A stretch of 64,000 nt of DNA from Stenotrophomonas sp. Marseille-Q4652 (GTDB lineage: Bacteria; Pseudomonadota; Gammaproteobacteria; Xanthomonadales; Xanthomonadaceae), in NCBI RefSeq assembly GCF_916618915.1, contig NZ_CAKAKE010000001.1:2649001-2713000 (forward strand), given 5' to 3'. The notes beneath the pieces are model-generated. The model did no database searches and was not told the DNA's origin. It was given only the letters and a program-made list of their open reading frames with translations. Below are positions 1-64,000 of this stretch, in pieces (the first letter of the stretch is position 1; each line of letters begins with the position of its first letter). A program made the translations under genes and the position numbers.

Positions 1-444
1 CACATCCTGTTTGCCGACCATCGCGACATCGGCGTGGTGCTGGGTGGCGAGTTCGGCCAGGACGACGCGCAGGCGCGGGTCGATGCCGCCGCCACGCAGG
101 CCTTCGCCGTGTTCCCGCGGCTGCAGTACATGGCCTGCACGCAGCGCACGGCACACAGCGTGGACCAGCATTCACTCGGCGCCATGCTGCTCGGCCGCGA
201 CGGCACCCGCGCGGTGGCCCCGGAAGAACAGCTGGTCGGTATCGTCGACCGCATCGGTGGCGGCGATGCCTTTGCCGCCGGCGTGCTGCATGGGCTGATC
301 GAGGGCTTCGATGCTGATTCAACGATCCGCTTCGGGCTGGCCGCCGGCTGCCTGAAGCATTCGATTCCCGGTGATTTCAATCCGGTCGGCGTGGCCGACG
401 TACAGGCCCTGGTGGGCGAAGGAAGGTTCGATGTCAGGCGCTGA
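1..444 (+). CDS. kdgK: 2-keto-3-deoxygluconate kinase, 3' part
   Basis: Only the last 147 codons are in the window; the start lies upstream. The product is a PfkB-type sugar kinase that phosphorylates 2-keto-3-deoxygluconate (KDG) to KDPG in the cytoplasm. The PfkB C-terminal signature is visible as DRIGGGDAF near nt 247-273, where the Asp of the GGGD loop is the expected catalytic base. The next gene encodes KDPG aldolase and begins inside this gene (14-nt overlap), so the two are translationally coupled and act in successive steps. This context favours KDG kinase over ribokinase or fructokinase. The sugar specificity is inferred, not seen. KDG would be produced by KduI and KduD, encoded about 54 kb away in this window. 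Confidence 0.85.
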   Translation, partial: HILFADHRDIGVVLGGEFGQDDAQARVDAAATQAFAVFPRLQYMACTQRTAHSVDQHSLGAMLLGRDGTRAVAPEEQLVGIVDRIGGGDAFAAGVLHGLIEGFDADSTIRFGLAAGCLKHSIPGDFNPVGVADVQALVGEGRFDVRR

Positions 445-1069
445 TCCCAGGGTACGCGCGGTACTGCGGCTGGCACCGGTGATCCCGGTGTTCACCCCGG
501 AGAACGTGGACGATGCGGTGCAGGTGGCGCAGGCGCTGTTCCGCGGCGGCCTGCCGGTGATCGAGGTGACGTTGCGCACGGCGGTGGCGGTGGATGCGAT
601 CGCGGCCATGGCCGAGGCCGTGCCCGATGCCGTGGTCGGCGCCGGCACCGTGCTCGATGGCAGGCAGATGGAAGCTGTGAAGAAGGCCGGCGGGCGCTTT
701 GCGGTGTCCCCCGGGGCGACCGACCGGCTCTACGCGGCAGCGCGCGATGCCGACCTGCCGCTGCTGCCCGGCGTGGCCACGTCCTCGGAGCTGATGCGCG
801 GACTGGAGCACGGCCTGGACACGTTCAAGTTCTTCCCGGCGGTACAGGCCGGCGGCGCGGCGATGCTGGCGGCGTGGAACGGGCCGTTCGGCGACGTGCG
901 CTTCTGTCCCACCGGCGGCATCAGCGCGCAGACCGCGCTGCAGTTCCTGCACCTGCCCAACGTGCTGTGCGTCGGCGGTTCCTGGCTGACCACGCGCGAA
1001 CTGCTGCAGGCCCGCGACTGGGGCCGGATCGAACAGCTGGCGCGGGAAGCGGCGGCGCTGGCCGGCTGA
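431..1069 (+). CDS. eda: KDPG aldolase (Eda)
   Basis: This is a 212-residue class I aldolase that cleaves 2-keto-3-deoxy-6-phosphogluconate to pyruvate and glyceraldehyde 3-phosphate (Entner-Doudoroff pathway). Family landmarks are visible: PVFTP near the N-terminus, the Glu of IEVTLRT, the GAGTV loop, and the Schiff-base lysine in the motif TFKFFPA. Family length is about 205-215 residues. I chose the ATG at 431 because it gives the normal N-terminus (MSGADPRVRAVL). The longer in-frame reading from 371 would add 20 residues lying wholly inside kdgK. The start overlaps the kdgK stop by 14 nt, indicating one transcript. Confidence 0.93.
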   Translation: MSGADPRVRAVLRLAPVIPVFTPENVDDAVQVAQALFRGGLPVIEVTLRTAVAVDAIAAMAEAVPDAVVGAGTVLDGRQMEAVKKAGGRFAVSPGATDRLYAAARDADLPLLPGVATSSELMRGLEHGLDTFKFFPAVQAGGAAMLAAWNGPFGDVRFCPTGGISAQTALQFLHLPNVLCVGGSWLTTRELLQARDWGRIEQLAREAAALAG

Positions 1070-1098
1070 CGCCGGCCGGACCGCGTCCGACCGCAGGA

Positions 1099-1112
1099 CC
1101 GGGAAAGCCCGG
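1099..1112. terminator. short GC hairpin between convergent genes
   Basis: CCGGG-aaag-CCCGG forms a small stem in the 45-bp space between eda and the convergent regulator gene. There is no T-run, so a terminator role is only a possibility. Confidence 0.25.
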
Positions 1113-1114
1113 CC

Positions 1115-3022
1115 CTAGGATCCGCGCAACCCGGGCCCCAGCCGCCGGTACAGGGTGCTGCGGCTGATGCCCAGCCGGCGCGCGGCGCGGGCGACATTGC
1201 CGCCGCATTCGGCCAGTGCCTGGCGCATCGCCGCGGCCGTCATCGCTTCCAGCCCCCCGCCGGGAGCCGCGACGGCCACCGCCGGCGGTGGAGTCGATGG
1301 TGCCGAGGGCCGTCGCAGGTAGCCCGGCAAGCGCTCCACGTCCAGCAGCGCGCCGTCGTCGCTGAGCGCCACCAGGGTGCGCAGGCAGGACGACAGCTGC
1401 CGCAGGTTTCCCGGCCAGCCGTAATCGACCAGCGCCTGCAGGGCCGCCGCGCTCAGCCGGCGGCCGCCGCCCAGCCGCGACCACAGCGCGCGGACCAGCC
1501 CGGCGCGGTCGTCATGCTCGCGCACCGCGGCGATGCGCACCTGGTGGTCGGCGATGCGGTAGTACAGGTCGGGCCGGAAGCGGCCAGCGGCGATGGCGTC
1601 GTCCAGGTCGCAGTGGGTGGCGCACACCAGCGCGAAATCCAGTTTCACCGGCTTGCCGCCACCCAGCGGCGAGAGCTCGCGGTCCTGCAGCACCCGCAGC
1701 AGGCGCGGCTGCAACGCCAGCGGCATGTCGCCGATCTCGTCCAGGAACAGCACGCCACCCTGGGCCTGGCGCAGCAACCCCGGGCTGCCCTGCTTGCGCG
1801 CACCGGTGAACGCGCCCTCCTCGTAGCCGAACAGTTCGGCCTCGATCAGGCCCTCCGGCAACGCCGCGCAGTTCACCGCCACGAACGGCTTGCCGGCGCG
1901 CGTGCAGCGCCGATGCAGTTCGCGCGCGAACACTTCCTTGCCGGTGCCGGTCTCGCCCTGCACCAGTACCGGCAGGCCGGCATCGAGCACCCGCCGTGCC
2001 TGTTCCAGCGCCTGCTCGAGTCCCGGGCCGAACACCGGACCGCTCGTTGTCGTTGTTGCTGTTGTTGTTGTGGCTTTTGCTGTTGCCGACGCGAACGGCA
2101 GCGGCCGCGAGGATGGCGCGAACGCTCGTTGCCGGCGTTCCTGCAGGTGGCCGTACAGCGAACGCCCCTGTCGGTCGATCAACGCGCCATCGTCGTGCAA
2201 CCGCGACAGCGGCACCTCGAACAGGCTCTCGTACGTCGCCCGGCCGAGATCGTGCCGCTCCAGTCCGAACAGCTTCAACCCGACCCGGTTGGCCGCCACC
2301 AGCCGCCCGCCGCGGAATGCCAGCAGGCCCTCGCGGACGGTGCCCAGCAACGCCGGGTCGTGGTGCAGCCGCACCAGCTCGGCGCCCTCGATCCCCTGCT
2401 CGAAGTAGCGGTGCTCGATCCTCGCCACCGCCTGCCGCGCCATGCCCGGCGCGTGCAGGTGCTGCACGCGCGAGTCGCCGGAGATGTCGAGCACGCCCAC
2501 CAGCGTGCCGCAGGGATCGAAGATCGGCGTGGCCGAACAGCTGAGGATGCCGTGCGGGGCGCGGTAGTGCTCGCCGCCGCGCACCTGCACCGAACGTCCT
2601 TCGACGATCGCGGTGCCGATGGCGTTGGTCCCCACCGTGGCCTCGTCCCAGCACACGCCCGGCATCAGCGCCACGCGGCCGGCGCGGTCGAGGAAACCCG
2701 GGCTGCCCTCGGCATCGAGGATCCAGCCGGCCGCGTCGGTCAACAGCACCATGCTGTCGGTGGCGGCCAGTTCGCCGGACAACCCGTCCAGTTCGGCCCG
2801 CGCCAGCCGCCACAGGCGCTCGTGGTGCTGGCGCAGCTCGTGCAGGCGGCCGCCCGCCACCGGCTCCAGCGCCGGCGGGGCATCGGCCGCCAGTCCCTGC
2901 TGCCGGCAGCGGCACCACGACTGCAGGATGGTTTCCGGTACGCCGCCCAGCGGCGCGGTGCCGCGCTCGAAGAACGAACGGCGGGCCCGGCCCACGGGGG
3001 GCGGCAACGATGGTGAAGCCAT
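1115..3022 (-). CDS. AcoR-type sigma-54-dependent transcriptional activator
   Basis: The 635-residue enhancer-binding protein has three parts. An N-terminal GAF-like sensor covers roughly residues 75-200 and contains the GTNAIGT motif typical of AcoR relatives. An AAA+ domain at about 315-540 has Walker A GETGTGKE, an intact sigma-54-contacting GAFTGA loop and Walker B FLDEIGD. A Fis-type helix-turn-helix lies at the C-terminus (GNVARAARRLGISRSTLYRR). A Thr-rich linker separates sensor and ATPase. I chose the ATG at 3022 because GGGAG lies 6 nt upstream; the frame stays open further upstream. The gene is divergent from the aldehyde/alcohol dehydrogenase genes, whose promoter has a sigma-54 signature, so it very probably activates them. 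The inducer (an alcohol, aldehyde or acetoin) cannot be read from sequence. Confidence 0.9.
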   Translation of the reverse strand: MASPSLPPPVGRARRSFFERGTAPLGGVPETILQSWCRCRQQGLAADAPPALEPVAGGRLHELRQHHERLWRLARAELDGLSGELAATDSMVLLTDAAGWILDAEGSPGFLDRAGRVALMPGVCWDEATVGTNAIGTAIVEGRSVQVRGGEHYRAPHGILSCSATPIFDPCGTLVGVLDISGDSRVQHLHAPGMARQAVARIEHRYFEQGIEGAELVRLHHDPALLGTVREGLLAFRGGRLVAANRVGLKLFGLERHDLGRATYESLFEVPLSRLHDDGALIDRQGRSLYGHLQERRQRAFAPSSRPLPFASATAKATTTTATTTTSGPVFGPGLEQALEQARRVLDAGLPVLVQGETGTGKEVFARELHRRCTRAGKPFVAVNCAALPEGLIEAELFGYEEGAFTGARKQGSPGLLRQAQGGVLFLDEIGDMPLALQPRLLRVLQDRELSPLGGGKPVKLDFALVCATHCDLDDAIAAGRFRPDLYYRIADHQVRIAAVREHDDRAGLVRALWSRLGGGRRLSAAALQALVDYGWPGNLRQLSSCLRTLVALSDDGALLDVERLPGYLRRPSAPSTPPPAVAVAAPGGGLEAMTAAAMRQALAECGGNVARAARRLGISRSTLYRRLGPGLRGS

Positions 3023-3033
3023 GTGAGCTCCCA

Positions 3034-3050
3034 TGTCGCAATCTGCGACA
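3034..3050. promoter_or_regulatory. perfect palindrome, probable upstream activator site
   Basis: TGTCGCA-atc-TGCGACA is a perfect 7-bp inverted repeat. It lies about 145 bp upstream of the sigma-54 promoter and immediately upstream of the activator gene start. A weaker pair (TATCG at 3055-3059, CGATA at 3070-3074) follows. Position and symmetry fit an enhancer site for the divergent activator; binding is inferred. Confidence 0.6.
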
Positions 3051-3191
3051 GCTGTATCGACACCTGTCCCGATAAACACCACAAGCCGGGCGGCGGTGCA
3101 ACGACCGCCTGTTCCGCGCCGCAACATTCTCCGCGGCCGGTTTGCGCAGAACCGGTGCCTGCGGCCACGCTGCGGCGCAGCAGGCCGGAAT

Positions 3192-3207
3192 TGGCATCGT
3201 CCTTGCG
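3192..3207 (+). promoter_or_regulatory. sigma-54 promoter (-24/-12)
   Basis: TTGGCATCGTCCTTGCG (from 3191) matches the -24/-12 consensus TGGCAY-N5-TTGCW. GG at 3193-3194 and GC at 3205-3206 are separated by exactly 10 bases. The expected transcription start is about 3218, 47 bp before the aldehyde dehydrogenase ATG. The divergent gene encodes a sigma-54 activator, which supports the call. Confidence 0.8.
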
Positions 3208-3264
3208 CTCTCCGTGGGCACAGACCCGCACCGGGTCGCCACCGCTCCACGGAGATCCGCATCC

Positions 3265-4794
<1,530 letters not shown>

Positions 4795-4919
4795 TTCCCG
4801 TCACCGCCGCGGCGCGATCCTGCCGGAGCCCGCCCGTGCGGCCGGATTTGCGCCGGATCAAGGCGCGCCCGGGCGAACCGCGCCATGTTGTTCCCGTTCC
4901 CACCAGGAGGAGGTCCGCA

Positions 4920-5948
4920 ATGAACAAGACCATGAAAGCCGCCGTCGTGCGCGAATTCGGCAAGCCGCTGACGATCGAGGAAGTGGAGGTCCCGCGCCCG
5001 GCGGCGGGCGACATCCTGGTCAAGATCGAGGCCTGCGGCGTCTGCCACACCGACCTGCACGCCGCCGAGGGCGACTGGCCGGTGAAGCCGAATCCGCCGT
5101 TCATCCCCGGCCACGAAGGCGTGGGCCATGTCGTCGCGGTGGGTGCCGGCGTCACCCACATCAAAGAAGGCGACCGCGTCGGCATCCCGTGGCTGTACTC
5201 GGCCTGCGGCCATTGCGAACACTGCCTGGGCGGCTGGGAGACGCTGTGCGAGACGCAGCAGAACACCGGCTACTCGGTCAACGGCGGCTTTGCCGAGTAC
5301 GCGCTGGCCAATGCCGGCTATGTCGGCCACCTGCCCAAGGACATCGGCTTCGTCGAGGTGGCGCCGATCCTGTGCGCCGGCGTCACCGTCTACAAGGGCC
5401 TGAAGGTGACCGACACCAAGCCCGGCAACTGGGTGGTGATCTCCGGCATCGGCGGCCTGGGCCACATGGCGGTGCAGTACGCCAAGGCGATGGGCCTGAA
5501 CGTGGCCGCGGTCGACGTGGACGACGAAAAGCTGCGCCTGGCGCAGCGCCTGGGCGCCACCGTCACCGTGAACGCGAAGACCACCGACCCGGTGGCCTAC
5601 CTGAAGAAGGAGATCGGCGGCGCCCACGGCGCGCTGGTCACCGCGGTCTCGCCCAAGGCGTTCGAGCAGGCCATCGGCATGGTCCGCCGCGGCGGCACGG
5701 TCTCGCTCAACGGGCTGCCGCCGGGCCAGTTCCCGCTGGACATCTTCGGCATGGTGCTCAACGGCGTGACCGTGCGCGGCTCGATCGTCGGCACCCGCCT
5801 GGACCTGCAGGAATCGCTGGAGTTCGCCGAGCAGGGCAAGGTCGCCGCCACCGTCGCCAGCGACCGGCTGGAGAACATCAACGACATCTTCGCGCGCATG
5901 CACGCGGGCAAGATCGAGGGCCGCGTCGTCATCGACATGGCCGCCTGA
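4920..5948 (+). CDS. adhP: zinc-dependent alcohol dehydrogenase (AdhP type)
   Basis: This 342-residue medium-chain dehydrogenase interconverts primary alcohols and aldehydes with NAD. Catalytic zinc ligands are visible in CGVCHTD and PGHEGVGHV. The structural zinc loop holds the closely spaced cysteines of SACGHCEHC and the following TLC. The Rossmann motif reads [10 protein letters not shown] very strong ribosome site (AGGAGGAGG, 4905-4913) sits 6 nt before the ATG. It lies 125 bp downstream of the aldehyde dehydrogenase gene, so both are probably on the sigma-54-driven transcript. Together they take an alcohol to the acid. Confidence 0.93.
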
Positions 5949-6033
5949 AGCGTTTCCGCGCCGGCCGCCTGCCCCCCTCCCCCGGCCGGCGGCGGGCGCG
6001 GAACCGTATTTCCCGCCGATCCTGCCCGCCGCC

Positions 6034-6411
6034 ATGACCGACCCGCCCGTCCAGGTACTGGCCACCGACAGCGCGCTGGCGCTGGCCGCGCGGCTGCGCG
6101 AGCGCCACGGCCCGCTGCTGTTCCACCAGTCCGGCGGCTGCTGCGACGGTTCCTCGCCGATGTGCTTCGCCCAGGGCGAGTTCCTCGTCGGCGACCGCGA
6201 CGTGCACCTGGGCGACATCGGCGGGGCGCCGTTCTACATCAGCGCGCCGCAGTTCGAGTACTGGAAGCACACCCAGCTGATCGTCGACGTGGTGCCGGGC
6301 CGCGGCGGCATGTTCTCGCTGGAGAACGGCGAGGGCGTGCGCTTCCTGCTGCGCTCGCGGCTTTTCGACGACGCCGAGTTCGCGCGGCTGCAGGCCGCCG
6401 GCAGGGTCTGA
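6034..6411 (+). CDS. DUF779 family protein
   Basis: The 125-residue protein has the DUF779 pattern: an N-terminal HGPLLFHQSGGCCDGSSPMC segment with three cysteines and a His, then GDIGGAPFYIS and a C-terminal LENGEGVRFLLRS. DUF779 genes are regularly found next to AcoR-type regulators and aldehyde dehydrogenases, as here. The biochemical role is unknown to me; the cysteine/His cluster could bind metal. The start ATG at 6034 follows an 85-bp gap after adhP, and no separate promoter is evident, so it is probably the last gene of the operon. Confidence 0.85.
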   Translation: MTDPPVQVLATDSALALAARLRERHGPLLFHQSGGCCDGSSPMCFAQGEFLVGDRDVHLGDIGGAPFYISAPQFEYWKHTQLIVDVVPGRGGMFSLENGEGVRFLLRSRLFDDAEFARLQAAGRV

Positions 6412-6468
6412 GGCCGTGGCGAAGCGCACCGCCGTCGGCAGGCGGCGGCGCGTTTCGCGCTTTCCCGG

Positions 6469-6867
6469 CTACGAGGAGCGGCGCAGGTCGTGGACCGCCG
6501 CCGCCGGCATGTGGTCCAGCGCCAGCCAGGCGTCCTCGATGACCGGGCGCACCTGCTCCCAGTCCAGCCGCGACTCGCCGCGGACCTGCTCCCAGTGCGC
6601 GGCCAGTTCGCCGTCGGTGCCGTCGATGCCGCGCGGCCAGTCGTCCAGGTGCGTATTCAGCGCGAAGGTGTAGGCCGGACACAGGTCGCGCCACAGCGCG
6701 CCCTGGCGGCGGCGGCGGTCGTAGTCGTGCAGGCTGTACTGCAGGAAGTCCTGGGCCACGGCTGATTTCTCCGGGGCACGCCGGGCGCTGCGGATTCCTT
6801 CGGCCGGCAGCGGGTCGAGATGGGCGTTGAAGGCCTGCTGCACCGAACGTCGTTCAAAGCGTTGCAT
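6469..6867 (-). CDS. hypothetical protein, acidic/Trp-rich
   Basis: A 132-residue soluble protein that I do not recognise. It contains charged helical segments, several tryptophans (ALWRDL, DDWPRG, HWEQVRGE, DWEQVRP) and no signal peptide or membrane segment. The repeated WEQVR element at about residues 91-106 suggests a small helical repeat. It is convergent with the DUF779 gene and divergent from the small gene at 7010. GC-rich third positions support coding. No function is proposed. Confidence 0.6.
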   Translation of the reverse strand: MQRFERRSVQQAFNAHLDPLPAEGIRSARRAPEKSAVAQDFLQYSLHDYDRRRRQGALWRDLCPAYTFALNTHLDDWPRGIDGTDGELAAHWEQVRGESRLDWEQVRPVIEDAWLALDHMPAAAVHDLRRSS

Positions 6868-6928
6868 GTCCCATCTCCGGTCCTGGCGGACGGTCAGCAG
6901 TAAACCCGCCGGTGTTACCGGCTGGTGA

Positions 6929-7342
<414 letters not shown>

Positions 7343-7355
7343 GCAGGCGGCGCGC

Positions 7356-9473
7356 TCAGCGCGCCCACTGCCACTCCGCGCCCAGGCCGAAGCGCCGGCC
7401 CGGGCCCGGTTCGTAGAAGCGGCGGTTGCCGTCGTTGACGATCACCGAGCCCACATGGGCCCGGTCGAGCACGTTGTCCACCCTGGCAAATACCCGCAGC
7501 GGGCCGCGCGCCGTGTCCCACCGGCGCGAGGCCTCCAGGTGCACCAGGCCATAGCCAGGGGCGGCCTCGCTGCCGAGGTCGTCCACCGGGGTGTGGCTGG
7601 CCGCCACCCATTCCGCGGCAAATTCCCAGTCCCGCGGTTGCCAGCTCCCCCGCAGCTGCGCCTGCTGGCGCGGCACGCCCGGCAGCGGCGAACCGGCAGC
7701 GACCACGCCGGTCGGCTGCAGGCAGGGCGAGCCGCTGCAGGCCAGGTACCCATCGCGTACCTGCGCATCCACCCAGGTCCAGGCCAGCTGCAGCGCGGCG
7801 CTGCTGCCCAGCGGCTGCTGCCAGCTGGCTTCGGCGCCCTGGCGGCGGGTGCGGCCGATGTTGCGGTAGCTGCTGCGCCCGCCGGAATTGCTGGCTACCG
7901 CCAGCTCGTCGTCGGTATCGGCGCGGAACAGCGCCAGTTCCAGCGCCGCGCCATTGCGGCCGCGCCATTTGCTGCCCACTTCCAGGTTGCGGCTGCGCGC
8001 GGCGCGCAGGTCCAGCGCCAGCCCGGCGCCGCCATCGGCGCGATATCCCAGTTCGTTGAAGGTCGGGGTCTCGAAGCCACGGCCCAGTGAGGCGTACAGG
8101 CGCAGGTCGTCGTTGGCGTGGAAGCTGACCCCGGCCACCGGCGTGGTCGATCCGTAGTCACGGCGCCCGCTGTCGTCCGGGTTGCCCGGGGCCAGGTAAT
8201 GGTCGTCGGAGCGGAACCACAGGCGGCTGTGGCGCACGCCGGCCAGCAGCGACCAGCGCGGCGCGGGTTGCCACCAGGCCTGGGCGAACTGGTCGAGGTT
8301 GTGGACGCGGTCGTGCTGGTCGCGGCGCAGCCGACCGCGCACGCCCAGCGCGTGGCCGATGAAGTTCTCGTAGCCGGTGCGGTGCTGGCGCTGCTGGTCG
8401 GCATTGGTCCCCACCACCACGTCCAGCGCGCGCCCGGCCAAGCTGCCGTGCCAGGACCAGCGCAGGTCGGCGCCGCCGAAGTCGCTGTCCAGATCGATCA
8501 CTCCGCCGGCGTGCAGCGGGCTGGCCTGGGCGGCGGGCGGGATCGCCAGGAACTGCTCGACCTGGCGCTGGCCGGCATAGCCCATCAACCGCAGCGTGCT
8601 GGACGGACCCTGCTCGGTCAGCACCAGGCCCAGCTGCGACTGGCGCACGCTCTTTCGCGTGTCGTACTGGCGGGCCACGGCGGTGGCCTGGCGCGGGTCC
8701 TGCCGCCACTGGTCGCGGTCCAGCCCGAGCGGATCCTGTGCATCGGGCGCATCGAGGTGGTTGGCCAGCAGCTCCAGCCGCCGCCCCGGGGCCAGCTCCC
8801 AGCCCAGCCGTGCATTGAGTGACTGGCGCTGCGCGGCGCTGTGTTCGCGGTAGCCGTCGCTGCGCCAGTCGGTGGCGGCCAGGTTGTAGCGCAGCGGCCC
8901 CTGCCGGCCCTTGAGCTGGGCGCCGAGGGTCCGGCTGTCGTGGTTGCCGTAATGGGCCCGCAGCCGCCACGGGTCGCCCTGTTCGCCATCGCCGCTCCAC
9001 ACCTGCAGCACGCCGCCGGAGGAATTGCCGTACAGCGCCGAGAATGGCCCGCGCAGCACCTCGATGCGCTCGGCCCCGAACAGGTTGAACTGCGACAGCT
9101 GGCCCTGGCCGTCGGGCATCGTTGCCGGGATGCCATCCATCAGCAGCCGCACCCCGCGCACACCAAAGCCCGAACGGGCGCCAAAGCCGCGGATCGACAG
9201 CTGGGTGTCCTGGGCCGCGTTCTGGCGGTCTCGGGCCAGCAGCCCAGGCACCCCGCCCAGCGCCTCGGCCAGCTGGGCTTGGGCGCGATTGCCACTGTCA
9301 CCGGCCTGGAGCGTGGACAGCGAGGCCGGCAGGTCGAAATCGTCCACCGCCCGCACCCGCGCGACCTGCACCTGCACCGCGTCCAGGGTGGACACCGTCT
9401 GTTGGGCGGCGGCCGGCAACGCGGCCAGGGTGGCAAGGGCAAGCAGGGCGGGACAGGGGCTGGATCGGCGCAT
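7356..9473 (-). CDS. TonB-dependent outer-membrane receptor
   Basis: The 705-residue protein has a cleavable signal peptide (residues 1-23, ending PAAAQ). A plug domain at about 35-155 contains QLSIRGFGARSGFGVRG and the typical RIEVLRGPFSALYGNSSGG. A 22-stranded barrel extends to the C-terminus (FGLGAEWQWAR). Overall it resembles FecA/YncD-type siderophore or metal-chelate receptors. The ligand is not identifiable. Import would be driven by the TonB-ExbB-ExbD system encoded at 17.8-20.2 kb. The gene is divergent from the aminotransferase gene, with 158 bp between them; I saw no convincing Fur box. Confidence 0.88.
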   Translation of the reverse strand: MRRSSPCPALLALATLAALPAAAQQTVSTLDAVQVQVARVRAVDDFDLPASLSTLQAGDSGNRAQAQLAEALGGVPGLLARDRQNAAQDTQLSIRGFGARSGFGVRGVRLLMDGIPATMPDGQGQLSQFNLFGAERIEVLRGPFSALYGNSSGGVLQVWSGDGEQGDPWRLRAHYGNHDSRTLGAQLKGRQGPLRYNLAATDWRSDGYREHSAAQRQSLNARLGWELAPGRRLELLANHLDAPDAQDPLGLDRDQWRQDPRQATAVARQYDTRKSVRQSQLGLVLTEQGPSSTLRLMGYAGQRQVEQFLAIPPAAQASPLHAGGVIDLDSDFGGADLRWSWHGSLAGRALDVVVGTNADQQRQHRTGYENFIGHALGVRGRLRRDQHDRVHNLDQFAQAWWQPAPRWSLLAGVRHSRLWFRSDDHYLAPGNPDDSGRRDYGSTTPVAGVSFHANDDLRLYASLGRGFETPTFNELGYRADGGAGLALDLRAARSRNLEVGSKWRGRNGAALELALFRADTDDELAVASNSGGRSSYRNIGRTRRQGAEASWQQPLGSSAALQLAWTWVDAQVRDGYLACSGSPCLQPTGVVAAGSPLPGVPRQQAQLRGSWQPRDWEFAAEWVAASHTPVDDLGSEAAPGYGLVHLEASRRWDTARGPLRVFARVDNVLDRAHVGSVIVNDGNRRFYEPGPGRRFGLGAEWQWAR

Positions 9474-9631
9474 GGGCCCGATGATCGCCTGTCCGGCGTG
9501 AGCATGGCCGGTACGGACAGTTGCGGCTGAAACCCTGGCCCGGGATCGGGCCCGGCCCTGTTAGGATGAGCCGGTTTTGATCGCGCCGCCCGCGCGCTCG
9601 GCCCCCACCTCCGTCACAAACGAGTACCGCC

Positions 9632-10831
9632 GTGTCCTTCTTTGCAAATGTGGAACAGGTTCCAGGCGATCCGATCCTGGGCCTGACCGAGGCCTACAAC
9701 GCCGACACCCGCCCGACCAAGGTCAACCTCGGCGTGGGCATCTACTACGACGAGAACGGCCGCATCCCGCTGCTGCGCGCCGTCAACCGCATCGAGCAGC
9801 AGCTGGCGCTGGACGCGCGTCCGCGCGGCTACCTGCCGATCGACGGCCTGCCGGCCTACACCCAGGCCACGCAGAAGCTGGTGTTCGGGGCCGAATCGCC
9901 GCTGCTGGCCGCCGGCCGCGTGGCCACCTCGCAGACCATCGGCGGCAGCGGTGCGCTGCGCGTGGGCGCGGACCTGCTGCACCGGCTGCTGCCGCACGCC
10001 ACGGTGGCCATCAGCAACCCGAGCTGGGAAAACCACCGCGCGGTGTTCGGTGCGGCCGGCTTCGAGGTCGTGGACTACACCTATTTCGACAGCGCCAGCC
10101 ACGGTCTGGACTTCGCCGGCATGCTGGCCGACCTGGGCAGGCTGGAGCCGGGCACCGTGGTGCTGCTGCACGCCTGTTGCCACAACCCGACCGGCGCGGA
10201 CCTGAGCGTTGGGCAGTGGAAGCAGGTTGCCGCGCTGCTCAAGGAACGCCAGCTGTTCCCGTTCATCGACATGGCCTACCAGGGCTTCGACAAGGGCCTG
10301 GAAGAAGACGGCGTGGCGGTGCGCATCGTGGCCGATGCCGGCATCGACAGCTTCATCGTCGCCAACTCCTACTCCAAGTCGTTCTCGCTGTATGGCGAGC
10401 GCATCGGGGCGCTGTCGGTGGTCGCCCCGGATGCGACCGCGGCCCGCGCGGTGCAGTCGCAGGTCAAGCGCATCATCCGCACCATCTACTCCAGCCCGTC
10501 GGCCCATGGCGCGGCGCTGGTGGCTGGGGTGCTCAACAGCCCCGAGCTGCGGCAGATGTGGGAGCAGGAACTGACCGAGATGCGCGAGCGCATCCACGCC
10601 CTGCGGGCCGGCATGGTGCAGAAGCTGGCCGCGCTCGGCGCGCCGGAGTTCGGCTTCATCCAGCAGCAGGCCGGCATGTTTTCCTACTCGGGCCTGAGCC
10701 GCTCGCAGGTCGACCGCCTGCGTGAGGAATACGGCATCTACGCCGTGGGCACCGGCCGCATCTGCGTGGCCGCGCTGAGCAACAGCAACCTGGATTACGT
10801 GGCCCGCGCGGTCTACGACGTCAGCCGCTGA
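9632..10831 (+). CDS. tyrB: aromatic-amino-acid aminotransferase
   Basis: This 399-residue PLP enzyme of aminotransferase family I-alpha transfers amino groups between aromatic amino acids (or aspartate) and 2-oxoglutarate. Visible landmarks are the N-terminal PGDPILGLTEAYNAD, the HNPTG motif in HACCHNPTGADL, and the PLP lysine in NSYSKSFSLYGERIG. The start is a GTG that gives the family N-terminus MSFFANVEQVPGDP. A strong terminator follows directly. Tyrosine from the PhhA reaction (49.9 kb) could be a substrate. Aspartate aminotransferase activity cannot be excluded from sequence. Confidence 0.92.
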   Translation: MSFFANVEQVPGDPILGLTEAYNADTRPTKVNLGVGIYYDENGRIPLLRAVNRIEQQLALDARPRGYLPIDGLPAYTQATQKLVFGAESPLLAAGRVATSQTIGGSGALRVGADLLHRLLPHATVAISNPSWENHRAVFGAAGFEVVDYTYFDSASHGLDFAGMLADLGRLEPGTVVLLHACCHNPTGADLSVGQWKQVAALLKERQLFPFIDMAYQGFDKGLEEDGVAVRIVADAGIDSFIVANSYSKSFSLYGERIGALSVVAPDATAARAVQSQVKRIIRTIYSSPSAHGAALVAGVLNSPELRQMWEQELTEMRERIHALRAGMVQKLAALGAPEFGFIQQQAGMFSYSGLSRSQVDRLREEYGIYAVGTGRICVAALSNSNLDYVARAVYDVSR

Positions 10832-10850
10832 TCCACCCGGGCAGTACGGG

Positions 10851-10882
10851 AAGGCCGGGCCGCGCGGGCGCCCGGCCTTTTT
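10851..10882 (+). terminator. rho-independent terminator after tyrB
   Basis: GGCCGGGC (10853-10860) pairs with GCCCGGCC (10870-10877) around a 9-nt loop and is followed by five Ts. Confidence 0.85.
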
Positions 10883-10978
10883 CATGGGCGCTTGCCGGCA
10901 TGTGACGGGTGCGGCCTCGTAAAGCCCTTGGCAACTGGCGACAATACGCATCCTTCCGCGTAAAGGTCCTGCACGTCC

Positions 10979-11992
10979 ATGTCCCGTACCTCGCTTACCC
11001 GTTACCTGATCGAAGAACAGCACGCCGGCCGCATCAATGCCGACCTCCGCCAGCTGGTGGCCGTGGTGGCCCGCGCCTGCACCAGCATCTCGATCGCGGT
11101 GAGCAAGGGTGCGCTGGGCGGCGTGCTCGGCGACGCCGGCACCGGCAACATCCAGGGCGAAGCACAGAAGAAGCTGGACGTGATCTCCAACGAGATCCTG
11201 CTCGAGGCCAATGCCTGGGGTGGCCACCTGGCTGCCTGCGCTTCCGAGGAAATGGACCACTGCCAGCCGGTGCCGTCCGAATACCCGCAGGGCGACTTCC
11301 TGCTGCTGTTCGATCCGCTGGACGGCAGCTCCAACATCGACGTCAACGTCTCGGTCGGCACCATCTTCTCGGTGCTGCGCAATCCCGAGGGCGTGACCCA
11401 GCCGGGCGACGAACACTTCCTGCAGGCCGGCCGCACCCAGGTCGCCGCCGGTTACTGCATCTACGGACCGAGCACGATGCTGGTGCTGACCCTGGGCCAC
11501 GGCACCCACGCCTTCACCCTGGACCGCGAGACCGGTGAGTTCGTGCTGACCCAGCGTGGCATGCAGATTCCGGCCGATACCAGGGAATTTGCGATCAACA
11601 TGTCCAACCAGCGCCACTGGGAAGCGCCGATGCAGGCCTACGTGGCCGACCTGCTGGCCGGCGACACCGGTCCGCGCGGCAAGAACTTCAACATGCGCTG
11701 GATCGCCTCGATGGTGGCCGACGTGCACCGCATCCTCACCCGCGGCGGCATCTTCATCTATCCGTGGGACAGGAAGGATCCGGGCAAGGCCGGCAAGCTG
11801 CGCCTGATGTACGAAGCCAATCCGATGGCGCTGCTGGTCGAGCAGGCCGGCGGTGCGGCCACCAACGGCCGCGAGCGCATCCTGGACATCAACCCGGAGC
11901 AGTTGCACCAGCGCGTGCCGGTGTTCCTGGGTTCGCGCAACGAGGTGGCCGAAGCCACCCGTTACCACACTGAACACGACGCCCGCGCCTGA
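10979..11992 (+). CDS. fbp: fructose-1,6-bisphosphatase class 1
   Basis: The 337-residue gluconeogenic enzyme hydrolyses fructose 1,6-bisphosphate. The metal-binding motif [13 protein letters not shown], the upstream Glu pair in ASEEMD and the substrate region [14 protein letters not shown] are intact, and length is normal for class 1 enzymes. The ATG at 10979 begins the family N-terminus [10 protein letters not shown]. It has its own upstream space after the tyrB terminator. Gluconeogenesis is consistent with growth on acids and Entner-Doudoroff products. Confidence 0.96.
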
Positions 11993-12142
11993 GCGGGCCC
12001 ACGCGCGGCCGGGTGACAACCCGCCCGGCCCGCGCCACCATCGGCGATGGTTCCCCAAGGACGCGCCGATGCGGGCATTGATCGCGGTACCGCTGCAGTC
12101 CCCTTCCGAACACCCGCGGCAAACGCCGCCAGGGCAGGCACG

Positions 12143-12844
12143 ATGAGCAGTCCAGCCGACTTCATCGAGGTCTACGACGAGGCGGTCAGCGCCGCCGACT
12201 GCGCGGCGATCGTGCAGCGCCTGCGCCAGAGCCCGCAGCTGCAACCGGGCGAGGTCGGCGGCGGCGTGCATCCCGAACTCAAGCGCAGCCGCGACCTGCG
12301 GATCAGCGGGCTGGCCAACTGGCGCGAGGTCGAACAGCGCCTGCAGCAGGCCGTGTTCGGCGGACTGCTGCGCTACCTGCGGCGCTACCCGCAGGCGCTG
12401 ATCTCGCCGTTGATGCTGCAGGTCCAGGATGCCGACGGCCGGCCGCGGCGGCTGGCCGCCGAGGACTTCCCCGGCATGGACGAGGCTTCGCTGGCCGGGC
12501 TGGCGCAGACCTGCCTGCGCCCGGGCGCGATCAACCTGCAGTGGTACGCCGCCGGCGAAGGCGGCTATCCGTACTGGCACTGCGAACTGTTCCCGCGCGA
12601 TGCCAGCGCCGAGACCCTGCACCGCCACCTGCTGTGGACGCTCTACCTCAACGACGGCTTCGACGAGGGCGAGACCGAGTTCCTGTTCCAGGGCCGCAAG
12701 GTCGCTCCGCGCACCGGCAGCCTGCTGTTCGCGCCGACCGCGTTCACCCACACCCACCGCGGCAACCGTCCGCAGGGCGGGGACAAGTTCATCGCCACCA
12801 GCTGGATCCTGTTCCAGTCGGCGCAGCGCCTGTACGGGCAGTAG
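12143..12844 (+). CDS. 2-oxoglutarate/Fe(II)-dependent oxygenase family protein
   Basis: The 233-residue protein fits the Fe(II)/2OG oxygenase fold of the prolyl-4-hydroxylase group. Candidate iron ligands are the His and Glu of YPYWHCELFP and the distal His in TAFTHTHRGNRP, followed by the Arg expected to hold 2-oxoglutarate. Note the first pair reads H-x-E instead of the usual H-x-D. The ATG at 12143 was chosen over an in-frame ATG at 12047 because the preceding 32 residues are low-complexity and lie in intergenic sequence. The substrate is unknown. Confidence 0.75.
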   Translation: MSSPADFIEVYDEAVSAADCAAIVQRLRQSPQLQPGEVGGGVHPELKRSRDLRISGLANWREVEQRLQQAVFGGLLRYLRRYPQALISPLMLQVQDADGRPRRLAAEDFPGMDEASLAGLAQTCLRPGAINLQWYAAGEGGYPYWHCELFPRDASAETLHRHLLWTLYLNDGFDEGETEFLFQGRKVAPRTGSLLFAPTAFTHTHRGNRPQGGDKFIATSWILFQSAQRLYGQ

Positions 12845-12924
12845 CGCCGACCTCTGGCGCGGTCGGCGTCCATTCCAGCCCAGTGCATCAACGGCTGGTT
12901 CCGCTTTCCACTTAAGAGCAAGCA

Positions 12925-13488
12925 ATGCGTACCCACGGAACGATCATACGTTGGAACAGCGAACGCGGATTCGGCTTCGTCCGGCCTGCGGGCAAGGACG
13001 ATGAGGTATTCGTGCACATCTCAGAGTTCGGCCGCGGCGAGCCGCCGCAGATTGGAGAGCTGATCTCGTTCGAGGTCATCGATCACCAGGGCAAGCCAAG
13101 GGCGGTAAACGTGCAACGCACTGGTGCCAGCAACAAGGCACGCCAGCGGGGTGATGCCCGCCACGCGCGCAAACCCCGGCGCGAGGGCTTGCTTCGCCGC
13201 GGGCTCGGAGTTGCGGCCTTGGTCGCGATAGCTGTTGCACTGCTTGGCCCTCGCCTGGGACTGGTCGGAGGGCCACCCGCCTTTGCCCCGGATCCGATTT
13301 CCGCCACGGCTGCAGCCGCGCCTGTCAGAACCGATGCGTCGTCGACTGCCTATCGCTGCGACGGGCGCACCCATTGTTCGCAGATGAGTTCCTGCGCCGA
13401 GGCCACCTGGGTCCTGCGCAACTGCCCGAACACACAGATGGATGGTGACGGCGACGGCGTTCCCTGCGAAACCCAGTGGTGCCGCTAG
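12925..13488 (+). CDS. cold-shock domain - membrane anchor - Excalibur domain protein
   Basis: The 187-residue protein has an N-terminal cold-shock domain (residues 1-65) with RNP1-like RGFGFVRP and the FVHIS RNP2-like motif. A basic linker and one transmembrane helix (about 92-110, VAALVAIAVALLGPRLGLVG) follow. The C-terminal Excalibur domain holds a Cys-rich region ending MDGDGDGVPCETQWC, whose D-x-D-x-D-G loop is calcium-binding in this family. The topology implies a cytoplasmic nucleic-acid-binding end and a periplasmic calcium-binding end. This architecture occurs in some gammaproteobacteria, but its role is unknown. Confidence 0.82.
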   Translation: MRTHGTIIRWNSERGFGFVRPAGKDDEVFVHISEFGRGEPPQIGELISFEVIDHQGKPRAVNVQRTGASNKARQRGDARHARKPRREGLLRRGLGVAALVAIAVALLGPRLGLVGGPPAFAPDPISATAAAAPVRTDASSTAYRCDGRTHCSQMSSCAEATWVLRNCPNTQMDGDGDGVPCETQWCR

Positions 13489-13495
13489 TTGGGGG

Positions 13496-14641
13496 TCAGA
13501 ACAGCTCGCCCTGTGGCGAGGGTTTGCGCGGCGGCACGAAGCGGCTGCAGTCCAGCGCCTGCCACTGGCCGGCGCTGTGGCCGTACCCCAGCCGCTGGCA
13601 GGCCAGGCGGAAGCGGCGTTCGAGTAGCTGCGCGTACACGCCCTCGCCGCGCATGCGGGTGCCGAAGCGGCTGTCGTAATCCTTGCCGCCGCGCAGCTGC
13701 TGGATGGTGCTCGTCACGTGTTCGGCGCGCTGCGGGTAATGCGCGGCCAGCCAGTCGCGGAACAGCGGCGCGACCTCGTGCGGCAGCCGCACCAGTACGT
13801 AGCCGGCGCGCAGCGCGCCATTGTCGCGGGCCGCAGCCAGCACCGCTTCCAGTTCGGAGTCGTTGATCCACGGGATGACCGGGGCAACCATCACCGACAC
13901 CGGCACGCCGGCATCGGTCAGCCGGCGCATGGCCCGCAGCCGCGCATGCGGGGCCGCCGCGCGCGGTTCCAGCTTCGCCGACAGGTGCGGGTCCAGGCTG
14001 GTGACCGAGAACGCGACGCTGACCAGGTTGTCGGCGGCCAGGTCGGCCAGCAGGTCGATGTCGCGTTCGATCAGCGCGTTCTTGGTGATCAGCGAGACCG
14101 GGTGGCGGGTATCGCGCAGCACCTGCAGGCACTGGCGGGTGAGCTGCAGGCGCCGCTCCAGCGGCTGGTAGGCATCGGTGTTGATGCCCAGCGCGATCGG
14201 CTGCGGCACGTAGCCGGGCCTGGCCAGCTCCTCGATCAGGCGCTCGGCGGCATTGGTCTTGGCGAAGATCTCGGTCTCGAAATCCAGCCCCGGCGACAGG
14301 TTCAGGTAGGCGTGCGAGGGGCGGGCAAAGCAGTACGAGCAGCCGTGTTCGCAGCCTCGGTAGGGATTGAGCGAGACCGAGAAGCCCACGTCCGGCGAGT
14401 CGTTGCGCGAGAGGATGCGGCGCGCCCGCTCCTCATGCACGTGGGTGCGCAACGCCGGCCCGGCGAACTCCTCGCTTTCGTCCGCATGCCAGCCATCGTC
14501 CACTGCCTCGGAGGTGGCTGTCTCGAAACGGCCGGGAAGTCGCTGGCGGCTGCCCCGGCCCTTGATGGGTCCGGACTCGTGCATCCGGTAAGGATGCCGC
14601 GCCACTGTCTCATCGTCTGCGCCGCGGCGATTGATGTTCAT
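13496..14641 (-). CDS. PA0069-family radical SAM protein
   Basis: The 381-residue protein has the radical SAM iron-sulphur motif C-x3-C-x2-C in YRGCEHGCSYCFARP (about residue 95) and a SplB-like core. The C-terminal region (GQWQALDCSRFVPPRKP) is typical of the PA0069 group. Length matches the family. The exact reaction is not known; similarity to spore-photoproduct lyase does not by itself show DNA repair. It is convergent with the cold-shock fusion gene, with only 7 bp between stops. Confidence 0.85.
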   Translation of the reverse strand: MNINRRGADDETVARHPYRMHESGPIKGRGSRQRLPGRFETATSEAVDDGWHADESEEFAGPALRTHVHEERARRILSRNDSPDVGFSVSLNPYRGCEHGCSYCFARPSHAYLNLSPGLDFETEIFAKTNAAERLIEELARPGYVPQPIALGINTDAYQPLERRLQLTRQCLQVLRDTRHPVSLITKNALIERDIDLLADLAADNLVSVAFSVTSLDPHLSAKLEPRAAAPHARLRAMRRLTDAGVPVSVMVAPVIPWINDSELEAVLAAARDNGALRAGYVLVRLPHEVAPLFRDWLAAHYPQRAEHVTSTIQQLRGGKDYDSRFGTRMRGEGVYAQLLERRFRLACQRLGYGHSAGQWQALDCSRFVPPRKPSPQGELF

Positions 14642-14754
14642 GAAGCATGGGGTGGAGACGCCGTCGACGGCCGCACCACAGCGGCAACGATGCGTCCCAC
14701 CGGGGAGGTATCTTCTGCATCAGGCCACTACCGGGCCCCTCCTAGAATCCGCGC

Positions 14755-16215
14755 ATGCCCACATTCATCAAGGACGGCTGGGATGCCGTCACCTCCATTC
14801 CCCACCTCGGCACGGCTGCCATCTTGCTGTATGTGGCCTACCTGATCTGGCTGGCCGGCTACATCCTGCTGCAGAAGCGCGAACCGGTAGCCACGCTGAG
14901 CTGGGTGCTGTCGCTGGCCGCGCTGCCCTACCTCGGGTTGTTCATCTACTACCTGTTCGGCCCGCAGAAGGTGCAGCGCCAGCGCCTGCGTCGCGGCCGT
15001 GCACGCTCGGGCATGGAGCAGTACCACGCGGTGTGCCCGCCCGATGCCGACTGCAACGAGCTGGCCAAGGTCGGACAGGCGACCACCGGCCTGGCCCCGA
15101 GTTCGGCTACCGAAATCGAATGGCTGGTGGACGGCGCGGCGACCTATGCCGCGATCCTCGAGGCCGTGGCGGAAGCGAAGCACCACGTGCACCTGGAGTA
15201 CTACATCTTCACCCCGGACAAGGTCGGCACCGCGCTGCGCGATGCGCTGGTCGAGCGCGCCCGTGCCGGCGTGGAGGTCCGCATGCTGCTCGATGCGGTC
15301 GGCTCCGCCCGGGTGCGCAAGTCCTTCCTGCAACCGCTGCTCGATGCCGGCGCGGACATCCAGTGGTTCCACCCCAGCCAGCTGCTCAAGCCGTTCAAGC
15401 GGCCGTGGCTGAACCTGCGCACGCACCGCAAGCTGCTGGTGATCGATGGCCTGGTCGCCTTCACCGGTGGTATCAACATCACCGATGACGAGGATGAAAG
15501 CCTCCGCGATGACGCGTTCCGCGACCTGCACATGCGTGTGCGTGGCCACGTCGTGCGCAGCCTGCAGCTGGTGTTCCTGGAGGACTGGATCTACGCCACC
15601 AACAGCTCGCGGACCGAGTTCAACGTGCCCGGCCTGTTTCCCACCAACGGGCCGTCACGCGAGGCCGGGCGGATCCAGGCGCAGGTGCTGGTGTCCGGGC
15701 CGGATTCGTCATGGGAAGCGATCCACCGCATGCACGTGGCCGCCATCCACGAGGCACGCGAGCGGGTGTGGCTGGTGACGCCGTACTTCGTTCCGGGCGA
15801 GGCCGCGCGCATGGCGCTGACCTCGGCGGCACTGGGCGGTCTGGACACACGCCTGCTGGTGCCCAAGCGCAGCGATTCGATCCTGGTGACCCTGGCGGCA
15901 CGCTCGTACTTCGACGAGCTGTTGCAGGCCGGGGTCAAGATCTACGAATACGGCCCGCGCATGCTGCACACCAAGGCCTTCATCGCCGACGACGACATGT
16001 GCATCGTCGGCACCGCCAACTTCGATCACCGCAGCTTCCGGCTCAACTTCGAGCTGTCGATGATGGTGCGCGACCCTGCCGTCACCGCCGAGCTCGAGCG
16101 GCACCTGGAGAAGGAGTTCGAAACCGCCACGCCGGTGGAGCACGAGCGCGACCGCTCGCTGTGGCGCCACCTGTTGCCCGAAGCCTTCGCCCGCCTCGCT
16201 TCGCCACTGCTGTGA
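14755..16215 (+). CDS. cls: cardiolipin synthase (phospholipase D family)
   Basis: The 486-residue membrane enzyme condenses phosphatidylglycerol molecules into cardiolipin. Two N-terminal transmembrane helices (about residues 15-35 and 45-65) are followed by two phospholipase D domains. Each has an HKD motif: HRKLLVIDG near residue 223 and HTKAFIADD near 404, the second continuing into GTANFDHRSF. Length is normal for ClsA. The gene precedes a small membrane protein gene and pdxJ in the same direction. Confidence 0.93.
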   Translation: MPTFIKDGWDAVTSIPHLGTAAILLYVAYLIWLAGYILLQKREPVATLSWVLSLAALPYLGLFIYYLFGPQKVQRQRLRRGRARSGMEQYHAVCPPDADCNELAKVGQATTGLAPSSATEIEWLVDGAATYAAILEAVAEAKHHVHLEYYIFTPDKVGTALRDALVERARAGVEVRMLLDAVGSARVRKSFLQPLLDAGADIQWFHPSQLLKPFKRPWLNLRTHRKLLVIDGLVAFTGGINITDDEDESLRDDAFRDLHMRVRGHVVRSLQLVFLEDWIYATNSSRTEFNVPGLFPTNGPSREAGRIQAQVLVSGPDSSWEAIHRMHVAAIHEARERVWLVTPYFVPGEAARMALTSAALGGLDTRLLVPKRSDSILVTLAARSYFDELLQAGVKIYEYGPRMLHTKAFIADDDMCIVGTANFDHRSFRLNFELSMMVRDPAVTAELERHLEKEFETATPVEHERDRSLWRHLLPEAFARLASPLL

Positions 16216-16338
16216 CCTGCCCGGCGTGAGCGGCAATGGCGCCGACCGTGCGTCGGCCCGCACGCCGCGTCCGGCAGGTTCCATGGTGGTCGCAGGGCGG
16301 GGGACGATAAACTGCGCCGGTCCACCGGGGAGATCGTC

Positions 16339-16605
16339 ATGTACTGGCTGTTCCTGCTGCTGGCCATCGCGGCCTTCGTGTTTGCCCTTTCCGCCACCAA
16401 GGTCAGCCTGCTGCTGCTGGCCCTGTTCGTGTCGCTGGTGTTCTTCCTGATGTGGGTGCGCGGCCTGTATGTCGCCCGCTTCGGCAGCGTGGTCAACGAT
16501 GGCCCGCGCGTGCTGCATCCGGCCGAGCTGCAGCGCATGCGCGAACAGCTGCGTCCGGCCGCGCCGATGGAATCCGCTCCCGCACCGGAGCAGCGCGACT
16601 CGTGA
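16339..16605 (+). CDS. small two-helix membrane protein
   Basis: This 88-residue protein has two adjacent hydrophobic helices (residues 1-20 and 24-44) followed by a short hydrophilic tail rich in Pro and Glu. It is not recognised beyond being a small inner-membrane protein. Its TGA stop overlaps the GTG start of pdxJ by four bases (GTGA), so it is translationally coupled to pdxJ. The product may simply be a companion of the pdxJ operon. Confidence 0.75.
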
Positions 16606-17345
16606 CCTGCCTGAGCGTCAACGTCAACAAGATCGCGGTACTGCGCAATTCCCGCGGTGGCGACGAGCCGGATGTGGTCCGCGCCGCCCGTACCTGCCTG
16701 GATGCCGGCGCGCACGGCATCACCGTGCATCCGCGGCCGGACCGGCGCCACATCCACGCCGAGGACGTGCTGGCCCTGGCCGCGCTCACCGCCGAGCGCG
16801 GCGTGGAGTTCAACATCGAAGGCAATCCGTTCGCACCGCCGCGCCCGGGTTATCCCGGACTGGTGCAGCTGTGCGCACGGACCCGGCCCGCCCAGGCCAC
16901 CCTGGTGCCCGATGGCGATGGCCAGCTCACCTCCGACCACGGCTTTGATTTCGCCCGCGGCGAGCGCCTGCGACCGCTGATCGCGCAGCTCAAGGCACTG
17001 GGATGCCGGGTCAGCCTGTTCGTCGACGCCGGCAGCCCGGACATCGGCCAGGCCTCCACGCTGGGCGCCGATCGCGTCGAGTTGTATACCGGTCCCTATG
17101 CCGAGGCGCACGCCAGTGGCGATGCGCAGGCCGCGCTGGAGTTGTTTGCCGATGCCGCACGTCGTGCACGGGCCGCCGGGCTGGGCGTCAACGCCGGCCA
17201 TGACCTTTCGCAGGCCAACCTGCGTGATTTCCTCGATGCCGTGCCCGACGTGCTTGAGGTCTCGATCGGCCACGCCCTGATCGGTGAAGCCCTGTACGAA
17301 GGGCTGGATGCCACCGTGCGGCGTTACCTCGCCCTGGTTGCCTGA
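16602..17345 (+). CDS. pdxJ: pyridoxine 5'-phosphate synthase
   Basis: The 247-residue TIM-barrel enzyme makes pyridoxine 5'-phosphate from deoxyxylulose 5-phosphate and aminoacetone phosphate. Landmarks are [16 protein letters not shown] at the N-terminus, the HPRPDRRHI motif, [21 protein letters not shown], and the C-terminal [13 protein letters not shown]. The start is GTG at 16602, overlapping the stop of the preceding small gene. The upstream in-frame extension merely reads through that gene. PLP made by this route serves the aminotransferase above. Confidence 0.95.
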
Positions 17346-17798
17346 GCACTCTGCGCGGGAATTGCCTGATGACGCGAGGGCAGGGCGGCCCGTGCCACTG
17401 CGCGGGTTTGGCGGCTGCATCAAAGCCGCAACCTCCGGTGCCTGTCGTTCCTGCGAGCGCCGATATACGCCGGTAACCGTATCGGCTGATTGCCCATCGG
17501 CCTTGCCCCCACTCCCCAGCTGGTCTACCTGCTCGGAAATCGCGGAGTGGCGGGTGCGGCTGTGACATTGCCCGGCAGCGGACGCGATCAATTCAACCCA
17601 TGCCTACGGGACCGGCCCCTGTGATGGCCGGCAACCCGGTCGCGACCACACCATCCGGGTACTGAAGCCGCGCAATCGAACCCGTGGAGCACACGGCTGT
17701 GCATGACGCCGGGGCACACGACATCCAGGCCCGGGCAAAAAAATGCCCCCGGGTCTCCGGGGGCATTTCCAGTCGCGTCATGACTGAGGTGTTGCGTA
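17346..17798. other. 453-bp intergenic region between convergent genes
   Basis: This stretch separates pdxJ from the convergent exbD gene. It holds the exbD terminator near its right end. I see no supported gene in the rest; the short minus-strand frame at 17593-17781 has no ribosome site and reads through the terminator. Confidence 0.6.
17738..17770 (-). terminator. rho-independent terminator of the tonB-exb operon
   Basis: On the minus strand, ATGCCCCCGG and its complement form a 10-bp stem with a short loop, followed by seven Ts (the A-run at 17738-17744). It lies about 30 bp beyond the exbD stop. Confidence 0.9.
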
Positions 17799-18209
17799 TT
17801 ACTGGATGAAACCGATCTTCTTCATCTGAGCATTCTTGGCGGCGGCCAGGATCTTGGCCATCACCTCGTACTCGGAATCCGGGTTTGCATCGATGCGCAG
17901 TTCCGGCTGGTTGGTCGGATCGCGCTGCACTTCCTCTTCCATCCGCTGCTGCAGCTCACCCACGGCGACCGGGCTGTTGTTCCAGAACACCTGGTTGCTG
18001 GAATCAACACGCAGTTCGATCGGCGGCGGCGGCTCCACCAGCTGCGGCGGCGGGTTGATCACCCGCTGCGGCAGGTCCACGGCGATCGGGTAGGTCATGA
18101 TCGGCGCGGTCACGATGAAGATGATCAGCAGCACCAGCATCACGTCCACGAGGGGCGTGACGTTGATGTCGGCCATTGGGCCCTTGTTACCACCACTACT
18201 GAATGCCAT
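17799..18209 (-). CDS. exbD2: ExbD-type energy-transducing protein, second copy
   Basis: The 136-residue protein has one N-terminal transmembrane helix (about 18-40) with the conserved [13 protein letters not shown], whose Asp is the proton-carrying residue. The periplasmic ExbD domain follows. It is the distal gene of the TonB operon, three bases after exbD1. The first 25 residues are nearly identical to exbD1, but the periplasmic part differs, with a Pro-rich segment ([15 protein letters not shown]). In Xanthomonas a second ExbD is known to be needed for some processes; here a separate role is possible but unproven. Confidence 0.92.
18114..18176. repeat. 63-bp direct repeat inside exbD2 (pair: 18543-18605)
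   Basis: These 63 bases are identical to 18543-18605 in exbD1. Both encode the first transmembrane region. The identity includes third codon positions, so it goes beyond protein conservation. Confidence 0.95.
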
Positions 18210-18212
18210 GGC

Positions 18213-18638
18213 TTATTGCCCCTTTTCTTTGGTGGCAACGAAACCGACGTCCAGCATGCCCTGGCTCTGCGCGATCTTCGTGACTTCATTGATCACGCGC
18301 ATCTTGGTGGTGCGGTCGCCGCGCAGGTTGAGCGGCGGCTGCGGGGTCTGCTGGGCCGCAGTGGCAAAGCGCGATTCCAGGGTTTCCTTGGAAACCGGCT
18401 CGTCGTTCCAGTAGAGCGACCCGTCTTCCTTGACTGCCACCGTGATCGGACCGGAACGCTTTTCGGCATCTTCCGGACTCTGCACCAGGTTGGCCTCGGG
18501 CAATTCCACCTGGACCTTGTGCGACATCAGGGGCGCCGTGATGATGAAGATGATCAGCAGCACCAGCATCACGTCCACGAGGGGCGTGACGTTGATGTCG
18601 GCCATGGGGCCGCCGCTGTTACCACTACTGAAAGCCAT
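18213..18638 (-). CDS. exbD1: ExbD-type energy-transducing protein, first copy
   Basis: The 141-residue ExbD/TolR-family protein forms the proton channel with ExbB and passes energy to TonB. The N-terminus reads [19 protein letters not shown], and the transmembrane helix contains the essential Asp in PLVDVML. The C-terminal periplasmic domain (RVINEVTKIAQSQGMLDVGF) is normal. It lies 46 bp after exbB and 3 bp before exbD2, all on the minus strand. Confidence 0.94.
   Translation of the reverse strand: MAFSSGNSGGPMADINVTPLVDVMLVLLIIFIITAPLMSHKVQVELPEANLVQSPEDAEKRSGPITVAVKEDGSLYWNDEPVSKETLESRFATAAQQTPQPPLNLRGDRTTKMRVINEVTKIAQSQGMLDVGFVATKEKGQ
18543..18605. repeat. 63-bp direct repeat inside exbD1 (pair: 18114-18176)
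   Basis: Exact copy of 18114-18176, as described there. The identity ends one base beyond the codon of the MAD start motif, where the two genes differ (T versus G). Confidence 0.95.
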
Positions 18639-18684
18639 AACGGGCTCCGTCTAGATCGTTGCGAGGACTGCTTGGCTTTGCGGA

Positions 18685-19437
18685 TCAGCGAACGCGCGAA
18701 CCGGTGGCGAAGAAGTCGTGCAGATCGTGAGCGAACGTATCGAACTTGCTGATCGTGGCGCTGTTGATCTTGCTGAAGAAGTTGAAGGCGAACACGGCCG
18801 GGATAGCGACGAACAGACCAATGGCGGTCATGATCAGCGCTTCACCCACCGGGCCGGCAACGGCGTCGATCGAGGCCGAACCGGTGGCACCGATCTTGAT
18901 CAGCGCGCCGTAGATGCCCCACACGGTACCCAGCAGACCGACGAACGGAGCGGTCGCGCCGACGGTAGCCAGCAGGGTCATGCCCGACTGCAGCCTGTTG
19001 CTTTCGCGGGTCACGGCCTGGCGCAGGGCGCGGTCGACGAACTCCGAACGGCTCAGGCTCTCACCGGCACCGCTGGCTTCAGCACGCTGGTGGTGGGCGG
19101 CAGCCTGGGCGGCGTCCAGGGCGATCTTGGAGAACGGCTCGGAAGCCGGCTGTTCTTCCATGGCGCGGATGGCGTCCTGGGCGTTCGGGGTGTCCCAGAA
19201 CAGGGTGGTCACGCGGTCGGCCGCGCTCTTCAGGCGGGTGGCGCGGAAGATGTTGATGACGGTCCAGTACCAGGACAGGGCGGACATCACGACCAGGGTG
19301 ATCAGCACGACCCAGGAAACGGCGAACTCGCCCGGCTGGCTGACCATTTCGGTGATGAGGTGTTCGAAGCCCATCTGCGAGAGGGCGTTGTTCGCGTTGC
19401 CCCCGGCAGCAGCGGCGATGAAGAGTTCCTGCAGCAT
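18685..19437 (-). CDS. exbB: ExbB, proton channel of the TonB system
   Basis: The 250-residue MotA/TolQ/ExbB protein has three transmembrane segments (about 40-62, 160-182 and 200-222). The conserved channel block is TLLATVGATAPFVGLLGTVWGI, and a second conserved stretch reads GEALIMTAIGLFVAIPAV. It assembles with ExbD and TonB in the inner membrane to power outer-membrane receptors such as that at 7.4-9.5 kb. It is the second gene of the operon, 89 bp after tonB. Confidence 0.95.
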   Translation of the reverse strand: MLQELFIAAAAGGNANNALSQMGFEHLITEMVSQPGEFAVSWVVLITLVVMSALSWYWTVINIFRATRLKSAADRVTTLFWDTPNAQDAIRAMEEQPASEPFSKIALDAAQAAAHHQRAEASGAGESLSRSEFVDRALRQAVTRESNRLQSGMTLLATVGATAPFVGLLGTVWGIYGALIKIGATGSASIDAVAGPVGEALIMTAIGLFVAIPAVFAFNFFSKINSATISKFDTFAHDLHDFFATGSRVR

Positions 19438-19526
19438 GACGCTTACCTTTGTTGTGTGTGGTGATAAAGGGTGGAGCTAAGACAGAAGACTGTTCCGGGG
19501 GGCGACGACTCAGCCGCCCCGATGGA

Positions 19527-20198
<672 letters not shown>

Positions 20199-20300
20199 GC
20201 GCCAAGAACTCTGTAGTGGGGCCGGGTTCGCTGCTGGAAGCCTGCAAACCCTGATTCAGCGGTGCATGACACCGCAGGAACCTCCAAGCTTATACCAATC

Positions 20301-20335
20301 CTGAGTGCCTGCGCACCCTTGGCGCAGGCATTCAG
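20301..20335 (-). terminator. hairpin after the TPR gene
   Basis: Fourteen-base arms (20301-20314 and 20322-20335) with a single wobble position enclose a 7-nt loop, 14 bp beyond the stop of the TPR gene. No T-run follows on the minus strand, so it may be an mRNA-end stabiliser or a weak terminator. Confidence 0.5.
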
Positions 20336-20348
20336 GCGTTATTACCTG

Positions 20349-21536
20349 TTACTTCAGGTTGATGATTTTCTTGGCGTCATCGGCGCGCTTCACACCCTTG
20401 GCGAGCGCCTGACGGGCCGCTTCCTTCGCTTCGGGGATCCGGTCCTCGGAATGCAGCACCTTGGCCAGATTGAGGTAGGTCTCGCCATCCTTGGAGAGCG
20501 GGGCCGCCTTCTGCCAGGCTTCGATGGCCTGCGGAATCTGGTCGGAGTAGTAGTAGGACTGGGCCAGCGCCAGATAGGTCTGGTAATCCGGCTTGAGGAT
20601 GCCCTTGGACAGGCCCTCGTTGATCACCGCGATGGTGTCCTTTTCCTTGTTCTCGGTGTTGGCGTAGATCGAGTAGAGCTGCTTGTACTCACGCTCCTCG
20701 GTCAGCTGGCCGGCGGCGCGCAGCTTGTCCATCACCGCAGCGGCCTTGGCCATGTCATCGGCCTGCATGTACATGCTGGCCAGATTTAGCTGGGCCTTCT
20801 TGTCCGCCGGGTTCTTGGCGGCCAGCGCCTCGGCTTCCTTCACCGCGTCGCCGGTCTGGCCGGCCTCGGCCAGGGCGGCCATCAGCAGCTGGTTCCAGCT
20901 GTCCTTCGGCTCGGCGGCGGCAGCGATGGCCTGGCGCAGCACCGGCACGGCCTCGGCATAGCGCTCGGTCTGGTACAGGGCCTGGCCCTTGATCACCATG
21001 TCCTCGGCCTTCTTGGAACCGGATTCGGCCAGGTACTTGTCCAGCGTAGCCAGGCCTTCGGCGTATTCCTCGTCCTGCAGCTGCAGCCGGGCCAGCATCA
21101 GCATGGCCTGGTAGTGGCCGTTGTTGTCCAGCGAGTTGAACTGCAGCGCCTGCTGCAGGTACTGCTTGGCAGCCGGCATGTCGTCCAGGTTGTAGGCAGC
21201 CTGCGAACCCAGCTGGGCGGCGACCGAACGGTCGTAATCGTTGGCGGCATCGGCAGCCAGGATCTCATCGGCCAGCGTACGCGTGGTCTCGAAGTCGTCC
21301 TTGTTGTAGGCGTTGAACAGCTTCTGCAGCTTGCCGCCGACCTTGGCCGAGGGCTTGCCCTTGGGTTCTTCGCGGGTGGCTTCCGGGAACAGCACTTCGG
21401 CCTTGGCCGCGCCACGGGACTTGCTCGAACGTTCGGACGAACGGGCCTGGGCCATGGCATCGGTGACCACGGCGCCGCCGAGCAGGGTGGCGACTAGGAC
21501 GGAAAGCACCGCTTTTTTCGGGCTACGGATAAGCAT
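20349..21536 (-). CDS. exported TPR-repeat protein
   Basis: The 395-residue protein has a signal peptide (about residues 1-29, ending VTDAMAQA) and is otherwise made of tetratricopeptide-like helical pairs from about residue 65 to the end. Examples are YNLDDMPAAKQYLQQALQF, YQTERYAEAVPVLRQAI and EDRIPEAKEAARQAL. It is expected in the periplasm as a protein-interaction scaffold. It lies directly upstream of tonB in the Xanthomonadaceae order and is transcribed the same way. No catalytic motif is present, and the partner is unknown. Confidence 0.85.
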   Translation of the reverse strand: MLIRSPKKAVLSVLVATLLGGAVVTDAMAQARSSERSSKSRGAAKAEVLFPEATREEPKGKPSAKVGGKLQKLFNAYNKDDFETTRTLADEILAADAANDYDRSVAAQLGSQAAYNLDDMPAAKQYLQQALQFNSLDNNGHYQAMLMLARLQLQDEEYAEGLATLDKYLAESGSKKAEDMVIKGQALYQTERYAEAVPVLRQAIAAAAEPKDSWNQLLMAALAEAGQTGDAVKEAEALAAKNPADKKAQLNLASMYMQADDMAKAAAVMDKLRAAGQLTEEREYKQLYSIYANTENKEKDTIAVINEGLSKGILKPDYQTYLALAQSYYYSDQIPQAIEAWQKAAPLSKDGETYLNLAKVLHSEDRIPEAKEAARQALAKGVKRADDAKKIINLK

Positions 21537-21662
21537 GGTTCACCTCGATCGGACCGCTCTCGGCGGTGCTGTAGACAACGGCTGCACAAAACTGAGCCAG
21601 CAACCGTACCAGAAAGAAGTTATCCGTTGAAACCGTTTTCGATGCTGCGCCACAACAAACGG

Positions 21663-22457
21663 TCAGCCACAACGAGGCGCGCGGCCGGCCGCACGGGCCT
21701 GCTGGTAGACCGGGGCAAGGGCCGGCGCGTCGCGCTGCAGGTCGCGGATGCGGTTGGCGGGATCCGGGTGCGTCGACATCCATTGCGGGGCACGGCTGCC
21801 GCTGGCGGCCTGCATGTTCTGCCACAGGCTGATGGCCTGGGCCGGATCGAAACCGGCCTGCGCCATGAGCCGCTGGCCAACGATATCGGCCTCGCCTTCC
21901 TGCTCGCGCGAGTTGGGAAGCAGGAAACCGGTCTGGGCGAGGATGCTGCCGCCCTGGGTGACCAGCTGGCCATAGTCCCCGGCCAGAGCGCCCGCCACCT
22001 GCAGAACGCTGGAAGCCACCATCTGCCGGGTGAGGCGCTCCTCGTGATGGCGCGAGATGACATGGGAGATCTCGTGGCCGATGACCGCGGCGAGCTGGTC
22101 CTGGTTCTTGGCCACGGTGAAGATGCCGGTATGCACGCCAACCTTGCCCCCGGGCAGGGCAAAGGCGTTGGGTTCGTTGTCCACGAATACCGCCGTCTCC
22201 CACCGTACGCCCTCGTACTGGCTGGGCAGCTGGGCGACAAGTGCGTTGACCACGCACTGCACATAGGCGTTCTGCGTGGCATCGGTGCTGACCTTCTGCT
22301 TGCTCTTGGCCTCGGCGAACGCCTGGGCGCCAAGCTGGTCAAGCTCGGCCTGCGACACGCCGCCCACCACCTGGCGCCGCCCGGTGGGCGAGGTCGTGGT
22401 GGCGCAGGCTGCGGCCAGGACCGTAATGGCGACACCCAGGAGCAAGGCCTTCTTCAT
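21663..22457 (-). CDS. M48-family metalloprotease, lipoprotein (LoiP/YggG-like)
   Basis: The 264-residue protein begins with a lipoprotein signal (MKKALLLGVAITVLAAAC, lipobox LAAAC). The zinc protease motif HEISH (HExxH) is followed by the third ligand in EGEADIVGQRLM. Such proteins act in the periplasm at the outer membrane in quality control. I chose the ATG at 22457 because AAGGGA lies 6 nt upstream; two earlier in-frame ATGs would only add 5 residues and would overlap that site. The C-terminal STHPDPANRI is also typical of the family. Confidence 0.92.
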   Translation of the reverse strand: MKKALLLGVAITVLAAACATTTSPTGRRQVVGGVSQAELDQLGAQAFAEAKSKQKVSTDATQNAYVQCVVNALVAQLPSQYEGVRWETAVFVDNEPNAFALPGGKVGVHTGIFTVAKNQDQLAAVIGHEISHVISRHHEERLTRQMVASSVLQVAGALAGDYGQLVTQGGSILAQTGFLLPNSREQEGEADIVGQRLMAQAGFDPAQAISLWQNMQAASGSRAPQWMSTHPDPANRIRDLQRDAPALAPVYQQARAAGRAPRCG

Positions 22458-22527
22458 CTGCATTCCCTTCATTGGTCCTGCGCTGATTTGTACACAGGCG
22501 GGCTTAAGGGCCCGTCAAGCCGCCGGT

Positions 22528-23376
22528 TCAGGTCCCCAGGAACGCAAGTGCACCCAGGGCGATCGCGTTGTTCAATGCATGCGCTACGAACGGTGCCCAC
22601 AGCGTGCCGGTGCGCCAGTACAGCCAGGCAAAGGCCGCACCCATGCCGCCGTAGACCAGCCACAGCTGGGCGATTTCCGCCGCCCCGTTTGGCGTGGTAC
22701 CCGGGATCTCGTGCACCAGGGCAAAAGCCGCGCTGCTGAGCACGATGCCCAGCACCGGCCGGCCCGCCGCCCACAGGCGTCCGAACAGCACCCGGCGGAA
22801 CAGCAGCTCCTCGTAGGCCGGCGCCAGCAGCACGGCAAAGATCACCAGGAACACGGGGAACTGGGCCAATGCCTGCTGCATCAGGGCCATGTTGGTGGGC
22901 ACCGGCTCGATCCCGGCCTGGCCGGCAGCCCAGCTGATCAGGCTGCTGCCGGCGAACACGCCCGCTGCCACCAGCAGGGTCCAGCCCCAGGTGGAGGGCC
23001 GCAGCGCGGCGCGATGCGAAGCCTGGCGCTCGGTCTTGCTGGCCCGGCGCCGCCAGAAGTACAGCAGCAGTGCGGCCGAGCCGGTGGCCATGATCGCCAT
23101 CAGCATCTGCGCCAGCGCACCGGGCTGGCCCATCTGGGCTGCGAGAGCACCCGGATCCGGGGCCGCTCCCGAACGGGCAGCTTCCATGCCCAGCACCACG
23201 CCGCGATACACGCCCCAGGCGATACCGCACGCCAGGCTGACTGTCAGCAGGGTTGCGACGGCAATGCCAACGTCGATCCAGAAACCCATCACCGGCGAAC
23301 CCGGGCGGGGCACAGGGGGAACGGCGGTGGACGGGGACGAGGGCGAGGTAGCCGGCGGCGGGGTCGGGACGGACAT
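22528..23376 (-). CDS. CPBP-family intramembrane metalloprotease
   Basis: The 282-residue membrane protein has about eight hydrophobic helices. It carries the CPBP (CAAX protease and bacteriocin-processing) motifs EELLFRRVLFGRLW, ALVHEIPG and a later Asn-containing helix (VAHALNNAIAL). The catalytic Glu-Glu-x3-Arg and His are present. The N-terminus is a Pro/Ser-rich cytoplasmic tail. Substrates are unknown. It follows gyrB on the same strand, 70 bp downstream, with a hairpin (23408-23430, CGGCACCC arms) between them. Confidence 0.88.
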   Translation of the reverse strand: MSVPTPPPATSPSSPSTAVPPVPRPGSPVMGFWIDVGIAVATLLTVSLACGIAWGVYRGVVLGMEAARSGAAPDPGALAAQMGQPGALAQMLMAIMATGSAALLLYFWRRRASKTERQASHRAALRPSTWGWTLLVAAGVFAGSSLISWAAGQAGIEPVPTNMALMQQALAQFPVFLVIFAVLLAPAYEELLFRRVLFGRLWAAGRPVLGIVLSSAAFALVHEIPGTTPNGAAEIAQLWLVYGGMGAAFAWLYWRTGTLWAPFVAHALNNAIALGALAFLGT

Positions 23377-23446
23377 TGCGATCCTTGCGATGGGTTGGGA
23401 TACCGGGCGGCACCCTTCCTGCGGGTGCCGCGGTCCGGCGGACGAC

Positions 23447-27114
<3,668 letters not shown>

Positions 27115-27590
27115 GGGGGTCCAGGAACGGGCGACCGGCCCTGGCAGGACCGGTGGTGCAGCTTAAATCATGCCGCCCGTCGTGCCGGGTGAGCGCTGGG
27201 GGCGCTCAGTGGGCAAGCTGTGGGTAAAAATTGGCCCTCTCCAACCGGTTGAAGTTACCCACAGGTTTTCCCAACGCTCACCCTCGGTTGTACCGGGGGT
27301 TTCATACCGATATTTCCCTTTAGAAACAGTGACATGAGCCATTTTTCCGCGAAATCTGGGCCTACCATCACCACATAGCTTTTGATTTATCCACTTTATA
27401 GAAGCTTGGGAAGGGATGAAAAAAGCAGGATCAAGGGCTCCGCCGGACTCTGGCATACCGTAGCCGGGAAGACCTGCAAGATCACCTGATTCCACGCGCC
27501 CTCTTCCCCTGTGGTGCATCCGTTCCTGATTCTTCCCGCGGCTTGGACCGCTGGGATACACGTCGGGGGAATTGCATGTCGGCGGAGCAT

Positions 27591-27620
27591 AAAAAGCCTG
27601 GCGACCAAGCCGGGCTTTTT
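27591..27620 (-). terminator. bidirectional-type terminator after dnaN
   Basis: AAAAAGCCTGGC and GCCGGGCTTTTT form a stem with one wobble pair around a 6-nt loop. A-run and T-run flank both sides, so it can stop transcription leaving dnaN on the minus strand. Confidence 0.75.
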
Positions 27621-27622
27621 GT

Positions 27623-27636
27623 GTTCCACGTGGAAC
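27623..27636. promoter_or_regulatory. parS-like ParB site 3 (after dnaN)
   Basis: Third perfect copy of GTTCCACGTGGAAC, 3 bp beyond the dnaN stop, between dnaN and its terminator. Confidence 0.87.
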
Positions 27637-27639
27637 CTG

Positions 27640-28740
27640 TCAGAGTCGCAGCGGCATGACCACGTGGCGCGACTTCGCACCGGCAGCCTCACGCACCAGC
27701 GCGGACGAGTTCGAGTCACGCAGCTGGATGACCACGTGCTCGTCGCGCAGGGCGGACAGCGCGTCCAGCAGGTAGTTCACGTTGAAGCCGATGGCCAGGT
27801 CGGAAACCTGGGTCTGGGCCTCGATTTCCTCCTGCGCTTCTTCCTGCTCGGGGTTGTGCGCGGAGATCTTGAGTTGGCCCGGGGTGACCTCGACGCGGAC
27901 GCCGCGGTACTTCTCGTTGGACAGGATCGCCGCACGCTGCAGGGCAGCGCGCAGGACTTCGCGATCCACCTGTACTTCGCGGTCGGCACCGATCGGAATA
28001 ACGGCTTCGTAGTCGGGGAAGCGACCGTCGATCAGCTTTGAGGTAAAGGTCACATCGTCGCGCTTGACCCGCACGTGGCTGCGGCCAATTTCCAACTCGA
28101 CCTCGCGATCGCCGCCTTCCAGCAGGCGCTGCAGCTCGGTCACGCCCTTGCGCGGCACGATGATCTGGCGTTTTGCGCCGGCAGCCGCTTCCAGCTCGGT
28201 TTCGCACAACGCCAGGCGATGGCCGTCGGTGGCCACGCAGCGCAGGGTCTTGTCGCGCAGGTCGAACAGCAGGCCGTTGAGGTAGTAGCGCACGTCCTGC
28301 TGGGCCATCGCGAACGCGGTGCGTTCGATCAGTTCCTTCAGGCCGGCTTCCGGCACGGCGACCCGTTCGGTGGCTTCAACCTCGTCGACCGACGGGAAAT
28401 CGTTGGCGGGCAGGGTTGCCAGGGTGAAACGGCTACGCCCCGCCTGCACGGTGACCTTGTCGGCGGTCTGCGAGACGGTGATCCGGCTGCCATCGGGCAG
28501 GGCGCGGATGATCTCGAACAGCTTGCGCGCCGGAATCGTGGTTTCGCCGTTCTCGGCGTCTTCCACCGCGATGCGCGAGACCATTTCCACTTCCAGGTCG
28601 GTACCGGTCAGCGACAGCTGGCCGTCCTGTACCTGGACCAGGAAGTTGGCCAGGACCGGCAGGGTTTGGCGGCGCTCGACGACATTGACGACCTGGGCCA
28701 ACGGCTTGAGGAAGGCTTCGCGCTGCAGTGTGAAACGCAT
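27640..28740 (-). CDS. dnaN: DNA polymerase III sliding clamp (beta)
   Basis: The 366-residue clamp subunit is complete and of normal length. The N-terminus MRFTLQREAFLKPLAQVVNVVER and the C-terminal SRHVVMPLRL are the family hallmarks. The hydrophobic partner-binding pocket and the three-domain repeat are consistent. It lies between dnaA and recF on the minus strand. The 276-bp gap upstream to dnaA contains DnaA boxes. Confidence 0.97.
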   Translation of the reverse strand: MRFTLQREAFLKPLAQVVNVVERRQTLPVLANFLVQVQDGQLSLTGTDLEVEMVSRIAVEDAENGETTIPARKLFEIIRALPDGSRITVSQTADKVTVQAGRSRFTLATLPANDFPSVDEVEATERVAVPEAGLKELIERTAFAMAQQDVRYYLNGLLFDLRDKTLRCVATDGHRLALCETELEAAAGAKRQIIVPRKGVTELQRLLEGGDREVELEIGRSHVRVKRDDVTFTSKLIDGRFPDYEAVIPIGADREVQVDREVLRAALQRAAILSNEKYRGVRVEVTPGQLKISAHNPEQEEAQEEIEAQTQVSDLAIGFNVNYLLDALSALRDEHVVIQLRDSNSSALVREAAGAKSRHVVMPLRL

Positions 28741-29016
28741 GTGGTTTCGTGCCCCTATGCTTTTAAAAGATGTGGGTTAAATCAAAAGCTTGGTGGTGAT
28801 GGTAGCGCCAGATTTGGTGCAAAACACATTCAACTCTTTGTTTCACAAGGGTTTTTGTGACTCGAAACCCTATGGAACAACTGCCCCCAAGCGGTGGGAA
28901 AAGCTGTGGATAGATTTTGCCGGCAAGCGCCGCTGGATCTTATCCACAGATTCTCCCGGATTTCTTCCGGAATGATGCACGGTTTTATCCGATGACGCCC
29001 GTGCAGCGCGCAGGCA
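28741..29016. other. dnaA-dnaN intergenic region, candidate oriC
   Basis: This 276-bp gap contains a perfect DnaA box TTATCCACA (28940-28948), a one-mismatch box TGTGGATAG on the opposite strand (28905-28913) and a partial box TTATCC near 28984. An AT-rich stretch at about 28755-28870 holds an inverted repeat TCACAA/TTGTGA (28843-28860). In Xanthomonas campestris the origin has been mapped to the dnaA-dnaN gap, which supports the call. The region between dnaA and rpmH is the alternative. Confidence 0.6.
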
Positions 29017-30339
29017 TCATTCGCTCAGCTTGCGGATCAGCTTGTCCCAGTCCTCTCGCAGCTTCCCATCGGCTTCCATCAACGTCCTGATCTGGCGGCA
29101 GGCGTGCAGGACCGTGGTGTGGTCGCGACCGGCAAAGGCATCGCCGATTTCCGGCAGGCTGTGCTCGGTCAGCTCCTTGGTCAGGGCCATGGCGACCTGG
29201 CGCGGGCGGGCCAGCGAACGGGTGCGGCGCTTGGACAACAGGTCCTTGATCTGCAGGCCGTAGTAGTCGGCAACGATCTTCTGGATGTTGGGAATGGAAA
29301 TGGCTTGCTGCTGGGCACGCAACAGATCGCGCAGGGTTTCCTGGGCGAACTCGGTGGTGATCGCGCGGCCGGTGAAGTTGGCGCGGGCGGTCAGCGTATT
29401 CAGGGCGCCCTCGAGGTCGCGCACGTTGGAGCGCATCTTCTTGGCGATCAGGAAGGCCACGTCGTCCGGGATCTCGGCGCCGCGTTCGCGGGCCTTGGCC
29501 AGCACGATGGCGGCGCGGGTCTCGAAGTCCGGCGGGTCGATCGCCACCGACAGGCCCCAGGCCAGGCGCGACTTGAGGCGGGCTTCCAGGCCTTCGACCT
29601 CGCGCGGGTAGCGGTCGCAGGTCAGGATGATCTGCTGCTTGCCGTCGAACAGCGCATTGAAGGTGTGGAAGAACTCTTCCTGGGTGCGGTCCTTGCCGGC
29701 AAAGAACTGGATGTCATCGATCAGCAGCGCGTCCACCTGCTGGAACTGGCGCTTGAACTGGTCCATGGTCTTTTCCTGCAGCGCACGGATCATCGCGCTG
29801 AAGAACTGCTCCGAGCGCAGGTACAGCACCTTGGCGTTCGGATTGGCCTGGCGCATCGCATTGCCGGCGGCAAACATCAGGTGGGTCTTGCCCAGGCCGG
29901 TACCTCCGTACAGCAGCAACGGGTTGTGCGCACGGTCGCCCGGCTTCTGCGCCGCCTGGAACGCGGCGGCCAGGCCCAGCTGGTTGCTGCGGCCTTCGAC
30001 GAAGTTGGCAAAGGTGTAGTGCGAGTCCATGTTGCCGTTGAACGGCACCACCGGGGCGGCCGGAGCCGCTGCGGCCATGCTCGGGGCGACCGGTTCCGGC
30101 GCGCGCGGGCGCGAACCGATCTCCAGCGACACCTCGGACGTACCGGCGAAATGCGCCAGCAGTTCGCCGATCCGCGGCAGGTAACGCTCGCGCACCTGGT
30201 CGACGATGAAGGCGTTGGGCGCGTACAGCACCAGGCTGTCGGCGCGTTGGTCGGCCTGCAGCGGTTTCAGCCAGGTATGTACGTCCTCGGGGGGGAATTC
30301 CGCCTCGAGGCGCTCAAGACAGCGGGGCCATGCATCCAT
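29017..30339 (-). CDS. dnaA: chromosomal replication initiator DnaA
   Basis: The 440-residue AAA+ initiator protein has an N-terminal DnaB-interacting domain I and a short variable domain II. The ATPase domain carries [12 protein letters not shown] (Walker A) and [14 protein letters not shown] (Walker B). The C-terminal DNA-binding domain has the signature [20 protein letters not shown] chose the ATG at 30339 ([19 protein letters not shown]), which matches related proteins; in-frame ATG 30351 and TTG 30354 also exist. None has a strong ribosome site. Confidence 0.96.
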
Positions 30340-30464
30340 CGTAGATATCATCAAAGGCTGGCGGCAGGGCGCACGAAACCGCCGGGCCGCAAGCCGGAAA
30401 GTGGAAAAAGTGGAGGCCCCAGCCTACCATCGCCGGCCGGGACCGGGAATGCTTTGTCCAGTAT

Positions 30465-30485
30465 TTATTCACAGGATGATCCACA
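30465..30485. promoter_or_regulatory. DnaA-box pair upstream of dnaA
   Basis: TTATTCACA (30465-30473) and TGATCCACA (30477-30485), each one mismatch from TTATCCACA, lie 3 bp apart in the divergent dnaA/rpmH region. They could mediate dnaA autoregulation or belong to the origin. Confidence 0.55.
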
Positions 30486-30524
30486 GGCCGGAGAGGCCAT
30501 CCAGCAGGCCAAAGCACATTCAAG

Positions 30525-30552
30525 TTGACGAAGTGCCTGTCGCCTCTATAGA
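30525..30552 (+). promoter_or_regulatory. sigma-70 promoter of rpmH
   Basis: TTGACG (30525-30530) and TATAGA (30547-30552) are separated by 16 bp, a near-consensus housekeeping promoter 40 bp before the rpmH ATG. Confidence 0.8.
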
Positions 30553-30591
30553 ATTTCCGGTTCTTTCCGTCCAATTCATACAGGTGCCCCC

Positions 30592-30732
30592 ATGGCCACC
30601 AAGCGCACGTTCCAGCCCAGCAACCTCAAGCGCAAGCGCGACCACGGCTTCCGCGCCCGTATGGCTACCGCCGACGGCCGCAAGATCCTGTCGCGTCGCC
30701 GCGCCAAGGGCCGCAAGACCCTGAGCGCTTGA
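30592..30732 (+). CDS. rpmH: 50S ribosomal protein L34
   Basis: The 46-residue basic ribosomal protein starts [16 protein letters not shown] and ends [12 protein letters not shown], as in all bacterial L34 proteins. It has a strong promoter and is followed by rnpA, the conserved rpmH-rnpA-yidC order. GGTGCCCCC before the ATG gives only a weak ribosome site. Confidence 0.98.
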
Positions 30733-30767
30733 TTGCCGTGCCGCCCCTGGCGGCAACTGCAATCGCG

Positions 30768-31229
30768 ATGGTGAACACGACCGACCCGCGCAAGCGATTT
30801 CCTCGCTCTGCGCGGGTTCGTACGCGTGCCGAATACAAAACGGTATTCGACGGCGCCCGCCGTGTGTCCGACCCCCTGATGACACTGCACTGGCTCAAGG
30901 GCGACAACCCCGCGAGGCTGGGTCTTGCCGTGTCCAGGAAAGTCGATGCGCGGGCGGTGGGTCGCAACCGTATCAAGCGTGTGCTGCGCAATGCAGTACG
31001 CCATGTCCGGCCGTGGATGGCTGGAGGCAACTATGTCGTCGTGGTGCGGGCCGCCGCCCGCACTGCCAGCAACGAGCAGATCCACCAGGCATTCGAACGC
31101 CTGCTGCGCCGCATGGGCGCATTGCTCCCGCCGGGTGCGGACGGCACAATGCCGCCGCCTGATGGCACCGCCTTATCCTCTTTGACCGAGCCGGCACCGC
31201 GTTCCGGCCCCGCCGAGCCTGCCTGCTGA
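30768..31229 (+). CDS. rnpA: ribonuclease P protein component
   Basis: The 153-residue basic protein is the protein subunit of RNase P, which matures tRNA 5' ends. The signature [20 protein letters not shown] with the RNR motif is intact. The C-terminus has an extra Pro-rich tail (about 35 residues) beyond the usual fold, as in other xanthomonads. The ATG at 30768 is preferred; a TTG at 30729 inside the end of rpmH would add 13 residues. Its stop overlaps the yidC ATG by one base. Confidence 0.94.
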
Positions 31230-32920
31230 TGAACCAGACCCGCGTATTCCTTGTTTTCGCCTGGCTGATGGTGGCTGTGCTGCTGTGGATGGAGTGGAAC
31301 CGCGAGAAGACCGCGCCGCCCGCCGCCGAAGTTGCCGCGCAGACCACCGTTCCGGCCGCCAATGACGCCGATCTGGTGCCCAACGCTGGCCAGGTGCCGC
31401 AGGCCAGCGCCCCGGGCCAGGCTGTGGCGGCCCCCGCGGAAGCCAGCAGCGGCACCGCCCAGCGCGTGACCGTCACCACCGACGTGCTGCGCCTGGTGCT
31501 TGATGGCCGCAGCGTGGTCCATGCCGAACTGCTGCAGTTCCCGCAGAGCAAGGACGCCGGCAGCCCGCCGGTGCAGCTGCTGACCGAGAACAGCGCCCAT
31601 CCGTACAGCGCCACCACCGGCTGGGCCAGCAGCGCCGGTTCGGCCGTGCCGGGCGTTGGTGGTTTCCGCCTCGAACAGCCGGTCACCGAACTGGCCCTGG
31701 CCGAGGGCCAGGACGAGCTGCAGATTCCCTTCGTGTGGAACGGGCCCGATGGCGTGACCATCCGCCGCACCTTCGTGGTGAGCCGCGGCCGCTACGCCGT
31801 GCGCATCCGCGACGAGGTCAGCAACGCCGGCGCCGCGCCGTGGAACGGCTATGTGTTCCGCAAGCTGGACCGCGTGCCGCCGACGATCAAGCGCGGCATG
31901 ACCAACCCCGATTCCTTCAGCTTCAACGGTGCCACCTGGTACAGCCCGGCCGAGGGTTACGAGCGTCGTGCGTTCGATGACTTCCTCGACGACGGCAACC
32001 TCAACCGCACCATCACCGGCGGCTGGCTGGCGATGCTGCAGCACCACTTCTTCACCGCGTGGATCCCGCAGGCCGACCAGGCCTCGCTGTACGTGCTGGC
32101 GCAGAACGGCCCGCGCAACGTCATCGAGGCGCGCGGCCCGGCCTTCACCGTGGCCCCGGGCCAGAGCGTGAGCACCGAAGCGCGCCTGTGGGTCGGCCCG
32201 AAGCTGGTCGACCAGATCGCCAAGGAAGACGTGAAGGGTCTGGACCGCGTCGTGGACTACAGCCGCTTCTCGTTGATGGCGGTGATTGGCCAGGGCCTGT
32301 TCTGGGTGCTGGACCAGGTGCACAAGGTCGTCAACAACTGGGGCTGGGCGATTGTCGGCCTGGTGATCCTGCTCAAGCTGGCGCTGTTCCCGCTGGCCAA
32401 CGCGCAGTACAAGTCGCAGGCCAAGATGCGCAAGTTCCAGCCGCGCATCGCGCAGCTGAAGGAACGCTATGGCGATGACCGCCAGAAGTTCCAGGTCGCG
32501 ATGATGGAGCTGTACAAGAAGGAGAAGATCAATCCGCTGGGTGGCTGCCTGCCGCTGCTGATCCAGATGCCGATCTTCTTTGCCCTGTACTGGGTGCTGG
32601 TGGAGTCGGTGGAACTGCGCCAGGCGCCGTGGTTTGGCTGGATCCAGGACCTGACCGCGCGCGACCCGTACTTCATCCTGCCGGTGATCAACGTGGCGGT
32701 GATGTGGGCCACGCAGAAGCTGACCCCGGCCGTGGGCATGGACCCGATGCAGCAGCGCATGATGCAGCTGATGCCGCTTGTGTTCGGCGTCATGATGGCC
32801 TTCATGCCCTCGGGTCTGGTGCTGTACTGGGTGGTCAACGGCGGCTTGAGCCTCCTCCAGCAGTGGTGGATGGTGCAGAAGCACGGCCAGGACCTCCCGG
32901 CCAAGGCCGACGCCAAGTAA
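31229..32920 (+). CDS. yidC: membrane protein insertase YidC
   Basis: The 563-residue inner-membrane insertase has an N-terminal transmembrane helix (about 5-22), a large periplasmic domain, and five C-terminal helices from about residue 350. The conserved regions [20 protein letters not shown] and [19 protein letters not shown] are present. It inserts proteins with or without SecYEG. The ATG overlaps the rnpA stop (TGATG), so translation is coupled. A clear terminator follows. Confidence 0.97.
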
Positions 32921-32928
32921 GCCTCCAG

Positions 32929-32951
32929 GGCCCGCCGCAAGGCGGGCCTTT
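32929..32951 (+). terminator. terminator after yidC
   Basis: GGCCCGCC-gcaa-GGCGGGCC forms a perfect 8-bp stem with a tetraloop followed by TTT. Confidence 0.75.
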
Positions 32952-33030
32952 CCACATCCGGCGATAGACTTCCCCGGCTAACCTTGCCGCTGCGGTACGG
33001 TCATCGTCCCATCGCAGTGCCATTGCCTCC

Positions 33031-34380
33031 ATGAGCATGTCCGCCGAGACCGACACCATCGTTGCCATCGCCACCGGCCCGGCTGCCGGCGGCGTGGGCA
33101 TCCTGCGCATCTCCGGCCCGCAGGCGGCGGCCATCGCCGCTCGCCTGGGCTGCAGCGCGCTGGCGCCGCGGCATGCGCGCTATGCACGCTTCCGCGATGG
33201 CGCCGGCGAGGTCATCGACGACGGCATCGCGCTGTATTTCCCGGGACCGAACAGTTTCACCGGGCAGGACGTCGTCGAGCTGCAGGGCCACGGAAGTCCG
33301 GTGGTGCTGCGCCAGCTGCTGGCCCGGTGCATCGAGCTGGGCGCACGCCAGGCCCGGGCCGGCGAGTTCAGCGAACGGGCGTTCCTCAACGGCAAGCTCG
33401 ACCTGGCCCAGGCCGAGGCGATCGCCGACCTGATTTCCGCCGGTGACGTGCGCGCCGCGCGCGCGGCGCGGCGCTCGCTGGACGGCGTGTTCTCGCGCCG
33501 GGTCGAGGACGTGGCCGAACAACTGGTGCGGTTGCGCATCCATGTCGAGGCCGCGATCGATTTTGCCGACGAACCGCTGGACACCTTGGGGGGCGAGCAG
33601 GTGCGTCAGGGCCTGGTGCAGGCGCGCACCGGCCTGGAGCAGTTGCGACGCGACGCCGAGCGCGGGCGCAAGCTGCGCGATGGCCTGCATGCGGTGCTGA
33701 TCGGGCCGCCCAACGCCGGCAAGAGCTCGCTGCTCAATGCGCTGGCCGGCAGCGAGCGGGCCATCGTCACCGACGTGCCCGGCACCACCCGCGACACCCT
33801 GCGCGAGACCATCCGCATCGACGGGCTGGAACTGGAACTGGTCGACACTGCCGGCCTGCGCGAAGGGGGTGATGCGATCGAGCGCGAGGGCATGCGCCGC
33901 GCAAGGGCGGAAATGCAGCGCGCGGACCTGGCCATCGTCGTGGTTGACGCGCGCGATCCGCAGGCCGGGCGCGACGCGGTCGGCGATGCCGCGGCGATGG
34001 CCGGCCGCCAGCTGTGGATCCACAACAAGTGCGACCTGCTGCTGCAGTGGCCCACCTCACTTGGCGAGGATGCGGTCGCGCTCTCCGCCGCCAGTGGCCA
34101 GGGCATGGCCGAGCTGCATGCGCGCCTGCGCGCGATCGCAGGAGCGGGCCTGGGCGATGGCAACCAGGGTGAGTTCTCCGCACGCCTGCGCCATGTGCAG
34201 GCAATCGAGCTGGCCGCCGATCACCTGGCCGCTGCCGAGGACCAGCTGCGGCACGACCAGCTGGAACTGGCGGCCGAGGAACTGCGCCTGGCCCACGACG
34301 CGCTGGGCGGGATCACCGGACGCATGACCGCCGACGACCTGCTGGGCCGGATCTTCTCCAGCTTCTGTATCGGCAAGTAA
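33031..34380 (+). CDS. mnmE: tRNA modification GTPase MnmE
   Basis: The 449-residue GTPase, with MnmG, modifies the wobble uridine of certain tRNAs. The N-terminal formyl-THF-binding domain starts [22 protein letters not shown]. The G domain has [14 protein letters not shown] (G1), DVPGTTRD (G2), DTAGLRE (G3) and NKCD (G4). The C-terminus is the invariant FCIGK. It follows yidC after a terminator and 80 bp, as in many gammaproteobacteria. Confidence 0.97.
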
Positions 34381-34392
34381 GCCGGCGATCGT

Positions 34393-35172
34393 TTACTCCT
34401 CGCCGGGCATCCGCGGCGGGCGCAACTGCACCACCACCTGGCGGTGCTCCTGGCGCGGCTGCCACAGCACGGGCACTTCCCGCGGCGAGGGCGGCTCCAG
34501 CACGTCGTCGCCGCCGGCATCGACCAGCTCGTCCTCCTCGTCTTCCCAGCTGTAGCGCTTGCGCGGGGCCAGCGGGTCGGCGTTGCGGAACATCAGCGCG
34601 GCGATCACGCCCGCGGCGGCCCCGCCCATGTGCGACTGCCAGGATACCCCCGGCTCGTAGGGCAGGATTGTCAGCAGCATCGAGCCGTAGAACAGGAAGG
34701 CAATCATGCCCGCGGCAATGGCCGGGCGGTCACGCCGCAGCAGGCCGAGCACGAACACCAGGAACATCAGCCCATGGGTCAGCCCGCTGGCGCCGAGGTG
34801 GCGGCTGCCAGGCTCGCCCAGCAGCCACGCGCCCAGTCCCGAACCGATCCACAGCAGCGGCAGCGAGCGCAGCGTGGCTTTCGGATACACGCTGCCGGCC
34901 AGCGTGCCCAGGATCAGCAACGCGACCGCGTTGGCGGCCAGGTGCTGGACCGAGCCGTGCAGCAGCGGCGCGCCGGGCAGGCCCCACAGGCCGGCCGTTT
35001 CCAGCGGGGCCACTGCCCACGGTCGCCAGTCGAAACTGCCCTGGGCGGCAAACACGCCCACCAGCAGCAGCACGAAGCCCAGGCTCAGGTTGAAGGCACG
35101 CAGCACGCGGCGGCGGTCCTGATGTGCCGGGGCGGAAGCCTGCCCGGCGTCGGCGGGGGTCTGTCGGTCCAT
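34393..35172 (-). CDS. rhomboid-family intramembrane serine protease
   Basis: The 259-residue membrane protein has about six helices. The catalytic Ser lies in HLGASGLTHG (G-x-S-G) and the catalytic His in SWQSHMGGAAAG; a conserved HLAANAVAL segment precedes them. The C-terminal tail (from about 205) is acidic and cytoplasmic. ATG 35172 was chosen because AGGG lies just upstream and the longer frame adds 25 non-conserved residues. It is convergent with mnmE, with 12 bp between stops. Substrates are unknown. Confidence 0.88.
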   Translation of the reverse strand: MDRQTPADAGQASAPAHQDRRRVLRAFNLSLGFVLLLVGVFAAQGSFDWRPWAVAPLETAGLWGLPGAPLLHGSVQHLAANAVALLILGTLAGSVYPKATLRSLPLLWIGSGLGAWLLGEPGSRHLGASGLTHGLMFLVFVLGLLRRDRPAIAAGMIAFLFYGSMLLTILPYEPGVSWQSHMGGAAAGVIAALMFRNADPLAPRKRYSWEDEEDELVDAGGDDVLEPPSPREVPVLWQPRQEHRQVVVQLRPPRMPGEE

Positions 35173-35266
35173 GAACCCTGGGATTGCGTCGGCGGACGCG
35201 TTTGCAAGGGCGGGATTACGGGAACCGTCGTGCCGCCAGCGGGACAATCCCGCCGGCGACGCCGGC

Positions 35267-36220
35267 TCAGTGTGGCTGGCGCGGCGGCAGCTTCAGGCTC
35301 AGCACCATGGTCACCGCCAGGATCAGCGCGACCACACCCAGCGACACCACCACCGGGATCTTGAAGATGTCCATCAGCAGCATCTTGGCGCCGATGAAGG
35401 CCAGCACCACCGCCAGGCCGTAGGGCAGCAGGTGGAAGCGATCGGCCATGCCGGCCAGCAGGAAGAACATCGCGCGCAGTCCCAGCACCGCAAACACATT
35501 GGAGGTCAGCACGATGAACGGGTCGGTGGTGATGGCGAAGATCGCCGGGATCGAGTCCACCGCGAAGATCACGTCGGTCACCGCGATCAGCACCAGCACC
35601 ACGAACATCGGGGTGAACCAGCGCACGCCATCCTTCTCGGTCATCAGCCGGTTGCCGTTGTAGGCATGGGTGATGCGCAGGTGCCGGCGCATGAACTTCA
35701 GCGCCGGGTTGTCATCCAGCGAGGGCTCCTGGCCGGCGGCGAACCACATCTTCCAGCCGGTGAACAGCAGGAAGGCGCCGAACACGTACAGGATCCAGTG
35801 GAACTCATTGACCAGCGCGGCACCGGCAAAAATCATGATCGTGCGCAGGAAGATTGCGCCGATGATGCCGATGATCAGTACCCGCTGACGCTGGATTTCC
35901 GGCACCGAGAAATAGCTCATGATCAGCAGGAAGACAAAGATGTTGTCCACTGCCAGCGCTTTTTCAATCAGGTAACCGGTCAGGAACTCCAGGCCCAGGG
36001 TGTTGGCCGTGGCAATGTCGACAGTTTCCTTCAGGTAGAACCACAGGCCGGCATTGAAGGCCAGGGCCAGCGCGATCCAGCCCAGCGACCACCCCAGGGC
36101 TTCCTTGAAGGTGACCTTGTGCGGGCCACCGTGGCGCATCAGCACCAGGTCAACGAGCAAGGCGACGATGACGACGACTGCAAAGCCGCCCCAGAGCCAT
36201 GGATTACCGATTGTATGCAT
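35267..36220 (-). CDS. alx: TerC/Alx-family membrane protein, probable manganese exporter
   Basis: The 317-residue protein has about nine transmembrane helices. TerC-family motifs are present: EFLTGYLIEKALAVDNIFVF, with the acidic residues of EKALAVDN, and DVIFAVDSIPAIFAIT. Alx-type proteins export manganese. A yybP-ykoY riboswitch precedes the gene, which supports this role independently. ATG 36220 begins the hydrophobic N-terminus MHTIGNPWLWGG. No strong ribosome site is visible, which suits riboswitch control of translation. Confidence 0.9.
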   Translation of the reverse strand: MHTIGNPWLWGGFAVVVIVALLVDLVLMRHGGPHKVTFKEALGWSLGWIALALAFNAGLWFYLKETVDIATANTLGLEFLTGYLIEKALAVDNIFVFLLIMSYFSVPEIQRQRVLIIGIIGAIFLRTIMIFAGAALVNEFHWILYVFGAFLLFTGWKMWFAAGQEPSLDDNPALKFMRRHLRITHAYNGNRLMTEKDGVRWFTPMFVVLVLIAVTDVIFAVDSIPAIFAITTDPFIVLTSNVFAVLGLRAMFFLLAGMADRFHLLPYGLAVVLAFIGAKMLLMDIFKIPVVVSLGVVALILAVTMVLSLKLPPRQPH

Positions 36221-36279
36221 GGGAAAATTCCGTTCGAAAATAGGGTCTTGGAGCCGCTCTGGCCAAGAACTGGACACGG

Positions 36280-36422
36280 AATCGAAGGAGACCGGGAACA
36301 GAGCTTCGCCACAACGGCGAAGGTCTCGCTCACAGTTTCGCCGCAGCGAAACTGCCGTTGCACCGGAGCCGGCTGGCTCGAATTGACGGCGACAACGTCT
36401 GGGAGCTACTCCCCTTCTGGGC
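36280..36422 (-). promoter_or_regulatory. yybP-ykoY manganese riboswitch
   Basis: On the minus strand the leader contains the diagnostic AAGGGGAGTAGC (36405-36416). A GC-rich paired region (GCCGGCTCCGGTGC), a stem TTTCGCTGCGGCGAAA, and GAGACCTTCGCC (about 36315-36326) follow, in the order expected for this class. It lies about 100-200 bases upstream of the TerC/Alx gene, its usual target. Exact ends are estimated. Confidence 0.8.
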
Positions 36423-36511
36423 GATGATTTTGCCACAGTTGCGTGCAAGATCAATGAACACCTGACGCACGGGCTGCGGTGGCAGGGGCGTGGCGCCGTT
36501 ACAATGGCCCG

Positions 36512-37681
36512 ATGAATACCGCCTACCCCATCGTACGCCTCAAGAACGCGTGGCGCTCCAGCCACCCGTGGATCTTCCAGAAACTGGTCGAGAAGCCGAC
36601 CGTGCGCCCCAAGCCGGGCAGCATCGTCGACGTGGTCGGCGTGGACGGCGAATGGATCGGCCGCGGTTTCTACAATGGCCATTCGCGCATTGCGCTGCGC
36701 ATTCTGGAAACCCGCCAGGACGTGGACGTGGACCAGGCCTGGTTCGCACGCAAGATTGCCCAGGCGGTCGAACTGCGCCGCGACGTGCTCAAGCTCGATG
36801 CGGTGTCCAACGCCTGGCGCGTGGTGCACAGCGAAGGCGACGGCATCTCCGGGCTGGTGGTGGACCGCTATGACGACCTGATCGTGGTCGAGTTCTTCTC
36901 CGCCGGTGCGTTCCGCCACCGCGAGTGGATCTACGAGGCGCTGCGCGCCCAGTTCCCGGGCTGCCGTTTCCACAGCTTCGCCGACGAGCACGTGCAGAAG
37001 CAGGAAAGCTTCGACTTCCACGGCAACACCACCACCGAGCCGGCGATCATCACCGAGTACGGGGTGAAGTTCCGTGCCGACCCGGCCAGCGCACACAAGA
37101 CCGGTTTCTTCGCCGACCAGCGCGAGAACCGCCAGTGGCTGAGCCAGCAGGTCGAAGGCAAGACCGTGCTCGACCTGTGCTGCAACACCGGTGGCTTTGC
37201 GGTGTATGCCGCAGCGCGCGGTGCGGCCGAGGTGATCGGCGTGGACATCGACCAGGACGTGATCCAGATCGCCAAGGGCAATGCGCGCCTGAACAACGTC
37301 AAGCCCAGGTTCGTGCAGGCCGACATCTTCCCGTGGCTGCGCGATGCCGCCAACCGCGGCGACCAGTACGACGTGGTGATCCTGGACCCGGCCAAGATGA
37401 CCCGCGATCGCGAGCAGGTGATCAATGCGCTGAAGAAGTACCTGGACATGAACAAGCTGGCGCTGGGCGTGGTCAAGCCGGGCGGCCTGTTCGCCACGTT
37501 CTCGTGCACCGGTCTGGTGGCCGAGGACCAGTTCCTGGACATGCTGCGTCGCGCGGCCTACTTCTCCGGCCGCACCATCCAGGTGCTGAAGGTGGCCGGC
37601 GCCGGCGCCGACCATCCGTTCATGGCGCACGTGCAGGAATCGCGTTACCTCAAGGCCGTGTTCTGCCGCGTGGTCGACTGA
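36512..37681 (+). CDS. rlmI: class I SAM-dependent rRNA methyltransferase (RlmI-like)
   Basis: The 389-residue enzyme has an N-terminal PUA domain (about 1-80), a middle domain, and a Rossmann methyltransferase domain. Landmarks are TVLDLCCNTGGFAVYAAARG (motif I), GVDID (motif II), VILDPAKM (motif IV) and the Cys of FATFSCTG. The family methylates a cytosine of 23S rRNA at C5. ATG 36512 begins the conserved YPIVRLKNAW region; the earlier in-frame start adds 11 residues. The exact target base is inferred from family. Confidence 0.85.
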   Translation: MNTAYPIVRLKNAWRSSHPWIFQKLVEKPTVRPKPGSIVDVVGVDGEWIGRGFYNGHSRIALRILETRQDVDVDQAWFARKIAQAVELRRDVLKLDAVSNAWRVVHSEGDGISGLVVDRYDDLIVVEFFSAGAFRHREWIYEALRAQFPGCRFHSFADEHVQKQESFDFHGNTTTEPAIITEYGVKFRADPASAHKTGFFADQRENRQWLSQQVEGKTVLDLCCNTGGFAVYAAARGAAEVIGVDIDQDVIQIAKGNARLNNVKPRFVQADIFPWLRDAANRGDQYDVVILDPAKMTRDREQVINALKKYLDMNKLALGVVKPGGLFATFSCTGLVAEDQFLDMLRRAAYFSGRTIQVLKVAGAGADHPFMAHVQESRYLKAVFCRVVD

Positions 37682-37835
37682 CCACCGCGCCAGCACTGGC
37701 TGCAACGGCCGCCGCAACGCGGCCGTTGTCGTTCTGGCGCCTACCCCGCGCATGTCTTCTGGCAGTGCGCGGCGCTGGAGCGGCGCGGCATACTCGGGCC
37801 TTCGTCACCCGACGTCTTTCCCTGCCGGAGATCCC

Positions 37836-39068
37836 ATGGTCGTTCGCCGCCTGCCCCTGCTGCTCAGCCTCGCCCTTGCCCTGCCCACGGCCCACGCTGC
37901 TGATTTCAGCGCCAGGGAACTGGAGGCCGCGCGCGCGCTGCAGGCCCGGCTGGTCACGCTGGACAGCCACCTGGATACGCCGGCCAATTTCCCGCGCCCG
38001 GACTTCGACATCACCCGCAACCACGCCGGCAACGGTCTGTCGCAGGTGGACCTGCCGCGCATGCGCGAAGGCCTGCTCGACGGTGGCTTCTTCGCCATCT
38101 ACACCGGCCAGGGTGACCGCCAGCCGGCCACGCTGATTGCCGACCGCGATGCCGGCCTGGTCCGCCTGCTGGATATCCACCAGAGGCTCGCCGCCCACCG
38201 CGACCAGTTCGAACTGGCGACCACCGCCGCCGATGCGGCGCGGATCAAGGCCGCCGGCAAGCGCGTGGCCTACATCTCGATGGAGAACTCCAGCCCGCTG
38301 GAACACGACCCGAGCCTGCTTTCCTATTACCACCAGGCCGGCCTGCGGATGCTCTCGGTCACCCATACCAGGAACAACGGCTTTGGTGATTCCAGCACCG
38401 CCGCGCCCGAATGGAAGGGACTGAGCCCGACCGGCCGAAAGCTGGTCGACGAGGCGGTGCGGCTGGGCATCGTGCTCGACCAGTCGCACGCTTCGGATGA
38501 ACTGTTCGATGACCTGGTCCAGGTGCTGCCTGTGCCGTTCGTGCTCTCGCACTCCTCGTCCAAGGCGGTGTTCGACCATCCGCGCAACATCGACGATGCG
38601 CGCCTGCGCAAGCTTGCCGCCAAGGGCGGGGTGATCCAGGTCAACGCCTATGGCGGCTACCTGATCGACACCGCGGCCAGCGACGAGCGCAAGGCGGCCG
38701 AGGAAGCGGTGGAGCGCAAGTTCAGTGGCTGGGACCAGATGACCATCGCCGAGGGTGCCGAACTGACGAAGGCCATGGCCGAACTCGATGCCAGGTACCC
38801 GGTGCGCAAGGCTACCGAGGACGACTACTTCGCCCACCTCGAGCACATCCTCAAGGTCGTCGGCCCTGAGCATGTCGGTATCGGCATGGACTGGGACGGC
38901 GGCGGTGGCGTGGTCGGCATCAACGACGTGGCCGCGCTGCCGCGCATCACCGCTTGGCTGCTGCGCAAGGGCTACAGCGAGCAGCAGATCGCCGGCATCT
39001 GGGGTGGCAACCTGCTGCGGGTGATGGAGCAGGTGCAGGCCCACGCCGCGACCGCGGCGAAGAAGTAA
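37836..39068 (+). CDS. membrane dipeptidase (peptidase family M19), exported
   Basis: The 410-residue zinc enzyme has a signal peptide (MVVRRLPLLLSLALALPTAHA, cleavage after AHA, residue 21). M19 metal ligands are visible: H-x-D in LDSHLDTP, the bridging Glu in SMENSSPL, the two His in QSHASDE and LSHSSSKA, and Asp in GIGMDWDG. It hydrolyses dipeptides, probably in the periplasm. ATG 37836 is preferred because GGAG lies 8 nt upstream and the signal peptide starts there; a frame open from 37752 would bury it. Confidence 0.9.
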   Translation: MVVRRLPLLLSLALALPTAHAADFSARELEAARALQARLVTLDSHLDTPANFPRPDFDITRNHAGNGLSQVDLPRMREGLLDGGFFAIYTGQGDRQPATLIADRDAGLVRLLDIHQRLAAHRDQFELATTAADAARIKAAGKRVAYISMENSSPLEHDPSLLSYYHQAGLRMLSVTHTRNNGFGDSSTAAPEWKGLSPTGRKLVDEAVRLGIVLDQSHASDELFDDLVQVLPVPFVLSHSSSKAVFDHPRNIDDARLRKLAAKGGVIQVNAYGGYLIDTAASDERKAAEEAVERKFSGWDQMTIAEGAELTKAMAELDARYPVRKATEDDYFAHLEHILKVVGPEHVGIGMDWDGGGGVVGINDVAALPRITAWLLRKGYSEQQIAGIWGGNLLRVMEQVQAHAATAAKK

Positions 39069-39095
39069 TCGGGCAGGCCCGCGGCCGTGCCCGGC

Positions 39096-39099
39096 CTAG
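39096..39099. repeat. left CTAG target duplication of the IS
   Basis: CTAG abuts the left end of the IS. The right copy is at 40130-40133. Part of it supplies the transposase stop codon. Confidence 0.8.
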
Positions 39100-40046
39100 G
39101 TGTGTAAACCCAGGACGTTGTTCAGTGGAAGCTGGATGCGGCTGATCGGGGGTTGGTAGCCAAGGCTGGCGTGCGGCCGGTGCCAGTTGTACTGGTGCAG
39201 CCAGCGAGGAAGAGCGTGCCGACGCTGCTCCGAGCTGTCGTAGGAGCGGGCATAGGCCCATTCGCGCAAAGCGGTCTGGACCAGGCGTTCGGCCTTGCCG
39301 TTGGTACGCGGGGTGTAGGGTCGCGTGCGCAGATGGCGCAGGCCCAAGCGGCGCAGGAGCCGGCGGAAGCGCCGGGACTTGTAGCAGGCACCGTTGTCGG
39401 TCATCACCCGGGTGAAGGTGACGCCCAGGCCGCGGTAGTAGCGCAGGGCTTGAAGCAGTGCGCGGCAGGCGCTGGATCCGCGCTCATCATCTTCGATGGT
39501 GCCGAAGGCGACTCGTGAGTGATCGTCGATGGCGAGGTGGACGAACTCCCAGCCTGCGCCATCGGAGGCGCCCTGGCGATCGCCCGTGACCCGATGGCCA
39601 GGGCGCCAGAAGCGACCCAGCATCTTGATATCAAGATGCAGCAGGTCCCCGGCCTGGTGATACTCGTAGCGATTGTCCGGGGGCGCAGGATCCAGCTCGG
39701 CCAACCGGTGCAGCCCGGCACGGCGCATCAGTCGGGCAATGGTGCTCAGGCCGACCGGCAGGGCCAATGCGATCTGGCGGTAGGTCTGGCGTTGACGGCG
39801 CAGCGCGGTCACCTCGGCGGCCACCGATGGTGGGGTGGCATGCGGACAGCGGTGCGGGCGCGATGACCGGTCATCCAGGCCTGCCCAGCCTTCCTCGCGA
39901 AAGCGGCGCAGCCACTTGTAAGCGGTTCTGACGCTCACGCCCGCGGCATGCGCTGCCTCCTCGACCCGCAGGCCATGGTTGATCACTCGCTCCACAAGCA
40001 AGGCTCGACCGCGAGGCGTAAGACGGGCATGTTTATGCAGGTTCAT
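39096..40046 (-). CDS. IS481-family transposase
   Basis: The 316-residue transposase has an N-terminal helix-turn-helix (HAAGVSVRTAYKWLRRFREEG) and a DDE integrase core. The acidic residues are Asp in DLLHLDIKML, Asp in RVMTDNGACYKS and Glu in NGKAERLVQTALREW. The C-terminal YNWHRPHASLGYQPP is typical of IS481. The frame looks intact. Its TAG stop is completed by the CTAG target duplication (39096-39099), outside the element proper. The ATG is at 40046. Confidence 0.94.
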   Translation of the reverse strand: MNLHKHARLTPRGRALLVERVINHGLRVEEAAHAAGVSVRTAYKWLRRFREEGWAGLDDRSSRPHRCPHATPPSVAAEVTALRRQRQTYRQIALALPVGLSTIARLMRRAGLHRLAELDPAPPDNRYEYHQAGDLLHLDIKMLGRFWRPGHRVTGDRQGASDGAGWEFVHLAIDDHSRVAFGTIEDDERGSSACRALLQALRYYRGLGVTFTRVMTDNGACYKSRRFRRLLRRLGLRHLRTRPYTPRTNGKAERLVQTALREWAYARSYDSSEQRRHALPRWLHQYNWHRPHASLGYQPPISRIQLPLNNVLGLHT

Positions 40047-40129
40047 CCGGGGCTCCTGGAGGGGTGGCTGATTCGCACCTCCAGTCTTCCGGGATCACCC
40101 CGGATGAACAACCTACTGAGAGATCACAC
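39100..40129. mobile_element. IS481-family insertion sequence
   Basis: The element is 1030 bp and flanked by CTAG on each side, matching the CTAG preference of IS481 elements. The ends read GTGTGTAAACCC (left) and GTGTGATCTC (right, complement), so the terminal inverted repeat is short (GTGTG plus scattered matches). It carries one transposase gene. Insertion lies between the M19 dipeptidase gene and the outer-membrane protein gene. Confidence 0.85.
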
Positions 40130-40133
40130 CTAG
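40130..40133. repeat. right CTAG target duplication of the IS
   Basis: Second CTAG copy, followed by chromosomal sequence leading to the outer-membrane protein gene. Confidence 0.8.
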
Positions 40134-40255
40134 GTCGGCAGCTGAGTCCCCGCAGCCGGCTTCATTCACTCGTCATTTAACGAAAATTTGACACACGGAA
40201 GTGAAACCCGGAACGTGCGCCCCGCCCATCCGGGCACTCTTTTACGGATGAATGA

Positions 40256-40804
40256 ATGAACAAGACCCTGATCCTGGCTGGCACCCTTGCGCTGGCGGCG
40301 TTCTCTTCCCAGGCCATGGCGGGCCAGGCCTTCGTGCGTGCCGAGGCGGGCTTCAGCGACATCGATGTCAGCTATGGCGGCTACCGCGAGAGCGAAGACG
40401 ATTCCTCCGGCGTGATCGGCGGCGGCTACTGGTTCAACCCGAACTTCGCCGTCGAGGGCCACGTCGGCTCGCTGTACAACAAGTACCTCGGCTATGACGA
40501 GGAGCTGGACCTGGTGACCGTGGGCGTTGGCGTGGTCGGCAAGAAGCACTTCGGCAACGGCTCCACCGGCTTGTTCGTCGGTGGCCGCGCTGGCATTGCG
40601 CGGCTGACCGCGCAGGTCCGCGAGGACACCTTCGACGTGGTCGAGGACGAAACCTCGGTCAAGCCGTACTACGGCGTGTTCGGCGGCTACGACTTCAACC
40701 GCAACTGGGGCCTGAGCCTGAACTACGACCGTCGCAAGGCCAACTTCGACGGCATCGACGTCAAGGTCGACACCTTCAGCGTCGGCGGCGAATACCGCTT
40801 CTGA
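40256..40804 (+). CDS. small outer-membrane beta-barrel protein
   Basis: The 182-residue protein has a classic signal peptide (residues 1-22, ending SQAMA). Eight-stranded OmpA/OmpX-like amphipathic strands follow, ending in GGEYRF with the C-terminal Phe recognised by the BAM complex. No periplasmic domain is present. The IS ends 123 bp upstream, and the genomic island begins 2 bp after the stop. In the ancestral layout the hairpin terminator at 49263 would have followed this gene. Function is unknown. Confidence 0.85.
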   Translation: MNKTLILAGTLALAAFSSQAMAGQAFVRAEAGFSDIDVSYGGYRESEDDSSGVIGGGYWFNPNFAVEGHVGSLYNKYLGYDEELDLVTVGVGVVGKKHFGNGSTGLFVGGRAGIARLTAQVREDTFDVVEDETSVKPYYGVFGGYDFNRNWGLSLNYDRRKANFDGIDVKVDTFSVGGEYRF

Positions 40805-40805
40805 T

Positions 40806-40819
40806 CTTCTGATCCGCTG
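40806..40819. repeat. island boundary repeat, left (att core)
   Basis: CTTCTGATCCGCTG occurs exactly here and at 49245-49258. It forms the first 14 bases of the tRNA 3' half at the integrase end of the island. Confidence 0.85.
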
Positions 40820-40850
40820 GTCGATGGTTCGAATCCATCACGGCCCACCA
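40806..40850 (+). pseudogene. tRNA 3'-half fragment (att site)
   Basis: These 45 bases fold as the 3' half of a tRNA: anticodon-stem strand TCCGC, variable loop TGGTC, T-arm GATGG-TTCGAAT-CCATC, acceptor strand ACGGCCC, discriminator A and CCA. No 5' half (expected to begin GGGCCGT) lies upstream, where the outer-membrane protein gene ends. It is the copy carried by an element that targets a tRNA gene. The parent tRNA is not identified with certainty. Confidence 0.85.
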
Positions 40851-40935
40851 GTACAATCAGTGACTTGCGTGTAGTCTCGGGATTCGAGAAACGCCATCGG
40901 TGCAGTTTCGGTACACCACCGAGGCGCGGCGACCG

Positions 40936-42243
40936 ATGGCGACCATCCGCAAGACCCCTTCCGGCACCTGGAAAGCGCTCATCCGCAAGAAGGGTTGGCC
41001 GGCCAGCGCCAAGACCTTCCGCACCAAGCGTGACGCCGAGGACTGGGCGCGCCGCGCCGAGGACGAGATGGTCCGCGGCGTGTACATCGACCGCTCGCGC
41101 TCGGAGCGCATGAGCCTCGCCGATGCGCTCGACCGCTACCTGCGGGAAGTCCTGCCGACCAAGAAGCCAAGCACGCAGCGGTCGGAGGCGCCCCGCGCCG
41201 AGCGGCTGCGCGAATTCTTCGGCGCCTACTCGCTGGCGGCGATCACGCCCGACCTGGTGGCGCGCTACCGTGACGAGCGTCTGGCCACGCCCGGGCAGCG
41301 CGTGCACCGGCTGGCCGGCAAAGTGACGCCGTTGAGCCCCAGTACCGTGCGGCTGGAGCTGGCGCTGTTGAGCCACCTGTTCAACACCGCCATCCGCGAA
41401 TGGCGGCTCGGGCTGGTCCACAACCCCGTGGTCGGTATTCGCAAGCCGCCGCCCGGAGAGGGGCGGTCCCGGCGCCTGCTGCCGGGCGAGGAAGCCCGGC
41501 TGCAGGCAGCCGTCAGCGCGCACTCCAATCCCATGCTGGGCTGGATTTTCAACGTGGCGCTGGAAACCGGCATGCGTTCGGGCGAAATCCTCGGCCTGCG
41601 GCTGCATCAGGTGGACCTGGCGCGGCGTGTGGTGCGGCTGTCCGTCACCAAGAACGACAGCGCCCGGACCGTTCCGCTGACGCAGCGCGCAACGCAGGTG
41701 CTCTGCGAGGCGCTGGCCAATCCGACGCGGCCGAAGGAGTGCGACCTGGTGTTCTTCGGCGAGCCGGGGAAGGACGGCAAGCGGGGACCCTATGCATTCA
41801 CCAAGGTCTGGAACGACACCAAGCTGGCCTTGGGTATGGCCGACCTGCGCTTCCACGACCTGAGGCACGAGGCGGTCAGCCGGCTGGTGGAGGCTGGTTT
41901 CAGCGACCAGGAGGTCTCGGCGATCAGCGGCCACAAGTCCATGCAGATGCTCAAGCGCTATACGCACCTACGCGCGGAGGACCTGGTAGGCCGCCTGGAC
42001 CGCGTGCAGCGGAAGCTGCCGGGCGGAGGTGGCAGCGACCACCTCCTCCAGCTCGGGCCACAGGTCCACGCTGGCGAAGTCGAAGCTGATCGCGCCGGGG
42101 CGCATCCGGACATGGGCCCAGAGGTCGGGAATGTCGAGCAGCAAGCGGTCCGCAGGCGCGTCAGTACGGTTGCCCGTAGTGACCTGCGCGGCAAGCGCCA
42201 CGCCGGCCTGCAGCCAGGGCGCGCCCGGCGCGGCGGGGCCTGA
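40936..42243 (+). CDS. tyrosine recombinase/integrase with aberrant C-terminus
   Basis: The 435-residue site-specific recombinase has an N-terminal Arm-binding-like domain and a SAM-like core-binding domain (about 60-160). In the catalytic domain, Arg is in ETGMRSGEILGLR, H-x-x-R in FHDLRHEA, His in ISGHKSMQM and the nucleophile Tyr in LKRYTHLRAE (about residue 341). The natural protein should end about 15-20 residues after that Tyr. Here another 80 residues follow that are antisense to a convergent gene and have poor codon bias. The ATG at 40936 is preferred. The catalytic residues are intact, so it may still act. Confidence 0.88.
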   Translation: MATIRKTPSGTWKALIRKKGWPASAKTFRTKRDAEDWARRAEDEMVRGVYIDRSRSERMSLADALDRYLREVLPTKKPSTQRSEAPRAERLREFFGAYSLAAITPDLVARYRDERLATPGQRVHRLAGKVTPLSPSTVRLELALLSHLFNTAIREWRLGLVHNPVVGIRKPPPGEGRSRRLLPGEEARLQAAVSAHSNPMLGWIFNVALETGMRSGEILGLRLHQVDLARRVVRLSVTKNDSARTVPLTQRATQVLCEALANPTRPKECDLVFFGEPGKDGKRGPYAFTKVWNDTKLALGMADLRFHDLRHEAVSRLVEAGFSDQEVSAISGHKSMQMLKRYTHLRAEDLVGRLDRVQRKLPGGGGSDHLLQLGPQVHAGEVEADRAGAHPDMGPEVGNVEQQAVRRRVSTVARSDLRGKRHAGLQPGRARRGGA

Positions 42244-42840
42244 CCAGTCCTCGCCCTGCGAACTGCGCAGCGCGATGCGGTCCTGGTCGATGTCCACGGC
42301 AAGCAGCGACTCGGGGCGGGTGACTGCCACCGCGGGCACGCACAGGCATTCCAGCAGCGACAACCGTGCTGGCGTGGTGGCTTTGATGGCCTCGCTTCGT
42401 CGGCGGCCATACATCCTTGCGACGCTTTGGCTGGTCGCCAGCGCCTTCGCCCGCTCGAACCCCTGCGGCTGGCGCAGCTCGGGATACTTGATCGACAGGG
42501 CCCGCAAAAGAGCATCCCGGCCCGCTGCCTGGCGGCGGCGGAGCTGCTGCAGCGTCGCGTAATCGTTCTGCTTGCGGTTGCGGCTGACGTGCGCTTTGCA
42601 GAACCGCTGGCTGGCTCCCTCCACACGGATGCGAAGCCCGTCCTGCAGTGGCCAGTGGTGCAGAAGGGCACGCAGGCCGACCAGATCGACGCTCAGCACC
42701 TGCGCCGCAAAAGCTTCCGTGAATTCTCCGCAGAGCTTGCAGTACAGGCGATTGAAGTCCGGCCCGACATGGCAGCCGGGCGCGACGCCTTCTTCGTCCG
42801 GGCCGCTGCGCCGCGAGGTGGGGCAGGTGAACTTCGCCAA
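41968..42840 (-). CDS. hypothetical protein with C-x2-C/C-x2-H motif
   Basis: The protein is about 290 residues. GC-rich third positions on this strand, contrasted with the opposite strand, show it is the true coding frame for 41968-42800. Near the N-terminus it has YCKLCGEF and, about 50 residues later, RFCKAHVSRNRKQND, a possible zinc-binding C-C-C-H set. The start is uncertain: the frame is open to 42930, a TTG is at 42840, and coding signal on the other strand begins near 42827. It overlaps the integrase 3' end by 276 bp. I cannot name the family. It may lack its natural 5' end. Confidence 0.55.
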   Translation of the reverse strand: MAKFTCPTSRRSGPDEEGVAPGCHVGPDFNRLYCKLCGEFTEAFAAQVLSVDLVGLRALLHHWPLQDGLRIRVEGASQRFCKAHVSRNRKQNDYATLQQLRRRQAAGRDALLRALSIKYPELRQPQGFERAKALATSQSVARMYGRRRSEAIKATTPARLSLLECLCVPAVAVTRPESLLAVDIDQDRIALRSSQGEDWSGPAAPGAPWLQAGVALAAQVTTGNRTDAPADRLLLDIPDLWAHVRMRPGAISFDFASVDLWPELEEVVAATSARQLPLHAVQAAYQVLRA

Positions 42841-43084
42841 TCGCGTGATGGTGGAACTGACCACGCTCACCACCAGGAACCTGTTCCAGCGGCTGCCATC
42901 GCCCACCGAGGAATCACGCGCGGCCGGCAACGGCTTCTACAATGCGCTGATTGCCAGCGTCGAGAAGGTGCTGGTCCAGGACCGGCCGCTGCTCGACAAG
43001 CTGGCCGCATCGATGATCGGCGGTGACGCCGAATTTGACGCGGTCGATGACGCGCACGGGTCGGCTTCCGATCCACAGGCGTGA
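42827..43084 (+). CDS. small hypothetical protein or 3' remnant of a larger gene
   Basis: The 85 codons from a GTG at 42827 show strong GC third-position bias and read NFANRVMVELTTLTTRNLF, then an acidic end (GGDAEFDAVDDAHG). GAGG lies 9 nt before the GTG, so it could be translated as it stands. Upstream in the same frame the sequence loses coding character. It may therefore be the 3' part of a gene cut at about 42820, where a minus-strand gene also begins. No function recognised. Confidence 0.5.
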   Translation: MNFANRVMVELTTLTTRNLFQRLPSPTEESRAAGNGFYNALIASVEKVLVQDRPLLDKLAASMIGGDAEFDAVDDAHGSASDPQA

Positions 43085-43222
43085 CCAGGTTTCGGCAGCG
43101 ATCGAGGGCATGAAAATAGCCGCGCTGGCGGTATCCGGACGGCCGGGATAGGGTCATGCAGGTGGCTGCGATTCGGTTGCGCGCGCGGCACGACTGCCGA
43201 CCGGAAATGCGAGGGGGCGACG

Positions 43223-43474
43223 ATGCAGACCGAAGCCGAAGAACTGTACCTGCTGGCGCGCGTCCATTCCGTTCTCTCCGGCAGTCGTTCGGTAGAGCCC
43301 CTGACCTGGCCCGAGCGCGGCTTCCTGTTCGACCGGATGGCCGCGGCCTGTGAGACAGTACAGGCCATGACCCCGGCGGAGCGCCAGGCCTGTTCGCTGG
43401 CCTTTCGCCAACGCTTCACCCCGGCTGGCGATTCGGTCCCCGGTACGGTAGGCTACCGTACAAGGAGGCCCGAT
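43223..43474 (+). CDS. open frame fused in frame to the antitoxin gene
   Basis: The 84 codons (MQTEAEELYLLARVHSVLSG start) have good codon bias and a GAGGGGG ribosome site. There is no stop before the antitoxin ATG at 43475, so reading through gives one 166-residue protein. Residues 1-70 look like a small helical protein and the rest is less ordered. It could be an independent gene that lost its stop, or an N-terminal extension of the antitoxin. Function unknown. Confidence 0.45.
43443..43461. promoter_or_regulatory. operator-like perfect palindrome before the antitoxin
   Basis: GTACGGTAG-g-CTACCGTAC is a perfect 9-bp inverted repeat ending one base before the antitoxin ribosome site (AAGGAGG, 43462-43468). 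This is where ribbon-helix-helix antitoxins bind to repress their own operon. Confidence 0.75.
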
Positions 43475-43723
43475 ATGACCGCCATTGCCGACCGCCTCGA
43501 CCTGCGCCTGAGCGTCGAGGACAAGAACCGCCTGCGTCGCGCCGCCGAGCTGCACGGCCTGCCGGTGGCCACCTTCGTGCGTGAAGCCGCGCTGCGCGAG
43601 GCCGAGACCACCATCGCCCATCCGCCCAGGGCCCGCCGCGGCAGCCTGGCCGCCCGCCTGCGCGGCCGCGCGACGGCGCGGATGGGGACCGACGAGATCA
43701 TGCAGCTGACCCGTGGCGCCTGA
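43475..43723 (+). CDS. ribbon-helix-helix antitoxin
   Basis: The 82-residue protein begins with a short beta strand (DRLDLRLSVEDKNRLRRAAE) and a second helix (LPVATFVREAALREAE), the plan of ribbon-helix-helix DNA-binding proteins. An Arg-rich tail follows that would cap the toxin. AAGGAGG lies 6 nt before the ATG, and the upstream palindrome is a likely operator. The toxin start overlaps its stop by 11 nt, so translation is coupled. It neutralises the PIN toxin and probably represses the operon with it. Confidence 0.8.
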   Translation: MTAIADRLDLRLSVEDKNRLRRAAELHGLPVATFVREAALREAETTIAHPPRARRGSLAARLRGRATARMGTDEIMQLTRGA

Positions 43724-44153
43724 TGTGCCCGAGGCGAAGCCGGCCGCAGGCAAGCGCGTCCTGGTGGACGCCAACGTTCTGCTGGACGTGCTGACGGACG
43801 ATCCGGACTGGTACGAGTGGTCGGCGGCGCAACTGGATGCCTGCGCCGACAGGGCCGAGCTGTGCATCAACCCCATCATCTACGCCGAGGTTTCGGTCGG
43901 GTTCCAGCGCATCGAGGAGCTGGACGTCGCCCTGCCGGCCGATGCCTTCACCCGGCTGGAGCTGTCGTGGGAGGCCGGCTTCCTCGCCGGCAAGGCCTTC
44001 CTGCAATACCGCCGCGCCAAGGGCGCCCGCACCTCGCCGCTGCCGGACTTCTACATCGGCGCCCATGCCGCCATCGACGGCATGGCGCTGCTGACGCGGG
44101 ATGCGAAGCGATATCGCACCTACTATCCCAAGCTTCAACTGATCTGCCCATAA
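43713..44153 (+). CDS. PIN-domain toxin (VapC-like ribonuclease)
   Basis: The 146-residue PIN nuclease keeps the acidic catalytic residues: Asp in VLVDANVLLDV, Glu in IYAEVSVGF, Asp in PLPDFYIGAHA and the final Asp in LLTRDAKRY. PIN toxins cleave RNA, often tRNA or rRNA. The GTG start at 43713 overlaps the antitoxin gene; a second GTG at 43725 is possible. It sits between the antitoxin and the restriction gene, 12 bp upstream of the latter. Confidence 0.85.
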   Translation: MAPDVPEAKPAAGKRVLVDANVLLDVLTDDPDWYEWSAAQLDACADRAELCINPIIYAEVSVGFQRIEELDVALPADAFTRLELSWEAGFLAGKAFLQYRRAKGARTSPLPDFYIGAHAAIDGMALLTRDAKRYRTYYPKLQLICP

Positions 44154-44165
44154 GGACAGGGGACG

Positions 44166-46886
44166 ATGGCACTTCATCCGCAATTTCCACGGTCGCCGTA
44201 TGCGACGCCGGATCCGGAGCACCGATGGTTTCCGGCCGACGAGGCCTTGCGCGGCACGGCGTACGAGAAGCTGCTGCCGCCGCTGGTCGCCAAGATCCGG
44301 GAAGAGGTCAGCCAATGGCGCAAGGCCGGCTACCCCGGTACGTCCGCCACATCACTGGCCCTGCTGCGCTGGTGGTTCCAGACCCAGCACATGGTCGAAC
44401 AGGCAGACCACAGCCAGTCCGAGTTCCGCTACTACTTCGCCCAGCGCGAGGCGGTGGAAACCGTCATCTGGCTGCACGACGTACGTCGCGCGCGCGACAA
44501 GTTTGACCTGATGCGCTTCGACGCCTCTGGCGCAGTCTCGGCGGGCATGTTCGACGAAGACTGGCCGCGCTACGTCTCCAAGATGGCCACCGGGGCCGGC
44601 AAGACCAAGGTGCTCTCGCTGCTGATCGCCTGGAGCTACTTCCACAAGCTCTACGAGCCCGACTCGACGCTGGCGCGCAACATGCTGCTGATCGCGCCCA
44701 ACATCATCGTGCTCGACCGCCTGCGTACCGACTTCGATGGCCTGAAGATCTTCTTCAACGATCCCGTCCTGCCCGACAACGGTTTCGACGGCCACAACTG
44801 GCGCGACGACTTCCAGCTCACCCTGCACATCCAGGACGACGTGCGCATCGTGCGTCCGGTGGGCAACCTGTTCCTGACCAACATCCATCGCGTCTATCTC
44901 GGCGACGTGCCCGACCCATCCCTGGAAGACGACGACCTGCGCGACTACTTCCTGAGCCCCTTTGGTCCTAAACCTGTCGGCAAGACCACCGACAGCCAGA
45001 CGGACCTGGGGGAGATCGTGCGCGAGATTGACGAGCTGGCCGTGTTCAACGACGAGGCACACCACGTCCACGATCCACGCATGGCGTGGTTCAAGTCCAT
45101 CCAGGACATCCACCACCGGATGCTGCAGAAGGACGGCCGGCTCTCGTTGCAGATCGACGTCACCGCCACGCCAAAACACAACAACGGCGCGATTTTCGTG
45201 CAGACCGTTTCCGATTACCCGCTGGTGGAGGCCATCTACCAGAACGTGGTCAAGCATCCGACGTTGCCGGACGAGGCCAGCCTTGCGCGCCTGCAGGAAC
45301 ACAAGAGCGCGATCTTCGAGGAACACTACGCCGACTACCTCAACCTCGGCATCGAGGAATGGCGCAAGAGCTACGCCGAGCACGAGGCCACCGGCAAGAA
45401 GGCGGTGCTGTTCGTGATGGTGGATGACACCAAGAACTGCGACCAGGTTGGCGCGTATCTGGAAAAGACTGCCCCGGAGCTGGAAGGCCGGGTGCTCGTC
45501 ATCCATACGAAGAAAAACGGCGAGATTTCCGAGTCGGCAAGCAACAAGGCGGCGAAGGACGAGTTGGACGTTCTGCGCAAGGCCTCAAACGACATCGACA
45601 GCTGGGACAGCCCCTATCGCGCCATCGTCTCGGTGCTGATGCTCAAGGAAGGCTGGGACGTGCGCAACGTCACCACCATCGTCGGTCTGCGCGCCTACAG
45701 CTCGAAAAGCAACATCCTGCCCGAGCAGACCCTGGGGCGCGGCCTGCGCCGCATGTACTTCGGCAGCGACCAGCCTGAGTACGTCTCGGTGATGGGGACC
45801 CAGGCCTTCATGGACTTCGTGCAGACCATCCAGACTGAAGGCGTGGAGTTCGAGCGCAAGCCGATGGGCAAGGGCGCCGGTCGCCAGCAGTCCTTGGTGG
45901 TGGAGGTGGATGCAGAGAACCCGGACAAGGACCTCGACGCGCTTGATATCGCCATCCCCAAGCTGAGCCGCCGCTTCAACCGGGAGTTCAAGGACCTGGC
46001 CGACCTCGACCCGGCCACGTTCGGTCAAACGCCGATTCCGCTCAGGCCGTTCACCCCGGAACAAACCCGCGAGATCGTGTTCAAGACAATGCTCGAAGGG
46101 GAGGTCCACCATACCGTCCACCTCGACGGGCTGGGGCCGGCGGACCATCGCTCCGTTGTGGGCTTCTTCGCCCGGCAACTCCTGAAGGAGCTGCGGCTGG
46201 TCGGCGGCTACGAGCTGCTGTATCCCAAGGTGCGCGGATTCCTCCGCGACCACCTGTTCCAGGCATCGCCCGTCGATCTCGACGACCCCTTGGTGCTGCG
46301 CAACCTGGCCGAACCAGACGCCGGCAAGATCGTCTTCGACCGCTTCAAGGCCGCGATCAACGCGCTGACAGTCAAGGACAGCGGCAGCTCGCGCATCGAG
46401 GACACCATCCGTCTGCGCAACACCCGGCCATTCCGCATGGAGAACCGCGAGTACCTGCCGGCGAAGAAGTCCATCTTCAACAGGATGGTGCCGGAGGCCA
46501 CCGGCGGCGGCTTCGAGCTCAAGTTCGGCAAGTTCCTCGACGGCGCACCGGACGTGGCGAGCTTTGCCAAGAACTACCTCGCCGTGGGCTTCAAGATCGA
46601 CTACGTGCGCGCCAATGGCGAGCTGTCCAACTACGTGCCGGACTTCCTGGTCAAGACGCCCGACGGCAAGGTCTGGGTCATCGAGACCAAGGGCCGCGAG
46701 GAGCTTGACCTGCCACAGAAGATGGCGCGCTTGCGCCAGTGGTGCGGGGAGGCCACCGAAGCCAGCCAGGCCGAAGGCGGGCCGGCATATCGCTTCGTGT
46801 ACGTGGATCAGGGCGGCTTTGAGCGCCACCCGCCCACCTCATTTGCCGCGCTGGTCGCCGGCTTTACCGAATATCAGGAGTCTTGA
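44166..46886 (+). CDS. type III-like restriction endonuclease (BPTD_3080-type), helicase-nuclease
   Basis: The 906-residue protein has an SF2 helicase core: Walker [10 protein letters not shown] near residue 140, the DEAH box (FNDEAHHV, about 294), and the motif VI region GRGLRR near 523. The nuclease is a C-terminal PD-(D/E)xK with PDF near 823 and ETK near 838. This helicase-plus-C-terminal-nuclease plan is that of Res subunits of type III restriction systems. The next gene encodes its DNA methyltransferase partner. The ATG follows the toxin stop by 12 bp, and ACAGGGGACG gives the ribosome site. Confidence 0.88.
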
Positions 46887-46888
46887 GC

Positions 46889-49087
46889 ATGGCGCGCCCG
46901 CAGAAGGAAGCCTATGACCTGTCCGACGCCGAAAAGCGCGATCTGATCCAGCTGATCCAGGCCGGCAAGCCCCTGCCGGAGAAATACCGCTTCCTGCTAT
47001 TCGCCGACAAGCGCGAGGTGGAGCTGGTGTGGAACGGCAAGAGTGCCGACGTATGCACGGCTGTGTTGCCGTTCCAGACGCTGGAGCATGTGGACGAACC
47101 CCGCGAGGAGACCAGGGCACAGGCCGAACTGTTCGACGCCCGCGGCCGGCAGACGCAGGGCTGGACCAACAAGCTGATCTGGGGCGACAACAAGCTGATC
47201 CTCTCAAGCCTCAAGGCCGGCGCGCTGCGCCGGCAAATCGAGGACGCGGGTGGGCTGAAGCTGATCTACATCGACCCGCCGTTCGACGTGGGCGCCGACT
47301 TCAGCATGGACATCGAGATCGGCGGTGAGACCTTCCACAAGGAAGCGAATCTGCTGGAGCAAATTGCCTACCGGGATACTTGGGGGCGCGGGGCGGACAG
47401 CTTTATCAGCATGATCTATGAGCGGTTGATCCTGATGCGGGATTTGATGCATCCGGAAGGAAGCATTTACGTCCACTGCGACTGGCGAGTAAACGCCTTT
47501 ATTCGCCAAGTGCTAGACGAGGTCTTTGGTTCTGACCATTTCATAAATGATCTCGTCTGGAACTACTTTGCATTCAAGCGAAAGACGGCGAAGAAGTTTC
47601 CACAAAAACACGATTCAATCATTTCGTTCCGGAAGGGTGAGCGCCATGTCTGGCGAACCCAGTTCAAGCCTCATTCTCCCGAGTACCTGAAGCGATGGAA
47701 GACGGACGCCGATGGGCGCCTTTATCGAGACGACGTGAATCCAACGGCTGGTGGTGCCCGAGTGATTTATTTGGATGAACTCGAGGGAGACATCGTAGAT
47801 TCCGTATGGGATGACATTCCGCCAGTGAACCCGGCGGGCGCAGAAAGAGTGGACTATCCAACGCAGAAGCCCGAAGCACTGTTGGAACGCATTATCAAGG
47901 CGAGCAGCAACGAAGGTGACCTGGTCGCCGACTTCTTCACTGGCTCTGGCACGACTGCTGCGGTCGCGGAAAAACTCGGCCGCAAGTGGATCGCCACCGA
48001 CCTCGGCAAATTCGCCATCCACACCACCCGCAAGCGCCTGATCGGCGTGCAGCGCGAGCTGAAGGCCGCCAACAAGCCGTTTCGCGCCTTCGAGCTTCTC
48101 AACCTTGGCCGCTACGAGCGCCAGGCCTACCTCAACGTCGGCGGCCGGCTGTCGGCCGAGCAGCGCGAACAGGCGCTGCTGCGGAAGGAAACCGAATTCC
48201 GCGAGCTGATCCTGCGCGCCTACAAGGGCGAGCCGCTGGCCAACGACGGCTTCTTCCACGGCAAGTACGCTGGCCGGCTGGTGGTGATCGGTCCGATCAA
48301 CCTGCCGGTGGGGCGGCTGTTCGTGGAGGAGGTCATCACCGAATGCCGCAAGCGCGGCGCCACCCGCGTGGACGTGTTGGCGTTCGAGTTCGAGATGGGC
48401 CTGTTCCCGGCGGTGCTGGAGGAAGCCAAAGGCAAGGGCATCGACCTCACACCCAAGTACATCCCGGCCGAGGTGTTCGACAAGCGCGCTGTGGACCGTG
48501 GGCAGGTGATGTTCCATGACATTTCCTTCGTCGAGGCGACGCCGCGTTATGCCAAGGGCCGGACTGCCCGCGACAAGCTGACGGTGCAGATCGAACTGAC
48601 CGACTTCTCCGTCTACTACACGCAGGGCGCCGCCGAGGCGGCCATCGCCGCGCTCAAGGATGGCAAGTCCGACGTGATCTGCGACCAGGGCCAACTGGTC
48701 AAGATCAGCAAGAGCAAGGAGGGCGCGGTGAAGCGCGAAGTCCTCACCAAGCACTGGACCGACTGGGTGGACTACTGGGCAGTGGACTTCGACTACCAGA
48801 ACCGCAAGGAAATCATCCGCGTGCCGGTCGGCGCCGGCCCCGGTGGCGTGCTGCCCGGTTTCGAGCACGGCCAGCAGGACATGCCGCTGGAATTCGAGGA
48901 CCGCTGGACCGGAGGCTACATCTTTGAGAACGAGTGGCAGAGCTTCCGCACCCGCAAGCAGCGCGAGCTGGAACTCATTACCGCCGAGCACACCTACGAC
49001 CGCCCCGGCCGCTACACCGTGGCGGTGAAAGTGGTGGACATCTTTGGCAACGACACCATGACCCTGGTGCCGGTCAGTGTCGGATGA
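46889..49087 (+). CDS. N6-adenine DNA methyltransferase of the R-M pair
   Basis: The 732-residue beta-class methyltransferase has the catalytic motif DPPF in [11 protein letters not shown] (about residue 128) before the SAM-binding motif [10 protein letters not shown] (about 347), the order seen in type III Mod subunits. Codon use between nt 47340 and 47960 (residues 150-357) is clearly more A/T-ending than on either side. This stretch would contain the target-recognition region. The C-terminus (from about 695) reads [19 protein letters not shown] and [10 protein letters not shown], resembling a PKD-type beta domain. ATG 46889 has AGGAG 8 nt upstream; the restriction gene's stop lies 2 bp before. 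Confidence 0.88.
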
Positions 49088-49209
49088 GCCTAGCGACGCG
49101 TGCGAGGTACACCAGCGGTACACCGCGCAGTTTTTGTGCGCTGCAATAAGCTAACGCAAATTATTGATCTTCAAGTAAAACCGGCTAACAAGAGCTAACG
49201 CCAACTTCC

Positions 49210-49240
49210 CTTATGGATCAGTAAGTTACTGATTCATAAG
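49210..49240. repeat. 31-bp inverted repeat near island end
   Basis: Fifteen-base arms (start CTTATGGATCAGTAA) around a single G, with one mismatch, end 4 bp before the att core. Confidence 0.85.
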
Positions 49241-49244
49241 GCAA

Positions 49245-49258
49245 CTTCTGATCCGCTG
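49245..49258. repeat. island boundary repeat, right (att core)
   Basis: Second exact copy of CTTCTGATCCGCTG. The sequence then continues into chromosomal DNA, leading to the terminator at 49263. Confidence 0.85.
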
Positions 49259-49262
49259 TACT

Positions 49263-49293
49263 GGAAAACGGCCGCCTTGCGCGGCCGTTTTCC
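49263..49293. terminator. perfect 13-bp bidirectional terminator
   Basis: GGAAAACGGCCGC and its exact complement GCGGCCGTTTTCC enclose a 5-nt loop. It ends transcription of the Lrp gene on the minus strand. Before the island inserted it would also have ended the outer-membrane protein gene (40256). Confidence 0.9.
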
Positions 49294-49302
49294 TTTGCGC
49301 GC

Positions 49303-49791
49303 TCAGCCGCGCTCGAGCTGCGACAGCGGCAGCGCGCGGAATTCCTTGACCGTGCGCAGCACGAAGCTGGAATTGACGTCGGCCACCCCCGAGGCATTGA
49401 GCAGCTTGTCCAGCAGGAACGCCGAGAAATGGTCCAGGTCGCGCACGTAGACGTGCAGCAGGTAGTCCATGTCGCCGGTCAGCGCCTGGCAAGCCACCAC
49501 CTCGTCCCACTCCTGTACACCTTCGGTGAAACGGCCGATCGCCGACTGGTCGTGCTTTTCCAGCTGCACGCGCACGAAGGCCTGCAGGCCCAGGCCGATC
49601 CGGCGCGGTTCCAGCCGTGCCCCATAGCCGGCAATCACGCCTTCGGCTTCCAGCCGCTGCATGCGGCGCAGGCACGCCGACGGCGACAGGTTCACCCGGG
49701 TGGCGAGTTCGGCGTTGGTGGCGCGACCGTCGCGCTGGATCTCGACGAGCAGCCGCAGATCCGTGCGATCAAACGTGGAATTCGCTGTCAT
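49303..49791 (-). CDS. Lrp/AsnC-family transcriptional regulator
   Basis: The 162-residue regulator has an N-terminal helix-turn-helix (residues 10-55, ELATRVNLSPSACLRRMQRLE) and a C-terminal RAM ligand domain ending VKEFRALPLSQLERG. It is divergent from phhA, and the shared region is full of TTGC/GCAA elements, so it probably controls phenylalanine degradation in response to an amino acid. ATG 49791 is chosen: AGGG lies 5 nt upstream and the palindrome TGTTGC-cct-GCAACA directly abuts it. An in-frame upstream frame to 49860 would add 23 residues and is unlikely. Confidence 0.9.
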   Translation of the reverse strand: MTANSTFDRTDLRLLVEIQRDGRATNAELATRVNLSPSACLRRMQRLEAEGVIAGYGARLEPRRIGLGLQAFVRVQLEKHDQSAIGRFTEGVQEWDEVVACQALTGDMDYLLHVYVRDLDHFSAFLLDKLLNASGVADVNSSFVLRTVKEFRALPLSQLERG

Positions 49792-49880
49792 TGTTGCCCT
49801 GCAACATGGTTCGTACGCAAACATATTGCGCGTATCGCCTTGTTGCGCGCAATTTTGCAATCCTGTTGCGCGGCCCGTTC
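49790..49880. promoter_or_regulatory. TTGC/GCAA repeat region, probable Lrp-type operator
   Basis: A perfect palindrome TGTTGC-cct-GCAACA (49792-49806) abuts the regulator start. Further copies of ATTGCGCGTA and TTGTTGCGCGCAA follow up to about 49872, ahead of phhA. Repeated half-sites fit oligomeric Lrp-family binding. Confidence 0.6.
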
Positions 49881-49919
49881 CCTACCATCATGGGTCCCTC
49901 GTTCCTGGAGTTTCCCGTC

Positions 49920-50810
49920 ATGGAAGCCACCGCGCGCCGCGTCGAACACCAGCAGACCGACAAGGGCTACGTGCCGGTCTACACCACGGCCGTGATCGAG
50001 CAGCCCTGGGACACCTACAGCGCCGACGACCACGCCACCTGGAGCACGCTGTACCAGCGCCAGCGGGAACTGCTGGTGGGCCGCGCCTGCCAGGAATTCC
50101 TGGATGCCCAGGACGAGATGGGCATGAGCGAGCACCAGATCCCGCGCTTTGACCAGCTCAATGAAGTGCTGGGCGCAGCCACCGGCTGGACCCTGGTCGG
50201 CGTGGAAGGCCTGCTGCCGGAGCTGGATTTCTTCGACCACCTGGCCAACCGCCGCTTCCCGGTGACGTGGTGGATCCGCCGTCCGGACCAGATCGACTAC
50301 ATCGCCGAGCCCGACTTGTTCCACGACCTGTTCGGCCACGTGCCGCTGCTGATGAACCCGGTGTTCGCCGATTATTTGGAAGCGTACGGCCGCGGCGGGG
50401 TCAAGGCGCACGCGATCGGCCCGGACGCGCTGCAGAACCTGGCCCGGCTGTACTGGTACACGGTGGAATTCGGCCTGATCAATACCGCCGAAGGCCTGCG
50501 CATCTACGGCGCCGGCATCGTCTCGTCCAAGGGCGAATCGCTGTACTCGCTGGAATCGGTCGCGCCCAACCGGATCGGGTTCGACCTGGAGCGGATCATG
50601 CGCACCCGCTACCGCATCGACACCTTCCAGAAGACCTACTTCGTGATCGACAGCTTCGAACAGCTGATGCAGGCGACCTCACCGGACTTCACCCCGATCT
50701 ACGCCGCCCTGGCCGAACAGCCGCACCTGCCAGCCGGCGAGGTGCAGGCCGGCGACCATGTGTTCCAGCGCGGCACCGGCGAGGGCTGGAGCAGCGACGG
50801 CGACGTCTAA
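49920..50810 (+). CDS. phhA: phenylalanine-4-hydroxylase
   Basis: The 296-residue monooxygenase converts phenylalanine to tyrosine with tetrahydropterin and iron. Iron ligands are visible in DLFHDLFGHVPLLMNP (two His) and the following Glu in DYLEAYG. Length matches bacterial PhhA. ATG 49920 was chosen because GGAG lies 9 nt upstream; ATG 49890 in frame would add 10 residues. It is divergent from an Lrp regulator. Tyrosine could feed the aromatic aminotransferase. The last 20 residues are variable. Confidence 0.95.
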   Translation: MEATARRVEHQQTDKGYVPVYTTAVIEQPWDTYSADDHATWSTLYQRQRELLVGRACQEFLDAQDEMGMSEHQIPRFDQLNEVLGAATGWTLVGVEGLLPELDFFDHLANRRFPVTWWIRRPDQIDYIAEPDLFHDLFGHVPLLMNPVFADYLEAYGRGGVKAHAIGPDALQNLARLYWYTVEFGLINTAEGLRIYGAGIVSSKGESLYSLESVAPNRIGFDLERIMRTRYRIDTFQKTYFVIDSFEQLMQATSPDFTPIYAALAEQPHLPAGEVQAGDHVFQRGTGEGWSSDGDV

Positions 50811-50865
50811 CCGCGCTCTGCTGCCCCGTTATGCTCGCGCTTCCCGTAACGACGTGGGGACAGGG

Positions 50866-51699
50866 ATGTCTGAGTGGCTGAAGGTCGTGTTTGTGGTGTT
50901 GCTGCTGGCGGCTCTGCTGCTGGCTGTGCTGGGTACCAGGGTCAGCTGGCGCCGTGCGTCCATGCCACCGGAAGAGTCGCTGGACCATCCGAAGCGTTCA
51001 ACCCGCTACTACTACCGGTTCTGGTCGTGGGCGGTTGCCTATGGCCTGGCGATGATGATCTCCGTCGCCTACAGCAAGCCGTTGATGGAGCTCCTGTTCA
51101 CCGGCAAGCCGCCCGTGCTGGGCGGTGGATTGCTGTTTTTTACCGCTCCACTCCCGGTCGCGGTGTTGTTTTTCCGGTTGGATCGCACCCTCGCCCGTTG
51201 GAGTGGCGCGCGGATACGCGCTGGGCGACGGCGGCTGGGGTTGCGTGGCTACCGGGTGCCGGTGGAACTGGAAGCGCCGCCAATTCCCGTGGCGTTCGCT
51301 ACTGAAGCCACCCAGGCACAGGCGCCTGTCCGCACCATCAGCGGGCCGGATATGCCGGACCTGGAACTGGTGCGCGAGGTGGCACAGAAGCATTGGGATG
51401 CGATCAACTTCGCCCTGGCGTCAGGTGGCGATGTGGCAGCCGCACAGTTGCGCCAGCAACGCTTCCTCGACGACGCCGAACGCGAATTGCCCGCTGGGTC
51501 GATGGCACAGCTACGCGAGGTGTACGCCACGGAGAGCGCAACGCATGCTGCGCGCATGGCAGGCATCGCGCGGCGGCAGGTCGAAGTACGGGAGCAACAG
51601 GAGTTCCTGCGTGCCCGCGCCCGGACGAACGCCGTCATCATCGGCGCCATTGTTGCGGCCCTGCTGGTCTTCGGCGGCTGCGCGAAGCTGTTGGGCTGA
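50866..51699 (+). CDS. hypothetical membrane protein
   Basis: The 277-residue protein has four hydrophobic segments: an N-terminal helix (about 5-25), two more (about 55-73 and 85-108) and a C-terminal helix (about 255-275) ending GGCAKLLG. Between them is a helical, charged region rich in Glu, Arg and Gln. I do not recognise the family. The ATG at 50866 is preferred because an upstream in-frame extension overlaps the end of phhA. It is convergent with the esterase-cupin gene, 4 bp apart. No function assigned. Confidence 0.75.
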   Translation: MSEWLKVVFVVLLLAALLLAVLGTRVSWRRASMPPEESLDHPKRSTRYYYRFWSWAVAYGLAMMISVAYSKPLMELLFTGKPPVLGGGLLFFTAPLPVAVLFFRLDRTLARWSGARIRAGRRRLGLRGYRVPVELEAPPIPVAFATEATQAQAPVRTISGPDMPDLELVREVAQKHWDAINFALASGGDVAAAQLRQQRFLDDAERELPAGSMAQLREVYATESATHAARMAGIARRQVEVREQQEFLRARARTNAVIIGAIVAALLVFGGCAKLLG

Positions 51700-51703
51700 A
51701 GCG

Positions 51704-52882
51704 CTACGGCTGCTGCACGGGATACGCCAGCAACACCACCAGGTCTTCCTCGCCGGTCTGTTGCAGGGCATGGGTGCTGCCGGTGCGGGTCAGCAGGGCA
51801 TGGCCGGGACCGACCTCGTACTGGCGGCCGTCGAGCACGTACAGGCCGCGGCCGCTGACGATGTAGTAGATCTCGTCCTTGTGCTGTGGGTGCAGGCCGA
51901 TGCCCGCGCCCCTGTGCAGCACGCGCTTGCGCAGCACGAACGGCAGGTCGAGCACATCGGCGAACAACGAGTGCGCGGTGGTCGGGCCGGCGCCACCGTG
52001 CGGGCCGGGCTGCTGCTTCGCCACGTCGTTCTCGTGCACCACCTGCGAGCCATTGCGCGGTTCGCCGGTAGCGGCGCGTGGCGCGGCCGGGACCGCGGCT
52101 GCCGAGCTGGGCGTGTTCGGCGGCGCCTTGGCCACCTCGGCCGCGCTGCTGGCGCAGTCGATGTCGCGCTGCATCTGCGGCTTGAGCTCGGGCTGCAGCT
52201 GCACCCAGCCGCGCATCACCTGGCAGGCCACGGCGGCGGCGCCGGCGGTGCTGAAGTGGGTGCCGTCGGCCTTGTCCTGTTCCGGCACGAACATGAAGTA
52301 CGGCTTGGCGCCCTGCTCGCCCAGCGCGCGGATCCACGCCATCGAGCTGGCGTTGAGGTCGATCAGGCCGACCTTCTGCTCCTCCGCTACGCGCTTGACC
52401 GCCTCGGTGTACAGGCCATGGGTGTCGACCAGCGAACCGAAGTCGTACAGCAACCGTGCCACCGGGGTGATGAGGATCGGGGTGGCGCCCTTGCCGCGCG
52501 CAACCTCGATGTAGCGGGCCAGCAACCGCGGGTAGTCGGTCTTCGGATCGGTGTAGCGGCTCGGATCCTCGAACTTGGCGTCGTTGTGGCCGAACTGGAT
52601 CAGCAGCACGTCGCCCTTGCCGATCTGCGCTGCGATGGCATCAAGCCGGCCCTCGTCGATGAAGCTGCGCGTGCTGCGTCCGCCAATGGCGTGGTTGCGC
52701 ACTTCCCACCGGTCCGGATCCAGCCAGCCCTGCAGCATCTGCCCCCAGCCGGCCTGCGGTGCGCGCTCGGGGCCATAGCTGGCCGCGGTGGAATCGGCGG
52801 CGATGAACACGCGCTGCGGTTCGGCCAGCGCATGGCCGGCGGACAGGCACAACAGCAGCAACCACGGGATCGAACGCTTCAT
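51704..52882 (-). CDS. rhamnogalacturonan acetylesterase-like SGNH hydrolase fused to a cupin
   Basis: The 392-residue exported protein has a signal peptide (residues 1-21, ending GHALA). The SGNH/CE12-type esterase (about 22-245) shows block I FIAADSTAASYG, block III QFGHNDAK and block V DGTHFS with the catalytic Asp and His. A Pro/Ala linker leads to a cupin domain (about 285-392) with HPQHKDEIYYIVSGRG. CE12 enzymes remove acetyl groups from pectic rhamnogalacturonan. The cupin fusion is unusual. It is the distal gene of the kduI-kduD-isomerase set. ATG 52882 starts the signal peptide. Confidence 0.85.
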   Translation of the reverse strand: MKRSIPWLLLLCLSAGHALAEPQRVFIAADSTAASYGPERAPQAGWGQMLQGWLDPDRWEVRNHAIGGRSTRSFIDEGRLDAIAAQIGKGDVLLIQFGHNDAKFEDPSRYTDPKTDYPRLLARYIEVARGKGATPILITPVARLLYDFGSLVDTHGLYTEAVKRVAEEQKVGLIDLNASSMAWIRALGEQGAKPYFMFVPEQDKADGTHFSTAGAAAVACQVMRGWVQLQPELKPQMQRDIDCASSAAEVAKAPPNTPSSAAAVPAAPRAATGEPRNGSQVVHENDVAKQQPGPHGGAGPTTAHSLFADVLDLPFVLRKRVLHRGAGIGLHPQHKDEIYYIVSGRGLYVLDGRQYEVGPGHALLTRTGSTHALQQTGEEDLVVLLAYPVQQP

Positions 52883-52931
52883 GCGGGCTCCGGCATCAGC
52901 AACGGGGACGGACAGTGGGGACACAAACAAC

Positions 52932-52950
52932 ATGGGCGCCCCGCGGGCGC
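52932..52950 (-). terminator. GC palindrome between isomerase and esterase genes
   Basis: GGGCGCCC-cgc-GGGCGCCC can form a strong hairpin, followed on the minus strand by TGTTGTTTG. It may attenuate transcription into the esterase gene. Confidence 0.5.
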
Positions 52951-52987
52951 CCGTGTGTGCCCGATCGGGCGTACAGCGGTGTGCGGC

Positions 52988-53626
52988 TTACTTGCCGAGC
53001 ACGCCCTTGACGTAGGCAACGATGGCCTCGTCCTTGGCGTTGTCGAAGAACGCCTTCTGGAAACGCTCGCCGCCGACGGCCTGCTTGACCAGTTCCTGGT
53101 CGATGGACTTCAGGCCTTCGACGAAGTCCTTGGAAGCAGCAGCCTTGACCTGGGCCAGGATGCCGGCGTTGGTCATCTGCGATTCCTTGCGCTCGGCCGG
53201 GTAACCCTGGCCACGCTCGCCGGCGAAGGCCTTCTCGAAGATGTAGCGGATGTTGATTTCCGCGCCCCAGCCGTAGCCCTTGGCGAACGGCAGCGCCAGT
53301 GCGTTGCCGTTGTTGACCTGGGCGAACAGGAAGGCGTCGGTCGGCTCGATGCAGTAGCCGCAGTACACGCCCGGCCAGGCATTGAGCGACATCATCGCGC
53401 CCTGGCCGGTGCCGCAGCCGGCGACGACGAAGTCCACGGCCTTGGCATTGAGCAGCAGCGCGGCGCAGATGCCCAGGTGGATGTAGGTCAGGCGGTGGTC
53501 GTTGTCACCGTCCATACCGACGTTGAACACTTCGTGGCCCTGGGTGGCGGCCACGTCGTTGAGCTGCTGCAGGACCACCGGGTTCTTCGCGGCCTGGCTG
53601 AATTCCTGCATCAAGGCGATCTTCAT
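52988..53626 (-). CDS. RpiB/LacAB-family sugar isomerase (DhuI-like)
   Basis: The 212-residue protein has the RpiB-family core: the N-terminal MKIALMQEFSQAAK, VAGCGTGQGAMM with the catalytic Cys, and a later GYCIEPTDAFLF. Family members interconvert aldose and ketose phosphates. In some streptococci an RpiB-type enzyme (DhuI) replaces KduI in unsaturated uronate breakdown. Here it lies beside both kduD and a true kduI, so it may act on a different uronate product. ATG 53626 was chosen because the family N-terminus begins there. Confidence 0.8.
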   Translation of the reverse strand: MKIALMQEFSQAAKNPVVLQQLNDVAATQGHEVFNVGMDGDNDHRLTYIHLGICAALLLNAKAVDFVVAGCGTGQGAMMSLNAWPGVYCGYCIEPTDAFLFAQVNNGNALALPFAKGYGWGAEINIRYIFEKAFAGERGQGYPAERKESQMTNAGILAQVKAAASKDFVEGLKSIDQELVKQAVGGERFQKAFFDNAKDEAIVAYVKGVLGK

Positions 53627-53698
53627 TGCGACATTCTCTTGCTTAGGGGGAGAGGGTTGCGCGTGCGGGACCAGCCGCACGCGCGACAGGGAGTTGGA

Positions 53699-54454
53699 TC
53701 AGCGTGCCAGCCAGCCGCCGTCGACCGGGATGATCGCGCCGTTGACGTAGTCCGAGGCACTGGAAGCCAGGAACACGGCGGCGCCGCCCAGGTCTTCCGG
53801 CTTGCCCCAGCGACCGGCCGGGATGCGGTCCAGGATCGACTTGTTGCGCTCCTCGTCGGCACGCAGCTGGGCGGTGTTGTCGGTGGCCATGTAGCCCGGG
53901 GCGATGGCATTGATGCACACGCCCTTGCCGGCCCACTCGTTGGCCAGCAGGCGGGTGATGCCGGCAATGCCGCTCTTGGAGGCGGTGTAGGACGGCACGC
54001 GGATGCCGCCCTGGAAGGACAGCATCGAGGCGATGTTGATGATCTTGCCGCTGCCCTGGGCGATGAAGTGCCTGCCGGCGGCCTGCGACATGAAGAAGGC
54101 GGACTTGATGTTGACGTTCATGACGTCGTCCCAGTCCTTCTCGGAGAACTCCACCGCATCGGCACGACGGATCAGGCCGGCGTTGTTGACCAGGATGTCC
54201 AGCCCGCCCAGGCCCTCGACGGTCTCGCGTACGACGCGCTCGACCGGCTCGATGGTGACCAGGTTCGCCTCGATGGCGAGGAAGCGGCGACCCAGCGCAC
54301 GCACCTTGGCGGCAGTCTCGTCCGGCGGGGCGATGCCGGCGCCGGCAATGTCGGCACCGGCGGCGGCCAGCGCCAGCGCGATGCCCTGGCCCAGACCGGT
54401 ATTGGCACCGGTTACCAGGGCGACCTTGCCTTCGAGACTGAATGGATTCGTCAT
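53699..54454 (-). CDS. kduD: 2-deoxy-D-gluconate 3-dehydrogenase
   Basis: The 251-residue short-chain dehydrogenase reduces 2,5-diketo-3-deoxygluconate to KDG. Rossmann motif TGANTGLGQGIA, NNAGLIRRADA, catalytic Ser in INIASMLSFQGG and Tyr-x3-Lys in PSYTASKSG are present. The C-terminal VPVDGGWLAR-type end (PVDGGWLAR) is typical. It is in the operon between kduI and the RpiB-like gene; its product is the substrate of the kinase at the start of the window. Confidence 0.93.
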   Translation of the reverse strand: MTNPFSLEGKVALVTGANTGLGQGIALALAAAGADIAGAGIAPPDETAAKVRALGRRFLAIEANLVTIEPVERVVRETVEGLGGLDILVNNAGLIRRADAVEFSEKDWDDVMNVNIKSAFFMSQAAGRHFIAQGSGKIINIASMLSFQGGIRVPSYTASKSGIAGITRLLANEWAGKGVCINAIAPGYMATDNTAQLRADEERNKSILDRIPAGRWGKPEDLGGAAVFLASSASDYVNGAIIPVDGGWLAR

Positions 54455-54511
54455 GTGTTCCTCTCCAGGGGTGGTTCGGTACGTAATGGATGCCGGCCCG
54501 CGCCGGCGCGT

Positions 54512-55360
54512 TCACTTGAGCTGGCAGATGTCCAGCACGTGCATGTCGGTGTAGTCGAGGTTCTCGCCGCCCATCGCCCAGATGAAGGCGTAGTTGCTGG
54601 TGCCGGCGCCCATGTGGATCGACCAGGGCGGCGAGACCACGGCCTCGTTGTTGCGCATCACGATGTGGCGCTGCGCCTCGGGCTGGCCCATCAAGTGGTA
54701 GACGCGGTCGTTGTCGCCCAGGTCGAAGTAGAAATAGACCTCGCTGCGGCGGTCGTGCAGGTGCGGCGGCATGGTGTTCCACACGCTGCCCGGCTTGAGC
54801 ACGGTCAGGCCCAGCAGCAGCTGCGAGGACTGGCAGGTGGCCGGCACGATGTACTGGTAGATCGTGCGCTCGTTGCTGGTCTCCAGCGCGCCGCGCTCCA
54901 GCGCCACCGCGTCCTTGATCGAGAGCTGCCTGGTCTCGAAGCGCGCATGCGCCGGGGTCGAGACCAGGTAGAACTGCGCCGGGTTGCCGGCATCGGTCGA
55001 GGCGAACTGCACGTCCTCGCTGCCCATCGCCACGTACAGGCCGTCCTTGGGCCCGAGCACGTGGTCGGTGCCGTCCACGGTCACCGTGCCTTGCCCGGCG
55101 CCCACGTTGATGACGCCCAGCTCGCGGCGTTCCAGGAACGGATGGCCGGCGGCCGAGGCCGGCTCGGTCTGCCGCGGCAGCGCCAGCGGCTGGGCGAGTG
55201 GTGCGGCGCCACCGACCACGAATCGCTCGTAGTGGGTGTAACTCAGCCGCAGCTCGCCGGGGACGAACAGGCCGTCCAGCAGGTACAGATCGCGCAGCTC
55301 ATCGTTGCTGGCGCCGTGCACCACGCCGGGATGGGTTGCGTAATAGGTCTTCTGGTACAT
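54512..55360 (-). CDS. kduI: 4-deoxy-L-threo-5-hexosulose-uronate ketol-isomerase
   Basis: The 282-residue cupin-fold enzyme isomerises the unsaturated uronate product of pectate lyases to 2,5-diketo-3-deoxygluconate. The metal-binding motif [16 protein letters not shown] (His, His, Glu) is intact, as are [18 protein letters not shown] and the His of [15 protein letters not shown] 55360 begins the family N-terminus [11 protein letters not shown]; the frame is open upstream. An operator-like motif lies 60 bp upstream. It is first in the operon with kduD, the RpiB-like gene and the esterase. Confidence 0.95.
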
Positions 55361-55416
55361 GGGTCGTCCTCCATCGCGCCGCGCGCGGCCAGGGATTGGG
55401 TCCATTCTAGCCGGGC

Positions 55417-55432
55417 TGGAAACCGGTGTCAT
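55417..55432 (-). promoter_or_regulatory. operator-like motif before kduI
   Basis: On the plus strand TGGAAACCGGTGTCAT shares the 13-mer AAACCGGTGTCAT (55420-55432) with a site at 60529-60541. It contains the central CCGG typical of LacI-family operators and sits 57 bp upstream of kduI. Confidence 0.65.
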
Positions 55433-55488
55433 TTTGCGGCGCAAGAAGCCGCGGACCGACCGCCATCGCGGCCGGCAAGGGCAGTGGA

Positions 55489-56547
55489 TCAATCCTCCGG
55501 GGGCTGGCAGGAGTCGCGCACGATCAGGTGCGGGCGCACGCTGGCCATGGGCAGGGTCTGGCTGCCGTCGGGCTGGATCAGCATCGCCGCGGCAGTGCGG
55601 CCGGTGTCGCGGGTGTGCCGGCGCACCGAGGTCAGCGACGGCCACAGGCGCGAGGCCAGCGGGCTGTCGTCGTAGCCGACGATGGACAGCTGGCGCGGAA
55701 TGTTGATGCCGGCGCGCATGGCGACCTTGTAGACGCCGGCGGCCATTTCGTCGTTTCCGGTGAAGATCGCGGTCGGCCGCTGCTTGCCCAGCAGCAGCTT
55801 CTCGGCCGCGGCCACGCCGGATTCGAAGGTGTAGCCGGCCTCGATGATCCGTTCCGGCGGCAGCTCGATGCCGCGCTTGGTCAGCGCGTCGATGAAGCCG
55901 GCGGTGCGCTCGTGCGCCGAGCGGTAGGCCGTGGGGCCGGTGATCAGGGCAATGTCGCGGTGGCCCAGCGACAGCAGGTAGTCGGCGGCTTCGGCGGCGC
56001 CGTCGCGGTCGTGGGTGATCACCATCTGCGAGGAGTCATCCAAAGGCAGCGAGGCGATCCGGGTATAGCGGCAGCCGATCTCGGCCAGCATGTCGGCCAG
56101 GGCCTGGTCCTCGGAGGCACGCGGCACCAGGATCACCCCGTGCAGCTTCTGCTGCTGCACGAAGCGGCGCACGCCCTCGATGTAGCCGGGGCTGCGGCTG
56201 TCGCACGGGTGCACCACCAGCTCGAAGCTGGAGCCGCGCAGCGCATCCAGCGCGCCGTACTGCATGTCCACGATGTACTGCGCGGTGGGGTTGTCGTAGA
56301 CCATGCCGATCAGGAACGAGCGCCGGAACGCCAGGCCGCGGGCCAGCGGGTCCGGCGCGTAGCCGACCTCGCGCATCAGCGCCTCGACCTTCTCGCGGGT
56401 GTCCTTACGCACCAGCGGCGAGTTGTTGATGATCCGCGAGACCGTCTTCTTGGAGACTCCGGACAGGCGCGCGATGTCGTTGATGGTGGCGGCCTTGCCC
56501 CCGGTCCTGGGGGCGCTTTCGAGGTCGGTCTTGCTACGCAGGGACAT
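55489..56547 (-). CDS. LacI-family transcriptional regulator (hexuronate)
   Basis: The 352-residue repressor has an N-terminal helix-turn-helix and hinge (about 20-70: [18 protein letters not shown] and the following NNSPLVRK). A periplasmic-binding-protein-like effector domain follows ([38 protein letters not shown]). It lies between kduI and the TRAP operon, both on its strand. Two shared operator-like motifs flank the locus. Its effector is probably a KDG-type sugar acid, inferred from context. ATG 56547 is preferred over a TTG at 56556. Confidence 0.9.
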
Positions 56548-56781
56548 GGTCTTCAACCGTCAATACAGGGGTTCAACGGCCGCGCGCCATCCGGCGCGCG
56601 GTGCGAAGTGGCGGAGTGGCCTGTCCACCGCCGGCCAGCGGGCCAGGGGCAGGAATGTCCCGCGACATCGCGATGGTAGCCCGAGACACCGCCCGGTAAC
56701 GGAACTCCGTACCGACCGGCCCGGGCCGGTGGCGAACATGGTGCGGCTGGCGGCGGCGGGCCGCCGGCCAGCCCGCCGGCC

Positions 56782-58065
56782 TCAGCTGCGCAGTAACTGC
56801 GGCAGCCACAGCGACAGCTGCGGGAAGAACGCCACCACCAGCAGCACGCCCAGCCCGACCAACCAGAACGGCCAGATGGTGCGCATGCTCTCGCCGACGC
56901 TGATCTTGCCGATCGCCGTGCCGATGAACAGCACCGAGCCCACCGGCGGCGTCACCAGGCCCAGGCCACCGGTCAGCACCAGCACCAGGCCGAAGTGGAT
57001 CGGGTCGATGCCATAAGCCCTGGCCACCGGCAGGAAGATCGGCGTGCAGATCAGGATCATCGGCGCCAGGTCCATGAAGGTCCCCAGCAGCAACAGCATG
57101 ACCACGATCATCAGCAGCACCATGTACTTGCTGTGGGCGAAGGACTGCAGGAATTCCACCGCCGCGGTCGGCACCTGCAGGTAGGCCAGCAGCCAGCCGA
57201 ACACCGCCGCGGTGGCGATCACGAACAGGATCACGCCGGTGCTGCGCGCCGCGTGTACCACGGTTTCGAGGAATTCCTTCAACCGCAGCTGGCGGTACAT
57301 CACGGTGGTCACCAGCAGCGCGTAGACCACGGCAATGGCCGCCGACTCGACCGCTGTGAAGATGCCGGCGCGGATGCCGACGAAGATCAGCGCCACCAGG
57401 CCCAGGCCCGGCAGGGCCGAGAGCAGGCGCAGCATTACCGCGCGCATGCCCGGGAAGGCTTCAACGCCGTAGCCGCGGCGACGCGCGACCACATAGCCAG
57501 TGACCATCAGTGCGACGGTCATCAGCAGCGCGGGCACGATGCCGGCGGCGAACAGGTCGGCGATCGACAACCCGCCACCGGCCGCGGCCGAAAACAGGAT
57601 CAGGTTGTGCGAGGGCGGCACCAGCAGCGCCACCAGTGCGGCGGTGATGCTGACGTTGACCGCGAAGTCACGGTCGTAACCGCGCTTGACCATCTGCGGG
57701 ATCATCGTGCCGCCCACCGCCGAGACGTCGGCGATCGCCGAGCCGGACACGCCGCCGAAGAACAGCGACGACAGCACCGACACCTGGCCCAGACCGCCAC
57801 GCAGGCGGCCGACCAGCGAGGAGGCCAGCGCGATCAGGCGTTCGGAGATGCCGCCGCGCATCATGATTTCGCCGGCGAAGATGAACAGCGGAATGGCGAT
57901 CAGCGAGGCCGAACCGGTGCCGGCCGAGATCTGCTGCACCAGCACGATCGAGGGGATGTCCAGGTACAGCAGGGTGGCCAGCGCCGCGGCGGCCAGTGCA
58001 TAGGCCACCGGCACGCCGATCACCAGCAGGATCGCAAAGACAAGGAACAGGATGGCGATACCCAT
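56782..58065 (-). CDS. dctM: TRAP transporter large permease (DctM)
   Basis: The 427-residue inner-membrane protein has about 12 helices and the DctM signatures: PVAYALAAAALATLLYLD, IPLFIFAGEIMMRGGISERL, LFFGGVSGSAIADVSAVG and VTPPVGSVLFIGTAIG. It uses the sodium or proton gradient to import the solute delivered by DctP. It follows dctQ by 3 bp. The solute is inferred to be a uronate or oligouronate from the surrounding genes. Confidence 0.95.
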   Translation of the reverse strand: MGIAILFLVFAILLVIGVPVAYALAAAALATLLYLDIPSIVLVQQISAGTGSASLIAIPLFIFAGEIMMRGGISERLIALASSLVGRLRGGLGQVSVLSSLFFGGVSGSAIADVSAVGGTMIPQMVKRGYDRDFAVNVSITAALVALLVPPSHNLILFSAAAGGGLSIADLFAAGIVPALLMTVALMVTGYVVARRRGYGVEAFPGMRAVMLRLLSALPGLGLVALIFVGIRAGIFTAVESAAIAVVYALLVTTVMYRQLRLKEFLETVVHAARSTGVILFVIATAAVFGWLLAYLQVPTAAVEFLQSFAHSKYMVLLMIVVMLLLLGTFMDLAPMILICTPIFLPVARAYGIDPIHFGLVLVLTGGLGLVTPPVGSVLFIGTAIGKISVGESMRTIWPFWLVGLGVLLVVAFFPQLSLWLPQLLRS

Positions 58066-58068
58066 GGC

Positions 58069-58587
58069 TCAGCTGCCTCCTTCGAGGGTGGCCGGGCGCA
58101 GCGACAGCACCAGGCGGTTGAGCGCGAACACCACCATCAGCGCACCGCCCATGCTCAGCGGCAGATAATTGATGCTCTGCGGCATCGATGCGCCGGCGGC
58201 CTTGATCGACAGGCCATCGAACAACAGCACGCCGGCCCACCAGGCGATGAAGCCGCCGATGGTGGCGATCACCAGCGGCACGATCACGTCGATCAGCCGG
58301 CGCACGCCCGGGCGCACGTGGTCCTGCAGCAGGAAGAAGCCGAAATGTCGGTTGGTGTGCACGCCACCGGCCGCGCCCAGGCTCATCGCCGTGGCCAGCA
58401 GCAACAGGGTGACCGGTTCGGTCCAGCTGGGCGAATCGTTGATCACATAGCGGGCGAAGACCTGCCAGCCCTGCACCACCACCAGCCCGAGCAGGGCCAC
58501 GACGGCGGTATGGATGGCAAGGTCGGCGAGCCGGGCCAGCACGCGCTGGGCACCGGTGGGAACGGGAATCTGGGTCGTGTCGGACAT
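58069..58587 (-). CDS. dctQ: TRAP transporter small permease (DctQ)
   Basis: The 172-residue protein has four transmembrane helices (about 25-45, 55-75, 95-118 and 140-158) and the DctQ pattern FARYVINDSPSWTEPVTLLL. It lies between dctP and dctM, with 12 and 3 bp gaps. It pairs with DctM in the TRAP membrane complex. Confidence 0.93.
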   Translation of the reverse strand: MSDTTQIPVPTGAQRVLARLADLAIHTAVVALLGLVVVQGWQVFARYVINDSPSWTEPVTLLLLATAMSLGAAGGVHTNRHFGFFLLQDHVRPGVRRLIDVIVPLVIATIGGFIAWWAGVLLFDGLSIKAAGASMPQSINYLPLSMGGALMVVFALNRLVLSLRPATLEGGS

Positions 58588-58599
58588 TCGCGGTGGGCC

Positions 58600-59607
58600 T
58601 CAGGCGAAGTCGCGGATGCGACGGTGCAGGGAAGCGATTTCGGGCTGGCCGAGGTAGCGCTGCAGCAGCGGCTGCGCGGCCTGGCGGAACGCGGCCATGT
58701 CGACCTCGTTGGCCTGGATGCCGGCGTCGAGCACGGCCTGGCGGGCCGTGCTTTCCGAGGCATCCCAGCGCTCGCGCATCACCTTGACCGAGGCGCGGGC
58801 GGTTTCCAGCAGCAACTGGCGATCGGCCGGGGCCAGCGTCTCGAAGCTGCGCCGCGACATCAGCAGCACGTCCGGCGCGTAGGAGTGCTCGCTCTGCGAC
58901 CAGTAACGCGCGGCCTCGAAATGGCGGCTGGAATGGAAGCTGCGCATGTTGTTCTCGGCGCCGTCGATCATGTGCGTCTCCATGCCGGAGAACGTGTCGC
59001 CCAGCGACATCGGCGTCGGGTTGGCCCCGAGCAGGCGCATCAGCTGGATGAAGATGTCCGAGCTGGCCACGCGCAGCTTCAGGCCGTGCAGGTCGGCCGG
59101 GGTCACGATCGGGTGCTTGGTGTTGTAGAAGCAGCGCGCGCCCGAGTCGTAGATCGCAAGGCCCACCAGGTCGCGGTTCTCGAACCCGGCCAGCACCGCA
59201 TCGGCGATGCCGCCATCGAGCGCGGCGCGCATGTGCGCGACCGAATCGAACACGTACGGCAGGCACAGCGCCTGGGTCAGCGGGAAGGCGTTGTTGAGCG
59301 CGCCCGAATACACGCGGGTGATGTCGATGGCGCCGAAGCGGGCCATGTCGATCGCCTCGGCCTCGCGGCCGAGCTGGCCGGAGTGGTACTGGCGCAGCTT
59401 CAGCCGGCCACCGGTCTCGCGCTCCAGCGTCTCGCCGATCCACTTCACCGCGGTGACTGTGGGGTAGTCGGCCACGTGTACGTCGGTGGCGGTCAACAAC
59501 TGGGTGCCGGTGGCCGCCACGTCCTTGCCGCCAGCGCCGCAGGCACCCAGCAGCGGCGCGGCCATCGCGCCCAGGCTGGTGGTCAGGAAACCTCTGCGAG
59601 TAATCAT
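58600..59607 (-). CDS. dctP: TRAP transporter substrate-binding protein (DctP)
   Basis: The 335-residue extracytoplasmic protein starts MITRRGFLTTSLGAMAAPLL followed by GACGAGG. It has a twin-arginine-like RRGF and a lipobox-like LGAC, so it may be a Tat-exported lipoprotein. The DctP family motif for carboxylate binding appears around the Arg in LHGLKLRVASSD, and MSLGDTFSGMETHMIDGAENN is typical. It delivers a sugar acid to DctQM. It is followed by dctQ and preceded by the hydratase gene 37 bp upstream. Confidence 0.94.
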   Translation of the reverse strand: MITRRGFLTTSLGAMAAPLLGACGAGGKDVAATGTQLLTATDVHVADYPTVTAVKWIGETLERETGGRLKLRQYHSGQLGREAEAIDMARFGAIDITRVYSGALNNAFPLTQALCLPYVFDSVAHMRAALDGGIADAVLAGFENRDLVGLAIYDSGARCFYNTKHPIVTPADLHGLKLRVASSDIFIQLMRLLGANPTPMSLGDTFSGMETHMIDGAENNMRSFHSSRHFEAARYWSQSEHSYAPDVLLMSRRSFETLAPADRQLLLETARASVKVMRERWDASESTARQAVLDAGIQANEVDMAAFRQAAQPLLQRYLGQPEIASLHRRIRDFA

Positions 59608-59643
59608 TGCGCCCTCCCGCGCCTTCGCCGTCGTTTACCGGGC

Positions 59644-60498
59644 TTACCCGGCGGCGACGGCCCTGCAAGAAATGCCGCCGTGGCCCACGAACTCGATCAT
59701 GGCCTGTTGGCCGATGGCGATGTCGTGGATGCCGGTGGCGTTGCCGGTGGCGATGAGATCGCCCTTCTTCAGCGGACGCCCGCGCCTGGCCGAGCGGGCC
59801 AGCGCGAAGGCAAAGGCGCCGCGCAGGCCACCGGGCAGCCGGCAGGCACCGCCGGTGCCGACCACCTCGCCCTCGATCCGGGTCTCGGCAACCAGCCCGG
59901 CCTCGTCCAGCGCGGTCCAGTTGGCGATCTCGCCCCCCAGCACCAGCCCGTTGTTGTTGCCGAAGTCGGACACCACCACGATCGGACCGAGCTGGTTGAT
60001 GGTCGCCAGCGGGCTGCTGGCCACTTCCACGCCGATGTGCAGGGTGGAGGGCAGCTGCGCGGCTTCTTCCGGGCTCCAGTGGAGCTTGTCGGCCGGCGCG
60101 TCGGCGTCCAGCCGCAGCACGTACTCGGCCTCGACCGCGCCGAAACCGCCTGCAAATACCGGGATATCCACGATGGCACCGGTAGCATTCCAGAGCTTGC
60201 GGGAAAAGATCGGGCCCAGCAGGCGTTCGTCACCGGACTGGTCGCGGCGCTCCGGGGCGATGAAGCCGACCTTCCAACCAACCACCGCATCGCCCCACTG
60301 GGCGATGGCCTGGTCCTGGAGTTGGTACGCCGCTTCCAGGTCCGCCGGAATCGAGCCCGGGAAGGCGGGCAAGGCCTGCCCGCGGCGACGTGCGTCGAGG
60401 AACTGCCGGACGATTCCGGTCGCCTCGGCTTCGGGGTTTTCCTGTTTGCCTTGATCGCTGCTCAAGTGCGTCTCCTGGGGGTCGTGTTGCACTGCCAA
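59644..60498 (-). CDS. 2-keto-4-pentenoate hydratase/FAH-family enzyme
   Basis: The 284-residue protein belongs to the MhpD-type branch of the fumarylacetoacetate hydrolase superfamily. Visible parts are AVVGWKVGFIAPERR, FGAVEAEYVLRL with the metal-binding Glu pair (VEAEYVL), and HIGVEVASSP. It heads the TRAP operon. Its substrate here is unknown: a hydratase acting on a sugar-acid-derived 2-keto compound would fit, but aromatic meta-cleavage genes are absent. ATG 60498 is chosen by frame; a first-strand ribosome site is weak (AGGAGACGC lies upstream). Confidence 0.82.
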   Translation of the reverse strand: MAVQHDPQETHLSSDQGKQENPEAEATGIVRQFLDARRRGQALPAFPGSIPADLEAAYQLQDQAIAQWGDAVVGWKVGFIAPERRDQSGDERLLGPIFSRKLWNATGAIVDIPVFAGGFGAVEAEYVLRLDADAPADKLHWSPEEAAQLPSTLHIGVEVASSPLATINQLGPIVVVSDFGNNNGLVLGGEIANWTALDEAGLVAETRIEGEVVGTGGACRLPGGLRGAFAFALARSARRGRPLKKGDLIATGNATGIHDIAIGQQAMIEFVGHGGISCRAVAAG

Positions 60499-60524
60499 TC
60501 GACAGTCGTCAGGTTGGCTGTATA

Positions 60525-60541
60525 TGGTAAACCGGTGTCAT
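60525..60541. promoter_or_regulatory. operator-like motif in divergent hydratase/esterase region
   Basis: TGGTAAACCGGTGTCAT contains the same 13-mer AAACCGGTGTCAT (60529-60541) as before kduI. It lies 27 bp upstream of the hydratase start and 66 bp before the divergent esterase, so it could control both. Confidence 0.7.
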
Positions 60542-60606
60542 CTGGCAATCCGCGCCGCAACAACGGCCGGCCCTGCCGGGGGCCGATTGCCCTTCCGGAG
60601 CCTGCG

Positions 60607-61569
60607 ATGTTCCCCGTGATCCGCCGCTGCTGCCTGCTTGTCGCCCTGGCCTTCCCGGTCGCCATGGCCGTGGTACCGGCTCAGGCCGCCGATGGCCCGT
60701 GCCTGCCGCTGTGGCCCGGCGGACTGGCACCATTGGACACGCCGCTGGCCCAGCCGGAGCGGATGGTCGAGCGCAGCGATGACCCCGCCCTGCCCGACCG
60801 TTATGTCGACCACATTTCCACCCCCTGCATGACCGTCCACCGCCCGGCGCGGCCCAATGGCGTCGGCGTGCTGGTCCTGCCCGGCGGCGGCTACCAGCGC
60901 GTGGTGCTGGACAAGGAGGGCAGCGCGCTGCTGCCCGACTTCGTCGAGCGCGGCGGGCTGACCCTGTTCGTGCTGCGTTACCGCCTGCCGGGCGAGGGCC
61001 GCACCGACGTGCAGGCCGCGCTGGCCGACGCGCAGCGCGCGCTGCGGCTGATCCGGGCCGGTGCGGGCGACTGGGGCCTGGACCCCGGCCGCATCGGGGT
61101 GATGGGCTTTTCCGCCGGTGGCCACCTGGCGGCGCGGCTGGGCACCGGTTTCGCCACCGGGACCTATCCGGCGGTAGACAAGGCCGATTCCCTTCCCGCG
61201 CGCCCGGACTTCCAGCTGCTCATCTACCCGGTGATCGACATGGAGGGGCCGGACACCCATGCCGGCTCGCGCCAGCGCCTGCTCGGCAATGCGCCTGATG
61301 CCGCGGCACTGCACCGCTTCTCGATGCAGCACCAGGCCAGCGCGGACACGCCGCCGACCTTCCTGCTGCACGCCCAGGACGACGAGGCGGTGCCGGTCGG
61401 CAACAGCCTGCTGTTCCACCGGGCCCTGCTGCAGGCCGGCGTGCCGACGCAGATGCACATCTTCCCGCGTGGCGGCCATGGCTTTGGCGTGCGCGGCACC
61501 GTGGGGCTGACCGTGGCGGCGTGGCCCCGGCTGGCCCTGGACTGGATCCACGCACTGCCCGAGGACTGA
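60607..61569 (+). CDS. exported alpha/beta hydrolase (acetyl-esterase-like)
   Basis: The 320-residue protein has a signal peptide (residues 1-27, ending PAQAA). The fold motifs are LVLPGGGYQRVV (oxyanion), GFSAGGHLA (nucleophile Ser), AQDDEAVP (Asp) and PRGGHGFGV (His). It resembles BD-FAE/acetylxylan-type esterases acting on plant polysaccharide acetyl groups. The ATG at 60607 is inside a much longer meaningless frame. It is divergent from the hydratase and 3 bp before the next esterase gene. Confidence 0.85.
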   Translation: MFPVIRRCCLLVALAFPVAMAVVPAQAADGPCLPLWPGGLAPLDTPLAQPERMVERSDDPALPDRYVDHISTPCMTVHRPARPNGVGVLVLPGGGYQRVVLDKEGSALLPDFVERGGLTLFVLRYRLPGEGRTDVQAALADAQRALRLIRAGAGDWGLDPGRIGVMGFSAGGHLAARLGTGFATGTYPAVDKADSLPARPDFQLLIYPVIDMEGPDTHAGSRQRLLGNAPDAAALHRFSMQHQASADTPPTFLLHAQDDEAVPVGNSLLFHRALLQAGVPTQMHIFPRGGHGFGVRGTVGLTVAAWPRLALDWIHALPED

Positions 61570-61572
61570 GCA

Positions 61573-63204
61573 ATGGCCGACGACACCCCGATTTCCCCGC
61601 CCGGCATGGCGCTGGATCGCCGCGACTTCCTGCGCGGCAGCGCCCTGCTCGGCGCGGGCCTGGCGCTGGCAGGCTCGCCGCTGGCCCATGCCGCACCACC
61701 AGCCAGCTCCTTGGCGCGGACCCGCAGCGGCCACATCGCCGGCCAGCGCGAAGGCGGTATCCATGTGTTCCGGGGCATTCCCTATGGCGCCGACACCGCG
61801 CCGCGCAGGTTCCAGCCGGCGCTGCGCGAGGCCCGCTGGCGCGGCGTGCGCGAGGCTCTGGACTTTGGCAACGCCGCGCCGCAGGGCGGTGGCGAAGGCC
61901 CGGGCAGCGAGGACTGCCTGTACCTCAACGTGTGGACGCCGGGCCTGCGCGATGGCGGCAAGCGCCCGGTGCTGGTCTACATCCACGGCGGTGGATACAA
62001 CAACGGCTCCGGCTCCAGCCCGCTGTACGACGGGGGTAACCTCGCCCGCCATGGCGACGTGGTGGTCATCACCGTCAACCATCGGCTCAACCTGTTCGGC
62101 TACCTCTACCTGGCCCAGCTCGGCGGGCCGGCGTTTGCCGATTCGGGCAACGTCGGCCAGCTGGACCTGGTGCAGGCGCTGCAGTGGGTACGCGAGCACG
62201 CGGGCGAGTTCGGCGGCGATGCCGGCAACGTCACCGTGTTCGGGCAGTCCGGCGGCGGCGCCAAGATCGCCACGCTGATGGCGATGCCGGCTGCGCGCGG
62301 GCTGTTCCATCGCGCCTGGACCATGAGCGGCCAGCAGGTCACCGCCGCCGGCCCGCGTGCGGCCACCCAGCGCGCGCAGCTGGTGCTGGAGCACTTCGGC
62401 GCGCGCGACGCGCAGGCACTGGCCACGATGCCGATGGAAAAACTCCTGGAAGCCACCAGGCTGCGCGATCCCTCGCGCGTGGAGGACACCTCGCTGTACC
62501 TGGGCCCGGTGCTGGATGCGCGCGCGCTGCCGGCGCATCCCTTCTGGCCGCAGGCGCCCGTGCAGTCGGCCGGCATCCCGATGGTGATCGGCAATACCCA
62601 CGACGAGACCCGCGCCTTCCTCGGCAATGACCCGCGCAACTTCGAGCTGGGCTGGGACGAGCTCCCCGCCAGGCTGGAAACCCAGCAGTACGTGGACCTG
62701 TTGCCGTCGGTGGTGATCGACGAGTACCGCCGCCTGTATCCGCAGTACACGCCGTCGGAGGTGTTCTTCGCCGCGACCACCGCCGGGCGCTCGTGGCGCG
62801 GCGCGGTGGAGGAACTGGAAGCGCGCGCGCGGCAACCGGCCGGTGCGGCGCCGACCTGGGCCTACCAGCTGGACTGGTACGCACGCGGCGGCGAGGCGGA
62901 GAAGCTGCGCGCCTTCCACACCCTGGACATCCCGCTGGTGTTCGACAACCTCGACCTGCCGGAATCACGCACCGGCACCAGTGACGACGCTCGTGCCATG
63001 GCCGCGGCGATGCGCGACGCGCTGCTGGCATTCGCCCGCCACGGCGATCCCAACCACGCCGGCCTGCCGCGCTGGGAACCGTACGACCTGGCGCGACGAC
63101 AGACGATGGTGTTCGACTCGCCCAGCCGGCAGGTCGACGACCCGCGCGGCGGCGAGCGCCGGCTCTACCAGCAGGCACCCTTCATCCAGCGCGGCACGTT
63201 CTGA
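61573..63204 (+). CDS. type-B carboxylesterase with Tat signal
   Basis: The 543-residue enzyme begins with a twin-arginine signal (RRDFLRGSALLGAGLALAG, about residues 16-34). The carboxylesterase/lipase type-B features are SEDCLYLNVWTP, VYIHGGGY, the nucleophile Ser in FGQSGGGAKI, the Glu in NTHDETRAF and the His in HGDPNHAGLPRW. It probably de-esterifies plant-derived compounds in the periplasm. It starts 3 bp after the previous esterase stop, so both form an operon. Confidence 0.9.
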   Translation: MADDTPISPPGMALDRRDFLRGSALLGAGLALAGSPLAHAAPPASSLARTRSGHIAGQREGGIHVFRGIPYGADTAPRRFQPALREARWRGVREALDFGNAAPQGGGEGPGSEDCLYLNVWTPGLRDGGKRPVLVYIHGGGYNNGSGSSPLYDGGNLARHGDVVVITVNHRLNLFGYLYLAQLGGPAFADSGNVGQLDLVQALQWVREHAGEFGGDAGNVTVFGQSGGGAKIATLMAMPAARGLFHRAWTMSGQQVTAAGPRAATQRAQLVLEHFGARDAQALATMPMEKLLEATRLRDPSRVEDTSLYLGPVLDARALPAHPFWPQAPVQSAGIPMVIGNTHDETRAFLGNDPRNFELGWDELPARLETQQYVDLLPSVVIDEYRRLYPQYTPSEVFFAATTAGRSWRGAVEELEARARQPAGAAPTWAYQLDWYARGGEAEKLRAFHTLDIPLVFDNLDLPESRTGTSDDARAMAAAMRDALLAFARHGDPNHAGLPRWEPYDLARRQTMVFDSPSRQVDDPRGGERRLYQQAPFIQRGTF

Positions 63205-63330
63205 GCAATGAGGTGATATCCAGTGAAACGGGGGCGAACCCCCGGCAACATGCCGTGATAAGCCGGAATCGGCGCGAGCGTGGCACCGCGGCGAACACTT
63301 GATTAACTGCGCTCCACTAGACTGTCGCCC

Positions 63331-63924
63331 ATGACAGCCGACTTTCTTCTTCCGCAGTGCCGCGGCGGCACGCGCCTGATCGAACAACTGGACCGCGCCG
63401 TGCAGGCCGGCAATGCCGGAGAGGTAGCCGCAGCCGTGGAGCGCGTGCTGCTCGACGCCATTGCCGATCCGGGCATCGAACTGCCGTCGGTGATCCGCGA
63501 GCCGGTGGAGGGCCATTACGCACGCCGCGAGATCTACCGCAGCGCCGCGCATGGCTACAGCGTGATCGCGATGACCTGGGCCCCGCACCAGGGCACGCCG
63601 CTGCACGACCATGACGGGCTGTGGTGCGTGGATGGCGTGTGGCAGGGCGACCTGCAGGTCACCCAGTACGAGCTGCTGGAAGAGCAGCCGCAGCGCGCGC
63701 GCTTCCGCGTCGTGGGCACGATTCCGGCCGGGCCCGGCAGCGCCGGAAAGCTGGTGCCGCCGCATGAATACCACGTGCTGCAGAACCCCAGCGACGACAC
63801 CGTGGCGGTGTCGGTGCACGTGTACCAGGCGCCGATGGAACACTGCACGGTGTTCCTGCCCGAGGGCGGGGACGGCTGGTTCCGCCGCGAGGAAAAACTG
63901 CTGCTGGTCGACGACGCCTGCTGA
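63331..63924 (+). CDS. cysteine dioxygenase-family protein
   Basis: The 197-residue cupin oxidises a thiol to a sulfinate. The iron ligands are in PLHDHDGLWC (two His) and PPHEYHVLQ (third). A Cys five residues after the second His in HDHDGLWC matches the Cys that crosslinks to Tyr in true cysteine dioxygenases and is absent from 3-mercaptopropionate dioxygenases. ATG 63331 begins MTADFLLPQC. The upstream 126 bp contains a small hairpin (GGGGG-cgaa-CCCCC) of unclear role. Confidence 0.87.
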   Translation: MTADFLLPQCRGGTRLIEQLDRAVQAGNAGEVAAAVERVLLDAIADPGIELPSVIREPVEGHYARREIYRSAAHGYSVIAMTWAPHQGTPLHDHDGLWCVDGVWQGDLQVTQYELLEEQPQRARFRVVGTIPAGPGSAGKLVPPHEYHVLQNPSDDTVAVSVHVYQAPMEHCTVFLPEGGDGWFRREEKLLLVDDAC

Positions 63925-63948
63925 GACAGGCGTCGCCGCAGCGAGGGG

Positions 63949-64000
63949 TCAGCGCTTGCCGCCGACCTCGATGAACTGCAGGAACTCGGCGCGGGTGCGC
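63949..64000 (-). CDS. 3' end of a minus-strand gene (possibly folE)
   Basis: The last 16 codons and stop read RTRAEFLQFIEVGGKR on the minus strand, cut by the window edge. The RTRAEFL stretch resembles the C-terminus of type I GTP cyclohydrolases (FolE), but the fragment is too short to be sure. Confidence 0.35.
   Translation of the reverse strand, partial: RTRAEFLQFIEVGGKR

Follow-up and report, generated by a model that had tools for sequence, protein, structure and literature searches.

An integrase-bearing island with tRNA-Lys(UUU)-derived ends and a type III-like restriction-modification cargo, probably inserted at a secondary site where an outer-membrane protein gene ends

Here, we present an analysis of an 8.45-kb island at positions 40806-49258 of a window from Stenotrophomonas sp. 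Marseille-Q4652 (the window being the whole stretch of 64,000 nucleotides that was analysed). With a probability that we put at about 0.88, this island is a tyrosine-integrase element whose primary target in Lysobacter-type hosts is the anticodon arm of tRNA-Lys(UUU) and which sits here at a secondary site. The island is not inside a tRNA gene that it restores, whereas a sister element, in locus L062 from Lysobacter penaei, is; for this reason, we read the window as holding a tRNA element at a secondary site. The two elements share the integrase, a convergent gene, a ribbon-helix-helix (RHH)/PIN pair and both ends; unlike the island in the window, L062 lies in tRNA-Lys(UUU), keeps an additional 1.8 kb and has another type III restriction-modification system together with a DUF3800 gene in its cargo slot. 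For this one secondary-site island, a sister in its primary site, a nearly empty site and a differing host tRNA are all in hand.

RESULTS

The earlier note had delimited the island by two exact copies of a 14-mer, and both lines of evidence bear this out. A scan of the window finds CTTCTGATCCGCTG exactly at 40806 and 49245, against a mean of 0.57 matches at up to two mismatches in shuffled sequence. BLASTN with L062 aligns 40806-42806 at 92% identity, 42796-44153 at 91% and 49106-49258 at 97%. Because the outer limits of this homology (40806 and 49258) are also the outer limits of the two 14-mers, we take the left copy (40806..40819, + strand, attL core) and the right copy (49245..49258, +, attR core) as the ends of the element. 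A third match, with two mismatches, at 40798 represents an 8-bp tandem repeat of the first copy: TTCTGATC stands twice at the left junction (40799..40814, +; copies at 40799-40806 and 40807-40814), compared with a single-copy stop region in all seven relatives' loci that carry the neighbouring gene. Slippage would account for the extra copy and is our simplest guess. The G+C content is 64.5% for the island (68.4% from the integrase to the PIN gene and 62.5% for the restriction-modification genes) and 67.8% for the rest of the window. Megablast found no copy of the island in plasmid or phage collections. The exact ends also bear on the idea that the island was brought by homologous recombination or by a neighbouring IS481-type transposon and not by its integrase. 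An IS481-type ORF does end about 200 bp upstream of the adjacent outer-membrane protein gene; however, to single-base precision the junctions coincide with the ends of the element itself, and the transposon is located beyond these, making this route hardly credible. Insertion by the IS481-type element itself was rejected, as the L062 comparison places the junctions exactly at the element ends.

A predicted tyrosine recombinase with its catalytic motifs (TGMRSGE, HDLRH and GH..Y) stands beside one end of the island, as had been proposed. Its gene (40936..42243, +) matches PF00589 with an E value of 7e-29. A scan of genome contigs yielded 342 relatives of this integrase, and all figures for integrase loci cover the best 80 of these 342; the nearest is that of L062 (Lysobacter penaei SG-8), at 95% identity. 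Its last ~71 codons extend past the usual end and are antisense to the next gene. This tail (41968-42243, ~71 codons) is present only in the window and L062, while in the best 80 of 342, the other 79 of the 80 frames measure 345-385 codons from the matched start. The convergent gene (41968..42806, -), whose 5' end is lost, belongs to an ORF at 41968-42930 without a Pfam match, and its homology to L062 stops at 42806. Differences between the window and L062 past the integrase frame number 23, 6 and 8 at codon positions 3, 2 and 1 of the convergent gene, and within the 276-bp overlap with the integrase tail they number 9, 2 and 4. This pattern suggests that the convergent gene is probably real and, because the differences follow its codon positions, that the extra tail of the integrase is probably unconstrained. 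The left arm (40851..40935, +) carries a GGTACA motif. At least two copies of GGTACA or its complement occur in the 130 bp before the integrase at 66 of the best 80 of 342 loci versus 10 of 1600 random pieces, and based on this motif count, we suggest that they are probably integrase arm sites. The conserved distal arm (49106..49244, +), in which GGTACA motifs are accompanied by an inverted repeat (49213-49237), is 97% identical to L062 20258-20410, and the distance from the tRNA end to the integrase start is 86 bp in the window and L062 alike.

In addition to direct repeats at both ends, the element carries a 45-bp 3' half of a tRNA-Lys(UUU)-type gene without a 5' half (40806..40850, +), in agreement with the earlier note; ARAGORN found no tRNA in the 64-kb window. 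The proposed search for an intact tRNA with the same 3' half has now been run and returned none: at up to three mismatches, the only copy of the 3' half in the 3.35-Mb genome is the one inside the island. The same 3' half was found in 85 of 297 sampled family genomes and in none of 16 other sampled members of the genus; a close integrase is present in two of 91 genus genomes, namely, the window's own and G048, where it lies at tRNA-Phe. The L062 element sits in an intact tRNA-Lys(UUU) and has the same ends as the island in the window; its distal end consists of the same arm, then CTTTTAATCCGCTGG and then the remainder of the tRNA-Lys 3' half. Each of the three nearest integrases (L062, L063 and L064) stands behind an intact tRNA-Lys(UUU). 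More broadly, among the best 80 of 342 loci, 72 show an intact tRNA no more than 700 bp upstream of the integrase gene (52 Met, 5 Asn, 5 Leu, 5 Lys, 4 Thr and 1 Phe). The other 8 of these best 80 of 342 do not: five (L065, L084, L108, L115 and L141) show the 3' half of a tRNA but not its 5' half, at L136 there is a short tRNA 3' end, the upstream tRNA-Met of L075 is ~1.1 kb away and L087 has no upstream tRNA. Some of these eight loci may represent secondary sites or tandem elements. Distal repeats were found at four of the best 80 of 342 loci (L062, L116, L126 and L130), most elements exceeding the flank searched; they begin 1 or 2 bases before the anticodon loop, and that of L130 may belong to another tRNA. 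At L065 9872-10001, the sequence preceding a tRNA-Lys 3' half and an integrase of 76% identity is no tRNA 5' half, and the locus may represent a second secondary-site insertion.

The secondary target is the end of a host outer-membrane beta-barrel protein gene (40256..40804, +; PF13505), which is rare: counting the window's own genome, 8 of 91 in the genus have it. The insertion keeps the reading frame of this gene whole and displaces its terminator by 8.45 kb. The severed terminator hairpin (49265..49291, +; -28.4 kcal/mol, z -5.9) was spotted by eye and then folded. The pattern scan for promoters and terminators did not list it; that scan gave 0 promoter-like matches (1.2 expected) and 7 terminator-like matches (6.5 expected), none above shuffles. 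The nearest empty site is in another genome of the genus, G012 (locus L035), which lacks the island. There, the gene runs straight to a terminator hairpin that is 97% identical to the window's over 34 bases, and a single copy of the site, CGCTTCTGATCCGC, overlaps the stop codon. The predicted arrangement of gene, one site copy and adjoining terminator was, thus, found, but the exact 14-mer was not, the site matching at 12 of 14 bases. The gene ends in CTTCTGATC in G012, G027, G028 and G058, in CTTCTGATT in G078 and in TTTTTGAT in G053 and G030, and is followed by intergenic sequence in all seven relatives. The target, thus, overlaps the stop codon. Of the earlier claim that the element entered the space between gene and terminator and not a tRNA gene, the second part stands, while the target is not confined to that space. 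We observed that in G012 (L035 7183-11232), ~4 kb separate the terminator from an Lrp-type gene that directly follows the terminator in the window. We also noticed an ORF for an IS481-type transposase (39096-40046, -; Pfam LZ_Tnp_IS481 and rve) ~200 bp upstream of the outer-membrane protein gene, of which it is possibly a recent neighbour.

These loci speak to the alternative raised earlier, that the island entered a local tRNA-Lys gene whose 5' part was later lost. A tRNA 3' half at the integrase end is what normal insertion leaves behind. However, in G012 the gene adjoins the terminator and no tRNA separates the two, ARAGORN found no tRNA in the fetched stretches of the seven relative loci (L035-L041), and the native tRNA-Lys genes are intact elsewhere. 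Moreover, the loop at both island ends equals the gene's Phe-stop region in four of seven relatives (CTTCTGATC). We therefore regard this scenario as very improbable, and a tRNA lost at this site was rejected on the absence of a tRNA from the window, the unique 3' half, the intact tRNA-Lys genes and the relatives' loci. No relative of the integrase was detected in the seven fetched relative loci with the outer-membrane protein gene. By contrast, the model favoured at the outset, recombination between a tRNA-derived att site on the element and a chromosomal 14-mer, is strengthened by the L062 element in tRNA-Lys with the same ends and by the empty site in G012.

The host genome has 59 Rfam tRNA matches. 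Its tRNA-Lys(UUU) reads CTTTTAATCTTTTGG and its tRNA-Lys(CUU) reads CTCTTAATCAATAGG; both genes are intact, lie away from the island and have stems unlike the element's, with tRNA-Lys(UUU) mismatching the element core in the 3' anticodon stem. The probe CTTTTAATCYKYTGGTCG was matched in 89 of 91 genus genomes (the two others are 83% and 76% complete), 88 of which have only the TCTTTTGG stem form, G012 alone having TCCGCTGG. Written in the 5-7-5 frame known from ICEBs1 (PMC3715440), the Lysobacter target is TCGGA-CTTTTAA-TCCGC; relative to it, the host tRNA-Lys has 3+0+3 mismatches and the used site 4+2+0, i.e., 6 over the 17-bp frame in both cases. In these sequence comparisons, the mismatch count alone fails to separate the used site from the host tRNA-Lys. 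Similarly, the 15-mer CTTTTAATCCGCTGG has matches at up to three mismatches in 20 genome places, two of which are the island ends (6 in the backward control); two other places match with two mismatches, and by this measure the used site does not clearly stand out as the genome's best match. The used site (CTTCTGA TCCGC versus CTTTTAA TCCGC in the tRNA arm) keeps the whole right half of the target, suggesting that this half may matter.

Based on these data, we propose that the element, in a host whose tRNA-Lys differs in the 3' anticodon stem, would have settled in a stop-codon sequence resembling that arm. The insertion would have been made by the island's own integrase, with a crossover within or adjoining the 7-bp anticodon loop. 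The tRNA core reads CTTTTAATCCGCTG, and the 14-mer at both island ends has the chromosomal bases at two positions. Of the initial shared-14-mer model, recombination at the site is retained, while the identity of the 14-mer with the tRNA core is not. Simple strand exchange predicts one end per loop version, but both ends carry the chromosomal version; we suggest that the loop mismatches were settled in favour of the chromosomal bases at both ends. Mismatch repair would be unneeded if a previous secondary insertion had already left CTTCTGATCCGCTG in the element's attachment site and the element then encountered the identical sequence on the chromosome, as CTTCTGA at both ends and the extra 8-bp copy at the left junction could indicate. 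However, CTTCTGATC at the gene stop in G012, G027, G028 and G058 makes the chromosome a sufficient source, and the seven tRNA-Lys copies in L062, L063, L064, L153, L154, L161 and L162 read CTTTTAATCC, arguing that this history is unlikely.

The proposed PIN/RHH toxin-antitoxin pair is upheld by profile matches. The RHH antitoxin-like ORF (43223..43723, +) matches TacA1 (3.6e-7; domain at residues 91-132); its relatives align from about residue 75-81, and its real start is perhaps at 43475. The PIN-domain toxin-like gene (43713..44153, +; PIN 3.2e-11, with NCBIfam VapC matched below cut-off) overlaps the upstream gene for the small DNA-binding antitoxin-like protein in a predicted VapBC-like layout. 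The pair may stabilise the island.

An exchanged cassette follows, occupying the restriction-modification slot between the PIN stop codon (44153) and the distal arm (49106), where homology to L062 is lacking (44154..49105, +). PADLOC type III models match both of its genes, in keeping with the earlier annotation as a type III-like pair. The Res-like ORF (44166..46886, +), a putative helicase/endonuclease, has a ResIII match (5e-9) and the motifs GAGKT, DEAH and PDF..ETKG of a candidate SF2 helicase with a C-terminal PD-(D/E)xK-like nuclease; its PADLOC REase_III match (E 8e-21) covers part of the profile, NCBIfam BPTD_3080 reaches 258.9 bits against a cut-off of 800, and a PDB sequence search gave no match. 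The Mod-like DNA methyltransferase (46883..49087, +; N6_N4_Mtase 2e-40, PADLOC MTase_III E 2.7e-123) has DPPF at residue 131 and FTGSGTT at 352. The similarity of its residues 96-255 to the EcoP15I Mod chain 4zcf (E 1.7e-13) and the order of DPPF before an FxGxG motif are as in type III Mod proteins. Both ORFs are open throughout with the expected motifs, and the pair may be active. Four elements with the RHH/PIN pair have four different best MTase_III models in PADLOC (PDLC03633 in the window, PDLC03640 in L062, PDLC03646 in L153 and PDLC03639 in L154), supporting that whole type III-like systems are exchanged between conserved ends. The L063 methyltransferase, cut by the contig end, is 72% identical to that of L154 over 339 aa. 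L153 (3376-12085) and L154 (3955-10531) combine tRNA-Lys, the RHH/PIN pair and type III genes; no integrase was detected in either, and they are possibly non-autonomous or decayed relatives. L153 has the distal arm and tRNA half, and L154 only a 26-base match to the arm. The window's cassette recurs at 85% identity directly behind tRNA-Lys in G251, at a locus with no integrase and no RHH/PIN, and there, too, the homology starts at 44153. The related cassette in G251 (L222, reverse complement 7160-8513) has an ORF that is Fic-like by eye between the Res and Mod genes. In the flanks searched at the best 80 of 342 integrase loci, type III relatives of these Mod/Res queries were found only at L062, L063 and L139, which links restriction-modification with this sub-branch and not with the whole integrase family.

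A survey of 395 family genomes for the PIN protein gave matches in 22 genomes other than the window's own, 12 of them at ≥81% identity and ten at lower identity; the tallies for tRNA and type III genes cover the 12. An intact tRNA is present in the fetched stretch in nine of the 12 (six Lys, two Leu and one Asn), and none was found in that of G434, G214 or G082. Type III genes or a clear fragment were found in seven (G181, G312, G361, G237, G398, G393 and G434), and in G214 no more than the first codons of a Mod resembling that of L062 are present. Because tblastn with four known Mod/Res pairs found no type III genes in G136, G364, G125 and G082, the RHH/PIN pair is not always accompanied by a type III system. 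In L198 (1853-9184), an RHH/PIN pair and a Res-Mod pair in the window's order lie between two copies of tRNA-Leu(CAA); thus, this unit also travels with another tRNA target.

Compared with L062, the island in the window has lost ~1.8 kb (L062 11872-13665), with the junction at 42796..42806. Next to it lies a 3' remnant (42807..43084, +) of a small gene, the complete form of which is found in L062 (13402-13953), as seen from the ORF list and the L062 comparison; only short GC-rich similarity is present at the deletion end-points. Two ORFs (12183-12458 and 12462-13283) lie in the extra 1.8 kb of L062, neither with a Pfam match and each looking HTH-like by eye; the 5' parts of a further two genes are also there. 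Relatives of ORF 12183-12458 (40-44% identical) sit ~0.7 kb behind the integrase in the tRNA-Phe elements of G216 and G048, supporting that this ORF belongs to the integrase module. The copy in the window may be immobile for want of this ~1.8 kb, the loss of which would hamper excision; if ORF 12183-12458 were an excisionase, the island could not leave alone.

DISCUSSION

Secondary-site integration is already known from ICEBs1 and SGI1, and the island is not a new kind of system; it is a clean natural case of such integration with a modular cargo slot. ICEBs1 has a tRNA primary site with a 5-7-5-bp core, enters scattered sites with 2-12 mismatches when the primary site is absent, and shows reduced or abolished excision from secondary sites (PMC3715440). 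The island resembles ICEBs1 in its tRNA primary target and its entry at a mismatched secondary site (PMC3715440). By comparison, ICEBs1 is conjugative and its primary site was removed, whereas here the host tRNA differs naturally, and the island is small, with a restriction-modification cargo and no transfer gene identified in it. SGI1 has a 14-bp second attB between sodB and purR that differs from the element's site, and one of 10 transconjugants had the same base at both ends, which was ascribed to mismatch repair (PMC2297512). SGI1 and the island share a secondary site just after a protein gene and, in that one transconjugant, agreement between the two ends (PMC2297512); however, SGI1 primarily targets the end of thdF and not a tRNA gene, and its cargo is different.

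In the Islander catalogue, the crossover is anticodon centred in 2083 of 3919 islands (PMC4383910). The island in the window is similar to these in its tyrosine integrase, the tRNA fragment in the element and the anticodon-centred crossover that we propose. Islander seeks an intact tRNA beside a displaced fragment, while the window has only the fragment (PMC4383910); methods that depend on finding an intact tRNA next to the fragment can overlook islands of this kind. The roles of loop identity versus stem identity in target choice are open to test on such natural sites. The window also documents a defence island in which the restriction-modification genes are exchanged while the ends and toxin-antitoxin pair stay. 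Whether this amounts to a dedicated shuttle for type III systems is doubtful, and we raise it tentatively. Such a shuttle would have a fixed chassis (tRNA-Lys ends, integrase and RHH/PIN pair) and a swap slot from the PIN gene to the distal arm and, when the tRNA target is incompatible, would settle on the ends of outer-membrane protein genes, where the Phe-stop (TTC TGA) mimics the anticodon loop.

Finally, degenerate copies of the tRNA-Lys 3' half lie just behind tRNA-Lys in L164 (9116-9420), L196 (2889-3040) and L222 (reverse complement, 4207-4370), and look like scars of repeated visits.
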